Part shown: piece by piece, positions 1 to 64,000 of the stretch | How positions within the stretch are numbered: the stretch's first letter is position 1 | Layout: every line of letters begins with the position of its first letter | From: Labia minor | Lineage: Eukaryota; Arthropoda; Insecta; Dermaptera; Spongiphoridae | DNA length: 64,000 nt | Direction of reading: 5' to 3' | Assembly (NCBI GenBank): GCA_963082975.1 | Contig: OY720346.1 | Coordinates: forward strand, 43,067,296 to 43,131,295 | Position numbers and translations under genes: made by a program | The notes under the pieces: model-generated | Databases searched by the model: none | Seen by the model: only the letters and a program-made list of their open reading frames with translations | Told to the model about the DNA's origin: nothing

Positions 1-361
1 CGGGGAGGCGGTGATGGCCTAGGTCTTTTGGAGAAATTTTGGAGAAAACTTTCTTTTCTGAGTTCAATAAATGGTTTCTAAATCTTTCTGTGTTTAATTT
101 CATTTAAAATTTATAAAAAAAAGACTTAATTTCAATGTTTTCTGAAAAGTGGGGACAGTAGATTAAATAAGTTTGGAAACCACTAATCTACATTATTTAA
201 ATTAACCATAATGATAAATATGATTTATTCTTTTATATTATTATAAGAAAAAAATTAATATTAATTAATTATATATATCCTTGAAATATTTATTAAATAA
301 AACTATTTTTTTTCTAATTTAAATATTTATTTTATTTTTTTTTTATAAAATAATTAAGATC
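1..361. other. AT-rich flank without a gene
   Basis: Low-complexity A/T sequence. I see no open frame, RNA gene or repeat end that can be supported here. Confidence 0.6.
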
Positions 362-545
362 GATCTCTGAGGCTCTACGGAACTCGAGAGTTCTTGGCCG
401 TAGCAACTACATTTCTCCAAGTGTCCCTATCTTGAGCCATGCCATCCAACTCCTACCCCCTGCCATCTCTCTCACGTTCCTTCCTATATTGACCACTCAC
501 CGCGTCCTTGGACTTCCAAGCGGAAGTTTCCCAATCGGTCTCCCC
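362..545 (-). pseudogene. LINE reverse-transcriptase tail fragment
   Basis: A GC-richer block in AT-rich DNA. Read on the minus strand it gives GRPIGKLPLGSPRTR, then DRDTWRNVVATAKNSRVP, the usual C-terminal end of RTE/BovB-like or related LINE polyproteins (a GRP..RW motif followed by a D.D.WR...A block). A second copy of the same tail lies near 44.7 kb, so this is one family in the window. There are stops and a frame change, so it is dead. The family assignment within LINEs is uncertain. Confidence 0.6.
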
Positions 546-1256
546 ACTAATATATTTTTCGCCATTCAATTATTTATATTTAAATATAAATAAACATTTT
601 TTTTTAATTTAAATTTTAATGTTTGGTCAAATAATGAATCAAATTTGTAAATTCTTTATAATTTATGATGTTGAATGTAATATTTGTAATGTTTGAAATA
701 ATTCAATTGAATAAATATTTTAAATTACAAATGTTATTTAAAATAAAATCAGTCTTAATTTATATTTGTATTTAATGGTACACATTTGAATATTTTTTGT
801 TTATTTTTGATCTTACATATATATGGACATCAAAAAGATTATAACGAATATATTTCGTTTATGGATTTTATTATTTTTTTTTCTTCTTTTGATTTATTTT
901 GTTAATCAATTATTTATTTTACCCAGACTTATTCTTTTACTTTAATTTGCTTTCTTTCTTTTTATCTTCGTTTGTGTTATCCTCTACTTTATCTGTTTAT
1001 TCTAATTGCTGTTTTGTTATTTGATTCATTGACTAATAGGTGGGGGTAGAGAGAAGGGGGAGATAGTTTCAAGGGTGACATTTATGTATTTAAGGTTTTC
1101 ATGCGTGTTTTTAGACATTTAATAATATTACAAATATAATTTTTATTTCATTTATAAAGTGAGCATCAACGACATTCACATCCACATTCAAAAACACCCA
1201 CATATATATATACATTTCCATACACATACAAATACAAATACACATTTAACTTTATC
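546..1256. other. 5' flank of the ionotropic-receptor gene
   Basis: AT-rich noncoding sequence with a short purine run near 1,045 and an ATAC/CATA-rich stretch near 1,195-1,245 just before the start codon. It must contain the promoter and 5' UTR of the gene that starts at 1,257, but I cannot point to a TATA box or initiator that stands out from the background. Confidence 0.4.
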
Positions 1257-1446
1257 ATGATAGTATTTTTACATAAACAAAGATATATATTTTTTTATTG
1301 TTATTGTTGTTTATGTCCATGGATTATTTTAGCAAATTTGGTTGTTGTCCATCAACCGAAAATTGTTGCAAAAGCAATACATGATGTTGTCTATTGGGAA
1401 AATTTTGGAATTGGATGTGTTGCACTTATTATACATCCACAATTAC
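1257..1446 (+). CDS. Ionotropic receptor exon 1 (signal peptide)
   Basis: Codes residues 1-63 plus one base. It begins MIVFLHKQRYIFFYCYCCLC, a hydrophobic signal-like segment, followed by NLVVVHQPKIV. The donor AC|GTAAGT is a strong consensus and leaves phase 1. The next GT four bases later would break the frame with exon 2. Confidence 0.75.
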
Positions 1447-4400
1447 GTAAGTAAGATATTTTTGAATCTGAAAATCAGATCAGAATTAATTTTTATTATA
1501 TTTTATTAAATTATATCAATATCCTTAATATTTTACAAAAATATTTTAATAATTTAGATTTGTTATCATTATAAGAGTTATTAATTATGTAGGTTATTGT
1601 TAATTATATCTCTCTATAATAGAATTATCGTAAATGCAAATAATATAAAAGTTGAAAGTTAAAGGTATTATGATAATTATTTGTTAAAATATATATATAT
1701 GTATATGAAGAGTATACATCTATTTACATAGAATTAAAATGAATAAACAAGATACGAAGTTCAAATGCTTGAGAAATTTGTTTATAGGGAAACCAATTGG
1801 GAAATTAACGGTGAGTAAACCAAGAAGAATTTAATGGTAGATATAAAGAAATTGGGTCCGAATTGGATGGAAATGGATGAAAATATTGTGGATAACTACG
1901 CCCAAGAACTAGATATATATATATTAATATATATATATATTTGCTCGTTTAGGTTTCCGTGAAAGTTTTCATTATTAGGAGAAATTATTTCCGGATTATT
2001 TTCATGTATAATTGAGAGATTTGGGCCTCGAATTTCGGCGCCCATTTGGGCGCCTTTTTCAAAAGAGTTTAATCAGTAGGGAAGTTTTTTGGATTCTTGG
2101 TCTTAGAATCCCAAAAAATGTATATATATATACAAATATATTTGTATTTATGAAAATATTTAACCGCTTTTTTTGAAATTCACTCAATAGATAATATTCA
2201 TAAAGAAAAATCGATCTGTATTGGTTTCAGCCTCGGGAAAAATCATCTTTGTTAGTTTTTTCTTAATTTAAAATTGTAATTTTATTAATAAAAAAAAAAA
2301 TTCCGCCGAGTACTTCCACAAATTAAGGGCCGTATATTTTATGACTATTTTTTTTAATTTATGATCTTTTAAATTATTTGAAATTGTTTCATATATTTTG
2401 TCATTTCTTTATTTTAAATAATAATCTCTATCTTAAATATTCATAGTTCATAAGGAATAATTTTTTAAAGTACCGAGCGGCGCCTAGGTAACCAGGTACT
2501 TACAATAATAATAACTTTCGTATATATCTATATATATAGAGATATATACGGAAGTTATTATAAAAATTCAAATAAAAAATTGAATATGATATTAAAAATG
2601 TTATGTTATCATTTTTATATTACTAGTGGGAATATAGATAATATTTCATAACAGATATCTCTTTTATTTTTAATACCTATTAATTATATTTATTTAAGAG
2701 AAAATAAATATAGGTTATTCTTTTGTTTTTAATTTACAATGTTTTAATCAATAATAAAGAAAATGTATAATTATTCAAAGTTATTATTTGTTTTTTTTCA
2801 CTGATGTCCTTAATAGGTACTATGATATATGCTATTATGACATGATGAGTGAAAGTGTCTATCTCTCTTCTTATTTTTATTTTTACGCACGCAATCTTGA
2901 TGACATATTGAACATTAATTCAATGCAAAGTCATTAATTTAAAATTTATTTATTTATTTTGATATAAAATTAATTGAAAAAAAATAAAAGTTAAACTATT
3001 ATTATTTTTATAGGTATTATTTAAATTTACAAATATATAAATCTTTAATATTGAAAAATATACGAGATATCTTCAAAATAGTAAAAGGAATTTTGTAAAG
3101 TTGGATTTTTTCGTTGATATAATCGTAAACATTAATGACTGAAAAGTAATGATTTTTTCTGTGTATAAATTGATAATAGGATAATAGGTTTATAATTTCG
3201 TTGTGAATATAATACGGTCTGATAAAGAATAATATAAATATAAAAAAAATTTTATAAAATAACGTTATTCTCATGGACTAAAAAGAGTAAAATAATTTTT
3301 CTATAAGCCTGACAAAGTTTATATATGAATTGCTTCATATTCAACTAATAAGTTGACCTGTGGCCAGGTCCGAACCGACCGACGGTTTGAAATAAATTAA
3401 TTTCCAGCTACAGAAACAATTTCAAATAATTTTAATATATCTATTAATGTAATAAAAAACAGATATGGATACATAAATAATAAATATAAACATTTTTAAT
3501 TTTATTTTATTTATAATATATATGCAAGACCAGGCTGTGACGTCATGCATGGCTGGAAGACGTCATATAATTTTAAATCAAGAAAAAACTAATAAATATG
3601 ATTTTTTTCGAAGATAAAACCAATACAAAATGCATGATCGTGGTGATATATAAAAAAATCTCCTTTGGTGTGAAAATAACCCTTTCCTTCCTATCGTCGA
3701 TCGCTAATACTACCACTTCCGGTTTCCGGAATTGCACCAAAAGTTGATCAATTCATCCCACTGATGCATTAAGTAAATATACCAAATTTCATCAAAATCG
3801 GTTGAGCCGTTCAGGCTGTACACATCTATACGGACGGACAGTCGGACAGACGGACAGACATCATGCTAAAAATACTTTTTTCTGTTTAGAAAATGCATGA
3901 TTCGTGGAGATATGTAAAAATCTCCACATATGAAATTTGGTGTGAAAACAATCCCTCCCTTACTATCGTCGGTCGGTAAAAACGTTTGGCGCATAATGAT
4001 TAGAAAAAATAAATTCCAAAAAACGAGAATTCCTGTTAATTTGTATTGTAGTGGGCTTCGAGGTTTAATTACCCGATCACTCAGTCACTCTATACTTACT
4101 GCAAATATGGTGTACAGTGAAGGTAAAAAGTAAACATCAGGGTGGCGCTGTTGTCGGGCAATTAACCGGTTGAGAAGGCGCATTCACATTACTCGTCATT
4201 AGCGTTTACTTTTTTACGTCACTATAAATAATAATAATCTTTTTCTTTTAGTATAGTTCTTTTAGCTGATGCTTTTTTGCTATATTATAATATTTATAAT
4301 TTTACTATTACTAAGGTTACTTTATTTATGATTTATTTTTTTTTCAAATAATAAAATTTATCATATTTTATCCCAATAAGTTCAAACAAACAAATTATTT

Positions 4401-5420
4401 TTATAGGAAAGTGTCCAATTCAAGATTCCTATCCAAGGATTCTGTTAGGTTGATAATATATAATAGAATTTTATATAATAGACATATATATATATATATA
4501 TTTTCCATTTTTAACTTTTATTTACTTATTTATTTATAAGTTTTTTCGTTTGATAAATAACTGTTATTATTATTATTAATTGTTTGTTTGTTTGTTTTTT
4601 GTAGCTTCTAAAGATTTTGTCTTTATAACTGAAATTCAAAAATATTTATCAACTGATGAAATGGTGCCTGCAATGGTGTTACGTGGTAATAAAATCATCC
4701 CTCCTGAAATGAAACAACGTTGCCAACGTCAGACAACAATTATAGTTGCAATGTATAACGATCCGGGACTCAATCATTTAATGGATGACGTAAATTATTT
4801 ATTAATTTATTGATCAATTACATAAAAAAATTGATTATTTCTTTTTGTTTGTGTATTTTAGGCAACTCATGATAAAGATTTTATGTCAACAATGTTTTGG
4901 TTAATATTATTACGTTCGGGCGTAATAAATAATACAAGAAATTTATTATTATTATTAATTCAAAATAAAATGGAAATTACCTTTCAAAATGTTTATATTG
5001 ATTTGAAATCATCGGTACTTGTTTTGGATTTAGATTCAGGGAAATTGGCTGAAATATATCGAATTTATGAATTTGGACCAATGAAAATAGTGCCACTAGC
5101 ACAATGGGAAAAAGACAATGATACTCAAGTGTATAACTTTCATTGGATAAAAATGCGTTATTCAATGATAAGAAGCCAATTGGATGGACATACAATTAGG
5201 GCTGTTGCACAAAATGTAAATATTCATGTTTTTATATTTGTCTTCTGTGCGATGAGGGATTAAAATTGATGGGATCTCTTGATTTATAATGGTTCACTTT
5301 CTTGTAGTAAACAATACCTATTATCGTATGTTTTCTAAATGTTAAATAAAATATAAATAATCATTATTAATTTGGATTAGGAAGAAATTGGATTAAAAGA
5401 ATGAAATATTGACATATATA

Positions 5421-5454
<34 letters not shown>

Positions 5455-8400
5455 CGAAATCTAGTATTCAATTAACCTTTTTTTTAAAACACATAAAAAT
5501 AAAATTACAATTTATAGAATAATTTTGTTTTTTTTGAAAGACCCACGCCGAAAGACACCATCTAGTGTCATGTAGCCGAATTATGGGGTTAGGTGATGAG
5601 TGATTATGGCTTTTATATATAATAATGATATTGGATGATTAGAAAATGTAAAATGATTAAGGAGTCAGCGGGTAGATAGCAGGAAAACACAAAGTTTAAA
5701 AATTAAACTCTTAAATTCTTTTTCAATCTATTTGTGTCTCTTAAATGGTCACTTACATAGAATATATATATATAAAATGAAAAATTATTTCCGGTTTATT
5801 TTCCCGTTTAATTGTGAGATTTGGCTCTTAACATTTTGGCGCGCATTTTGGTGCCATTTTCAAGAGAGTTTATTTATTTTTTGGGATTCTGGGTCTTAAT
5901 CACTGTCACCAAGAGTCGATGTTGGGATTTTAGGTTGAAAGGGTGTGAGATTTTTGACTGAAGCTCCTAAGAATCCTTGGCACTAACATTATCACTGACA
6001 CACGTCTGCTCCTGACAGTCCGAGGCCGACTAGCAAGGACATTACGTCTACACATTGGATGAAAATTATTTCTTTTCTTAATCTTATTCTGGTTGCTGAC
6101 ACTTAATCCAATATTTTTGATTTTAACTCGAATGCCTTTGAACCATTATTATAATTTTGATTAATGTGTTAGTAAGGTCCTTCAATCGATAGACAGTACC
6201 TATTTTCTTCTCTGAGATTTATTTATATTTCAAATTTATATTTAATTAAATAACAAAAATTAATTAAATAGATCAAATAAATAAAAAAATATATATATTT
6301 ATTTTTACCATACTAAAATAATATTTTTATCTAATTTATATATAAATTGTAAATTTTATTAAATTATTATATTTTTTTTATATGTATAATATATTTTAAA
6401 TATTATTACCAATATTCAAATATTCAATTAATGATCTTAATTATATTTATTTATTTATTGTTTGTTTATTGTTCTGATAAAACTAAAAAATATTATTTAT
6501 ATTTTCATATTTAATTTTTGAAATGTAAATTATATAATTCAATTTTATATATATATATATATATTTATATGTTTGCATATATAATATTTATTTTGATTAA
6601 ATATTTAGTTTAAAGGTGCTTCAGCATTTTAGCCATTTAGCGCCTTGTTTTTTTTATATTAATACTAACAATATAACAAAAAGAAAAAAAAGAATAAAAT
6701 AATTTTATATTTATATTATTAATCTTTTTATAAAATGTTTCTTTTCTTTTTAGAATTATTTAAGCCAGTTAGAATGGAATAAAGAGCGTGGAGTTTATGA
6801 AATGGTTGGTGGTTATTATGAAAAGGTATGGCGATATTTAGAATCACGAATGAATTTTACGTACGTATATATTTCTTATCAATTGATTGAGTATAAATAT
6901 AATAAAAAAAATAAAATAAATTGATTGTGTTAAAGTAAGATCTTGCAATATTGTCATAAGTAGAAATTTTTATATAGGCAAAAAATTATTAAATATTAAA
7001 TACCCCTAACCACCAATTTAAAGGCTATTTGTTTTAGAAGATTTCTCTTTACAAGTCTGTAAATTAATGGATTTCAAAAAAACTTGTGAAAATGTGAATT
7101 AGACTGATTATACGCATATATTGTATATATATTTGAGGTTATATTTTTTATTACCGATCGACGATAGTAAGGGAGGTATTGTTTTCACACCAAATTTCAC
7201 ATGTGGAGATTTTTACATATCTCCACGAATCATGCATTTTCTTAACAGAAAAAAGTATTTTTAGCATGATGTCTGTCCGTCCGTCCGTCCGTATAGATGT
7301 GTACAGCCTGAACGGCTCAACGGATTTTGATGAAATTTGGTATATTTACTTAATGCATCAGTGGGATGAATTGATCAACTTTTTTGGTGCAAATTCGGAA
7401 ACTGGAAGTTGTAGTATTAGCCATCTACGATAGGAAGGGAAGGGTTATTTTCCCACCAAATTTCACATAAGGAGATTTTTTACATATTACCACGAATCAT
7501 GCACTTTGTATTGGTTTTATTCTCGAGAAAAATCATTTTTATTAGTTTTTTTCTTAATTTAAAATTATATGACATCATCCAGCCATTCCTGACGTCACAG
7601 CCTCGTCTTACATATATATTATAAATAAAATAAAATTAAAAATATTTATGTTATATCCATATCTGTTTTTTATTACATTAATAGATATATTAAAATTATT
7701 TGAAATTGTTTCTGTAGCTGGAAATTAATTTATTTCAAACCGTCGGTCGGTTCGGACCTGGCCACAGGTCAACTTATTTTTTCGATTACTCTGGTGGCAA
7801 CGAGAATAGGGATCCCCAGTGTTGTAAAATATATAAAGAGAATTCCTGTAGTATTAATATATAATTAAGTTTTATAAAAATTATAATATTAATAAAATCA
7901 TGATATAAATTTATTGTTTATCTTGAAGAATATTCTTTAATAAGGCACATGTTAAAATTTATTTTATTTATTTATATTATTTATTTTGATAAAAAATATA
8001 AGGATAATAAAGGATGATGGTAAGAATTCCCCTTATGTATAAATTGAATTAAAAATATATAATAGCTTTTCAGGTCCCCTTCAGCGCTCTTCGCACCTAG
8101 ATAGGGGGCTCTGCATAGTATTTGTTTGAAAATCTGTATGCAAAAGGTTTAATTTATTTTAATTGAATCACAGTATATTAAAATATTCATATCTTTTTGT
8201 GATCTTATTTAAAATATAGTGAGAAGGCCCCCGTTCAGTGTATGTAGTTAAACTTCTTCTTTGTTGATCACTTTTGAGTAGCATATCTTCCTTTTTACTA
8301 TCTCGCCAGAGATAGTATTGCGATCATGAAAATTTTCGATGTCGAGATTTTGATGTTTTTACACATTTTGAAGGTCCCTGAGTCATTTTCACTAAGGTTG

Positions 8401-11400
8401 AGAAAAATGACTGTGTGTGTGTTTGTAGACAAGATTACGCAAAAACGGGTTGAGCTAGAATAATGAAATTTGGTATACAAGCATTCAAAATTCGTAGTTT
8501 TCTATCATCTTTTAGCTCAACCACAAGAGGGTCATTACCTACAACGTTTTTTTTCCTCTAAAGTGACCGTAAAAATAGAGATATATGTTTGATAGTTTTA
8601 AACATGATTAAAAAAATTGTATAAAACTGCTATATATATAATTTCAGCTTGATTGAATCGCTGAAAGTACCAGAATTAATTTTTTAACACTGCAAATCAC
8701 GCGCCAACACTTGACATAGTGCTATCAACAAAGAGCCAAACATGCGCTGGTTTAATAAATATTATTTATTAATTTTAATTTATAATTTATAATTAATTAA
8801 ATTTAATGTCAAGTTCTTAACTGAGTCCCCAGAGGCGCCAGATGGATAGTTTATAGAAGGATATAGGTTGTTAAATATATTATATACCAACATTTGTTAT
8901 TTTATGAAAGAACTATAAATCTATTTACCTTTATTTTTGTTTCATTTAAATGACTGAATTATGCACATTTTTGTTTTTGATTTACATAGTTTTAAATATC
9001 AAAATCAAATCTTAGATTTGATGTCAATTTTTAATTAAAAGAAAATTTATGCAGTTTTGAAACTTTGACATAATCAATTTCTTATTTTTAAATTTTAACT
9101 ATTTGTGTAATTTTTATTGACATTATAAGGGGAAATTTTAATATTAACTATAAAAATATGTTTTTAGGACTTCTTTTAATTCAACGACTTTATCTGGTTG
9201 GAGTGTGAAACGAAATGGCAACAAATGGATGGGAATTGAGACACATTTACAAAATAACTATTCTGAGGCAGTTGTCTCGCCAGTTATTAATATCCCTGAT
9301 AAACAAAAGGGTTTTTTTGTTTCATGGCCCATCTATATACAAAGGTTTTATTTAGTTAGAAAAAAAAATGATTTATTTTTAACTTGATTATTAAATATTT
9401 ATTTATTTAATATTATTATTTTAGATATTATTTATTTGTGAAAGATCCAATGGTGGATAATATAATTCCGTGGTCCAATTATCTAGAACCATTTAATTTT
9501 ATTTTATGGATAATGTTGGGCCTTTGCGTTTTGTTTCTTGCCTTGAGTATTCAATTAGTTGCATTTCAAACAAGAAAAATAAATAATTATTATCTACAAA
9601 TAAAAAATTTTACATTAGTTAATGTATTATTTCATACATTTCGGATATTTTGCAATCAAGGTAATTTTTAATGACCCATTAATTTAATAAATAAAAAAAA
9701 CTTAATTGAATGCATTTTTTAATCAAAATGTAATAATTCAATTATGACATTTTTTTTTGTTAAACAATACAGTTTATGGCGAAAATGCTTTATTTATTAT
9801 TTTAGGACAGGAATTGGAACCGAAAACTTCTTCATTACGTATCGTTATCCTGACTGGATATTCAACCGCTTTTCTTCTCTTTTCATCATATTCAGCTGTT
9901 TTGATTTCGTTTTTAGCAACAGATCATGTATCATTACCATTTGACTCTTTTGAATCAATTCTAAAAGACGGGAGTTATCAATTGGGCGTTATTAAAAATT
10001 CAAACGGTTACATTTACCTTTCTGTAATTTTTATTATTATCAATATCGCAAATAATTATTTGTACTAATGATTTATTATTATCTAATAATTTAATAATGA
10101 ATTTTTATTATCGAAGGAATCGAGATTGAGTTATTTACATAACATTTGGAGCCGTTTAATGAATACATCTCAGTTGAATTTCCCATCTACGTTGGAACAG
10201 GCGTGGCGTCGCGTTTGTCAAGAGCGTTACGCGTTTTTATTACCAACTGATCAACCAACGCCAATTTATATGGATGCAATGCCATGTCGAATGCGCGTTC
10301 TAAAACCGAATTATATTTACGTTCGTTCAGCGTTTGCATTTGTTAAGAATTTTCCATTTCAATCATTAATTCAATATCAGTGCGTCATCATAATAAATAT
10401 ATAAATAAAATAAATAAATAAATAAATAAATAAAAATATGTCGTTTTTTTGTCAGTATTCAGGATATGAAAGATTCTGGTATATTAAAAAGAATCGCCAA
10501 TGAATGGAAAGAAGAAATGGAGAAAAATTTCCATTGGTATTCATCAACTAGCACAATTACAGTCACCTTTTTTCAGGTATTGGTATTCAATTTCTTTATT
10601 TTTTTTTTTATTTTTTTTTCTACATTAAATATCCTCCCCATACCCACATCTATAAGTAATCAAAAAAAAAAGAAAAGAAAAATATATGTTCATTTGCATA
10701 ACAATTTGGTAAAAAAATTAAATTATTAAATGAAAGAAAATAGGAACATAAATTTATAAAGAATATATATAGTATAGTAGTTCTAAAGTATCCTATAGTA
10801 GTTTTTGTGATATATGCCACATTTTATACACGATCTATGACTATTAATTATCCTTAGGTAAAATCTATCTTTTGCTCAATTGTAGTTAATCCTTACATCT
10901 TCTCAGGGATGCATCTTTTGCTCCTCTTATATTTAAGTTCCGGGAATGCCAAGGTATTTGTTATCTAGTTGGGGTATTTGGAAACAAGGTTCATCTTATA
11001 AAAATAACAAGTAGCGGCTTCTGATCAAGAAAATCAAGAAAAGAGTTGAAGAATACTGATCATACAACAACTCTACTTTAAATATGCACCAACATAATTG
11101 ATAGGTTGACCTTGAATAGTATGTTCAAAAAGTCAGATAATACTTTCTTTTTATTTACAGGATCCAGCTTTATGTTTCTCGTAAGATTTAACCGGGAGGT
11201 ATTCTTCTTCTATGCTTTCTTTCATAGGATTTGTCTTCTTGCTATTTCTCTCATCTGTTCATTTAAAACATTTATTGAACGTTCATACGTAGAACGTCTT
11301 TGATACAATTTTTGTCTTTAATGTTTTTCTGCTATACAATGTTGTATTGAGCTGGCACATTATGGGTTTATTCTTTCGCAATTTTGTTTAATACATCTTC

Positions 11401-12613
11401 ATTATCTGTTTATTTAGCAGCAATTTAAGCTCAGAAATTCATATTCTGTGACATTTCATTTTTTTCAAAACTATCTATTTTGTTTCTTCAATAAGTCAGA
11501 TGATCCTTGTTTTTGGTTCTCTGTGTGATATTCATTGATTAGAGAAAAAGAATTTAAAATAATTATATAATAATATCATGCAATTTTATTTGTTTCTAGC
11601 TAAGCTGGTCGCACCTAGACAAGGGGCTTAGGCCCACTTCAACTTAATAGAATAACTTTGTATATCTTTTAGCTATTCTGTAAAGAAAGTGTTCTTTTAA
11701 ATATTATAATAGTATATAAGAATATTGTGATGTAATTTCATAGAAATCGTTTCAGCCAATTTTGAGTCTATAACATCCTTATTTTCCTGACAGACATGAA
11801 AAATTCTAAAGTCACTTTTGGATTCTAGAGGCCATGAAACGCGAAGATATGCAAAAAATTTTAAATTCTGAGCAATGTGCAGACAAAAACCTTTTTTTAT
11901 ATATATTTATATAGATTTATATATTAATCTAAAATTTATCTTATTAGTCTTGTAAACGTTTTAAGTATAAATCTTTCTGTCTTTCTATCTTGAAAATGTT
12001 CAATTTGTTTATAGTTTTAAATTACCAAGTGTCGGTTAAGTGAGAATTTTTTTTTTTTTTGATGTTCAATTGTTTTTGTTTATAATTCTAAATTATCAAG
12101 TGTCGGTTAAGTAGGAAATTTCTTTTTTGTTTGTTTCTATGACAGCAAAAAAGTAAACAAATTACATACATACAAACACTCTCCTTTATATATATAGATA
12201 ACAATTCAAATTTTATTAATAAAAAGTTTTTTATACTTTAATTCTAAAAAAATCAAAAAAAAATCATTGATCCTTTGATAAATCACGTCGGCCATTGAAA
12301 CGATATTACTATATAATTATTAACTTGGTCCTTTAATAATTTCATCAATAGTTCACGCAGACATTGTTTGATTTCATTATGCCCTTACTATAAAAACTCA
12401 TATCACAATTTTTTATATAAAGAATATGATAATAATATTGCCTATTTTAAAACAAACAAATAATTAATTGTAATTAATCTTTTTTTTTTGTTTGTTTGGT
12501 TCTAGATCACACCATTAATAATTTTTCTTACAATTGCAATAGCAATGTCAATCATTATTTTTCTAATTGAAAAACAATTTAATAAAATAAAAAGAAATAA
12601 AAAATCTAAATAA
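1257..12613 (+). CDS. Divergent ionotropic receptor (IR/iGluR-like), 10 exons
   Basis: Predicted membrane ligand-gated channel of the arthropod ionotropic-receptor family (ionotropic-glutamate-receptor superfamily). Coding exons: 1257-1446, 4605-4789, 4862-5215, 6754-6860, 9168-9344, 9425-9660, 9773-10023, 10117-10379, 10456-10576, 12506-12613. All introns are GT-AG, every phase matches, and the total is 1,992 nt (663 codons plus stop). Order: hydrophobic signal-like N-terminus (about 1-28); short extracellular domain; S1 ligand lobe (about 280-340); M1 at about 361-383; pore loop, then M3 at about 439-464 with the SSYSAVLISFL stretch typical of IRs; S2 lobe (about 470-625); M4 at about 629-650; short basic tail. 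The arginine that binds the glutamate carboxylate in S1 of true iGluRs is not visible: NIPDKQK occupies that place, as in many divergent IRs. IRs usually act in chemo-, thermo- or hygrosensory neurons. The subfamily is not recognised. The start is the only ATG that gives a signal-like N-terminus in this exon. Confidence 0.87.
1975..2115 (+). repeat. Dispersed repeat, copy 1 (intron 1)
   Basis: About 140 bases similar to 5,784-5,900 in intron 3: ATTTCCGG, then TTTCGGCGCCCATTTGGGCG (which can fold on itself), an AGAGTTT block and GGATTCTTGGTCTTA. Diverged, no coding capacity, family unknown. Confidence 0.55.
2509..2559. repeat. Near-perfect 50-bp hairpin
   Basis: ATAACTTTCGTATATATC pairs with its near-exact complement GATATATACGGAAGTTAT across a short TA core. 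Probably the centre of a small MITE in intron 1; no longer terminal repeat was found around it. Confidence 0.5.
3352..3983 (+). repeat. Two-part repeat family, R half
   Basis: About 630 bases that start GTTGACCTGTGGCCAGG and end CGTCGGTCGGTAAAAA. They contain paired TGACGTCA palindromes, a GGACGGACAGAC run and two versions of a hairpin module. The same unit recurs near 7.2, 24.2, 27.0, 59.7 and 61.6 kb. Noncoding mobile repeat of unknown class, lying in intron 1. Confidence 0.8.
4605..4789 (+). CDS. Ionotropic receptor exon 2
   Basis: The acceptor follows a T-rich tract (TTTTTTGTAG). The leading CT joins the last C of exon 1 to make a proline codon. It codes SKDFVFITEIQKYLST onwards in the extracellular N-terminal region. 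It ends GAC|GTAAAT in phase 0. Confidence 0.85.
4862..5215 (+). CDS. Ionotropic receptor exon 3
   Basis: 118 whole codons, the longest exon. The acceptor is GTATTTTAG, the donor AAT|GTAAAT. It codes the N-terminal extracellular domain (DKDFMSTMFWLILLRSGVIN ... LDGHTIRAVAQN). The intron before it is only 72 bases. Confidence 0.88.
5784..5900 (+). repeat. Dispersed repeat, copy 2 (intron 3)
   Basis: Diverged partner of the 1,975-2,115 repeat in the same orientation. The GGCGCC hairpin of the first copy has degraded here to GGCGCGCATTTTGGTGCC. Confidence 0.55.
6754..6860 (+). CDS. Ionotropic receptor exon 4
   Basis: The acceptor is CTTTTTAG. It codes NYLSQLEWNKERGVYEMVGG and continues to RYLESRMNFT, leading into the S1 lobe. 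The donor AC|GTACGT leaves phase 2. In other IRs this position holds the GVYEG-like step before the helix that ends in LNFT. Confidence 0.85.
7150..7776 (-). repeat. Two-part repeat, R half (reverse)
   Basis: Reverse copy in intron 4. The two modules (about 7,150-7,245 and 7,417-7,506) each hold CGACGATAG, then a T-rich stretch, then AAATTTCACAT and a hairpin. The CCGTCCGTCC run and the two TGACGT-type sites follow the family pattern. Confidence 0.8.
8296..8810 (-). repeat. Two-part repeat, L half (reverse)
   Basis: Starts with the hairpin CTATCTCGCCAGAGATAG and carries the GAAAATTTTCGATGTCGAGA block shared with copies near 26.9, 34.8 and 61.5 kb. With 7,150-7,776 it makes a full minus-strand composite split by about 515 bases of other sequence. 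The outer GTGTCTCC end is missing. Confidence 0.7.
9168..9344 (+). CDS. Ionotropic receptor exon 5 (S1 ligand lobe)
   Basis: Opens with G to complete a threonine codon. It codes GWSVKRNGNKWMGIETHLQN, then YSEAVVSPVINIPDKQK and SWPIYIQ. The W.GI..L.N...A..SP pattern is the S1 core of iGluR/IR proteins. The usual binding arginine is replaced. The donor AAAG|GTTTTA leaves phase 2. Confidence 0.88.
9425..9660 (+). CDS. Ionotropic receptor exon 6 (M1 helix)
   Basis: The acceptor is TATTTTAG. It codes RYYLFVKDP, then the first membrane helix FNFILWIMLGLCVLFLALSI, and ends in the pre-pore segment FRIFCNQG. The donor CAAG|GTAATT leaves phase 1. Confidence 0.9.
9773..10023 (+). CDS. Ionotropic receptor exon 7 (pore and M3)
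   Basis: The leading TT makes valine with exon 6. It codes VYGENALFIILGQELEPKTS (pore loop) and RIVILTGYSTAFLLFSSYSA (M3), then the start of S2 (FESILKDGSYQLGVIKNSNG). The 3' end is the least certain boundary. Donor TCT|GTAATT at 10,023 keeps frame with the next acceptor; an ending at ACG|GTTACA near 10,006 would not. Confidence 0.8.
10117..10379 (+). CDS. Ionotropic receptor exon 8 (S2 lobe)
   Basis: Codes ESRLSYLHNIWSRLMNTSQL to SAFAFVKNFPFQSLIQY, the S2 half of the ligand-binding domain, including the A.VKN.PF motif that precedes the last S2 helix. The acceptor (TATTATCGAAG) is weak; the donor CA|GTGCGT leaves phase 2. Confidence 0.8.
10456..10576 (+). CDS. Ionotropic receptor exon 9
   Basis: The acceptor is TTTTGTCAG. 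It codes IQDMKDSGILKRIANEWKEE, the amphipathic M.ESG.L..I.N.W-type helix that ends S2 in IR and iGluR proteins. The donor TTTCAG|GTATTG is in phase 0. Confidence 0.88.
11996..12117. repeat. Two-copy tandem repeat
   Basis: Two copies of about 60 bases, each with TGTTCAATTGTTT-like sequence, TTTATA, TAAATTA and CAAGTGTCGGTTAAGT, in the last intron of the ionotropic-receptor gene. Confidence 0.6.
12135..12205 (-). mobile_element. Helitron-like end, copy 1
   Basis: On the minus strand it reads TCTATATATATAAAGGAGAG, then TGTTTGTATGTATG, an ATT.GTTTACTTTTTTGC block and TGTCATAG. The same start occurs at 43,108-43,175 on the plus strand. A TC-TATATATATAAA start suggests a Helitron 5' end, but no matching hairpin-CTRR 3' end was fixed. 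Confidence 0.4.
12506..12613 (+). CDS. Ionotropic receptor exon 10 (M4 helix and stop)
   Basis: The acceptor is TTGGTTCTAG after a T-rich tract. It codes ITPLIIFLTIAIAMSIIIFL, the last membrane helix, then a short lysine/asparagine-rich cytoplasmic tail and TAA. Candidate poly(A) signals (AATAAA) follow within about 60 bases, near 12,657-12,673. The intron before it is 1.9 kb and holds a Helitron-like scrap. Confidence 0.85.
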   Translation: MTPLIIFLTIAIAMSIIIFLIEKQFNKIKRNKKSK

Positions 12614-13018
12614 AAAATAAATAACAATAACATATTTGTTTATATTTGTACTTTTGTAAATAAACTAAATAAAAATTGAATTCTTTTATTAATATTAATT
12701 AGTAAGAACTAATTTAAATAAGAAATAAGAAATTATCTTGATATTAAAATCTTCAAAAAGCAATCCAATAAACTTTTAACTTAAATTTTTATTATATTTA
12801 TTTATTTATTTTATATAATAATATAATAATTTTATATATTTTTATAATATCTATATCTAGTATAATCAATATCAAAACCAATAATGCATAACTTCAGATC
12901 TATAATAATTATTATTATTAATATTAAAACATATTCATTAATTCTTAGTAGTTAGGAGTCAATACAATTTGATAATATAAAAAATATTTATAATATTAAT
13001 ATATTAAAATATTGTAGA
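12614..13018. other. 3' flank of the receptor gene
   Basis: Extremely AT-rich 3' UTR and flank with several AATAAA and AATAAAAATTG strings near the stop codon. No other feature seen. Confidence 0.5.
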
Positions 13019-13760
13019 AGGGGGGTATTTGGAGGAGAGGGGTGGATGACTAGGGGCTGGATATGATTGGGGTGTGGATAAGGAGGGAGATGGATTTCGG
13101 TCGTTCCCTCTTTAATCAACACGCGGGAAAGGAAGGGAGATATGGGGTGGGAGTTATTCGGTACCAAAGGAGCGAGGGAAGGGGGTAATTAGAGGTAATA
13201 AAGGTGAAAAACACGTTTGGGCGCCAACAGATATTATCTGTAAAGAATATAGGTACTAATGAGATAGATATAGAGGTAAAAGTGATGAAAGGTGAAGGGG
13301 AAGAAATGAAATAACTAGGCTTTTAAACAAGTGCATTTCAAGAAAATAATCCAACTGGCCTAGTGAGGAGTCCAGTTGGGCAAGGAATTATAATTGATCC
13401 GGTTCCCCGTATAATCAATATACAATTTAAAGGTTAGTGGATTACTGGATAGTGATCCACGGAAAAAGAAAGGATAAAATAGAAAAGATTTCAGTAGAGG
13501 TGTCGATGGTAAGCTTATCTAGGTGAGCATTCACGCCGAGAACCTGAGGTAAGTACACAATCGGCGAAGTAGACTCCTTCCCAGACGGGCCGCCAAGCCA
13601 AAACCCAAGGTAAGGATAAGATGGGGATGAGTACGACACGCGCGGACGCTAGTGAGGAGCGTAGGGTGTAGACTGACTTGTTTGGGCACGCGTTATTTCG
13701 CGGTTGAATATCTTGATTGATGATTGGCTGTTCATTTACCAATCATCGATTAGTAAAGAG
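13019..13760. promoter_or_regulatory. G-rich and CpG-rich island, possible promoter
   Basis: A 740-base island that stands out from AT-rich surroundings. The left part (13,019-13,310) is G/A-rich on the plus strand. The right part (13,520-13,700) is balanced and has CpGs, with two donor-like sites on the plus strand (GAG|GTAAGTAC near 13,549 and AAG|GTAAGGAT near 13,609). CCAAT-type boxes in both orientations lie at 13,720-13,745. It could be a promoter with a 5' UTR exon, or a transposon remnant. Short open frames here look like composition effects. Confidence 0.3.
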
Positions 13761-14408
13761 GATACTGTTGATGTACTTTGTCATATTTTATAAAATTCGT
13801 TGACTTTAGCCGCCAGCCGACAAAAGGTTAGCACCAAAAGAATGCTGAATGTTAATTACAATTTTTTAAAAGACATCCTTAATAAATAGAAAAATAATAA
13901 TTATTAAATAATATAAATAATATTTAATTATAATCTAATCTAAAAAAATAAAAGTTTGAATCTATTTGATAGTTGATCTTTTTATATATAATTAATCTCA
14001 AATTAAATATTTTTTAATATTAAAAATAAATAAAATAACATATTTCATATGTATATTTATTTTTTATATAAATGTTTAGGGAAATTTTGCAATTAATATA
14101 TATTTAAATTCAAATTGTATTTAATTGCGCTTTCTACTGGGCAAGGTGAAGGTCTCGCCCTCTTGCGATCATAAGTCATACTATAACTGTCAAAACATGG
14201 CCCCCACCCCCAATTTATATGCAAATTATATTAATTTTTCTCCCGTAAACACGAAATTTCCAGAAAATAGTTCATATCAAAAATCAATCAGGATAATCTA
14301 AGGTACGCACTGGTATTTTTTTTTCAATCCGTTGAGGGAAGGACTAGATGATACCAGTACCGTTGTTTGAAGTCTGTTTTTATTTTACCCTATTACTGAC
14401 AAAGTTAA

Positions 14409-14568
14409 GCCGTGTCCACACTATGTCGATCGACACCGACTTCGACTCGACTGTCTTTGATCCGGACCGACCTGATTCGGGTTGCGTTCGTCTCGACACC
14501 GCTCAACAATGTCTAGCGACACGTCCAGATTTGTTCGACATTGTCGATCGACATAGTGTGGACGCGGC
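14409..14568. mobile_element. piggyBac-like MITE with TTAA flanks
   Basis: 160 bases flanked on both sides by TTAA. The ends are inverted copies of GCCGYGTCCACACTATGTCG and continue through ATCGACA. The inside is rich in TCGA. TTAA duplication is the hallmark of the piggyBac superfamily. The element is too short to code a transposase, so it is non-autonomous. Confidence 0.75.
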
Positions 14569-14640
14569 TTAAAAGATTATAAGTATTATTTAAGTCGACC
14601 GTACTGGCGGCTTTCCTTTAAGAGGGAATCCCTCTTACAA

Positions 14641-16005
14641 TATATATTATATTTCAAATATAATTTATAATCTAAATATTTCACAATATATTTATATTAG
14701 TAAAACATTAGAATAGTGAATTTTTCTAGTTACGAGTTAATGAAATTCAATATAAATATAATTTTTATAATTAATGAAATCAAAATATATAATTTATTAT
14801 AGTTAATTTTCCGATTTATCAATATTGAGTAGGAGGGGAATGAGTGGGTACTAGAAATATAAAATACCTAAATTACACATTCAATAAAAAACTATTAAAT
14901 ATCTATTTTTGAAAAAAGAAATAAATTTAAAAATTATTTTAATTTATATATTCAAGATTTTTCAATTTATAATAACTAGAACAGTAGTACAAAATAAATA
15001 TAAATAGTAATAGAAATAAAAATAAAATTTAATTTATAATATAAAATGATTTATATGATTAATTATGCAAATATTGTAACATTTTATAAAAAAAAAACAA
15101 AAAATGTGTTATATTTATTTAAAAATTATAAGAAAACATTAAAGAAATGGGAAAAAGGAATGGAATCCCCCTGGTGATTTTCAATTCTTAAAAATGACAC
15201 GTTTCCTAGGATTTTCTATTTCAGAATTTTATTTCGTTAGATATGATTCGGTTTCTTCACAAACTTTGCTTTTTGTGCACTAAATTTGGGTCAAAGGAGT
15301 AAGAGGTAAGAAATTTATCCCTAAATCACATAATAACTCTTAGAATTGTAAAAAAAAACAAATTGCAAATTGATTAAATATATTTTTCAAAATTACAATC
15401 TTTATGAAACCTTAACAAATTGAATATTTCAAATAATTGAATAAAAATTATTCAAATATAATTAAATAGTCACTTATTTTCAAAAATATTTATATAGGTA
15501 ATTTATTTCCTTTCTATATTTCTTTTTATTTTTACCCTTCCAATAAAATTTTTCTTGAAAATATTTTTATCCATTGATTGTACTATAATATATAGTGGAG
15601 AGGGGGAAATAATAATTAATTTTATACCCACCATCAAAGTGAAGAGGTGAGTAGGTGACATGATGCATGAATGATAATTATTTAATATGAAATTCAATTA
15701 TTATTAGAATATAATCACTCATTTTTTCACTGTTTTATTTTTATTTTATATCCAATAATCTATGATATACGATATATTATAGTACAAGAGAGCAATAAAA
15801 ATTGTATAAAATTTTTTCACTTCTAATCAAATTTTAATTTTTTGTTTTTTTCTTTTTTTTGTTTCTCTCCTTCCTAATATACTATTCTATTTCTTATTTC
15901 AATAACAAATGAGAATAGAAATAATTAATATTGAAATATTTAATTAATAATATTTATTTAAGTATTTAAAAAAAAGTATTAATTTTATTTTTTTATAATT
16001 GTTCA
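14641..16005. other. AT-rich intergenic stretch
   Basis: No gene supported. AT-rich with scattered polypyrimidine runs (15,845-15,900). Small frames in 15,503-15,697 lack any recognisable motif. Confidence 0.5.
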
Positions 16006-16008
16006 GCC

Positions 16009-16144
16009 TCCTTTAACGGCATCGGTTCCATTGAATCCATCGGTATTGACGAAATACGAATTTTGCATCTCTTTGTACTTTTAAATCGACGTCTTGTATA
16101 CTCATCATCATTCATCCTGGCCCGTGGTAAGTACATTATTTCTA
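16009..16144 (-). CDS. Candidate terminal coding exon, unidentified
   Basis: On the minus strand, after acceptor TTATTTATAG, it reads IMYLPRARMNDDEYTRRRFK, then STKRCKIRISSIPMDSMEPM, PLKEAEQL and a stop. Hydrophilic, like the basic cytoplasmic C-terminal tail of a membrane protein, with AATAAA strings downstream. The plus strand over nearly the same bases also has good splice sites (TTGTTCAG|CC and CGTG|GTAAGT) and an open frame (SFNGIGSIESIGIDEIRILH ...). Third-position bases favour the minus strand. Function unknown; no partner exon found in the window. Confidence 0.35.
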
Positions 16145-16787
16145 TAAATAATTCATAATACATAATTAAGTAGAGTAGTAGTCTCGATTTGGCGGCGCTC
16201 TAGCTTAGGTTTTGAGTACCGGGACCCCGAGCCTCGGCTCGGTACTTAAGTTAAAAAAAATGATTCATTATTATTGGATTTGGCTGGTAATATTAATACC
16301 TGGGACACCGAGCTCTCGCTCTACCCTTTAAAAAATATTGATACACAATTCTTTAATTATTTATTACAATTATTAAATGTTACACATTTGCATCAATCTG
16401 ATTAAAATTAATGAACTTGTGCTCCTCAATAATACATAAATATATAATATATAGGTACATATATTTTTTTTCTATAGTGTTTTTTTGAAAAACTGTTTAG
16501 CGCCCCAAGTGGTTATAAAACAAACTAAAGACAAAAAAACGTGCTTTGCAGCTTTTCGGAATTAAAAAAGCAAAATTGGCAGTCGTGGGACTGGCCGACA
16601 GAAGTGAAAACTTCTGCGTAAGAAATTTTAAAACAGACGAAATTCGCGCTATTTCACGAGAAAGATGAATTTCATATGCATGTATATATATATAACTTAT
16701 ATATTATTTTAAACATATATTTTAAACAAATTTGTAACTTATATTTATATATATATAAATACACAACTTTGTTTAAAATATTGCAAT

Positions 16788-16942
16788 ACGAACTGTTTTA
16801 TAATTCTTATCTCTAACATAAAATATATATTTATTATGTGAAGTTCATTTCGTATAATTTTGATTATATATGTATATATGAAATGAACTTTACATAATAA
16901 ATATATATTTATATGTTAGAGATAATTTATAAAACAGTTCTA
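16788..16942. repeat. Inverted-repeat hairpin element
   Basis: GAACTGTTTTATAATTCTTA at the left is mirrored by TAATTTATAAAACAGTTC at the right, with about 65-base arms that also contain TCTCTAACATA and GAAATGAAC-type blocks around a short TATA core. Weaker symmetry runs outwards (AGTGAAAACTTCT near 16,600; AAGTTTTCACTT near 17,070). A MITE of unknown family. Confidence 0.55.
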
Positions 16943-17472
16943 ATGACAATTCAAATTTCGCGCTCTGTTATAAGAAATTTGAAAGCAGATGGTTTCATGG
17001 TGTTGGTCACGATCACGCGAGTTCTATACTTTTTCCCCATCCCGCAAAAGTGCTCAACGCCGCTAAAGAAGTTTTCACTTCAAAAATTATTTAATATTTG
17101 GAAATATATCTGACTTATAGAAAAAATGAATATTAATTAAAGAAAGAAATAGTTTTTAAAATATCCTGAATAATATGTAACAATTTTCAAGATAGAAATT
17201 TATTACAATATTACAATTATTAACTGTTGCATCATTGCATCAATCTGATTAAAATGAATGGAACTTCGGGTACTCAATAATAATAAATAAAATAATATTA
17301 ATAAATATATTGAATAATATTTTATTGAAAAAATATTAAAACTTATAAAACTATCTAAAACTTTATTAATAAAAGAACAATGAATAAATAAATATAGAAT
17401 AGTAATTTATTAAAAAGTAAACAATAGATAAAAAGAAAAAAAAATAACAAAATCATTATTTTCATTTTTAAA

Positions 17473-17547
17473 TAACGATTCACCCGGCGAGTTTCGAACC
17501 GACGAAATCCACTCGTTAAAACATCAGTCCAACCGCTGGACTATATG
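17473..17547 (-). repeat. tRNA-like SINE head
   Basis: On the minus strand it has TAGTCCAGCGGTTGGACT, which resembles an internal A box, and 33 bases later GGTTCGAAACTC, which resembles a B box. Spacing and order fit an RNA polymerase III promoter, but the acceptor stem does not close. This is a tRNA-derived SINE head or tRNA pseudogene, not a working tRNA. Confidence 0.45.
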
Positions 17548-17716
17548 TATTTAGATAAAAAATTGTCATTTTTTTACTGTCTTAGCAGGCAGTATTAAAA
17601 ATTTTGACGTTTTCCATATAATATATAATTTTCAATTAAGAAATTAATAATGAAGCTGTATGTTTCAAGAGATATCATCAATAAAACTTAATTTTTCTTT
17701 ATAAATACTATATCTA

Positions 17717-17818
17717 GTGTGAATTTGAAAAAAATCGTTAGAGCGGTTTTTGAGAACCATGATATATAGATAAATACATATATACAATTTTAGCTAGCAT
17801 AATAAGATAAGATATATC
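17717..17818 (+). repeat. Dispersed 3'-end repeat, copy 1
   Basis: GTGTGAATTTGAAAAAAATC, then GTTAGAGCGGTTT, a TACAATTTTAGCTAGCATAA block and AAGATAAGATATAT. The same order recurs at 21,278-21,390. Family unknown. Confidence 0.55.
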
Positions 17819-17835
17819 TGGCGGCAAGTAATTGC

Positions 17836-18930
17836 AATACCGGTATACCAGTATACAGAAAACTGGTATTTCGTGCTTTTTTATAATACCGAAATACCGA
17901 TATTTTCGGTATTTACTAATAAATGAATATTTTTAAAAAAATAACAAAGTTGTTAAAAGATTTAAAAATAATTATAATTAAATTCTAATATAATAAATTT
18001 GATAACAAATAATCTTTTAATGAAGATATCGTCTACTTAACTATTTAGTAATGGAGCATCGGTGATGAAAAAGTTGAAATGTTGATTAATGCTTATCAGC
18101 AATTATGCTATCTTCATAGTATTCAGCTTGGAGTAATTAGCGTACTATATGAACAAAATCAGGAGAAGCCGAACACTGGAAACTTTTATTTCTGAGTTTG
18201 ACGATAGGGATGATGCAATTTTACTAAGTGATTTATGTAACAAATTAGATACTAATAGTAGATTCCAAAAACACGCAGGAATAGCTTGCTTCTCATGATG
18301 GAGCGATTTTTGAAATTGAAAAGTCCAATTCAAAGGGCATTAATTGATTTGAGTTTGCCGATTAATTTTTCAGACAACGAGATTAATGTTCTTTCTGAGA
18401 TTATTTCCGTTTTGCTTCTAATTAAGTTATCTGTGGAGGCGTTATGTCGCCAGAATTCAAATTTATTAATGGCATATGCAACAATCAAATTTATGTTTGA
18501 ATCGCTTAAAAAACAAAATATGTCATTGTCAGAAAAATTGGGCAGTGCATTAAAAAGTTGCACTTGGTAGGGAAAAATGAATTTAGAAAAAGTTCTTAGC
18601 TATTTGCATGATCCTAAGCAGTTCAAAATGGAAAATGAATTTGAAAATCGCATGTATCAATTAACAAAACCTAGATTGGTTAAAATCATTGTTAATCTTG
18701 TGAAAAACCTTTATAAAAATGAGACCAACGAAGAATAAGGAACTTTACTTAATTTAAGTAGGGACGGAAACATGGAAGATGAAAAAGTAGCAATGTCAGT
18801 AGAACAACAATTCCACTGGGCCATTATTAGAAAAACATTAGTGAAAAATAATGCACAGGTGATGGATCAAAAATACTTATTAAAAATTATTAAAAGGTAG
18901 GTGAAATCATTTGAAGACGAAGCCGTTGGA
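17836..18930 (+). pseudogene. hAT-superfamily transposase relic
   Basis: Decayed transposase of a hAT element of the type annotated as zinc-finger BED proteins in arthropods. Recognisable blocks in order: NGASVMKKL near 18,050; QQLCYLHSIQLGVISVLYEQ near 18,100; TRRNSLLLMMERFLKLKSPI near 18,275, where the usual KTRWNSLL has lost its W; the helical stretch LPINFSDNEINVLSEIISVL onwards to about 18,560; and NLEKVLSYLHDPKQF near 18,580. At least four stops or frame changes. The left flank (17,836-17,930) repeats TACCGGTAT/CGGTATTT motifs, perhaps the element's end. The RAERAFS-type C-terminal block is missing; a minisatellite starts there. Confidence 0.75.
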
Positions 18931-18934
18931 TTGA

Positions 18935-19695
18935 TATGATTTAAAATTTGATGTGATGGGACCATGGTAGATACCATAATTTATGCCATGGTTGATGTCA
19001 AGATTGATTTGATTGATATGATTGACAAGATTAATGCCAGGATTGATACCATTATAGATATCATGATTAATATGATTGATCCCATGATTGATGTAAATGA
19101 TATGATTGATGTGAATGATACCGTCATTTATTGATATGATTGATGCCAATCTTGATGTCAAGATTGATATGATTTATGTGAATAATACCATGATTAAAGC
19201 CATGATTCATGTCAAGATTGATGTGAAATGTGATTGATATGATTGATGAGAATGATAGCATGATTGATGTCAAGATTGATGTGTTTTAATATGATTGATA
19301 TGATTGACATGATTGTTGTGATTAATATGATTGATGTGATTGATATGATTGATGTGAATGATACCATGATTGATACCAAATATATGCTATGGTTTATGTC
19401 AAGATTGTTGTGATTGATATGATTGATGTGAATGATACCATCATTGATACCATGATTGATGTGAATGATACCATGGTTGATACCATGGTTGATACAATGA
19501 TTGAAACCATGATTGATGGCATGATTGATATGATTGAAATGATTGATATGATTGATGTGAATGATGCCATCATTGATACAATGATTGATGTGAATGATGC
19601 CATCATTGATACAATGTTTGATGTGAATGATACCATGATTGATGGCATGATTGATATGATTGATACCATGTTAGTATGCCATTATTGATATGATT
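18935..19695. repeat. GATTGAT minisatellite
   Basis: About 760 bases built from imperfect 9-, 12- and 30-base units of GATTGATATGATTGATGTGA and ATGATACCAT. Both strands stay open over long runs (plus: MIDVNDTMIDTMIDVNDTMV) only because the unit contains no stop in those frames. It starts exactly where the hAT homology ends. Confidence 0.9.
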
Positions 19696-19807
19696 GATTC
19701 AATATTATAAAAAATTCAAATATTGTATTGGAATAAGTTCGTTAAAAGACCTCCAGACTGTCATGACTATTCATTCAATGAGAAAAACAAAACGTAAACG
19801 TTTATAT

Positions 19808-21046
19808 GTATGGGGAATAAGTTCGTGCGTTTTTTCTAAAGAGCTTTATTTAAACAAAGAACAATAATTATAACAACAAATTAATCAATTATGTATTTGA
19901 TGTTACTGTTTACCCCCTCCTTCACCTCTCGACCAATTTGTTGATGCTATTCCGCCCAAAATCACCTGGCCAAGTGTCGAAGAAGTTGGTGAGCCAGTTT
20001 TTGAGGTCATCTTCGCCGTCGAAGGTAACACCTCTCATTTGATTCGACATGGAGCGGGAAAGGTGATAATCGGTTGGCACAAGATCCTAAGAGCACGGTG
20101 TATGCTAAAGAACCTCACGTTCAAGCTTTTGAAGTGCGGTTTTGACGACTTGTGCGTTGTCATATAAAAAGATGACTTGGCCTTGTCGATCGGGTCTTTT
20201 CGATCGCATAACCTCATTTAAGCGGACTAATTGGACGCTGTAGTGCTCCTTGTTGACCGTGGCGTTCCTTCCAAGCATTTCCCATTGTAATTATGCCTTG
20301 TCAGTCCCACCAAATGCAGATCATGGTCTTTTTCGGGTGGAGATCTTGCTTGACTCTCGGTTTTGGCGAGTCTCCTGGGGCCACCCACTCCTTTCTTTGC
20401 TTTATATTGACGTACAGGCACAATTCTTATCACCCGAGACGATTCGGTACAAAAAGCGCTGTGTAAGACGGCGTGTTGCTCGATGGCGTATGAGGTGTTG
20501 AGCAGCGATTTGAAGCGATTTCTTTGTTGATTTCGTTAAGCTCGTGGGAGACCCAGGTTCTTAATTTTTCGCTAAATCCCACTGAATGAAGATAATTGAG
20601 GATCGTCTTATGATCGTAGTTCTTTTTTTCGGTCAATCCAAGACTTTTTCTCTTCAAAAACACTAATGCTCTTCATCGAATTCTGCAGGTCATTCGTGGC
20701 GAGGTTAAAATCGAAGTTTTAGAACTTGGCAAACCATTTTTGAGCTGCGTGTTTTCTTAAGACACCTTCTTCACCCAAGTTACATATGTCACGAGCGGCT
20801 TCAACTGCTTTTTGATTGCAATGACAAGCAATGAAATGTAGGTGTCGAAAATTCAGATTACCTCCTAAATATTCAATTTTTAACGTTGTAAAATAGGAAA
20901 AATTATAATTATATTAAAAAATAAATAACACAGTTTTGTAGAGTAGAAAAAGCACTTTCTAATGAATACAAACATTTTGCTAATTAACAAATAAATCACT
21001 TAAATAATGCTCTTTGAAAAAAACGAATTTATTTCCCAACCTAATA
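19808..21046 (-). pseudogene. mariner element with dead transposase
   Basis: About 1.24 kb, near the usual 1.3 kb of mariner. The ends are inverted (left GGGGAATAAGTTCGTGCG; right, reversed, GGGAAATAAATTCGTTTT), and both continue to AAAGAGC. The minus-strand transposase can be read in pieces: LNYLHSVGFSEKLRTWVSHE (20,520-20,600); QYKAKKGVGG; LHPKK-MICIWWD near 20,320; the HDNARPHTS region near 20,165 (SFYMTTHKSSKP in a shifted frame); and a C-terminal SNQMRGVTFDGEDDLKNW-like stretch near 20,010. Many frameshifts and stops. Related to mariner rather than Tc1 by the ICIWWD block. Confidence 0.85.
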
Positions 21047-21277
21047 TATAGAAAAAAGTTTTTTGAAAAAAACAATGAAAATTCTTTAAAACTTTTTGCC
21101 ATACATTTTACAAAAACGTCTGGCTCCTAGGCTGCCACCGACCACATTCCCCTCCTGATTGACAAATGAGGTATTAGAGGAGAGGCAAGTTTGTTGGGTA
21201 TATAAGTAAGAAACTTCATGTATTCTTGAGTTCGTATGGATTTCTGTCTGGATTCATGTATACATGAGTTCATATGG

Positions 21278-21390
21278 TGTGAATTTCAAAAAAATCGTTA
21301 AGTGGTTTAATATATGCCAAATACATTTATATATATACAATTTTTGCTAGTATAATAAGATATATAATAAGATAAGATATATATTCTTAA
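21278..21390 (+). repeat. Dispersed 3'-end repeat, copy 2
   Basis: Partner of 17,717-17,818: GTGTGAATTTCAAAAAAATC, GTTAAGTGGTTT, ATACAATTTTTGCTAGTATA and AAGATAAGATATAT. Confidence 0.55.
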
Positions 21391-21399
21391 TTCTACACA

Positions 21400-22030
21400 A
21401 CAATTTAAATGTTAACTCTTAGCATATGAAAATACTTTTTAATTTATTTGTTTTTTTATATACTCTTAAGTATCCTCTTTTGTCTTCTTGTGGATGCTTC
21501 TAATTGACTTTCACTTAGCATCCATCTTCTTTCTTTATCTCTTCTCTTCTCTCTCTCTCTCTCATCTTTCTCGCTGTCTCTATTTTGTTCTTGTCTTCAA
21601 CTAATTAAACTAATTAATTTCGAAACAAGCAGCTCTCCATTTTCTTAACACACCCATTCACTCCCTACTCTCCTCCTCTTTATCTCCCCAGTATTTCAAT
21701 TAGGTACTAAGTTTTAAAATTAGTATTCCTACTCTTTTTTTTTATATAATTATTAATATTTGAAATAATGAAAATTCAATTTTAAAATAATTATATCTTC
21801 TTTGCTATTGATTTTTGGAATTATAATATATTCTCATATATTTTTAATTCTAATTATTTCATTTATTAGAGAATTAAACAAGGTTAGAATGTAATTGAGG
21901 TAATGAAACGAAAATAATTATCGGATGGCTATTTCAAAATAATCCTGAAATATACATGGCAAATTATTTTATTAAACTTACTATATTAATTTATGGTGAA
22001 TTTGGTATAATTTTAGATTCCGTTTACGTG
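21400..22030. other. Pyrimidine-rich then AT-rich spacer
   Basis: 21,465-21,690 is C/T-rich on the plus strand with a (CT)n run at 21,546-21,564. The rest is AT-rich. No gene or repeat end supported. Confidence 0.5.
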
Positions 22031-22035
22031 TAACA

Positions 22036-22165
22036 TATAAATGTATAGTGACGGATTAAAGATAAATCCAGGCGGGCAATCTTCCGCTTGAAAAGTCATA
22101 TTGTCATTGCCCGACTCCAACGCCATTCTGTCGCTTATTTTTTCCGTCATTGTACATTTTAATTA
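22036..22165. repeat. Short inverted-repeat element
   Basis: AAATGTATAGTGACGGA at the left and its diverged complement TTCCGTCATTGTACATTT at the right, about 130 bases apart, around a balanced-composition core. Looks like a MITE; family unknown. Confidence 0.4.
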
Positions 22166-22254
22166 AAGTGAATTCAGTTAAGATTTAAGGACATCTAAAA
22201 AAGTTTAGAAATGTATTTATTAAAGCTTTTGTGGTTATTTTGATAATTATTAAG

Positions 22255-22480
22255 AGCATTTTTATTAAAATACCACATTGTTTGTATAAAATTATTTATT
22301 AAATTAAAATAACTGTACAACGTTTCGACTGCTTATTCTGCAGTCGTTTTCAAGCAACCGTACACTTGCTCCGATTCAAGCGGACTGACCCATGATGGGA
22401 CACGTCACCTCTTATATAGGCAGTGATATTGGCGCCAATTTTTGGCTCCAATTTTCTCCCGCAAATTTTTAATATCACCA
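22255..22480 (-). mobile_element. Penelope-like element end
   Basis: On the minus strand: CTTGAAAACGACTGCAGAAT, AAGCAGTCGAAACGTTGTAC, then AATAAATAATTTTATACAAA and CAATGTGGTATTTTAATAAA. The GACTGC/GCAGTC hairpin followed by GAAACGTTG is a recurring terminal motif of Penelope-like retroelements, in which a hammerhead-ribozyme fold is known. The same layout occurs at 41.8 kb. No coding part remains. Confidence 0.5.
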
Positions 22481-22739
22481 TGAAGTCAGCAGCCATGGTC
22501 AAAGCAAGCGTTTACAATTAAGAAGTATGACAGTGCATTATGTCTTTACAATAAAGAGAGTAAATTATTTCTATAATCAAGATATATATATATATATAGA
22601 CACTAGATTAATTATATAACATTCAATCTGACAAATTTTACTCATTCAACACTATGTTCCACATCTTTTATTAAGTCTATATCCATCCTCTTTATTAATA
22701 TTGTTGGGATGATTATTAATTTCTATAGATTCTTATATT

Positions 22740-23062
22740 TTTCTTTCCCACCAAGTGCATAATTTCCGTGTACCAAATTTTATTATTTTAGCTCAAACGT
22801 TTTTGCGTAATCTTGACTACATACATCAACTGACCACAAAAATAAATACCTATATATGTTTGATAATTTTTCACCTGATTAAAAATTGTATAAAACTGCT
22901 ATATATAGAATTTCAGCTTAATGAGGCAAATCACGCGCTTGTTTAATAAATATTATTTATTAATTTTAATTTAGAATTACTTAAATTAAATTTAAATTAT
23001 AATATAATTCAAATTCAAATTTGCGAGCTTGTTGAATGTAGACACTCCAGATCTTATTATAT
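22740..23062. repeat. Two-part repeat, L half, internally inverted
   Basis: 22,745-22,830 matches the L half in plus orientation (GTACCAAATTT..., TTAGCTCAAACG, CGTAATCTTGACTAC). 22,853-23,055 matches the same half in minus orientation (TATATGTTTGATAATTTTTC, TAAAACTGCTATATATAGAA, ...GTAGACACTCCAG). A rearranged copy. Confidence 0.6.
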
Positions 23063-23079
23063 ATTATATATATGTATAT

Positions 23080-24190
23080 AATATAAGTAATTGAAAAAAT
23101 AATTATCTATTTAAAAATTTATTATTAATTTTGATGATTAATTAAATTAATATTTTCTTATTCTGTTCTATTTGATTATATTAGAATTTTTTTTAATTAA
23201 TGGATTAAATAAACCAAGAATTATATATATATATATATATATTTGATGGTTGGTTTTGATTTATAAACATGAGGCTTGTTTGTTGGTTGACTGACTGTTT
23301 GTGTATATTTTTTATACCCTTTCTTTAAATCCCATTGGGGGAAAATATCCCATCGCGAATGCTGTCATCGATATGCCACCCCCGTAAGCAAATATAAAAC
23401 AAAAAAATAATTCTTTTTTAGATTTATATTTTTCTCACTCTCTCTCTCTCTCTCTCTCTCCCAATGATAAACCTTTAACACAGGATAGACCAGATTGTCC
23501 AATATATATATATATATATTTACAATTCATGATTTTTTACAGAAAGCAAATCATACTTGCAACATTCTTGGCATTCTATATTATGAATATTTTTAGTTTC
23601 ATTTACTTATACATCTATGTATAAATATTATTATATTATAGAATATGTAGAAATTATAAAATTTCACTGAAAGCATGTGTGTGAGTAGTGTCGACAATTT
23701 TTGATCCCACTTTATTTGTCTGTTTAAATGAAATTTGATACTTAAATTTTAATTTATTCACAATTACCCAAATAACTCTAAATGTTTACTATTTTCGTTG
23801 ATAATATTGAAATTACATTAATTAAATGTCAAATATACTAAAAAAAAATCGTTAGTTTTTGAGAATTTTGAGAAAAATTTATAATGAAAATAATAACGTG
23901 CAAAACGGTGATAGCTTTGATAATAGATTGGAAGGTCTGTGATTTGTGTATTTACAAGGTCATTTACTAAACTAAATTTTAAGTTAACTTATAATATGTA
24001 ATCTTTTTTTCAATTTATTATATATTGCAAAATTATTTATTGTTATGTAACATTGCAGATTATAACACAGTTTACAAATAAAAATAAAAGGTTCTATCTA
24101 ATTTAATCTCATTTTTTTAAATATATCCTTTTCTATAGTTAATCACCCATACTGTATCAATTACTTTTACATTTGATACCCTACTCTTAG
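23080..24190. other. AT-rich spacer with microsatellites
   Basis: Contains (AT)n at 23,222-23,242, (CT)n at about 23,438-23,461 and a second (AT)n near 23,501. No gene supported. Confidence 0.5.
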
Positions 24191-24193
24191 TTT

Positions 24194-26123
24194 TTACCGG
24201 CCGACGATAGTAAGGGAGGTATTGTTTTCACACCAAATTTCACATATGGAGATTTTTACATATCTCCAGCATGATGTCTGTCCGTCCGTCGGACTAGATG
24301 TGTACAGCTTGAACGGCTCAACGGATTTCGATGAAATTTACTATATTTACTTAATGCATCAGTATGATGAATTGATCAACTTTTGGTGCAAATCCGGAAA
24401 CCGGAAGTGGTAGTATTAGCGATCGACGATAGGAAGGTAAGGGTTATTTTCGCACCAAATTTCACATAAGGAGATTTTTTACATATCACCACGAATCATG
24501 CACTTTGTATTGGTTTTATTCTCGAGAAAAATCATTTTTATTAGTTTTTTTCTTAATTTAAAATTATATGACGTCATCCAGCCATTCATGACGTCACAGC
24601 CTAGTCTGTACAGCTTGAACGGCTCAACGGATTTTGATGAAATTTGGTATATTTTTTTTCTTAATGCATCAGTATGATGAATTGATCAACTTTTGGTGCA
24701 AATCCGGAAACCAAAAGTGGTAGTATTAGCGATCGACGATAGGAAGGGAAGGGTTATTTTCACACCAAATTTCACATGAGGAGATTTCTTACATATCACC
24801 ACGAATCATGCACTTTGTGGTGGTTTTATTCTCGAGAAAAATCATCTAGTTAGTTATATCATATTAGTTTTTTTCTTAATTTAAAATTATATGACGTCAT
24901 CCAGCAATTCATGACGTCACAGCCTGGTCTTATATATTATAAATAAAATAAAATTAAAAATATTTATGTTCTATCCATATCTGTTTTTTATTACATTAAT
25001 AGATATAATTAAAATTATTTGAAATTGTTTCTGTAGCTGGAAATTAATTTATTTCAAACCGTCGCACAGTGGTATGAAACGCCAAAAAAGCTGGCCAAAA
25101 ATCGAAAATTGAAAATTTTTTTTTTTGCATGTCGTTTATGGTATTTTGTTGAAGACATATTTATGTACGAAAAGCTGAAAATGTAGAGCACTACCATGAC
25201 TCTACGAGTTTTCCGAACATCTCAAAGTCAGCTGTTTTTACTTTCTCCCGAGATTTCCCAAAACGTCTGAAATTCGAGCTCAGTCAAAATTGGTGTTTCG
25301 TTTCATAGAAAAGTTTCATTTGCAACTTGCGACATGGAAACTGTTGCTGGAGGTACGTACATGGACTTTTTTATTTTGTTTGCTAGAAATGCATGTATTA
25401 TTTTGATATTGGCTGATTTAAACCGCTTGTGTCAGAAAATATAACGTGACGAAAAACTTTTCAAAAAACATTCCGCATTTTTTACATTGGTGACCATTGG
25501 TGACAATCTCATTTGAATCATAAAGATAAAGGTCTATAGATAAAGAATCATGAAGAAAAAATTGCTCCTTTTTGCCCCATTTGTTCCTATGAATTTTTTT
25601 CCGAGCGCGCGAACGTCAACAGACTAGGGCCTATGGGACCCAAGGTACCTGCAGGTTAGCGCGATTAATATCTCGTTAAGGTGCACCTGTCACTTTTCAA
25701 AAGAAGGAAAGATATTTGAAGTAAAATCAATGTAACAGCTCACCTTTTCTCGAATTCCGTCGCCTATTTTAGATGCATAATATAGTTGTTCTCCTTTTTC
25801 TCTGCATGACGTCATTTTTTGAAAAATCAACACATCATTTGAAATTTATCATTTTTTTTCGTACAATCTAACTTCAATTTCGAAATTTTCGGCTCAAAAA
25901 ATCCCAGAGAACATACAATTGCGAATCTGACGTTACTTTTCTAAAAATCTGTCCGCCATTTTGAATTCGCCATTTTTTTTTTTCAAATTTAAATTTCCTG
26001 ACTCTCAAAACTATTGCCTACAAAATTTCAAGCTGTTTCACCAACATCTTCATTTTTGGCCAGCTATTTGGGCGTTTCAGACCACTGTGCGTCGGTCGGT
26101 TCGGACCACAGGTCAACTTATTT
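24194..26123 (-). repeat. Two-part repeat, R half with three modules
   Basis: Reverse copy split by the Transib-like element (25,065-26,089). It carries three copies of the hairpin module (near 24,200, 24,425 and 24,735) and two tails with paired TGACGTCA sites (near 24,570 and 24,892). Other copies have two modules and one tail, so about 310 bases were duplicated inside this one. Confidence 0.75.
25065..26089. mobile_element. Transib-like non-autonomous transposon
   Basis: 1,025 bases bounded by terminal inverted repeats: left CACAGTGGTATGAAACGCC, right (reversed) CACAGTGGTCTGAAACGCC, both continuing to AGCTGGCCAAAAAT, about 38 bases with a few mismatches. It is flanked on each side by CGTCG, while undisturbed repeat copies have a single CGTCGGTCGG at that point, so CGTCG is a 5-bp target duplication. 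Transib elements start with CAC, duplicate 5 bp and prefer CGNCG-type targets; the first seven bases equal the V(D)J heptamer CACAGTG. No transposase frame is intact. METVAGGTYMDFF at 25,334 just before a GTACGT could be a relic start. Confidence 0.8.
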
Positions 26124-26126
26124 TTT

Positions 26127-26397
26127 TTTACTTTTTAATGAAATTTTTAAAAAATAGGTATGGTTTCATAAAATATGTAATTTTATTTTATTTTCAGTGG
26201 TGCCATTCGAAATTAATTTCCTCTCTTGCCTTTATGTTCAAATTATGTGTATGAATATTGATTGTGATTACGATTATTGTTTTCATTCTATTGGGATCTT
26301 AGTTAATATTGTTCAATAAAGTCCATATTTGTGCAAACCTTGTTGCATTATATATTACATTAAAGATTTTAAGATAGCTATATATATAGTAAATTAG
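26127..26397. other. AT-rich spacer
   Basis: Between two copies of the two-part repeat; nothing recognisable. Confidence 0.4.
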
Positions 26398-26847
26398 CTG
26401 GAGTGTCTCCACTCGACTATCTCGCAATTTGAATTGGATTAAATAACATAATATATTATATTTAAATTAAATTTAATTAATTATAAATTATAAATAATAA
26501 ATATTAAACCAGCGCATGTTTGGCTTTTTATTGATGGCACCATGGCACGTGTTGGCGCGTGAGATTTGCAGTGTTAAAAAATTAATTCTGGTACTTTCAG
26601 CAATTCAATCAAGCTGAAATTCTATATATAGCAGTTTTATACAATTATTAATCATGTGAAAAATTATCAAACATATATTTTTATTTTTACGGTCACTTTA
26701 GAGGAATAAAAATCAAAACATTGTAGGTAATGACCCTCTTCCGGTTGAGCTACATTTCTCAAAAGTTGATAGAAAACTATGAATTTTGAATAATGTCCAT
26801 GTACCAAATTTCATCATTCTAGCTCAAACCGTTTTTGCGTAATCTTG

Positions 26848-26884
<37 letters not shown>

Positions 26885-27682
26885 ACACACACAGACATTT
26901 TTCTCAACCTTAGTGAAAATGATTCAGGAACCTTCAAAACGTATAAAAACATCAAAATCTCAACATCGAAAATTTTCATGATCGCAATACTATCTCTGGC
27001 GAGATAGTAAATAAGTTGACCTGTGGCCAGGTCCGAACCGACCGACGGTTTAAAATAAATTAATTTCCAGCTACAGAAACAATTTCAAATAATTTTAATA
27101 TATCTATTAATGTAATAAAAATCAGATATGGATATAACATAAATATTTTTAATTTTATTTTATTTATAATATATAGCTGAAGTAGCCGGCGTTGCCGGCG
27201 TTACCCGAGGCTGTGACGTCATATAATTTTAAATTAAGAAAAACATAATGAAGATGATTTTTCCCGAGGATAAAACCAATACATTCGTGGTGATATGTAA
27301 AAAAATCTCCTTATGTGAAATTTGGTGCGAAAATAACCCTTCCCTTCTTATCGTCGATCGCTAATACTACCACTTCCGGTTTCCGGATTTGCATCAAAAG
27401 TTGATCAATTCATCCCACTGATGCATTAAGTAAATATACCAAATTTCATCAAAATCCGTTAAGCCGTTCAGGCTGTACACATCTATACGGACGGACAGAC
27501 GGACAGATGGACGGACAGACGGACGGACGGACGGACAGACGGACAGACGGACGGACAGACATCATGCTAAAAATACTTTTTTCTGTTAAGAAAATGCATG
27601 ATTCGTGGAGATATGTAAAAATCTCCACATGTGAAATTTGGTGTGAAAACAATACCTCCCTTACTATCGTCGGTCGGTAAAA
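26398..27682 (+). repeat. Two-part repeat, complete L+R composite
   Basis: L half 26,398-27,011: begins CTGGAGTGTCTCCACTCGAC, carries (CA)n at 26,850-26,892 and ends in the perfect hairpin CTATCTC-TGGC-GAGATAG. Seven bases later R starts with GTTGACCTGTGGCCAGG and runs to CGTCGGTCGGTAAAAA. R has a long GGAC/GACA microsatellite at 27,488-27,560. The junction is the same in the 61-62 kb copy, so the two halves move as one element. Non-coding. Confidence 0.85.
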
Positions 27683-27689
27683 ATGGTAT

Positions 27690-30006
27690 AAAGAATATTA
27701 ATAACGAGATTTCTACCATAAACACACTCATATGTCAGTGGGAAAAACACAATTTTTTGGGATAAGAATGACTTGAAAAGTGGAGATCTGTCAAAAACTA
27801 TATATCGGTAGTGAATTTGGTTAACGATATCTTTACTCTCAAAAAACTTTAAAAAAATTTCGATTTAAATGTTTTCTATTTAATTTTATTGTATAATATT
27901 ATTATTAAAATTAATTTATTTATAATATATTATATATTGTTATATGAATTATACAATTGAGTTTAGTTAAATTTTTTTACATTTTACTCATTTAGAGTCC
28001 TTCCCCCCACCATCACTATTTATATTCACTTCAGATTGAAATTACATAGTATATATCTACATAGGTATATTATTATCATAATGTATTATTAATATTATTA
28101 TTATTATTCATATACCTAAATTTATATAAACAATATATTGGAAGTGAAAAGGAAAGTAAACTAAAAGTGACATTTATTTATTTATTCGTGAGCAAGAAAA
28201 TAAAATGAATTGTATGGCAATTTTGTGCAAATGTTACCCTCCATCAGTTGTCCCTCCCCACCTACTGCCACCCTCCTCCCATATGTCTATTTGTTCATTT
28301 ATCGTTGCACCAGACTGTCGCTAACGATCTTTTCATTTCCCTTTGGAGAAACTCTTGCACAAATTTATAAGTATACCTAATATAACTAATATATCTTATA
28401 TATATATATATCATTAAATATGTATGTACTTGAGAAGAAAAATATACTCGATATAAACTGTTTTTAAGATATTATTAAATTAATTTAATTAGTTGTAATT
28501 AATTGTTTATGAAATTATATATATATATATATATATATATAACTAATTTTTTGATGTAATCTCAATTATTTTATTTTTAAATGATTTTATTTTTTTGTCG
28601 ATTAATTAAATAGCATATGTCTGTTTTTTGTTTTTGTTGTAATCCTAAGAGACGGGTTAGTAAGGGGAAATGGTGCAAAAGACGGCTGCTTTTAGTCGTT
28701 AATCGGACAAATCTCTTAGGAAGAGCACGTCTACTTGAATCGGGTTGTTATTGTTTTATTCTTTTCTTGGGGTTTTTGAAATGTCAATAATATTCACCTT
28801 TATTTTATTTTTTTAATCAATATGAAATGCATTTGACTGTTTTACATTCATATCAATTTGACAAGTGAAAAAAGTAATATTCATATATAGGTGTAATAAT
28901 ATACTCGTAACTTTGATTTTTCAAAATAATTGAACGCTTTAATTCATTTGGAAAGTGAAATATAGAAATGAAATTACAATACATGAAATTCAATATTTTT
29001 TTTTAAAAATAAATGTTATGAAAAAAGTCTTAATCATAATAATCGTCATATTAATAGAAAGAGATTATATTATATTTATTAAATCAACTTTTATTTAATT
29101 TGTTAAAAGTATAAAAAAATTTCAAATAAAATATAAACGATTGGTATGACATATCGAATCTGGGCTTTCAAATTTCAAGTTACAAATTTTCCAAATTTTT
29201 AAAAACCCGCTAGTATTTTTGTTATACATTACATTTATATTATAAATATTATATTTGATTGGTATTAGGTATATAGATTTGATTTTTGATTTAAAATAAA
29301 TAAGAGTGTTTATATTCTGTTTACAGTAACTATATATTTTTTTCAATAGAATATTTTTAGTTTTGAAAAAAACAAAATATAATTATTAGTATTTGCTCAT
29401 GGAACTGTTTTGACATCGAGAGCCAACATGCGACTCGCAATTTTAATAATCTTGTACTAAAAAACTACTACTAGGTTCAAAAGAGCGTAGTTAGATGAGA
29501 AGATAAACAACCGATTGAAAAACGACAAGGAAAATGAGGAAATTTGGAGAGAATATAAGTTGGATGGAGAGAGATAGCTCACACACAGGATGTTGATATG
29601 ATGATAGAAACGTTTGGAGGAATATAGTTATATTTTTTAAAATTGTTCTATTTTTCTATTTACTCTATCTCTATATGAAATATATTTCTATTCTTATATA
29701 TATATAAATTATATTTATAGCTTCTTTGAACCTTAGTATATATAGTTTACGATAGAGGGCTTATATTAATTGTTTATTAATTATTAATGTAAGATAAACA
29801 GTACGTTTATATTTTGATTGTGTTTATAATATTCTATAAATAACGTGTAATTTAATTATTCTTTTAGATATGTATTATTTAAATGTTTAAATATTCTAAT
29901 AATTATATAATAATTGTAAATATTCTTTTAGAATTAATAAAATCACAATAAAACTGAAGAAAACTTTCTCTCATTGAAAGCCACCTTACATATATCTATA
30001 CACCTA
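27690..30006. other. AT-rich intergenic stretch
   Basis: No gene supported. Islands of balanced sequence at 28,225-28,365 and 28,640-28,740 are not open in any convincing frame. (AT)n at 28,517-28,541. Short frames at 29,122-29,346 are composition effects. Confidence 0.5.
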
Positions 30007-30218
30007 TGTAGGAATGTGTAATTAGTTAATTGAATAAAAACACAACTCATTAAATAGGAACGCAATATTGTATTAAATAAAGAATACAGAAAATGATAGG
30101 AAAATAGCTAGACTTGCGGCTTGAGTTTGTTTACATCGTCGGCAAAGGAATCGCTGTGTCGCTAGATGCGATGTATATCATATGGTCGGTGGAGTTGGCG
30201 GCTTAACTCAATCCTACA
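30007..30218 (-). repeat. 3' LTR of the gypsy-type element
   Basis: 212 bases, TGTAGGA ... TCCTACA. It contains GAATAAAAACACAACTC and AATAAAGAATACAGAAAATG, shared with the right-hand LTR. Confidence 0.8.
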
Positions 30219-31094
30219 TCTCGGCCGTCCTGCAGGATATCCGCCCCGGACATCCCCGAAGTCGCGATCATTCAGCTTAGTCGGTTTCCCTAATGTCAGG
30301 ACCCGGGATGTCGTCTGTGTTCTCGGTGTCATCATCTTGAACGTCATCGTTATTGTCATTGTCATCGCCATCGTCATTGTCATATTCGATGAATCTTCAT
30401 ATACTCAGCAGAGGTTGTCGTATATCGTGGACCGTCGCTGGAGCCTTCGTTGTCGACATCGTATGCGTCGTTACCTTTCTCAGCTACAATTCGATATGGA
30501 GCCAGAAACTCGGACCTAAACTTAAGGCCTGGATCTCTCTGCGTGCTCTTTATCGCAACCAGATCTCAAAACTGAAACTTCTTGGCTTTTTTTTTTCTTT
30601 TGTATGTTTTCTTGTTCTCTTCATGACTTTCTCAATTTGCTTATTCGCGTTCATGTGGTCTTCTCTTGATTCTGCAAATTGTTTGGCATTTTCTTCCTCC
30701 AGTACGTTGATTATTTGCAGATCTACTTCATCTCTCATTTTCGTTCCGATGAGTTATTCAAATGGTGTCATATTTATACTTCCCTGATATGTTGAGTTCA
30801 ACACTCTTTGAACTTAACTAACATTTGTATACCATTTATTTGGTTCGTTTGATGAAAGTTTGGATAAAACGTTGAGAATAATTCTATTTAAGCGTTCAAC
30901 TTGCCCGGGTAAACTTGTAGTTATCTTTATATGCTTAATGTTTTCATTTAAACAATAATCTTCGAATTCACTCGAAGTGAACGCCTTTCCACCATTCTAT
31001 TGCTCTTTTAATAAAAACAATACCACCTTAGGAATCCATTTTGTATGGCTGGCGTTGGTCAGTCTTGATGTTGATTTTGAACTTTTATCCTGGG

Positions 31095-31232
31095 CCCTAC
31101 TGTCCAAACCAACTATAAAGAGACCTCTTGGCAGACCTCCATAAAGATGGATTGACAGTTGGAAAGACTCCGGGGAAGAATCTGGAAATCAACAGGAGAA
31201 ATCCTAGTACAAGAAGAAGAAGAAGAAGAAGA
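31095..31232 (+). pseudogene. LINE tail inside the LTR element
   Basis: Plus-strand TIKRPLGRPP-RWIDSWKDSG (one stop at the dash) is the LINE C-terminal GRPP.RW motif. It is followed by EESGNQQEK and a run of AAG triplets (31,210-31,231), a typical simple-repeat LINE tail. Opposite strand to the host LTR element, so it probably inserted later. Confidence 0.6.
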
Positions 31233-31254
31233 TCCTGGGACGAGCCTCCAAAGT

Positions 31255-31453
31255 TGTAGGAATGTAATTAGTTAATTGAATAAAAACACAACTCGTTAAA
31301 TAGGAACGCAATATATTAAATAAAGAATACAGAAAATGATAGGAAAATAGATAGTCTTGCGGTTTGAATTTGAATCGCTAGGGGCGTCGCATCAGCCTAA
31401 ATGCGATCTATATCAAATGGACGGTGGTGTTGGCGGGTTAACTCAATCCTACA
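31255..31453 (-). repeat. 5' LTR of the gypsy-type element
   Basis: 199 bases matching 30,007-30,218 with small deletions. Followed on its inner side (to the left, minus strand) by the primer-binding-like TGGAGGCTCGTCC. Confidence 0.8.
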
Positions 31454-31969
31454 TATATATATTAAATTTTTACTTATCTTATGTAGATTAATATTGTAAC
31501 ATTTATAAATATTCAAAATAAAAAGAAAATTAAAAATGTAATTTCATTTCTCATAAAATGTAGGGTAAATATATAAATCTTATTTTTTTCTACCCTCTCA
31601 CTTTTGCTCTTTTATTCTTTCATACTTATGAAATTAAAAAAAAACATCATTAATTCATTTTATAGTAGGATAGGATAATAATAAAATTAAAGCAAGAAAA
31701 AAATTCATTACTTTAAATGATAATACAGTGAAATAATAAAAAAAAAAAAATTCAAGAGGGGAAATTAAAATTTAACCCTCTCGTTTCCATTCCCATCTTT
31801 CACTTTATTCATCCTTATAATAAAAAAAAATTAATATATAAATTAAAGTACAATAGAAGTAGAGTATTTTTTTAATTACTAATATTTATTAATAAAATAA
31901 AAACAAAAATTAAAAAAAATATAAATATAATAATTTATGAATCAATCAATGAAATAATTTTGAATAATG

Positions 31970-32005
<36 letters not shown>

Positions 32006-34049
32006 TATATATATATATATATATAGATGTATATGTATATAATGATTTTTGTTTATTTGTTTGTTGTTTTGTTTTTAATTAAAGTCAATAAGCCATAAGG
32101 TATTAGTAACTTAAATCAAGATAAAGCCTTTGGAACAGTTTTGTTCTGAGAGAGATAAAATGCCACCCTCCATCCTCCATCCCACCTCTCTGTCCCTTTC
32201 CTATCCATCTCTTCTCTTCTATAGCTTTATCTAATCCTTAAACCAAGTCCTTTAAATTAACCTTGTGATAAGGTTAGGAGGGGGATAGGCGAAGGGGGAC
32301 AGTATTACTGAAGCGAAGAGGGTCCAAAACATCCAAGTTATCCAATTAGGGGACACCAATCGGTTCAAGACACCCACCCTTAACACTTTCATCCCCTTCA
32401 CCTACCATTTAAAAAAAAATAAACTATAATTAGTTTCTTATTTGTTTTGAAATTTCATTTTACAAAAATTAGATATTTTAATTTATTATATAGGTAATAG
32501 TAATAAATTAAACGATATTTTATTTATCACACCTGTTGATTCAATTAAGAACAGATTTAAAATATAATTATTTATATATTTAAATTATATCGAATATTCA
32601 CCAAATAAAAACAAACTTTTTTTTTTGAAAAAATTTAAATTATATACTAAAATCTACTATATCTATTAGCGTTTTATGTAAATTTTTATTTATTTAAAAA
32701 TATTGTTTAAAATTCAATATAAATAATAATTAAAAAAAAATCAATAATTTTTTTTAATAGAGGCAGTTAGTCAGTAGGGGAGAGAGAGGAGGAGAAGGGG
32801 TTGAATTCCGTCCTTGACCACATTTCATTTCATTCCACTTTCGTTTCCTTTTTCACTGGTTTAAAAGGAGAGAAGAGAGATAAGGCTTGTGGGGGATGTG
32901 TAAAAGAGTATGAGAGAGAGAGATATTTTATGTTCATATCATAAAAACATTCCATCCTCTTTACAAACATTCAACCACCTCCATTCCACTTTAAAGCTAA
33001 AAGCACACCCCATCGCCACTCTACATACTCTCTCTTTCATTAAGCAGAAATATAAAAAAAATATACATTTTAAAATGAATTTCCTTTAATTTATGGAATT
33101 CATTAAAAAAAGAAGAAAGAAAAAAAGAAAAAATGTGTAATAGACATGTATATACATATATATTGTATAAGTATATATTATTGTTAATGTATAATATATA
33201 TAATAATAATAATTAATTAATAATTATATATATAATAGAGAAATTTAGATATTATATTAATATAAATTTTAATTAAGAGATATTTTAATAAAAATAAAAA
33301 ATTTTAATTAAAAATAAAAAAAAATAAATAAAAAAATAAAAATTGAAATCTATATAAGTATTAAGTAATAAGAATGATTGGAAATCGATTATATTGAAAT
33401 TTGCTAACGAGAGACAAAAAAAAAGAGAAAGAGAGAGAGAGAGGGAGAGAGTGGAAACAAAGAACAAAAAAAAAGACATGATTAATAATGCAAAAGAGAA
33501 CAAAAAAAGGAATGAGTTCCATTTGGGATTTATCTTGAATGGATTGGACTTCATTTCCAATAAATGCTGCACATTAAATGGGATACCAAAGGTCCCCTAC
33601 GCCCTTCACTCTCACGCCACTCTCTCATTATCATAAAGAAACAAATCGATCTATCAAAGAAAAGTTAATTGCAGTAAAATTTCCTCTACTTTTTAAATAA
33701 TACTACTAGATCATATTATTAATAATATATTCACCTAGGATATAAGTATATAAATATTTTAAAAATTCAAATATCAAAATTAAACAAAATAAGTAAATTA
33801 ATTTTCTTTATATTCAAATAAATATCTAGTGAGTTGGTGCAAAGATCCACACACTCCTTTTAAAACTACTTCTTTTTCTTTTTCTTTCCCTTCATAACAA
33901 AAATAATAACAAAAAAAGAAAACAAAAAAAAATCCATCCTTAGTGATGGTCTCACCTCGCATCACTCGTACATAATAAAAGATCTTATTTTCAGTCAAAA
34001 AGATCTATGACAATTATCTATGACAGTCCATTAGTTGGGTGTCATTCAC
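31454..34049. other. AT-rich intergenic stretch
   Basis: No gene supported. Contains a TA-rich palindrome at 31,978-32,040, a balanced island at 32,150-32,400, a purine-rich run at 32,765-32,930 and a (GA)n run near 33,425-33,450. 33,500-33,640 is balanced but lacks a convincing exon. 33,840-34,000 is likewise unassigned. Confidence 0.5.
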
Positions 34050-34548
34050 AGCGAAACTCCCTTCATTTACCCCCTTACATGGTACACATATTTCATAATA
34101 TGTTTCTCCTTTGGCGGAGCATAAATTTGACATTCAAGAAGGAAGTTAAATAAGTCCTCCTTTTTAGCCAGATTGCATAAGGTGAAGACCTGATTTGTGT
34201 CTAATATGTATTTGTTTTTTCCCAGGTAGAATTGTAGTTGTCTTGTGTTTGTTATTAGTCCTTAGTTGTATAAATGTCCTTGATCTAAGTAAAGTATAGC
34301 GGTTCTCAAACAAATGATTCCTAATAAAGTCTAGTCTTCTGTATATTGGTAAATATTTGGAGGACTCTAGGTCCTTCATGTACTGCAAAATATATAGGTT
34401 TGACAAAGTATCCACTAATTCGTCCAAGAGTCTTCGGAAGTCTGTCGGGTTTTGAAGGGTCCAAATGTCAGTCTTGTTGTCTGCGTCGAAGAAGGATCTC
34501 AGCTGGACGACCCAGTTATATCGTCAATGCCGCTGAGTTTGCTTAGAT
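34050..34548 (-). pseudogene. LINE C-terminal domain fragment
   Basis: Minus strand: WVVQLRSFFDADNKTDIWTL, then DELVDTLSNLYILQYMKDLE, SSKYLPIYRRLDFIRNHLFE, NRYTLLRSRTFIQLRTNNKH, and after a frame change CNLAKKEDLFNFLLECQIY. The last piece matches the C..C...E...H.L..C-type zinc knuckle that ends many LINE reverse-transcriptase proteins, preceded by the LR.QLR.NN segment. The RT core is missing. LINE clade not recognised. Confidence 0.6.
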
Positions 34549-34803
34549 GAAACAACCTATCATAAAACATTCTGGGAAGTCTTTTTGAGAACAAATAAAA
34601 TGTACTAGCATACATTTCTTTAACTATTTAATGTTTTTGTTTGAAAGATAAAACCCTTAAATAAATATTTTAAAACTTGTTTTTTATCTAGAGTTAACAG
34701 TAAAAAATTTTAGTGACATTTTGATGAAAATACTTAAATGGGGCAAAAAACCACATAGGGAAATAGACTCCAATACCTAAAGTATTTTTTATTAAGTCTT
34801 TTT

Positions 34804-35391
34804 TTACTATCTCGTAAGAGATAGTATTGCGATCACGAAAATTTTCGATGTTGAGATTTTGATGTTTTTATACCTTTTGAAGGTTCCTGAATAATTTTCA
34901 CTAAGGTTGAGAAAAATGTCTCTCTGTGTGTGTGTATGTAACCAAGATTACGGAAAAACGGTTTGAGCTAGAATGATGAAATTTGGTATATGAGCATTAT
35001 TCAAAATTCGTAGTTTTCTATCAACTTTTGAGAAAGGTAGCCCAACCGGAAGAGGGTCATTACCTACAACGTTTTGATTTTTTTTCCTCTAAAGTGACCG
35101 TAAAGATAAAGATATATGTTTGATAATTTTTCACATGATTAATAATTGTATAAAACTGCTATATATAGAATTTCAGCTTGATTGAATCGCTGAAATTACC
35201 AGAATTAATTTTTTAACATTGCAAATCTCACACGCCAACACGTGAAGTGGTGCCATCAACAAAAAGCCAAACATGCGCTGGTTTAATATTTATTATTTAT
35301 AATTTAAAATTAATTAAATTTAATTTAAATATAATATATTATGTTATTTAATCCAATTCAAATTGGAGATAGTCGAGTGGAGACACTCCAA
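34804..35391 (-). repeat. Two-part repeat, L half alone
   Basis: Reverse L half with both ends: CTATCTCGTAAGAGATAG hairpin at the left and GTCGAGTGGAGACACTCCA at the right. No R half next to it, so L can also exist on its own or R was lost. Confidence 0.75.
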
Positions 35392-37029
35392 CTAATTCCT
35401 TTGACGGTTGTTAACTTCTGGAGCAATAGTAGATTGGTGCAGACTTTTACCCTTGGTGAGGTAAAGATGAGCAGGTGCAAGATTTTATTTAATACCTCTA
35501 CTACTCTTATGTTCTGATTTGAAAATTAATAAAATCAAGTAAGTTTGTTAAAATATAGGTTTTCAGTTTATGTTTCATAGGAAAGTGAAAAAAAAAACTG
35601 CGGATCTTTTCCCTATGTTATTCTATATATAATATATATAATATATATATATATATATATTAGATATATATATATTGTAAAAATAATGAAAATTTAATAT
35701 TTCTTTTTAATAATACATTTTAAAAATCGATCAATTTAATAGGTTACTTGAAAGAAAATATAAATATAGAGGTTCATAGGTTAAAAAGTAAAGAAAAAAA
35801 ATTTGATATTTAAACCTTGAGAAGGGAGCAAAAAATAAAATATAATATCACGTGTGATAAATTACATCGTATAAAAATATAAATCTTTTGAATTTCAATA
35901 TTATATTAAAAAATCGGATGCCAGAGAGCATTTTTAATATTAGAGACGGTAAAATCACCCCATAACCCAATAGCATCGAATTCCTCTCACATCCATACAT
36001 CTTCATCACACTTCTAAAGAAATTTATATTTGGGAAAAAATATTAAAGCTAATACAAATATATACAAATATCAATTAAACAAAAATAATCAAAAATAAGA
36101 ATGAAATTTATATAAATTAAATTATGTAAATAGTAGACTTATAATCAATAATATTAATATTAAAATATTTAATAAATTTTTGAAATATATAGAAATCAAT
36201 TTCTTTTAATTTATAAAATATATTAACATTTTTGATTAATTCATTACAATTTTTAATTTAAAAGAAAAAAAAGATATTTAAATCAAATTTTCTCAAACTT
36301 TAAGTTTTCAATTAAAATTTTTATTGCACCCTACCCTTACAACAAAATGTATGCAACAGGAATGTATATTGAGTATTTTGGATTTTGTTTTTCAATTAAT
36401 TTTAATCAATTGCCAAAACGAGAAAAGTTTTTGTATGCTTTTCTTTCAGTCAGTTAATCAATTTTCTTAAATAATATTTTCACCTGTGAGTAAACCATAG
36501 AATAAATCACAATTATTTTTTATTTAAAAATAAAATTGATTTAAATATACATATTATATATTTGCAATTCATTTCATAATATGTAAAATTTGCTTAATAA
36601 AATATTATATTATTAGCTAAAAGATTTATTTTTCTTTATGAGGGAATAAGGATATTTTTGTAATTTTCTATTTTATTGGATGGCTTGGCTAGTAGTAAAA
36701 AATAAATAAAACAAAGATAAGATGTGTCAAGATTCAACATTTAAATTCATTCTTGTTTACTCAAAGCGAAATGAACAAAACAAAATTGATTGTCATATTA
36801 AATTAAAAAAATATAAATATTTATATTTATAGAAAATTATATAGTATAAAATAATAAAAACATGAATAAAAATTACAAAATAAGTTCTAACTCAATAATT
36901 AATCAATTTTATAAAGAAATATTAATTTAAAGATTTATTTAAAATAATTAGTATTTATTTATTTATTTATTGTCTTTATATTTGGTTACAAATATATATT
37001 TACAAAAAAAATTAATTGATTTCTTCTTA
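35392..37029. other. AT-rich intergenic stretch
   Basis: No gene supported. (TA)n at 35,622-35,672. 35,400-35,520 is balanced sequence with no recognised frame. Confidence 0.5.
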
Positions 37030-37031
37030 TT

Positions 37032-37670
37032 ATGACAGAACCAGGGCCCTGCGGGCATAGGCCTCTCCTAATACTTTTTCAAACGGTCCTTTATCCGTTC
37101 CCGCTGTTTCGCGGATTTCATCTGACCATCTTTTTAATTGTCTGCCTGTTTTCCTTGTTTCTTCTAGGATATGCCATTCCAAAATTCTCTTTCATCTTGT
37201 TTCCTTACTGTATGTTCGGCCCACTTCCATTTTATTTTTCTTATATAAATGTTGATGATGTCCATATTTGTTATTTCATATGTTTCTTTTATTCTTTTTC
37301 TATATCTTCTTGTAAAACCAAGAAAACTCCTTATCATGGATCGTTTCCAATTTATTCATATTTTTTCTTGTTAATGTCCATGTTTGTGCACCGTAAGTCA
37401 TCACTGGTATAATAAATTTTCTAAAAACTTTGATTTTTGAGTCTAGGTTTATTTTTTAGTATAAAGGCCGTAGACCAGAATTTTTTCCATCCTAAGTTTA
37501 TCCTTTTATTTATTTCTAGCGTGGATCTATTTTCATATCATATTGTTTGACCATGATAAACCACTTCTTCCCTACACTCTATGTATTTTTTATCATGTTT
37601 TTATTTTTTCTTGACAATCATTTGTAAATATTACTGACTTCTTCTCATTTATCCTTAGACCCAATATTGT
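37032..37670 (-). pseudogene. LINE reverse transcriptase, 3' part
   Basis: Read on the minus strand in shifting frames: LRINEKKSVIFTNDCQEKIK; RINLGWKKFWSTAFILKNKP; KVFRKFIIPVMTYGAQTWTL; LEWHILEETRKTGRQLKRWS; DEIRETAGTDKGPFEKVLGE; AYARRALVL. These are the conserved blocks downstream of the RT active site in BovB/RTE-like or jockey-like LINEs, in order. The ends lie at a junction with a plus-strand piece of the same protein. Confidence 0.75.
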
Positions 37671-37850
37671 TCAATTGTACAATTGAACAAATGTTCTGAA
37701 AATTTAATTGGGGGGAGAGATTGAATGTCAATGGGACTTTGTTAAACAACTTAAGATTTGCAGACGACATAGTCCTGATTGGGAAAAAAACAAATTAGAA
37801 ATAACCGAATTACTGAGAGAATTGAATGAAGAAAGTAAAAAAATAAGTAA
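37671..37850 (+). pseudogene. LINE reverse transcriptase, 5' part (inverted)
   Basis: Plus strand: LEQMF, RLNVNGTLLNNLRFADDIVL and a shifted LLRELNEESKK. FADD is the RT catalytic motif. It belongs just before the piece at 37,032-37,670 in the protein, but lies in opposite orientation. Confidence 0.75.
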
Positions 37851-37854
37851 TATT

Positions 37855-38666
37855 AAGGTACATATTAATTTAACTGTTTTCTAAATTTAATTGTTTTCAT
37901 TAAACAATATATATAGTCAAATTATATTGAAATTATTAGTGAAAGTAAAAAAAAAATTGGAAAATGAAGCACAAAGCAGTATCCTCAAGCTACCTATATA
38001 CCAGTGTATATAATAATAGAAATGTATATAGACATACATGTTAATATATTTTGAATTATATTATACGAGTTTAAAAAAATTTGTCTATATAAATTTCAAA
38101 TATAAATTTTATATTTTTGTATACTTATTTAATATTGAATTAAAAAAGATATATTACAGGGAAATCTCATTTAATGTCGTCCTTTGCTTCGTTTCGTTTA
38201 ACGTCTTAATTTAAAATTCAAAGTATATTTTTTTACATACAGAAAATTAAGTATCATATGAAAAACAATTTTAGTTTTATTTTATTTATAAAGTAATGAT
38301 TATTAGTTTATTTTATTTTTAGTATTTTTTTTATAGTTAACTTACCTTAATATATAATCTCTTTGACTCTAAAAAAAAATCAAACTAAAATGTTATTAAT
38401 ATATAAAAAAGGAAAGTAATTAAAGATGCTAAACCATACAATTTACATTAACATTATAAATATATTTTAATTAATTAGAACACAAAATTACTTAAAAACA
38501 TTTATTTTTTATTAATTCATTATATTTAATGATTAGTTTAAATAAAAAATGATTTATGTTGAAAAAATGTATTAAAAAAATTGAAATAATTTGTTTTTTA
38601 AATCAATAAAAATAAAATATACATTTATTTATTTATCATTCAAATTCATATATTACATACATACAT

Positions 38667-38698
<32 letters not shown>

Positions 38699-39050
38699 TA
38701 CATTCTCAATTTCATATATATATACTTATAAAACATTTATTTAGACAGCAGCTTCGTTCACACATCAATTTACAATATTATATATATATAATATAATATT
38801 ATATAATATATATATAATATTTACAGATATAAAATTATGTTTAATTTTCTAAATAGAATTTAATTGATTTTTCTTTATTTTATTTTAAATAATTTCCTCA
38901 ATAAATATATACTGATATATATATATAATTTTTTAAATAAATATATATATCTATATATATATAATTTAAATATATAATTTTTAGATTCAAGACCGAGCAA
39001 ATCTAAATAGCAAGGGTTTGGAATCCAAGAAATAGATAGCCTATTGAAAA

Positions 39051-39094
<44 letters not shown>

Positions 39095-40279
39095 CATAAA
39101 GATATATATTTATATATATTAAATATTAATCAATGTTGCAAGTGTTTACAGAAAGGAAAAAAAATGATTATATTTATATTTTTATGAACATACTATACAT
39201 AGAATTCGTGAAAGAATCAAATAGATATTTTGTATTATTTACAATTTAACAATTATTAAATATGTATATACATATTTATCTATATCATATAAATATACCA
39301 ATATCAAGTAAATATGTTTATATGTATATAATATAGGATTATGTTTAATATGTATATACATATAGGTATATATTCATATTTTTTTCTCTCTTCTCATTTG
39401 CCTTTTTTTACGTGTCTTTACGTTTCTCTCTCTCTATATAAATATAATATATCTATATGTGTTTATTCTTTATAAATTTCCTTTTCCATCTTTATAAGTT
39501 ATACAAAAACATCAATATATCCATTTATGATATGTATTTTTAATTATAATTCATTTATAAATTTAATCATGTTGATATGTTTGATAATTTATTTGAATAT
39601 GCATTTATTTATTTATTTATTTATTATTAAACATTTGATAAAAAATATAATAAAAATTAATCAATTTATATAATATATTTTTTATATTATGATATCAACA
39701 TTAAACAACGATAACAACAATCACAAGAAGTAAAATTTTCTGAAACACTTGCGTTAATAAATAAATATCGAAACATAAAAATTATTTATTATATATATTT
39801 ATATATATCCCGTATATACATATACATATATATACTTATATATTTTTTTTTCACAATATATAAATTTAATAAATAAGCATCACAACATATTAATATATGA
39901 TATTTATTTTTCAATTATCATTATTTTTTGTTAAATAGAATAAAAATTAATGAAAGATGTTTTATTATTATTTATTTAAATCTAGTTATTTATTTATAAT
40001 AATTTATAATAATAATAATAATAATATCTATAAGTATAATTTCATTTTTTTTTTTAATTTTTTAAAATTTTATATTGTTTTTTTTTTAATTTATTTCTTT
40101 ATTTTATTATTTTTTTAAATATATATATATATATAGTAGGTATAATATTTATTAATATTTTTTTAAATAATTATTATATATGTATATTTATAATTTTTAT
40201 AATTTTTTTCTGTTTTATGTAGCAGACAGGAAGACATGGAACGCTTTCCGATTTGAGATATACTCTTAATTTAAAAGAG

Positions 40280-40321
<42 letters not shown>

Positions 40322-41004
40322 CCTATAATATTGAATTTAAACTAATATAATTTTGAATATATAAAAGGATGAATATTTGTATATGTTTTATTGTTGCAGA
40401 CGTTATCTCAGGGGCTCGGAAAGCATGTATTTTTATATAATTATATTTATATATATATAATAATGTTACAATACACGCACAGTTCATTCATCTATTCAAT
40501 TCTTTCATTCATTCATCAGACACCTGTGGAAAGGAATAGGTATGGAACAGGTGGAAGAAGATTTAGTAATAGGACAGGGAGAACAGAGAGGGAGAGTAGA
40601 GATGGGCTTTACGAGGGGTGTACAAAATGAAGAAATATAGTAAAATGTTTATTTATATATATTGATTGTTGTTTTTTTAAGATTTTATTTAGGATAAGAT
40701 TGATTTAACGCGATTTATTATTAAATTCATTCATTTTATTAATTGGATCCACTTTTTCTGTATAATACAAATAAAATATTTAATTAAAAAATAATAATTT
40801 CTTTAAAAAAAACCATTGATTGGTTTATGGACAAAGAGAAAGTTCCATTGATGGCGATTTCATTCATTCAAGTAAATGGCATTGTCAGTACACTGATTTG
40901 TTAGGTATAGTCGTGGTTGGTGGGGTTTGGGGGAGAGCTTATGGGACTCTGGGATATCCCTCATTTATCGTTAAGCACAAATAAAAACGTATTTTATCAA
41001 GCGT

Positions 41005-41058
<54 letters not shown>

Positions 41059-41690
41059 GTATGTATATGATGTTATTGATAAATTGTATTATTATATAAG
41101 CATATAATTGTTTAATATAAATAAAAATCATCAATATATGTGCCAATCAGAAGTCAAAGCGATTAACTCCACATTTAAAGAAACTGAGAAAATGAAGCCT
41201 AAAGTTCACAGCATGTAGAAAATTCAGGCTTATTGATTATAGAAAAATGTATATTGCATTGCAATATTAAGATTATCAAGTTCATTATTCACTTCATATG
41301 TTGCAGATTACCTTAAATTACATTACATTACTAGCAAAATTTTAAAAATTAATCGGTTTGGCTTCTGAGTGGCACATATGTATTTATTAAAACTGACTTT
41401 TGTAAATCCTACGAAAGGATAGTGTATAATCAAGTCGGTTAACACCTGGTCGGTGTTATTTGTTCTATGATCAGTTGAACAGGTCATCTCTCCTTTAATC
41501 TTGATTTTTTTATACGGAGGCGCTACTTTTAATATATATACATTCGATAGGTAATATGTTATACACGTAAAATGTGAGTGTAACTGTTAAGAAAATTTGC
41601 TTTAAAATGAGACCTAAATATCATAATATAAAATATAAAAATAGAGAAACTAGAAAAATTAATTTTATTTAAAGTATGAAGAGATAAAAA
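37855..41690. other. Long AT-rich, microsatellite-rich stretch
   Basis: No gene supported. Contains (TA)n runs at 38,671-38,699, 39,054-39,091, 40,286-40,318 and 41,009-41,052, all prone to length change. An end resembling a pogo-type transposon (ACAGGGAAATCTCATTTAAT near 38,157) has no partner. Confidence 0.55.
40385..40628 (+). other. Possible noncoding exons or small exons
   Basis: Two acceptor-like sites (TTTTATTGTTGCAG near 40,399 and CATTCATTCATCAG near 40,519) precede balanced sequence in AT-rich DNA. The second is followed by an open frame (TPVERNRYGTGGRRFSNRTG ...) that stops at 40,628. No recognised domain; could be a noncoding RNA exon or chance. Confidence 0.2.
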
Positions 41691-41693
41691 TTT

Positions 41694-41897
41694 TATAATG
41701 GAATTTTGTAAATTAAACCACATATTGATATTTGTTATTGTAAGTCACTTGTCACTGGACACTCGAACAGTGCTGTCGCTTGATAACGATTGCAGAAGTA
41801 GCAATCGAAACGTTGTGTATATGTTTGTATTTTTTGAATAAATTTACAATATCAAATATCAATATGTGGCTTAATTTACAAAATTCCATTATAAATA
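41694..41897 (+). mobile_element. Penelope-like end within an inverted repeat
   Basis: Arms of about 45 bases (left ATAATGGAATTTTGTAAATT; right is its complement, AATTTACAAAATTCCATTAT) enclose CTTGATAACGATTGCAGAAG, TAGCAATCGAAACGTTGTGT. The hairpin CGATTGC/GCAATCG followed by AAACGTTG is the same layout as at 22.3 kb. Terminal part of a Penelope-like element, fold-back in form. Confidence 0.5.
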
Positions 41898-41899
41898 AA

Positions 41900-42178
41900 A
41901 ACAACCACCAAAGCTTTAATAATTTAATATCTACAGATAAAAATTTTCTTTTACCAAAGATGAAAAGAAAAAAAAAGTTCTCTTCATAGATGAAATCATA
42001 CAAATTAAAATATTATGATAAAATTAAAATATTGTGCCATTGTTTAAATCGTTATTTAAGGAGAAATTTATTAAATAATTTATATTGAAGGGTCAAAAAG
42101 AATATCATATTAAAAAATATAAATATAAAACACAAAAAAAAAAAAATTAAAAAAATATTTTTTAATAAATAATTTTAC

Positions 42179-42247
<69 letters not shown>

Positions 42248-43105
42248 GCATATTCAATATTATTTATTTATACATAAAAATCCTAATATATCTGATATAT
42301 AAATACATTTATTTTTTATTTAATTTTATTTTATTTTATTTTTTTTTCAAATAATATATTTATTTATTAAAATAAACGATGTCGAACAATCAATATTGTA
42401 TTGTATATGTAAATGTAATGTATACAATGAAATTTTTTTTTATTATTAAACAATGGACCAAAAAGCAGTATATTTTTTAGGAGTTGATTTCTTTCTCTCT
42501 TTTTTAATTTAAATTTAAAATGAAGAGATTGAAGCAAAGAAGAAATTGAAAAAGAGAATTATTATTATATATATATATATAATATTAAAATTTACATAAT
42601 ATATATATATAGATAATTGATTTTTCTTATCAATATGAAACATTTAAAGAAAATTATCTAAATATTATCTATCAAGCTGTTTAAATAGACTCAATGAAAA
42701 TGGAGATGGGTTGGGAGAAGTTTTTTCTTTCTTTTAACCTTTTCTACTCATCTTCGTTGCGAGTTTTTTTGAACCATCTGTTGTCCTTCTCTCGGTTTTT
42801 TTATTTCCCACCTAGCTCCAACCCATTCAATCTCTTGCGATAAGATTTTTATAAAATATAACTTTACTTTGTTATTATTATTATTATTATTATTTTTTTG
42901 TTATCTTTTCTTTTCCACTCCATTAGAATTAATCTTAAACCTAAAAAGTGAATAAAATTTACATCAAAAAAAAAATAATAATTTAATAAAACAAAAGTAA
43001 ATTTATTTGATACTTTATTTTTTTTTTGTCATTAAAATAATGTTATTAATTTAATTATAACTTTCTCTATTATTAATATTTTTAGTATTATTTTTAAAAA
43101 TAATG
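41900..43105. other. AT-rich spacer with compound microsatellite
   Basis: (CT)n followed directly by (AT)n at 42,181-42,243. 42,670-42,850 is balanced noncoding sequence. No gene supported. Confidence 0.5.
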
Positions 43106-43107
43106 TA

Positions 43108-43175
43108 ATCTATATATATAAAGGAGACTGTTTGTATGTATGTATGTAATTCGTTTACTTTTTTGCTGTCATAGT
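43108..43175 (+). mobile_element. Helitron-like end, copy 2
   Basis: ATCTATATATATAAAGGAGA, TGTTTGTATGTATGTATG, AATTCGTTTACTTTTTTGCT, GTCATAG: same as 12,135-12,205 reversed. Followed by TAAAATGTAA and its complement TTACATTTTA (43,184-43,209), a hairpin. Confidence 0.4.
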
Positions 43176-43978
43176 TTAATATGTTAAAATGTAAGTTATT
43201 TACATTTTAACATAAAATAGAAAATATATTATTTAAGGATTAAAGAATAAAAATAGAAAGTAAATTAGTGAATATTTTAAAAATTAGACAATTTGTGGAA
43301 ATTGAAATAACTAAGAAATGAGAGGTGGAGGGGATGAGGAGAGAGGTGAGAGTGTGTGTGAGCGGGAGAGAGAGAGATTTAAAGTTTATATATAGTTCTC
43401 CGTGTTGTTCATTCAAGAGCCAGGCGTGGCCCACTGACTGGCGGACTCATTTTACACAATGTATATAACTAGCAATCAAAGAATTATTATAAATTTTAAC
43501 TTTTTATTTTAAATTCTAATATTCAAATATCATTTCAATTAAATAATTTATTCTAAAAGTTCTCATTTTAATTAATATAATAAAATATTTAAATCATATT
43601 TAACTTAAATTATTTTGTATTTATTCTTTCCATATTTGAATAGGTACTTCTTTTATTTTAAGGGAGGGAATTAACTATGATCTAAAAAAATTAATAAATG
43701 AACTTAATAATAAAAAATCAAATAAATCCATTAATTTAAATTAATACTATTAATGAATGTATATATTGTTAATTTATCTTTAGTTTTATCAATACTTTTA
43801 TACCGTTAATTTTTATAAATTAATTTTTATAAATTGTCTCAAGTCTCTAACTTTGCATTTTCTCTAATTTTATTATAATTAAAAATATTCAATAAAAATC
43901 AAACAATGAAATTAAAATATCGAAATGAAATGATCAAGAAATATTATACTCTATTATAACATATACAATACTTATAAA

Positions 43979-44600
43979 CTATAGGCGGAGGAAATATTAG
44001 ACGATATCATTGCGGGTTCATGCCAAATCGATCAACATTAATTAAGATATTTTCATTATGACAGATATTAAAAAAACCGCGAATTCAATATCTCTGTTCA
44101 CTAATTATTTGTAGACTTTAGTAAAACCTACGCATGACTCAATAGATAAACTTTTTCAAATTTTGATCTTAAAATTTATCTTGAAGGTAGTAAAGAAAGA
44201 GTAAGATGTGGAAATCAATTGTAAAATATTAGGTGACCCAGACGACTTAAATATAATAGGAGATTCGGCAATTGCAATTACAGATAGCGAGGAAAAATTA
44301 ATCGAGGTAGGAAAAGAGATGAGGTTTGAAATTAATAATGATAAATAAATATATTTAGAAACAAACAGGAGCAGTATTAACATACAAAATGTAGAATTTG
44401 AATATGTAGAAAAATTGAATGTAATCACGAAGGATAATAATATTTGAGAAGAATTGAAATCGAAGTTGCAATCGGAAAACGCCTGTTATCATGCAGTAAA
44501 GAGGCTTATCTCATCAAAATTATTATAAAAGGGAATGAAAATTAAAATATATAAAACAATTATTTTGTCTGTTGTATTATATGAGTGTTAGACATGGTCT
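43979..44600 (+). pseudogene. LINE reverse transcriptase relic
   Basis: Plus strand, several frames: CGFMPNRSTLIKIFSL, QILKKP, LFVDFSKTYA and LNR (RT blocks with the first catalytic D), then a deletion; DLNIIGDSAIAITDSEEKLI, EVGKEMRFEIN; NVEFEYVEKLNVITKDNNI; EELKSKLQSENACYHAVKRL; KIYKTIILSVVLYEC. The FADD block has been lost: only GDPDDL is left after the deletion. Order and motifs fit BovB/RTE-like arthropod LINEs. Confidence 0.75.
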
Positions 44601-44912
44601 ATGATCTTTGGAGATGAGAGTGGATTCAGAGAATAGGATTCTCCCCAGCATTTATGGGCCAAAGAAAGATGAGTACATCAGGGAATGACGTACGAGAGAT
44701 GGAACAGAGGCTCAGGATAAGGACACTTGGAGAAATGTGGTTGTAGCTGCCAAGAACTTTCGAGTACCGTTGAGCCACGCATGGTCTATGACCCTGGGAG
44801 ATGAGAGTAGATTCAGATTATTCTTTCCAGCATTTATTGGCCAAAGAAAGATGAGGTCACCGGGGACACTTGGAGAAATGTGGTTGTAGCTGCCAAGAAC
44901 TTTCGAGTAGAT
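44586..44912 (+). repeat. LINE 3' tail, tandemly duplicated
   Basis: ACATGGTCTATGATC...AGATGAGAGT...GGCCAAAGAAAGATGAG... occurs twice (about 44,590 and 44,780), and so does GGACACTTGGAGAAATGTGG (about 44,717 and 44,865). The frame gives DKDTWRNVVVAAKNFRVP, the tail also found reversed at 362-545. Confidence 0.7.
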
Positions 44913-45087
44913 AGATATAACATATTCAATAATAATATATATAATTAATTTACTAAATAAATTAAAATATATTTTAAATAATCACACAATAAGAAATGAA
45001 TGTTTTATGTTATACATTGTTTGAAACAAAATGGATGAAAACCTTTTACTACTTTCAACCAAATACTATGTACCACTCGGGGGTACA

Positions 45088-45102
45088 GGGGGCGGAGCCC
45101 CC
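45088..45102. repeat. GC hairpin
   Basis: GGGGGC-GGA-GCCCCC, a perfect six-pair hairpin in a GC-rich block (45,075-45,140) surrounded by AT-rich sequence. Probably a transposon remnant. Confidence 0.5.
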
Positions 45103-45252
45103 GTCTAGATGTGAAGAGCGACGAAGGAGCTCTGAGCAGCTAGTTATATTAATATTATTAAAGTTTTATTGTTTAAAAGAATATAAATAATAATTTAATT
45201 AATTTTTAAATTTAATTATTGATTATAATTTTTTGATTCAATTAAAAATAAG

Positions 45253-45769
45253 GATAATTGTCCAGATTAGTTGTCATGTCATGGATTTGGATAAAACTTT
45301 ACCAGTAGATTCGATTCCTTTGTTAATACCAATTGTTTTGGGTCGCCTCTTGTTTACGGGATAAAAATTATTAAAATTTGCATATTAATTCATTAACATT
45401 CAATTTAGCTATCATGTTTTATTCATTTGACCGGCAGAATGCTTCACTAATTTTCGGTTTTTGTTCAGTTCGGATTAAATATAGAAAAATTAAAAAATTA
45501 ATTAAATTATATCCCAACAGAACCAAAAAGAAAAAACAAAAATTAGTGAATAAGTAAATAATTAATGAATTAGTCAATAAAACATTTCATAATGGCTAAA
45601 CATTTCGACGTTCATAACAAGCTAATTTGTCAAACTTTAATAATTTTTATCCCGTAAACTAGAAACGACCCGGAAATATTTCATGAGGAAAGATTCTTTG
45701 GAATTAACAAAGGAATCCACTGGTAAAATTTTATCCAATCCATGACATGACAACTAATCTGAACAATTA
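45253..45769. mobile_element. 517-bp inverted-repeat element (MITE)
   Basis: The left end ATAATTGTCCAGATTAGTTG matches the reversed right end GTAATTGTTCAGATTAGTTG. Similarity runs about 110 bases inwards on both arms (TGTCATGTCATGGATT, GGATAAAA.TTTACCAGT, TCCTTTGTTAAT, and later TTTACGGGATAAAAATTATT). No coding frame. Superfamily not determined. Confidence 0.7.
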
Positions 45770-45774
45770 CCAAA

Positions 45775-46625
45775 ATAATAATAATAAATAAATAAAATTA
45801 GTTTTATTAATTAATTATATAGTTTTGCTCAGAGATGAGAGAAATTCGGATTATATTTTGAATATAATTCGAAAACAAAACTGTAATTTCATAATTTTTG
45901 TCTTTATTATTGTAATATCGAATAATTTTTAAAAATTTAATTGAAAATTAAAATAAAAAATGAATAATTAATGGATAGTCATTTATCTTAACAATTTTAA
46001 AATATAAATTTAATTTATACAATATTTTAAAAAAATATGTTTCTTTTGTTATTTTTTAAAATTAATATATTTATAAATTTAATCTAATTTTGAATACGCT
46101 TCTAACTTAATGATCAACTTCTATTTGAATTTGAATTAAGTTGGATGTATTCATAAAGAGAATATTTCAAATGCTGAATCAATTATCAATGCTCTATCTT
46201 CAGGAACCTATGCGCTCATATCCTGAATGTGTTAATGATTAAATTCGCAAACAAAACTATTAATTAATCAAAAATATAATATATATTTTTCTAATTTCTT
46301 TAATTGAACCGCTAAAATAAAGTAAATAAATTTAAATAAATAAAGAAAAATTCATGAATTTTTTTAATATTCAAAATTATTATTTACCTTTATTTTAATC
46401 AATTCTCTATAAATAAATAATAATTATAATTATTATTGAAATGTTTTAAAATAATAATTAATTATTTTTATTTTATTTTCAATTCTTATTCTAATGATTT
46501 ATTGGATAATTTTAGATTTTTTTTTGTTTTATGCTGCCAATAATTCGAATCACGTTTCAAATGAATTCAATTTTTTTTCTTTATTGAATGTCTTGTTTGT
46601 GTGTGCCGATTAAATTCATAAATAA
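45775..46625. other. AT-rich spacer
   Basis: No gene or repeat end supported. Confidence 0.5.
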
Positions 46626-46644
46626 CACAGAGAGAGAGAGAGAG

Positions 46645-46915
46645 ATGTAGATGGGTGGGTGGATAGGGAAAAGGGGTTGCGTTATTATTATAAAAAGCCG
46701 ATTGTACAAAGACGTTGGTTGCGAAGGGCCCATTGAGAGATTGCCAGCCATTGTGAATAATGAAGGGCCAGGTGTGTGGCCCAGGGGCTTAAATTCCGGG
46801 CGTATTTTCAGGAGACAGTTTGCGTTGCCCAGCTGTGCCCGCAATAGGTCCCGGAGGCCGGCCATTTACAAAAGCCCTTCAGAGACCAGAGATGGCAAAA
46901 GGGGGGTGAATTGAG
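46645..46915. promoter_or_regulatory. GC-balanced island, possible conserved noncoding
   Basis: 270 bases near 50 percent GC in DNA of about 20 percent GC, with GGCCCATTGAG, GGGCCAGGTGTGTGGCCCAG and GGAGGCCGGCCATT. Both strands are partly open, but codon choice and peptides are unconvincing. Sequence complexity suggests constraint: enhancer, promoter or unannotated exon. Confidence 0.25.
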
Positions 46916-47133
46916 GAACACACGAAACCCATTTTTATTATTCAATAAAATTCATTAATACACCAAAATTAAACAAAAAGTAGAAAGTCTAGCAACTCAA
47001 TCATCTTTATTAGTAGTATTATTTAATTATTAATTTATAAATATTAAATATATAAATAATCAATTTATATCGTATGTATGTTTGTATTTATAATACATTA
47101 AACTTCCAATACTTATTTCAATTTAAATTTATA

Positions 47134-47432
47134 CATTGAACGTTCTATATAAGCAACATCTATACAAGCAACTTCTATTCAAATTAAAAATATATACTTT
47201 TTATTCACAAAAGTTTCATTTTTGTCCCCAAAAGTTTCATTTTTACCCCATTTTTGGTGTAATTTACCTCGGTTCCCCGACCGCTGGAATAGTAATTTGG
47301 ATTTCTGATAATAAACATTAATTATTATTTTTGTTCTTTAAACTCAATTTTTTCCTATAAGCAACTTTTCCTAATAAGAAACTTTTTATAGAAATTGGTT
47401 CAATTGAAGTTGCTTATATAGAGCGTTCACTG
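47134..47432. mobile_element. pogo-like MITE with TA flanks
   Basis: 299 bases between TA dinucleotides. The ends are inverted copies of CAGTGAACGCTCTATATAAG (right end, reversed) and CATTGAACGTTCTATATAAG (left), both continuing into CAAC. CAGTG ends and a TA target fit the pogo/Tigger group of Tc1/mariner. Non-coding. Confidence 0.7.
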
Positions 47433-47829
47433 TAATGTAATGTAATGTAATAATAATAATAATTTTTAATAAAATACTAAATGCAATATTGAAAAAAATT
47501 AATACATTTAATGGACATTAATAAATTGCGATTAAGGTTTTTTGTTTTTGTTTTAGTTTTTTGTTTATAAAGCTAACTTTTATAATAATATACTTTCTTC
47601 TTAAGTTTCTTAAATAAATAAATAAATAAAATTTTAAACATTAAAAACTATTTAAGTTAATTTTATTATTTATTCTTTTTCTGTTTTTCCACTAAACTTC
47701 GAATTAAATAGAATAAAATAAAAAATAGATAATGCTAGTGGATTATATAATTTAAATTGTAATCTTTGGATTTATTTATATATATATTTTTGAATTATTG
47801 GTAAACTAGTGTGTGTATGTAAAAATAAA

Positions 47830-48065
47830 TCCAAAGTAGTACTTAAAATGAAGAGGAGACATCTGGAATCTTTTTCCAATAGGGTGAGAAGAAGTAAAGG
47901 GCTGTCGTAAAGGGAATTTGGTGCCCACAAAATAAACAGACCAAATGAAAGAGAGTTAGGCAAGCGAATGTACCAAGTTACCAAGCAACCCATTTCTAAA
48001 GTGGACCGAGAACAAAACACAAAGCGAAAAATAAACAACCGAATGATTGTTATCACAATGGATCA
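47830..48065. other. Balanced noncoding island
   Basis: Higher-complexity sequence in AT-rich DNA, ending in the palindromic AACAATGGATCATTGTT. No convincing coding frame. Confidence 0.3.
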
Positions 48066-48314
48066 TTGTTCCAATTTTTGTTTAAATAAATGAATAATTA
48101 AAAATTATCGAATTCTATTATAATAATTAAAATTTAATTATTTTCTGAATTGTTTAATTATAAATTAAATGATTTATTTTTAATTAGGCTAATTTTTTTT
48201 TTGTTCTTTAAAAATGGAGCGACCATGGATGGAGAATGAGGAAACAAAAAAAAAAATGAAAAAAAAAAAACGAAATTAATCAAGAGTTAAGTGAAAGAGG
48301 GCGCTGATGTTGAT

Positions 48315-48350
48315 GATGATCAATCGATAATGATGATGATGATGATGACT
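48315..48350. repeat. (GAT)n microsatellite
   Basis: Interrupted GAT/TGA triplet run around ATCAATCGAT. Confidence 0.8.
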
Positions 48351-48588
48351 GATCCGTTTAATAATTCCATTAATTAAAATTATAATATTCAAATGTTAAA
48401 ATGACAAAGGCAGCAAGCCAGTCCTTCTGCTTGGAATGGGAGGAGCGGAAGTAGGTATGGGAAATGGCTGTGGTGGATAGGAGGTGCATATATGCACGGT
48501 GGGAGATGATGGGGAGGGAATGCTTTCAAGTGACATCCTCCTGATGGCTTCGACGTGTCATGCGACGAAGCTTGATTTTAATTAAAAT

Positions 48589-48744
48589 AGAACCCACACC
48601 AGTCCTTTCGCCCCCCACCGTGGGGAACCTATTTACAGCCCATGCCATTCACTATAATCAGGAAATGAAGATCTCAGTGAAATCGATCGAAAATGAACAG
48701 GAAATCACATTCACACACGTGGATTGGGCACCATATCATACAGG
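48589..48744 (+). CDS. Candidate isolated exon, unidentified
   Basis: After an acceptor-like TTAATTAAAATAG the sequence reads EPTPVLSPPTVGNLFTAHAI, HYNQEMKISVKSIENEQEIT, FTHVDWAPYHTG and meets CAG|GTATAG, a fair donor. Composition is balanced and unlike its surroundings. No domain recognised and no neighbouring exon found, so a conserved noncoding element is equally possible; it includes a CACGTG E-box and ATCGATCGA. Confidence 0.3.
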
Positions 48745-48779
48745 TATAGATACACCTGAGCCGGTTCATTAATTAAATA

Positions 48780-51700
48780 TTAGATTTTAAAAACTCCAAA
48801 AGAATAAAAAAATAAACAAATGAGATATATTACAATAAGCATAAAAAATGAAAGATATATAATAACATAATTATATAATAATATAAATAAATTATTGATT
48901 AAAAAAATAATTGCGCATATTGAATATGTTTATTTTAAAAAAATGTAATTATTAATATAGCTAAAAATATCATAATTAATTAAATAATTTTTATCATTAA
49001 TTAGTAAATGGAAATTTACTGTGGTGCGTGGTTGGTTTCTTTAATATCTTATTCACCATGAATTTCCAATTCACTTAATATTTTTATGATAAAAATTGAT
49101 CCAATTTATTTATAAATTTTGTGTGAATATCGAGATCCTCTCCTTTTATTATTTTCATATTTAGTTTAAAATTGAAAAACAATTAAAAATAAAAATACAT
49201 AAAAATTTATCAGGTTAGTCCAAAATGTTGTCCCTATTTAGGGGTAATTTGTTAATAAAACCACAATTTAGCTTTTCAATCAAAATTTCATTTTCCTTCA
49301 CTATTTATAATTTATCACCATGTTACTGATTATTCAATTAGTGTAGAAACATTGATTTTTTGTTTTAATAAAAAACTAAAAAAATTCTTTTTTTTCTTCC
49401 AATTTTGAATTTAACTTTTTTCTTACTAATGATTTTGGGTGAAAAATCACTTGGGGCAACATCCGGAGAGTAAGCAGCAGGATGAGGCAAAAGCTCCCAA
49501 TTCAATTTTCCAATTTTTTTGTAACGTTTTATTTGATTGTAGAAATATAAAAATATATAAAATTTAAATTAAAAATTAAAAATATATACAAATAAATAAT
49601 AAATTATATTCGAGGGCTCTAAAGCAGACAATTTCTCTTAGATTTAAGATTTAATAAATACTGATTAAAATGATCATAAAGCAAATAAAAAAGTAAAATA
49701 AAATATATGAAAAAAATATTATCTTTATATAATAAATAATATGTTTAAAATTTAGATCAGAAGTGGGTAATTTTTGTTTTTCTGGTCCAAATTGTAATCA
49801 TGAGCACTCTAAAAACTTGTTTTGAGTAAAATTAAGACAAATATTTTATTATAGATAATATAATATTTATATTATTATATATTATATTATATTATATATA
49901 TTTATAATATATAATTATTATAACATAATATATTCGCATACTAATATAATTTAATATAATTAATGCATATTAACAAAATTATTGGTTAATATAGTTTGAG
50001 AAAAAAATTCAACATAGACCTATAATAAATAATAATACTTCAAAATATTTTCCCTTTTTTCTTAATGAAATTAATTTAATTTTTAATAACATATTTAATG
50101 TAATAGATGTCAATGCTTTTTGAGTTAGGGAAGAGTGGCTCACCTTGAGATATTTTTAATTTTTAAATTTTAAATTAACTCTTAATTCTTGAATGGGTGG
50201 AGAAAATGCAGAACAATCAATTTTCAAAAGGGTTTAAATTTAAAAAGAAGGTTAGAATTTATAAAGTTTTTTATTTTTAGAACATGCCTTTCATATAAAA
50301 TTTTGATAAGTAGTAAAGCGAATTTTTAATAAACAATTTTGAAATTAAAAGTATTTTTTAAAAATCTAACGCACAATAATTGTTCTGGTGTTAAGACTAA
50401 CAAACAGGACATTCTAAAGTTTCAAAATTTGGGTATGGTTCACTTTGGAACACAAAAGATGGCCACACAAAAATATATTGGATATAAAATATTATTTTAT
50501 TTCAATTATCTTCGTAAACTGTTTTTATTAATCGTTATTATTTCTTGTTTTAACAACTGATTAGTAAATAAATAAAGAATATACTATAATAATATACAAT
50601 ATATTATATATAAGAATATAATATATAGAAAAAACTAAATTACAAAATTTTAATTTATCGTTTAACTTCTAATTCTGAAAATCTAATCACTAAAAATAAT
50701 ATTATCTTCTTTATGAAACAATTCAATTTAATTTATTTATTTAACTTTTCACTCTTATGATGATCCATCAGGTAGTAAGTTCACTTTGGGACAAAATACA
50801 AGTTAACTAAATATTTTTTTGAAATTTTTCTATAATGTGTAGGAGAATGAAAGTTATTTAATAATGTAGACAAAAAATAAAGTAAAACTCTTTGACAATA
50901 ATTCATCAATGTAAAAAAAAAAAATAGAAAAATGTTCCCAAGGTGAACTACTCTAAAAAAGATTTAAAACAAAAATAATTAAGTAAATAAAATCTTGATT
51001 TTGAATTAATTTTGACTATAATTTCAAAATTTTCTTAATCATTACCAACTCAAATCTAATTCCTATTTATAAATATATAATACCTACAATATTAAATGCC
51101 AAATTGTTTTTACAATTTCTTAAATGAGATGTCAAAACTTCTGATGTGAAACTTCTGATTTCAATTTTTTAAAGAAATATTTAAAATACTGCTTTTCCAT
51201 CGTAAAAAAATACTAATATATTACTTTCTTAATCTTTTCATGAATGATTAATGTGTATTAAAAATAATCATTCAATGATACTTCTATACAAATATTCCCC
51301 ATAAGTATTGATTTATTTAATCTAGGTTGTGTGTGTGTTTAGATGATAGGATGCTGGGGTATTCAATATATATTTTTTCTATAAAAAACACTAAATAATA
51401 TATCATAATTTTAAATGATTTTTTTTATTAATTATCAAAAAGATAAGCAAATAATTTTTTTTTAAATTATTGAAATGAACGTTTCTTATCATATGATATT
51501 GATTATTTTTTTTTTTTATTTCTATGCCATTTGTCAATAATTGGATAAAAAAAATTTAATTTTAATGTCCAAACAGCTGAATAGAATATTAAAATAGAGA
51601 AAATGAGAGGGATATTTTTATTATTATTTTTATTTAATAAAATATATAAAAAACATAAATAACACTCTTTCCCCTCTTTTAGATTCCTTCCTTATCATTC

Positions 51701-52012
51701 TATTCATCCTTTTTCCCTAAACTGCCCAACTCCCTAATCTCCCCCAACTAAAAATATAAATTTATTAGTATTAAAAAAAAATAAAAATTGATTGATTAAT
51801 AAAAAGTTAAATAAATGCCATCATCTATCTTTCTTTCTTTACTGCTGAAAATGATAATAATAAAAAAGAAAAATAAATAAAAAAAATAATACATTATTTT
51901 AGTAAAAAGTGAATCAATCAATCTTATAAATTGTGTGGGAGTAAAATAGGCTTTTAAGAGTAAATAATGTAAATAAATAAAAAAAAAATATAAAATAATG
52001 TAAATAATATAT
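48780..52012. other. Long AT-rich intergenic stretch
   Basis: No gene supported. Frames at 50,339-50,560 are lysine/asparagine-rich composition effects. 51,665-51,750 is pyrimidine-rich. Confidence 0.5.
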
Positions 52013-52138
52013 ATAATTGTTTCAATAATAGAAATAATTGTTAATTCAAATCAACAATGTCAATAGCTATAATTATATAGCTATTGTTTCAATAATAGAA
52101 ATAATTGTTAATTCAAATCAACATTGTCAATAGCATTT
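52013..52138. repeat. Two-copy tandem repeat
   Basis: TGTTTCAATAATAGAAATAA, TTGTTAATTCAAATCAACA and TTGTCAATAGC-type sequence twice (about 52,018 and 52,084), differing by one or two bases, so a recent duplication. Confidence 0.85.
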
Positions 52139-52139
52139 T

Positions 52140-52445
52140 AATATTTAAAGAGATTTTCCAAGAATTTGGTGGACACATATTGAAAGTTGGTTTTTATTGG
52201 TAGTGTATGAATAGTGTGGGGGGATGATAATGTTATTTCGCTTTATCTCTTTGTCTGGAAATGACCAAATGCCCGGCTGGCCATTTAGCTCTCCGAATCG
52301 ATATCTTATGGCCCTTTATCTGGACGCTTACTTGCTACAAACTACCCACCCACCCCTTCCATCTCCCAAAACGACGCCTTTCAAAAGAGATAATGCACCC
52401 TAATGATCCAAGATGACGCCAGGGCACTTGAACACATCCCAACCA
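52140..52445. other. Balanced noncoding island
   Basis: Higher-complexity stretch with GCCCGGCTGGCCATTTAGC and ATCGATATC. No coding frame. Candidate conserved noncoding element. Confidence 0.25.
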
Positions 52446-52735
52446 AAACGATACACTCACACTAAATTTCTATTTTATATATATACATATATATGTATAT
52501 AGAAAGTGAATTCTTGTAAAATTCCAGACTGGTGTGCTATTTAAACTTTAACGTTTATTAATTAAACCACAACTACACCCCCGCTTTCTTCTTTCATTCA
52601 AAGACAACCGGAAACTAAAATGAAGTTGTGAGATTATGGAGCCAATAAACTCCAAAGGCATTTACCAAAATTTTAATCAATCTATGAATTGTAGTAAAAG
52701 ACAGATCTATTAACACACAATATAATATATAATCA

Positions 52736-52800
52736 AGGGCGGACTAAGGCCTAGGCAACCTAGGGCCCGTAATTTTTGGGCCCCGAAAATTTTTGTACCT
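52736..52800. mobile_element. Possible hAT-type element end
   Basis: AAGGGCGGACTAAGGCCTAG, GCAACCTAGGGCCC resembles the common hAT end CAGGGGCGGATTAAGGCC. No partner end found. Confidence 0.35.
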
Positions 52801-52949
52801 ATATATTATTTTTCGTTTCTTTCTTGGAATCCGATAATTAAATAGGCCTACATTTTATATGCATTAAAAACAAACTTTCAAACACGAATTATATGTCCTG
52901 ACTGAAAAATAGGCCACAATGTTGCCTATCTGCCTTAGTCCAAAACTGT

Positions 52950-53690
52950 ATAAAATGAATAGTATCTATTATAAAATAAAAGTAAATTAATTTGAATGAT
53001 AGTACTAATCAAAATTTATATATAGACTAATTATTGGAGTAATAATATAAGTGATATGATACTTCATAATACTATAATTAATAGTATTCAAAGAAATTAT
53101 CATAATTTTAATAAAATATATATTTATACAATAAATATTCAATATATATATAAAATTTAAACAAACATTTAAAAATGTATTATCTAGTGTAATGTTTGGC
53201 TTTTCTAAAAACTTTTTTATATTTTTATTAATATTTAATAAATGATATAAGTGGATTTATTTGTAATTAATAAAATATGAATTAATTAAAACTTTTTTTT
53301 TAAAGTAGTCGGTGAATTTTTATATTATAATATTTATAAAGGATTGTAAATAATTGAATATTATAGAGATTTTTATGAGTGAGTTTAGTTCATTTAGTGA
53401 TTTTTTTTTAAAGGAGATGAATCCATTCATACCCGTATTGTTTATAAATTTAAAGGAATGGGTAATACAATAGGATTGTATAATAATAATATTGAGATAT
53501 AGAGAATATATTGACAAAGAAAAAATTTATAATTACTCCCATATTCTATTTTAATAATCATTTCTTTTAGTTAATTATTATTAAAAAAAGTTTTTAATTT
53601 TTATTTATTAACAAACAAACAAACAATGTAAGTAAATAGTAAAACAATCAATCAATCATTTAATTTAAGTACCATTTTGAATCCTTTTTT
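52950..53690. other. AT-rich spacer
   Basis: No gene or repeat end supported. Confidence 0.5.
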
Positions 53691-53692
53691 AT

Positions 53693-53877
53693 CACGTTTT
53701 TCTTAGCTTGCTTTCTTGTTTATCTGTTCGGATCAAATCTTGCAATCGAAATTTCGACCACTTCCAGTCATCCAATCGCTCTGAAACTTTTCAGAGTTAT
53801 GTATTCTGGATGACAATACAATAAAATAACACATTCGTAGCTTGCAAGTGATTAATTAGAGCATAATTAATGAATAT
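53693..53877 (+). repeat. 185-bp direct repeat, copy 1
   Basis: CACGTTTTTCTTAGCTTGCT ... ATGACAATACAATAAAATAA ... TTAATGAATAT. Nearly identical to 54,999-55,200 in the same orientation. It contains CGAAATTTCG and CTGAAACTTTTCAG hairpins. Confidence 0.8.
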
Positions 53878-53879
53878 TT

Positions 53880-54998
53880 GTATTTTGTTAACTTAAAAAG
53901 GAGAAACAATAATAATACAACAAAAGGCCCTTTCCAAAACTTACCTTTCTCAATACATAATACAAAAGAAGAAAACAACAAAAGGGACTTTGTCAAAACA
54001 TTAAAAATAAATAATACAGATGTCCATAGTCCGCTTGTTTAAAAAAATATTCAAGAGTTGATTCTAGTATGTATTAAATATATTCAATATATTAAATATT
54101 AAATATATTATTTTTGATCTAAACGAATAGAGAATGGATTTTACATAAAATTTGTAATCATTTCACAAATTAATAATATAATAAATGACACATTGTGAAT
54201 TGACGATAAAAATAAATATATTTCATTAGATCTTATTTTATTATACTAGCAAAAATTGTATAAATATATTTTTAATTTTCTTTCGAAATTAATTAAAAAA
54301 TTTTAAAATATTTTAAATATAAAAAATATTGATACAATATCTAATACAAAAACGAGGCGGGATGCAAATATAATACATTAATTAATAATAATAATCAAAA
54401 TATTAAAATCCGTTTAAATAAGAAGTTTGAAAAAATGTTCAGGTCGCTCCCATCCAACTAAATGACAGTCCTGATCGTATGTTCCATGCTGCGAATTAAA
54501 TTTGGATTAAGCATCATAAATTCTAAAATAATAATTAAATAAATTTCAAATAACGATTAGATATTTATTAAATGAATTACTAATAAATAATATTCAATCT
54601 AATGAAATAAAGAATCTCTATATATTATATACACGGTAAATGTATTAGAAAAAATAAAAAGCCATTTTTTTTTTATGAAGAATTTTGATTTTTTTAAATT
54701 ATAATTTCTGACTTTTGATTGATTACATTTAAAATCATTTTAAAGTTATAATTTCGTCTTTACAAAGAGAGATAAAAAATTAATAAAATCAAAATATTGA
54801 AAAAATATAATAGGGAGGTAGAAAAAAGGTTCAAACTCCCCTCTTCTTATTTTTACTTAACGGGTCTTCTGATTGGTTGCCTGTTTCGACACACCTTTTT
54901 TCGACTTAAACGCCACCCTCAATTTCCTTCAGCTATCATTTGCTCTCTGCATCTCACCAAGTCATCATTAGCACTCTTGCTAACTGAGTGTATTTTAC
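53880..54998. other. DNA between the two direct repeats
   Basis: AT-rich. Balanced only at 54,830-54,998, just before copy 2, where no frame is convincing. No transposase or RT motif seen. Confidence 0.4.
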
Positions 54999-55200
54999 CA
55001 CGTTTTTCTTAGCTTGCTTTCTTGTTTGTTTGTTTGTTTATTTATCTGTTCGGGTCAAATCTTGCAATCGAAATTTCGACCACTTCCAGTCATCCAATCG
55101 CTCTGAAACTTTTCAGAGTTATGTATTCTGGATGACAATACAATAAAATAACACATTCGTAGCTTGCAAGTGTTTAATTAGAGCATAATTAATGAATATA
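54999..55200 (+). repeat. 185-bp direct repeat, copy 2
   Basis: Same as 53,693-53,877 with an added GTTTGTTTGTTT run. 1.3 kb apart; could be ends of one element or two insertions. The ends are not TG...CA, so these are not canonical LTRs. Confidence 0.8.
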
Positions 55201-55552
55201 ATTTTGTATGGGAAAATCAAAACAAAAAGTGTAAATATTTAAATTTGAAAAAAACCGTTAAAAACCCGTTAAAAGAATAATATAATATGTATAATATTTA
55301 AAATGTAAATAAATTTGAAAGAAGGTATATTAATGTTTTGTACTGTAATTTAGAAAACAAAATTTAAATTTATGAGTTTTAGGCAATAAAGAATTAAAAT
55401 ATGACAAATTTAAAAATTTCTCTTTATAATTCAATTTAAATTTATTACTTTCAGGATAATAGTATTTCATGACTATTAAAGTCAATCAAAAAACTTAAAA
55501 GTAGTATAGGTCAAGTGAAATCGATTGCAATATATGAAGACTAAAAAGTAGA

Positions 55553-56411
55553 AAATAATACTTTATATAAAAAAAAAACTTTTTTAAAAAACCACGTTTT
55601 TAACGCACTAAAAAGAAGAAAATAATTTTTCTGAAACCCCATAGGTACTGACATTACAAACAAGAGATATGATTTGAAGAAAATTTTCTATAACGTAAAA
55701 CGTGGGGCGCAACTATGGCTAAAATATTCTGTATCGTATAAAAATTTATAAATAAATGTTATTAGGTACAAATTAATAGGATAAATGAATTCATATTTTA
55801 ATTAGCTTCAAAAAGTAAAGCTTATAACTTATCGAAATTTTTAAAAGAGGTAAATTTAATTTATGAAAAGATTACCTTTAGATTACTAATAATATTCACT
55901 TTTAAAAAATTCTGATAAAAAATGACATCCTAACAATATTCTGGTAAATAATATAAGAAATTTAACTTGAAGAAATCTAAAACTAAATTTTGCTACTGCA
56001 AAACTTCTAGCAAATATTTAATATTTATGTTAATAAAATTTCTAAAGTGTAAATTGAAGATGTTTATTTAATATTAAGGAATTAATTTTCCAAAAAAAAT
56101 TTACATTAATAAAAGTATTCTGTTGGATTACTAATAATATTCCCTTTTACAAAAAGTCTGGTAAAAAATATAAAACTTAAAATATAAATCCATGGATATT
56201 GAAATAAATTAATCAAAGAAATTATATTGCATTTAAAAAATTTATTATTATTTGCGCCCCACGTTTTACGTTATAGAAAATTTTCTTCAAATCATATCTC
56301 TTGTTTGTAATGTCAGTACCTATGGGGTTTCAGAAAAATTATTTTCTTCTTTTTAGTGCGTTAAAAACGTGGTTTTTTAAAAAAGTTTTTTTTTTATATA
56401 AAGTATTATTC
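55553..56411. mobile_element. 859-bp inverted-repeat element with 159-bp arms
   Basis: Left arm 55,553-55,712 (AATAATACTTTATATAAAAA ... AACGTAAAACGTGGGGCGCA) and right arm 56,252-56,411 are reverse complements with almost no difference, including internal CCATAGGTACTGACATTAC. The inside is AT-rich and non-coding. The near-identical arms point to a recent insertion or arm conversion. Confidence 0.85.
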
Positions 56412-57120
56412 TCTTTTATAGTACATTTATATATAATTTCTAATTTATCAAAATCTGACACTTGATAAATTTACTAAGAAGTTAGCAACGAATAAATTTT
56501 AAAGAAAAAAAAACATAAAATAATAATCAAAATAAAATAATATTGCATATATTAAATGGGAAGACATTTTTTTTATATAATACACATGTAAAAGCGCATT
56601 TTTTTTGTTTTTATCTTTTTTTTAGAAAATATTTACATTCATTATATTGTGAAATATTTTATATTAATATTATATAGGATATATATATATATATATATAT
56701 TTATTTATATATATTGATAGATAGATAGATAAAGAGAGGTATAAAATGGTCCAAATTATTTCACATTTTGGGGTTTTTATAAAAAAAATATTAATTAATT
56801 GACAATAAGACATTTAAATATATCATTAAAAATAAAGTATAATTAATGAAACAATAGTTCAATCATTTAATTTTATAATAAATATTTAACACAATGAACT
56901 TTTCATTTTTATATATTTTTTTAAATTATTATAAAATTCTCAAGTGTCAGATTTATTGATTGTTTTTGTTTTTATTAATTATTAAAATTAATTAAAAAAG
57001 AAAAGAAAAGTAATTAACGATCGAGAAAAAGACAGAAAGGGATAGAGAGGTAGGATGAGAGAGTTAAAGATTGGGAGACTTGCCATAACCAAATGATTGT
57101 AGTGCAAAAGGGTGTGGTGG
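56412..57120. other. 3' flank of the beaten-path-like gene
   Basis: Noncoding. On the minus strand this is the presumed 3' UTR and flank. TA and GATA runs at 56,680-56,730. No other feature. Confidence 0.4.
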
Positions 57121-57278
57121 TCAACGTAGCAGAACTAGTAACGGCAGGAGGACGACAATCGGTCCATCTTGACACTGAACAAATTCAGCTGATGAAGAAA
57201 CGGATGCAGTCACTGCTGCTCCAGCTGCCGCTGCAGGCAATGGTGCAACTACTGGAGGCTCTGGTGCTGAAACCATCA
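57121..57278 (-). CDS. Beaten-path-like terminal exon
   Basis: Minus strand after acceptor GGGTGTTTTGTAG: MVSAPEPPVVAPLPAAAAGA, AVTASVSSSAEFVQCQDG, PIVVLLPLLVLLR, stop TGA. A small-residue stretch (SSS) followed about ten residues later by a hydrophobic end fits GPI attachment. 158 bases, of which the first two complete the split codon. Confidence 0.6.
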
Positions 57279-60200
57279 CTACAAAACACCCAATAGCTTG
57301 ATTATTTATATTATACCATAAACATTGCATAATTTAAAATCTATCTATACTATATATATACAGGGTTATTCAAAAAGAAAGAGCAGATTGCAAACATGTA
57401 AAGGGTGTTTCTTTTAAAGGTATAGAACTTTAAATTGCAATAAAACAACGATGGATTATTCGATTGACATGCATTGTATTTATACGAAAGATAATATTGT
57501 GGCATTACATTTTATATATGATTTTTGGCATATGATGTAGTCCAATCTGGACATCCAATTTTCGATAACTTTTTCCAACATTTGTGGCCGTATATCGGCA
57601 ATAACAAGACGAATGTGTCTTCCAAATGGTCAAGCGTTTGTGGTTATCCGCATAAACCAATGACTTTACATAACCCCACAGAAAGTAGTCTAGCGGTGTA
57701 AAATCACAAGATCTTGGAGGCCAATTTACAGGTCCAAAACGTGAAATTAGGGACGAGCTGTGTGACATGTTGCGCCGTCTTGTTGGAACCACAGCTCTTG
57801 GACATCATGGTTGTTCAATTCAGGAATGAAAAAGTTAGTAAACATGTCGAATGGGCTCATTCAGGTCTTCCTCATGCTAAGCTCTACAGTAGCAATAGCT
57901 TCTTCGGTACGCAGCGTACGGCATCTCTGGGGATGCGAAAACGTTCCATGGTTAATCGAATTAACTGCTCTGATGGACGATTTTGTCGACGATAAAATGG
58001 ACGTAGTGCACGATACGTATTCCGCACAGAACCATTATTTTCGAAATAAAATTGCACTATTTGCAAGCGTTGTTCAGGCGTGAGTCTATTCATGATGAAT
58101 TGCCAAACCAAACTGAGAATAAATCACTTGACAGCTTTTAAATCGGTCGTCAACTTGAACAGTAATGCCAACTTAAAGTTCTATACCTCGAAAAAAAACA
58201 CCCTTTATTTCTTCCAAACTACAAAAGATGAAAACATGATTCTAACTTTAATAGATAGAGAAAAGTTTACAATTTATTATTAGTATGGGTAAAAGTTCCA
58301 ATCATTTTCGCATAGGCGCTTTTGTTTATTCTGGTATTATTTGTCGGTTGGTAGTCTGTAGTGAAATGGCGGCGACACAACTGGAGAAGTCTTTTTGTGT
58401 TCTACAATTAACAAAACTAGAGTCTAGAGTCCTTTGTTACAGTTCAGCGAGGATTTGGTCGTCAATTTAATAAACAACCAAAGACCAGCTAATTCGGGTC
58501 TGGCAAGAAATGAGCCACCGTTTTGATATTTGTACGGTGCTCATAATGAATGCATACCATAATTGTAGACTTGTAATTGTAAACTTTTCCCTATCCATTA
58601 ACGTTATAATCATGTTTCTATCTTATGTTCGGAATAAATAAATAAATAAATAAATATATATATAAGCATGTCTGTCGATCAGTTCATTTGATCACTAAGT
58701 ATTTTCATACACATGCACGGTTTGAGGCTAAAGTTGGCACGTAAGTAGATCTCATGTTCACAAAGCGGTTGAGCCTGACGCGTGCTTAATGATGTTTTCT
58801 TATTAATATACTCAAATTTTTAACCATTTGTTATTATAATATTATCATGAAAACGTTATATTTTTATTAATTTTATTTCATAAGGAATTTTACTTATAAG
58901 GAAGTATTTCGCTAGTTTTGTAAATCTTTAATGACATTGTTTAATAAAAATGAATAATTAATTGTTCCATTTTTTTAGATTTTATATATTATATTATAAT
59001 ATTTTATTTTATATTATATACATATATATTAGTAGAAGGACGTAGGATCCCAGGCCATGAAGGAATTATTTTGTTAAAAGAGGAGAAAAGATCGGAGGTT
59101 GAAAATCTGAAATGGTCCATAAGGGAGAGAGAGATACGATGGATGGAAAGAGGTTAAAGATTGAATATTGAGGGTAATAAAGATAGTCAAAGTCTGTTTA
59201 CATAAAAAGAGAGACAACACAAGATTACTCTCACCACTCAACGATTGGCCAACAAAAAAAAAACAACAATATTTCTTATCATTCTTGTAAAAGTCAAAAA
59301 AGAAAAAAAGATAAAATAAGATGAAAAAGGAAAAAAAGATAGAGTAAGTGAGTTTTATTATTATTATTATTTTCATTCAAAGGAAAAAAATACAGAAAGA
59401 GAGAGTAAGAGTAAGATAGAGACAGAGAGAGCCATTTGATTATTTCCCATGAGTACTCTTTAGTCGTTACGTTATAGTATGATCTAACCCCTTTCATTCA
59501 TCCATTTTCATTTTATATTGATATAAACTTATACATATTAATCAATGTATATTATTAATTAACTATTGATTATTATCATTAATTGAAATTTTATAAAGCT
59601 GAAACAAAATAAAAACAACTATACGCGATCTTATATATTATACGATATTATCGTATCTTTTTTATCGACCGACAATAGGAAGGAAAGGTATTGTTTTCTC
59701 ACCAAATTTCACATGTGGAGACTTTTACATATCTCCACGAATCATCATGCATTTTGTTAACAGAAAAAAGTATTTTTAGCATGATGTCTGTCCGTATAGA
59801 TGGGTAGAGCTTGAAAGGCTCAACGGATTTTGATAAAATTTGATATAATTATTTTGTTGAATTCATCAACTTTTGGTGTATATCCGGAAACCGGAAGTAG
59901 TAGTTTAATTAAGTATTAATTTCATATTCATTGTCGGAAATTTTTAATATAAAATAAAATATAATTGAGTAATTAAACTAAAAATAAAAACAGATAATAT
60001 AATTTAATTCAAGTTTTCAAAATATATTTTTTTGATACTTTATATATATGACCTATATATATAATGTTTGTCAATAATATAATAATCAATTAATTTTTTT
60101 CATTCAACAATCATTACATCAAAGTTAGTTAACTGGGTTTTTAAACTTTCCCTATCAGGGGATTCAAAATTAATATTGTAATTAATAAAAAAAAATACAT

Positions 60201-60715
60201 GTAATTATTACATTCTAATAGAATAAATAAAAATTTTATATAGTAATACTTTGATTTACTTTTTAGTAAATCATATTTATATTTTATTGAAGATGGGCAA
60301 TTTAAACATTTTAATACTAAGAACAAATACAGTGGGCGGTAGGTATAAGAAGGTTGACTATCACTAATTTAGATTAATTAAGTTATATTTTATTACCTGC
60401 AACTGTCTGCGCCCGATGATCCGCATAATGTTCAGGCTCGGCGTATTCCCCTTTATATTCCGGTATCGTTGCTAGACAAGTGACCGTCATTTCGCCGACA
60501 AGTTTTTCAGGCAACGCATCCAGATTCAATTGTACAGAAAATGATGTGGGTTGTGCGCTTGCCAATATAGGACTACCAATTACTAAATTGTCAGCAAATG
60601 AAGACGATGACGAGTCCTCGTCAAAGAAATCGGCCTCATGAGAATCGGTGAGGTCGAAGGCCGGAAAAGAGGACGAAGAACTACCAGACAAATGATGGAC
60701 AAATTTTTTCGGAAC
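57121..60715 (-). CDS. Beaten-path-like Ig protein, last two coding exons
   Basis: The 3' end of a gene whose 5' exons lie beyond position 64,000. Coding exons 60,397-60,715 and 57,121-57,278, joined in phase (G + TG = valine) across a 3.1-kb intron. The first carries the end of an Ig-like domain: FSVQLNLDALPEKL, then MTVTCLATIPEY, then HYADHRAQTV, the L.V.CLATI...YAD...TV pattern of the beaten-path family, preceded by an unusual Ser/Asp-rich loop. The second gives an Ala/Pro-rich linker and a hydrophobic C-terminus (GPIVVLLPLLVLLR) that looks like a GPI-anchor signal. Beat proteins act in motor-axon guidance and bind Sidestep-family partners at the cell surface. Subfamily not assigned. Family call from motifs only. 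Confidence 0.6.
57361..57398 (+). mobile_element. Truncated transposon end
   Basis: CAGGGTTATTCAAAAAGAAA, GAGCAGATTGCAAAC resembles the CAGGGTGATTC-type ends of IS630/Tc1-like elements. The rest was lost or displaced by the next element. Confidence 0.35.
57399..58208 (-). pseudogene. Internally deleted IS630/Tc1/mariner element
   Basis: Ends are inverted copies of TAAAGGGTGTTTCTTTTAAA, GGTATAGAACTTTAAATTGC (right arm differs at a few sites). The minus-strand transposase starts after the right end: MNRLTPEQRLQIVQFYFENN, GSVRNTYRALRPFYRRQNRP (helix-turn-helix), then RIPRDAVRCVP. After a deletion it resumes at SSLISRFGPVNWPPRSCDFT, PLDYFLWGYVKSLVYADN (the end of the DDE domain) and a C-terminal piece. 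About 810 bases against the usual 1.3 kb, with frame changes: dead. Lies in the intron of the beaten-path-like gene. Confidence 0.85.
58227..58622 (+). pseudogene. Transposon reduced to its two ends (IS630/Tc1-like)
   Basis: 396 bases. The ends GATGAAAACATGATTCTAAC and, reversed, GATAGAAACATGATTATAAC continue into GAAAAGTTTACAATT. The inside keeps the transposase start (MAATQLEKSFCVLQLTKLES, then shifted FVTVQRGFGRQFNKQP) fused to its last residues (WQEMSHRFDICTV). Everything between was deleted. Confidence 0.75.
58630..59655. other. Intronic spacer
   Basis: AT-rich intron of the beaten-path-like gene. (AAAT)n near 58,636-58,655, balanced stretch 58,665-58,800, purine-rich run 59,290-59,430. 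No exon supported. Confidence 0.4.
59664..59908 (-). repeat. Two-part repeat, truncated R half
   Basis: Reverse R half with module 1, a short GTCTGTCCGT run and AACGGATTTTGATAAAATTT; stops after CCGGAAACCGGAAGT. Most diverged copy. Confidence 0.7.
59910..60396. other. Intronic AT-rich spacer
   Basis: Directly downstream (minus strand) of the 60,397 donor. Nothing recognisable. Confidence 0.4.
60397..60715 (-). CDS. Beaten-path-like exon (Ig domain end)
   Basis: Minus strand, acceptor TCGTATTTTTAG, donor GCAG|GTAATA. It reads VPKKFVHHLSGSSSSSFPAF, DLTDSHEADFFDEDSSSSSF, then the Ig C-strand part with its second cysteine in VTCLATI. 319 bases, leaving phase 1. Composition and codon use clearly differ from the AT-rich flanks. 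Confidence 0.7.
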
Positions 60716-61002
60716 CTAAAAATACGATAAAAAAATATATATTAATAAAATATCTAATTTTTATTAAGCAAATCAATAGAAAATTCCAATTTTTAGGGTT
60801 CTTTTAAAAAATTAATTGACATAGTAATTTACAAATAAATATCTTAGGGTTTGATGTTTATAGTTTTATAGGGAGTATGCAAAAATTCCTTCAATTCAGA
60901 TTTAGGTGTCTCTTGTTTATTAACATTACATTATTAAACACCATTTATGTTTTATATTTCTTTATTTTTTAAAGATTGACAACAACATTCAATGAAAAAA
61001 AT

Positions 61003-61473
61003 CTGGAGTGTCTCCATTCAACTATTTTGAAAATTTGAATTGGAGTAATTAACATTTATTATATTTAAATTTAATTTAATTAATTATAAATTATAAATTA
61101 AAATTTATAAATATATATATTAAACCAGCGCGTGTTTGGCTCTTTGTTGATGGCACCACGACACGTACTATCGCGTGATTGCCAGTAAACGTGTTAAAAA
61201 AATAATTCCGGTACTTTCATCGAATTAATTAAGCTGAAATTCTATATATAGCAGTTTTATACATTTTTTAATCATGTGAAAAACTATCAAATATATATCT
61301 TTATTTTTACGGTCAGCTTAGAGGAAAAAAAAAATGAAAACGTAGTAAGTAATGGTCGTCTTCCAAATGAGCTATATTTCTCAAAGTTGATAGAAAACTA
61401 CGAATTTTGAATAATGCCTATGTACCAAATTTCATTATTCTAGCTCAACCCGTTTTTGTGTAATCTTGTCTAC

Positions 61474-61510
<37 letters not shown>

Positions 61511-62250
61511 ACCTTAGTGAAAATGACTCAGGAACCTTCAAAACGTATAAAAAGATCAAAATCTCGACATCGACAATTTTCGTGATCGCAATACTATCTC
61601 TGACGAGATAGTAAATAAGTTGACCTGTGGCCAGGTCCGAACCGACCGACGGTTTGAAATAAATTAATTTCCAGCTACAGAAACAATTTCAAATAATTTT
61701 CATATATCTATTAATGTAATAAAAAACAGATATGGATACATAAATAATAAATATAAACATTTTTAATTTTATTTTATTTATAATATATATGCAAGACCAG
61801 GCTGTGACGTCATGAATGGCTGGATGACGTCATATAATTTTAAATCAAGAAAAAACTAATAAATATGATTTTTCTCGAGGATAAAACCAATACAAAGTGC
61901 ATGATTCGTGGTGATATATAAAAAAATCTCCTTTGGTGTGAAAATAACCCTTTCCTTCCTATCGTCGATCGCTAATACTACCACTTCCGGTTTCCGGAAT
62001 TGCACCAAAAGTTGATCAATTCATCCCACTGATGCATTAAGTAAATATACCAAATTTCATCAAAATCGGTTGAGCCGTTCAGGCTGTACACATCTATACG
62101 GACGGACGGACAGACGGACGGACAGACATCATGCTAAAAATACTTTTTTCTGTTTAGAAAATGCATGATTCGTGGAGATATGTTAAAATCTCCACATGTG
62201 AAATTTGGTGTGAAAACAATACCTCCCTTACTATCGTCGGTCGGTAAAAA
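61003..62250 (+). repeat. Two-part repeat, complete L+R composite
   Basis: L half 61,003-61,615 with (GA)n at 61,479-61,504, ending in hairpin CTATCTCTGACGAGATAG. R half from GTTGACC at 61,619 to 62,250 with GGACGGACAGAC run and TGACGTCA pair at 61,805-61,832. The L-R junction is the same as at 27.0 kb. Confidence 0.85.
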
Positions 62251-62251
62251 T

Positions 62252-62480
62252 TAATGCTGTGTATGTTAGATGCAAGTTAGTTACCGTTAAAAATGCCGAA
62301 AAACGGGCGAACAAAACAACATTTGCAAGAATCTCACTTTTTATTGATTGGATCAAAAAGATGTTTTATGAGCTTCTCAAACCAGAGGAAACCATCATTG
62401 GTCGGGAACAACTAAACTTTTGTTTTGTAGAGAAAAAAAATTGACGGAAACTTTTGCATACTTCAATATTTGGTTTTTTC
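62252..62480 (+). pseudogene. mariner transposase fragment
   Basis: FIDWIKKMFYELLKPEETII then GREQL corresponds to the mariner block that normally reads WWD..G..YYELLKP.ETI.G. Only about 60 codons remain. It begins at the edge of the two-part repeat. Confidence 0.55.
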
Positions 62481-62910
62481 CTAAAATAATCTCAACGTGG
62501 ACCATCTCATTCTGTGACCTTCCCTTTCTGCACTTATTTAGGGCATACATTCCTTAATCCTTTCCTGCATCTCCAAGACATTGATGGGTTGAGTCTACAT
62601 ATCATAGAAATATGAATCTTTCTATATTTATATAAATCTATATTTACTACTCAAAGTAAAGTCATAGGAAGAAATTGAATAATTAAATTGAAATAAAAAT
62701 GTAGTCACATTATTAAATACATTACTACCTATATTAAGTTAAATTTGGAATTAATATTTTAAATTAAATTTTGTAAAAAAAATAATGAATAATTCAATTT
62801 AGAAATAAATTTTAAAAACTTTAAAAGAGATAAAAAAATTAGTTAAAAAAATTATTATAAATCAAAAGTTTTGCATAATGTTTTAATTTTTATTTAATTG
62901 TTATAAATAC

Positions 62911-63606
62911 AGGGTGGCGCAGATGGATCGGGTTTTAAACTACTTGTCAAACTGCCAATTTTAAAGATATTGGTTTGAAATAAAGTACAAAACGTGTAGT
63001 TACAATGGAAGTTTATTAACAAAAAATTAGTAAAGTTAGTTTTTAAAAATTACATCCATCAAATGCCCTCCTTCTCGAGCGACGCATTCTTGGAGTCGGT
63101 CCTTAACGTTCCGCATTGCCCGCTCAAGCACATCACCAGGAATTGATGTGATTTCGTTGTGAATTCAACTCCTGAATTGACCGGGGTTTGTTCATGTAGA
63201 CCCTTGCTTTTAAATAACCCTATAAGAAAAAGACACATACCGTGAGGTCCGGTGAGCGAGGGGGCCAATGGAATTGTTAATTCTCAGCGTTATGTGAACA
63301 TGATTGAAGAATTTCTCCTCCCACAACTTGAAGAGAACAATTACGACATAGAAAATATGTGGTTCCGACAAGACGGGGCAACTGCACATACCGCATGGAT
63401 ATCAATGCAAGCTGTACGTGTTCTGTTCCCTGGCCGTTTGATTTCCCGTAATGGATGTAATTTTTAAAAACTAACTTTACTAATTTTTTGTTAATAAACT
63501 TCCATTGTAACTACACGTTTTGCACTTTATTTGAATCCAATATTTTTAAAATTGACAGTTTGACAAGTAGTTTAAAACCACCCGATCCATCTGAGCCACC
63601 CTGTAT
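62911..63606. mobile_element. Fold-back IS630/Tc1-like transposon
   Basis: Arms of about 150 bases (62,911-63,062 and 63,450-63,606) are inverted copies: ACAGGGTGGCGCAGATGGAT outside, GTAAAGTTAGTTTTTAAAAA inside. Each arm is the 3' end of the same transposase gene. On the plus strand: RYVNMIEEFLLPQLEENN, WFRQDGATAHTAWISMQAVR and FPGRLISR, joined by deletion to the C-terminal end. On the minus strand: WPPRSPDLT (63,240-63,268) and a broken C-terminal region ending in the same tail. Two 3' halves joined head to head. TA flanks are present at both ends. Confidence 0.8.
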
Positions 63607-64000
63607 ATACATGTTTTGGATATATTAACTTCTTTATTTAATAATATTGAAAGAAAATTTTACTTGTATAGGTATAGACATTGATTGATATAAATCGAAA
63701 TCCTCATTAAAATTATAATTTAAAAAAAGTTTTCCTCCATTTATTAAGTCATACGCTTTGCTCAAAGGTATGAAAAATATATGGTATATGATTTAATGTT
63801 TACCGATTTTGCCAGAATCCCCAGAGATTTATTCTCCTAATAATTAGAAAAAAATCATTATTGAGATTACAACACAACTCGGAGCTTTACATACATTTTT
63901 AAAATATAATTTCTGACTTTTTTGATTAGAAATAGATGCAGTTTATAGCACATGTTCAAAAACCATAGAAATATAGATAGGTTAATGCCGTTTCCTTCTA
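63607..64000. other. AT-rich right edge
   Basis: No exon of the beaten-path-like gene or other feature can be supported before the window ends. Confidence 0.4.

Follow-up and report, generated by a model that had tools for sequence, protein, structure and literature searches.

A young Transib family of Labia minor occupies almost exclusively one position of a HINE-like repeat, with footprints that fit hairpin-type excision

Transib transposons are characterised by a RAG1-core-like DDE transposase, CAC heptamer-like ends, 5-bp target duplications and a CGNCG-type target (the last as given in PMC4735498), and the Repbase rule assigns an element to a known family when the duplication length is equal and the first 11 bases show at most one mismatch (PMC4455052). 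In Drosophila, Transibs such as hopper and transib2 are described at a 7-bp palindrome, CCANTGG, that reaches one base beyond the 5-bp duplication on each side (PMC3276498), and Hztransib of Helicoverpa zea is described at GCTCG in a P450 promoter (PMC1852546). Most families are reported to have little or no similarity to the nonamer of the RAG recombination signal sequence (RSS) (PMC8289069), and Transib spacers to be symmetric and 20-22 bp long (PMC8355894). Cut-and-paste elements that reside at a single base within a multicopy sequence are known in Dada and Pokey, which belong to other superfamilies and target snRNA/tRNA or rRNA genes (PMC3706591, PMC3849761). The family described here shares with HzTransib (6pqn) a RAG1-core-like DDE transposase (474 residues aligned, catalytic triad conserved), 5-bp duplications and a full length of 3.5-3.6 kb, the ends lying outside this comparison, but it is found nearly always at one target. 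As in hopper and transib2, its 5-bp duplication sits within a 7-bp palindrome whose C and G lie one base outside, although the motif is CCGNCGG-like and concentrated in one repeat; as with Dada and Pokey, a single base of a multicopy sequence is used, whereas the target is here another transposon. The resemblance to RAG1/RAG2 and its RSS extends to a heptamer identical to the consensus and to putative footprints that look like coding joints with P-bases, but both ends have 23-bp spacers, with no 12/23 asymmetry, and the setting is a germline repeat, not an immune locus. In the open-access literature, with few subscription journals covered, our search brought up neither a Transib restricted to the end of a Helentron nor naturally formed P-base footprints of a Transib.

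We analysed a 64,000-nucleotide stretch of the Labia minor genome (the window), in which an earlier note had pointed out an insertion with CACAGTG at both termini (Table 1). This heptamer occurs exactly twice in the window, a count unremarkable alone (1.36 expected), and both occurrences are the tips of one inverted repeat; under an independent-base model, an inverted repeat with 35 of 38 bases identical and no more than 8 kb between its arms has an expected count of about 1e-6 in 64 kb. With up to three mismatches allowed, the 19-base end was found at only these two places in the window and at none in 100 shuffles. Four uninterrupted sister copies of the host repeat retain the empty site, AAACCGTCGGTCGGTT, and the filled copy reads AAACCGTCG, element, CGTCGGTCGGTT. 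Since the base adjoining the duplication is mismatched on both sides, no duplication length but 5 bp fits, and the duplication is exactly CGTCG. A window scan listed the 40 best CAC...GTG pairs of inverted repeats, and this element alone among them has a 5-bp flanking repeat. The longest stop-to-stop frame wholly within it has 68 codons. The note's description of matching bases beyond both heptamers, of an insertion and duplication legible from sister copies, and of a non-autonomous element lacking an open frame has therefore been borne out in each respect, and the element proved to be a deletion derivative of a full-length copy found elsewhere (see below).

Table 1. Coordinates of the insertion, its host repeat and the uninterrupted sister repeats in the window
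Feature	Position	Strand	Remarks
Interrupted host repeat, HINE-like, from its 5' to its 3' end across the insertion	24191..26123	+	with internal duplication
Non-autonomous Transib element	25065..26089	+	length 1,025 bp
Left terminal inverted repeat, 38 bp	25065..25102	+	
Right terminal inverted repeat, 38 bp	26052..26089	-	35/38 against the left one
RSS-like heptamer CACAGTG	25065..25071	+	exact match; consensus from PMC8289069
RSS-like heptamer CACAGTG	26083..26089	-	exact match
Nonamer-like CCAAAAATC	25095..25103	+	7/9 to ACAAAAACC, 23 bp past heptamer; suggestive only
Nonamer-like CCAAAAATG	26051..26059	-	6/9, 23 bp past heptamer; not independent of the other end
Target-site duplication CGTCG, left copy	25060..25064		by comparison with empty sister sites
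Target-site duplication CGTCG, right copy	26090..26094		by comparison with empty sister sites
63-bp segment, not in full-length copy L096	25600..25662		by comparison with L096
Internal deletion point	25796..25797		about 2.7 kb of the full-length element missing, including the transposase frame
Uninterrupted sister copy	7148..7779	+	empty site 7741
Uninterrupted sister copy	3347..3982	-	empty site 3375-3384
Uninterrupted sister copy	27009..27683	-	empty site 27038-27047
Uninterrupted sister copy, 638 bp	61613..62250	-	empty site 61642-61651

Exactly 23 bases past the heptamer, both ends carry a nonamer-like CCAAAAAT(C/G). The resemblance is weak (0.34% of all 9-mers in the window score at least 7/9 against the nonamer) and the two ends are not independent, so that we regard it as suggestive. 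A Pfam scan of 30 window frames, four of which overlap the element, returned just DUF4817 and Lig_chan, each in one frame, and tRNA and Rfam scans of the window returned no match. By eye, we assign DUF4817 to mariner-like remnants at 57508-58123 (-) and 63246-63464 (+), and Lig_chan to a run of exon-like frames resembling an ionotropic glutamate-type receptor at 9154-10726 (+). A diverged tandem array at 18929-19707 contains a 152-codon open frame of His/Asn/Ile-rich repeats.

Genome-wide pattern counts were made by exact matching in the 604-Mb assembly, whose contig C4 contains the window, and are lower bounds. There are 228 exact occurrences of the outermost 19 bases of the ends, 114 per strand, against none for the reversed-pattern control. 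Fetched end pairs lie 788 to 3,646 bp apart; of 134 candidates, 40 copies were scored; their identity to the query is 98-100%, and 35 of these 40 show a mean pairwise difference of 0.62%. The longest fetched copy (L096; 3,646 bp), which has ends matching at 38 of 38 bases, sits at the HINE 3' site described below with a CGACG duplication and encodes an uninterrupted frame of 612 amino acids whose first Met is residue 59. This frame matches HzTransib at E 8.9e-107 (residues 102-575) and Pfam RAG1 at 25.9 bits (cut-off 25), with a weak match to vertebrate RAG1, and its D207, D315 and E529 align with the catalytic D, D and E of HzTransib as numbered in PMC6941560. Upstream of it, on the minus strand at 2781-3263 of L096, lies a 161-aa frame, 156 aa of which are kept in a second copy (L116); it is perhaps a first exon or N-terminal domain of the transposase.

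A whole-genome protein search gave 29 transposase matches (E <=0.001) with 74-100% identity. Two of them, L096 and L116, have the whole stop-free 612-aa frame, and both are at the HINE 3' site; the L116 element is 99.4% identical to that of L096, with HINE sequence on both sides. DNA was read at 11 of the 29 (L096-L101, L107, L108, L110, L111 and L116), all of them copies or deletion derivatives of this Transib family. The window copy consists of segments 97.6-100% identical to L096, with 63 bp added and about 2.7 kb missing (positions 599-732 of the window element correspond to 3110-2977 of the L096 element, and 732-1025 to 293-1), and is thus a deletion derivative that depends on full-length copies. 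The added 63-bp segment is GC-richer. No more distant Transib appeared in the genome-wide protein search with the transposase, which would fit a recent arrival of the family; horizontal transfer is a guess. The family may still be active. Neither the ends nor the transposase had relatives in a collection of genome contigs, and the transposase had none in a collection of viral contigs. The lone viral-contig match of an 18-base end pattern (L001) was rejected as a chance 19-base match in a bacteriophage-like contig with no further likeness.

We read the junctions at 60 places, comprising the window, the 39 others of the 40 scored copies and 20 end pairs picked from the listing of exact ends. Both 19-base ends are exact at 57 places, and each of these has a perfect 5-bp duplication (CGACG 31, CGTCG 22, CGGCG 2, CGCCG 1, CGACC 1). 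Fifty-three of the 57 insertions occupy one identical position of the HINE 3' subterminal repeat. The four exceptions are L079, L080 and L103, three insertions in two distinct places outside HINEs, and L105 (G000:C2:28310906), which lies at a shifted site in a variant HINE 5' subterminal repeat with the duplication CGACC and is the lone 5'-repeat case among the 57. Of the remaining three places, each with one damaged end, L084 occupies the HINE 3' site and the other two (L059 and L073) are outside HINEs. Genome-wide, CGNCG precedes 219 of the 228 exact ends, and 103 of the 228 form a left-hand junction with the HINE 3' site (one of these is the remnant L090, below); as 114 left-hand ends would mean all copies, the share at this site is about 90%. 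Target specificity is strong, not absolute. L079 and L080 are one and the same insertion with identical flanks on two small contigs (C60 and C25), and by eye the flank resembles, in its motif, a mariner/Tc1 transposase gene. Two same-orientation HINE-left junctions lie 2.6 kb apart at G000:C9:17319598 and C9:17322211, possibly through a local duplication.

These results support the note's classification of the element as Transib-like, in that L096 joins the same ends to an HzTransib-like, RAG1-core-like transposase; neither of the two observations that the note had named as refuting it was made. Its expectations of 5-bp duplications (no other length occurs in the 57 insertions with exact ends) and of a CGNCG-type preference agree with the junctions and the 219 ends just described, and the 98-100% identity indicates a young family. 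The target site inside another transposon, shared by almost all copies, and the excision-type footprints described below go beyond the note.

The host repeat is about 638 bp long. Its 5' part consists of TTTTT, then ACCGACCGACG, then a short GTCC-type array; its 3' part has CGTCGGTCGGT, starting 39 bases from the end, a hairpin with a 6-bp stem, and AACTTATTT. It shares with HINE / DINE-1 elements, as described in PMC4067079, inverted subterminal repeats (11 bp here) close to both ends, a 3' palindrome, ends rich in T and a short tandem array, although the 5' repeat starts 5 nt from the end here versus the 2-4 published there. On these sequence features the repeat is close to a HINE, a non-autonomous Helentron. 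From the insertion site it is about 34 bases to the 3' tip, and the predicted hairpin adjoins the site; the 5' subterminal repeat is without that hairpin. Exact matching finds the 3' site, as a 15-mer, 18,469 times in the genome and the 5' repeat 27,472 times. At 38 places (G000:C1:7284294 and similar) two HINE 5'-end sequences stand back to back, as in CTATCGTCGGTCGGTAATTACTATCGTCGGTCGG, perhaps a signature of Helentron end reuse. A new insertion of a Drosophila Transib family is reported inside an INE-1 copy (PMC10299278); INE-1 is a HINE, so that Transib-in-HINE insertions may recur.

Many HINE copies carry the duplication without the element. A pattern in which the left host flank with CGTCG is separated from CGTCGGTCGG by 0 to 20 bases matches the HINE 3' site 138 times genome-wide (reversed control, 0). 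Among the 100 matches listed, 86 have no base between the duplications and 14 have an insert (C in 4, G in 7, CGACG in 2 and a 19-base insert in 1); none of the 100 has a 2-base insert. All 14 footprints with inserts were fetched for inspection, together with six without. All 14 inserts are obtainable from the reverse complement of neighbouring flank sequence, the outcome expected of hairpins on the flanks that are opened off-centre. In 11 of the 14 the insert is a single base, which P-bases and duplication of the neighbouring base explain equally well, as C is the first and G the last base of the duplication. Only the other three discriminate, and two of these (L129 and L130) are found in HINE copies that closely resemble each other. 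Applied to the HINE 5' repeat, this search gave 39 matches, namely 38 larger HINE-end repeats and one short case with an extra G, a contrast with the 3' site that is significant whether all 138 footprints (Fisher p 2.8e-53) or the 100 listed (1.9e-38) are counted. At one further locus (L090, G000:C1:19123052), 26-27 bases of one end are joined directly to the HINE site, a junction that reads as a deletion or an aborted excision product and would represent another kind of loss. Together, the 138 duplication-only sites match what hairpin-type excision would predict, and the footprints fit flank-hairpin cleavage.

Several explanations could account for the concentration of copies at one position of one repeat. 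If one or two HINE copies had caught a Transib and Helentron machinery had then copied both together, a host position common to nearly all copies would be expected; HINE-like elements are very numerous, and some host flanks are near-identical (divergence of at most 1.5% in 34 of 595 pairs). Among 35 copies at the HINE 3' site, however, host flanks (133 bp) diverge on average by 4.45% versus 0.62% for the elements, the host divergence is the larger in 581 of the 595 pairs, and the host-element correlation is 0.06. Flanks about seven times more divergent than their inserts indicate that most insertions are independent, and at least 27 groups are left after same-orientation copies are joined at 1.5% host divergence. 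The site is also occupied in both orientations (20 and 15 of the 35 classified copies) and by several deletion subtypes of 796 to 1,660 bp. Joint amplification is largely refuted by the divergence of flanks versus elements, and we hold it quite improbable as the general cause; a few close pairs could be composites. Purging by selection offers another route, in which any CGNCG is used and HINE insertions, probably harmless, alone escape. Yet HINE 3' sites are 5 of the 51 CGNCG sites in the window (the filled site counted once) against 53 of 57 insertions (binomial 9e-49), copies that differ by about 0.6% have had little time for purging, and the HINE 5' repeat, presumably equally harmless, received 1 of the 57, all of which makes survivorship a very improbable account. 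As regards motif preference, the counterpart here of the Drosophila CCANTGG is C-CGNCG-G, in the HINE 3' site extended to ACCGTCGGT. Within the window, ACCGNCGGT occurs four times, always at an empty HINE site, and genome-wide there are 21,151 ACCGNCGGT palindromes (reversed-pattern control, 2,073), of which 18,469 (about 87%) are the exact HINE 15-mer. The 53 of 57 insertions found there are no different from that site share (binomial p 0.24), so motif preference multiplied by abundance is sufficient and a targeting factor is unneeded. The 5' repeat has CGTCGGTCGG as in the 3' site, but T instead of C just before it, and the 54 versus 1 insertions at the 3' and 5' repeats (54 including L084) depart from the site numbers with Fisher p 1.5e-20. 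Alternatively, the Helentron end itself, through its 3' hairpin or through a protein of Helentron or host origin bound to it, might draw the transposase instead of the motif, which accords with the proximity of the site to the 3' tip and predicted hairpin and with the single insertion among 57 in the hairpin-free 5' repeat. That repeat differs in both motif and hairpin and thus cannot separate motif from guidance, but about 87% of genomic ACCGNCGGT is in the HINE repeat anyway and insertions elsewhere are at CGNCG or CGACC, leaving guided targeting unlikely though by no means negligible.

The footprints, too, could have another origin, the tandem CGTCG being a product of replication slippage or the mark of one HINE subfamily instead of an excision scar. 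With 18,469 sites, rare slippage could give more than 100 cases, and one-base inserts could come from doubling of the neighbouring base. At the 5' repeat, however, the 27,472 sites with the same 10-mer yielded one short case, and the CGACG and 19-base inserts are buildable from flank reverse complements. As to a subfamily, the 20 fetched footprint copies are scattered, the nearest neighbour being a footprint in 4 of 20 versus 7.0 expected if mixed, and they do not appear to form one. We consider either origin improbable. Finally, CAC-ended repeats and 5-bp duplications would suit a RAG1L-RAG2L (ProtoRAG-type) transposon as well as a Transib, as they are described for both groups (PMC7204232). 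The full-length copy of 3,646 bp nevertheless has one transposase frame with no second large frame, and this frame matches HzTransib far more strongly than RAG1. The sizeable non-overlapping frames of L096 are those of 612 and 161 aa; Pfam finds a RAG2 domain in neither, and no RAG2-like gene was found among them (a spliced small-exon gene would escape), a further difference from RAG1/RAG2. A ProtoRAG identity is accordingly extremely improbable.

Starting from the common ends, the 612-aa frame, the 5-bp duplications and the near-exclusive use of one site, all of them read directly, we take the window element, with a probability of about 85%, to be an internally deleted passenger of a young Transib family that inserts at the HINE site through motif preference and is excised by RAG-type hairpin formation. 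Rare full-length copies at other genomic places would supply the RAG1-core-like DDE transposase that cuts and pastes the ends of this passenger. The transposase would recognise as its target a palindrome, (A)C-CGNCG-G(T), 7 to 9 bases long. With about 87% of exact ACCGNCGGT in this AT-rich genome lying within one abundant HINE 3' repeat, that repeat would receive nearly all insertions. On leaving, the element would follow the RAG/Transib route and form hairpins on the flanking DNA, and end joining would then leave both duplications joined directly or with palindromic (P-type) bases between them. More tentatively, and at somewhat less than even odds, we propose that the palindromic target preference of a Transib has here come to fit the end of a single Helentron family, and that jumping in and out in the germline leaves V(D)J-like joints with palindromic bases.

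If this is true, the HINE repeat would be a safe haven with more than 18,000 free seats for the Transib, and an arthropod, an animal without vertebrate-type adaptive immunity, would harbour a RAG-type recombinase that reads a single kind of site and leaves "coding joints" of natural origin. The joints of RAG-type excision have been studied mostly in lymphocytes or test tubes. Here, more than 100 apparent natural germline joints are found at one defined sequence, beside about 100 occupied and 18,000 empty copies and with a near-identical control site in the same HINE repeat, so that Transib target choice and joint formation may be measurable from sequence alone. The family also adds a case of a DNA transposon that uses essentially one position, and that position belongs to another transposon, not to an RNA gene.
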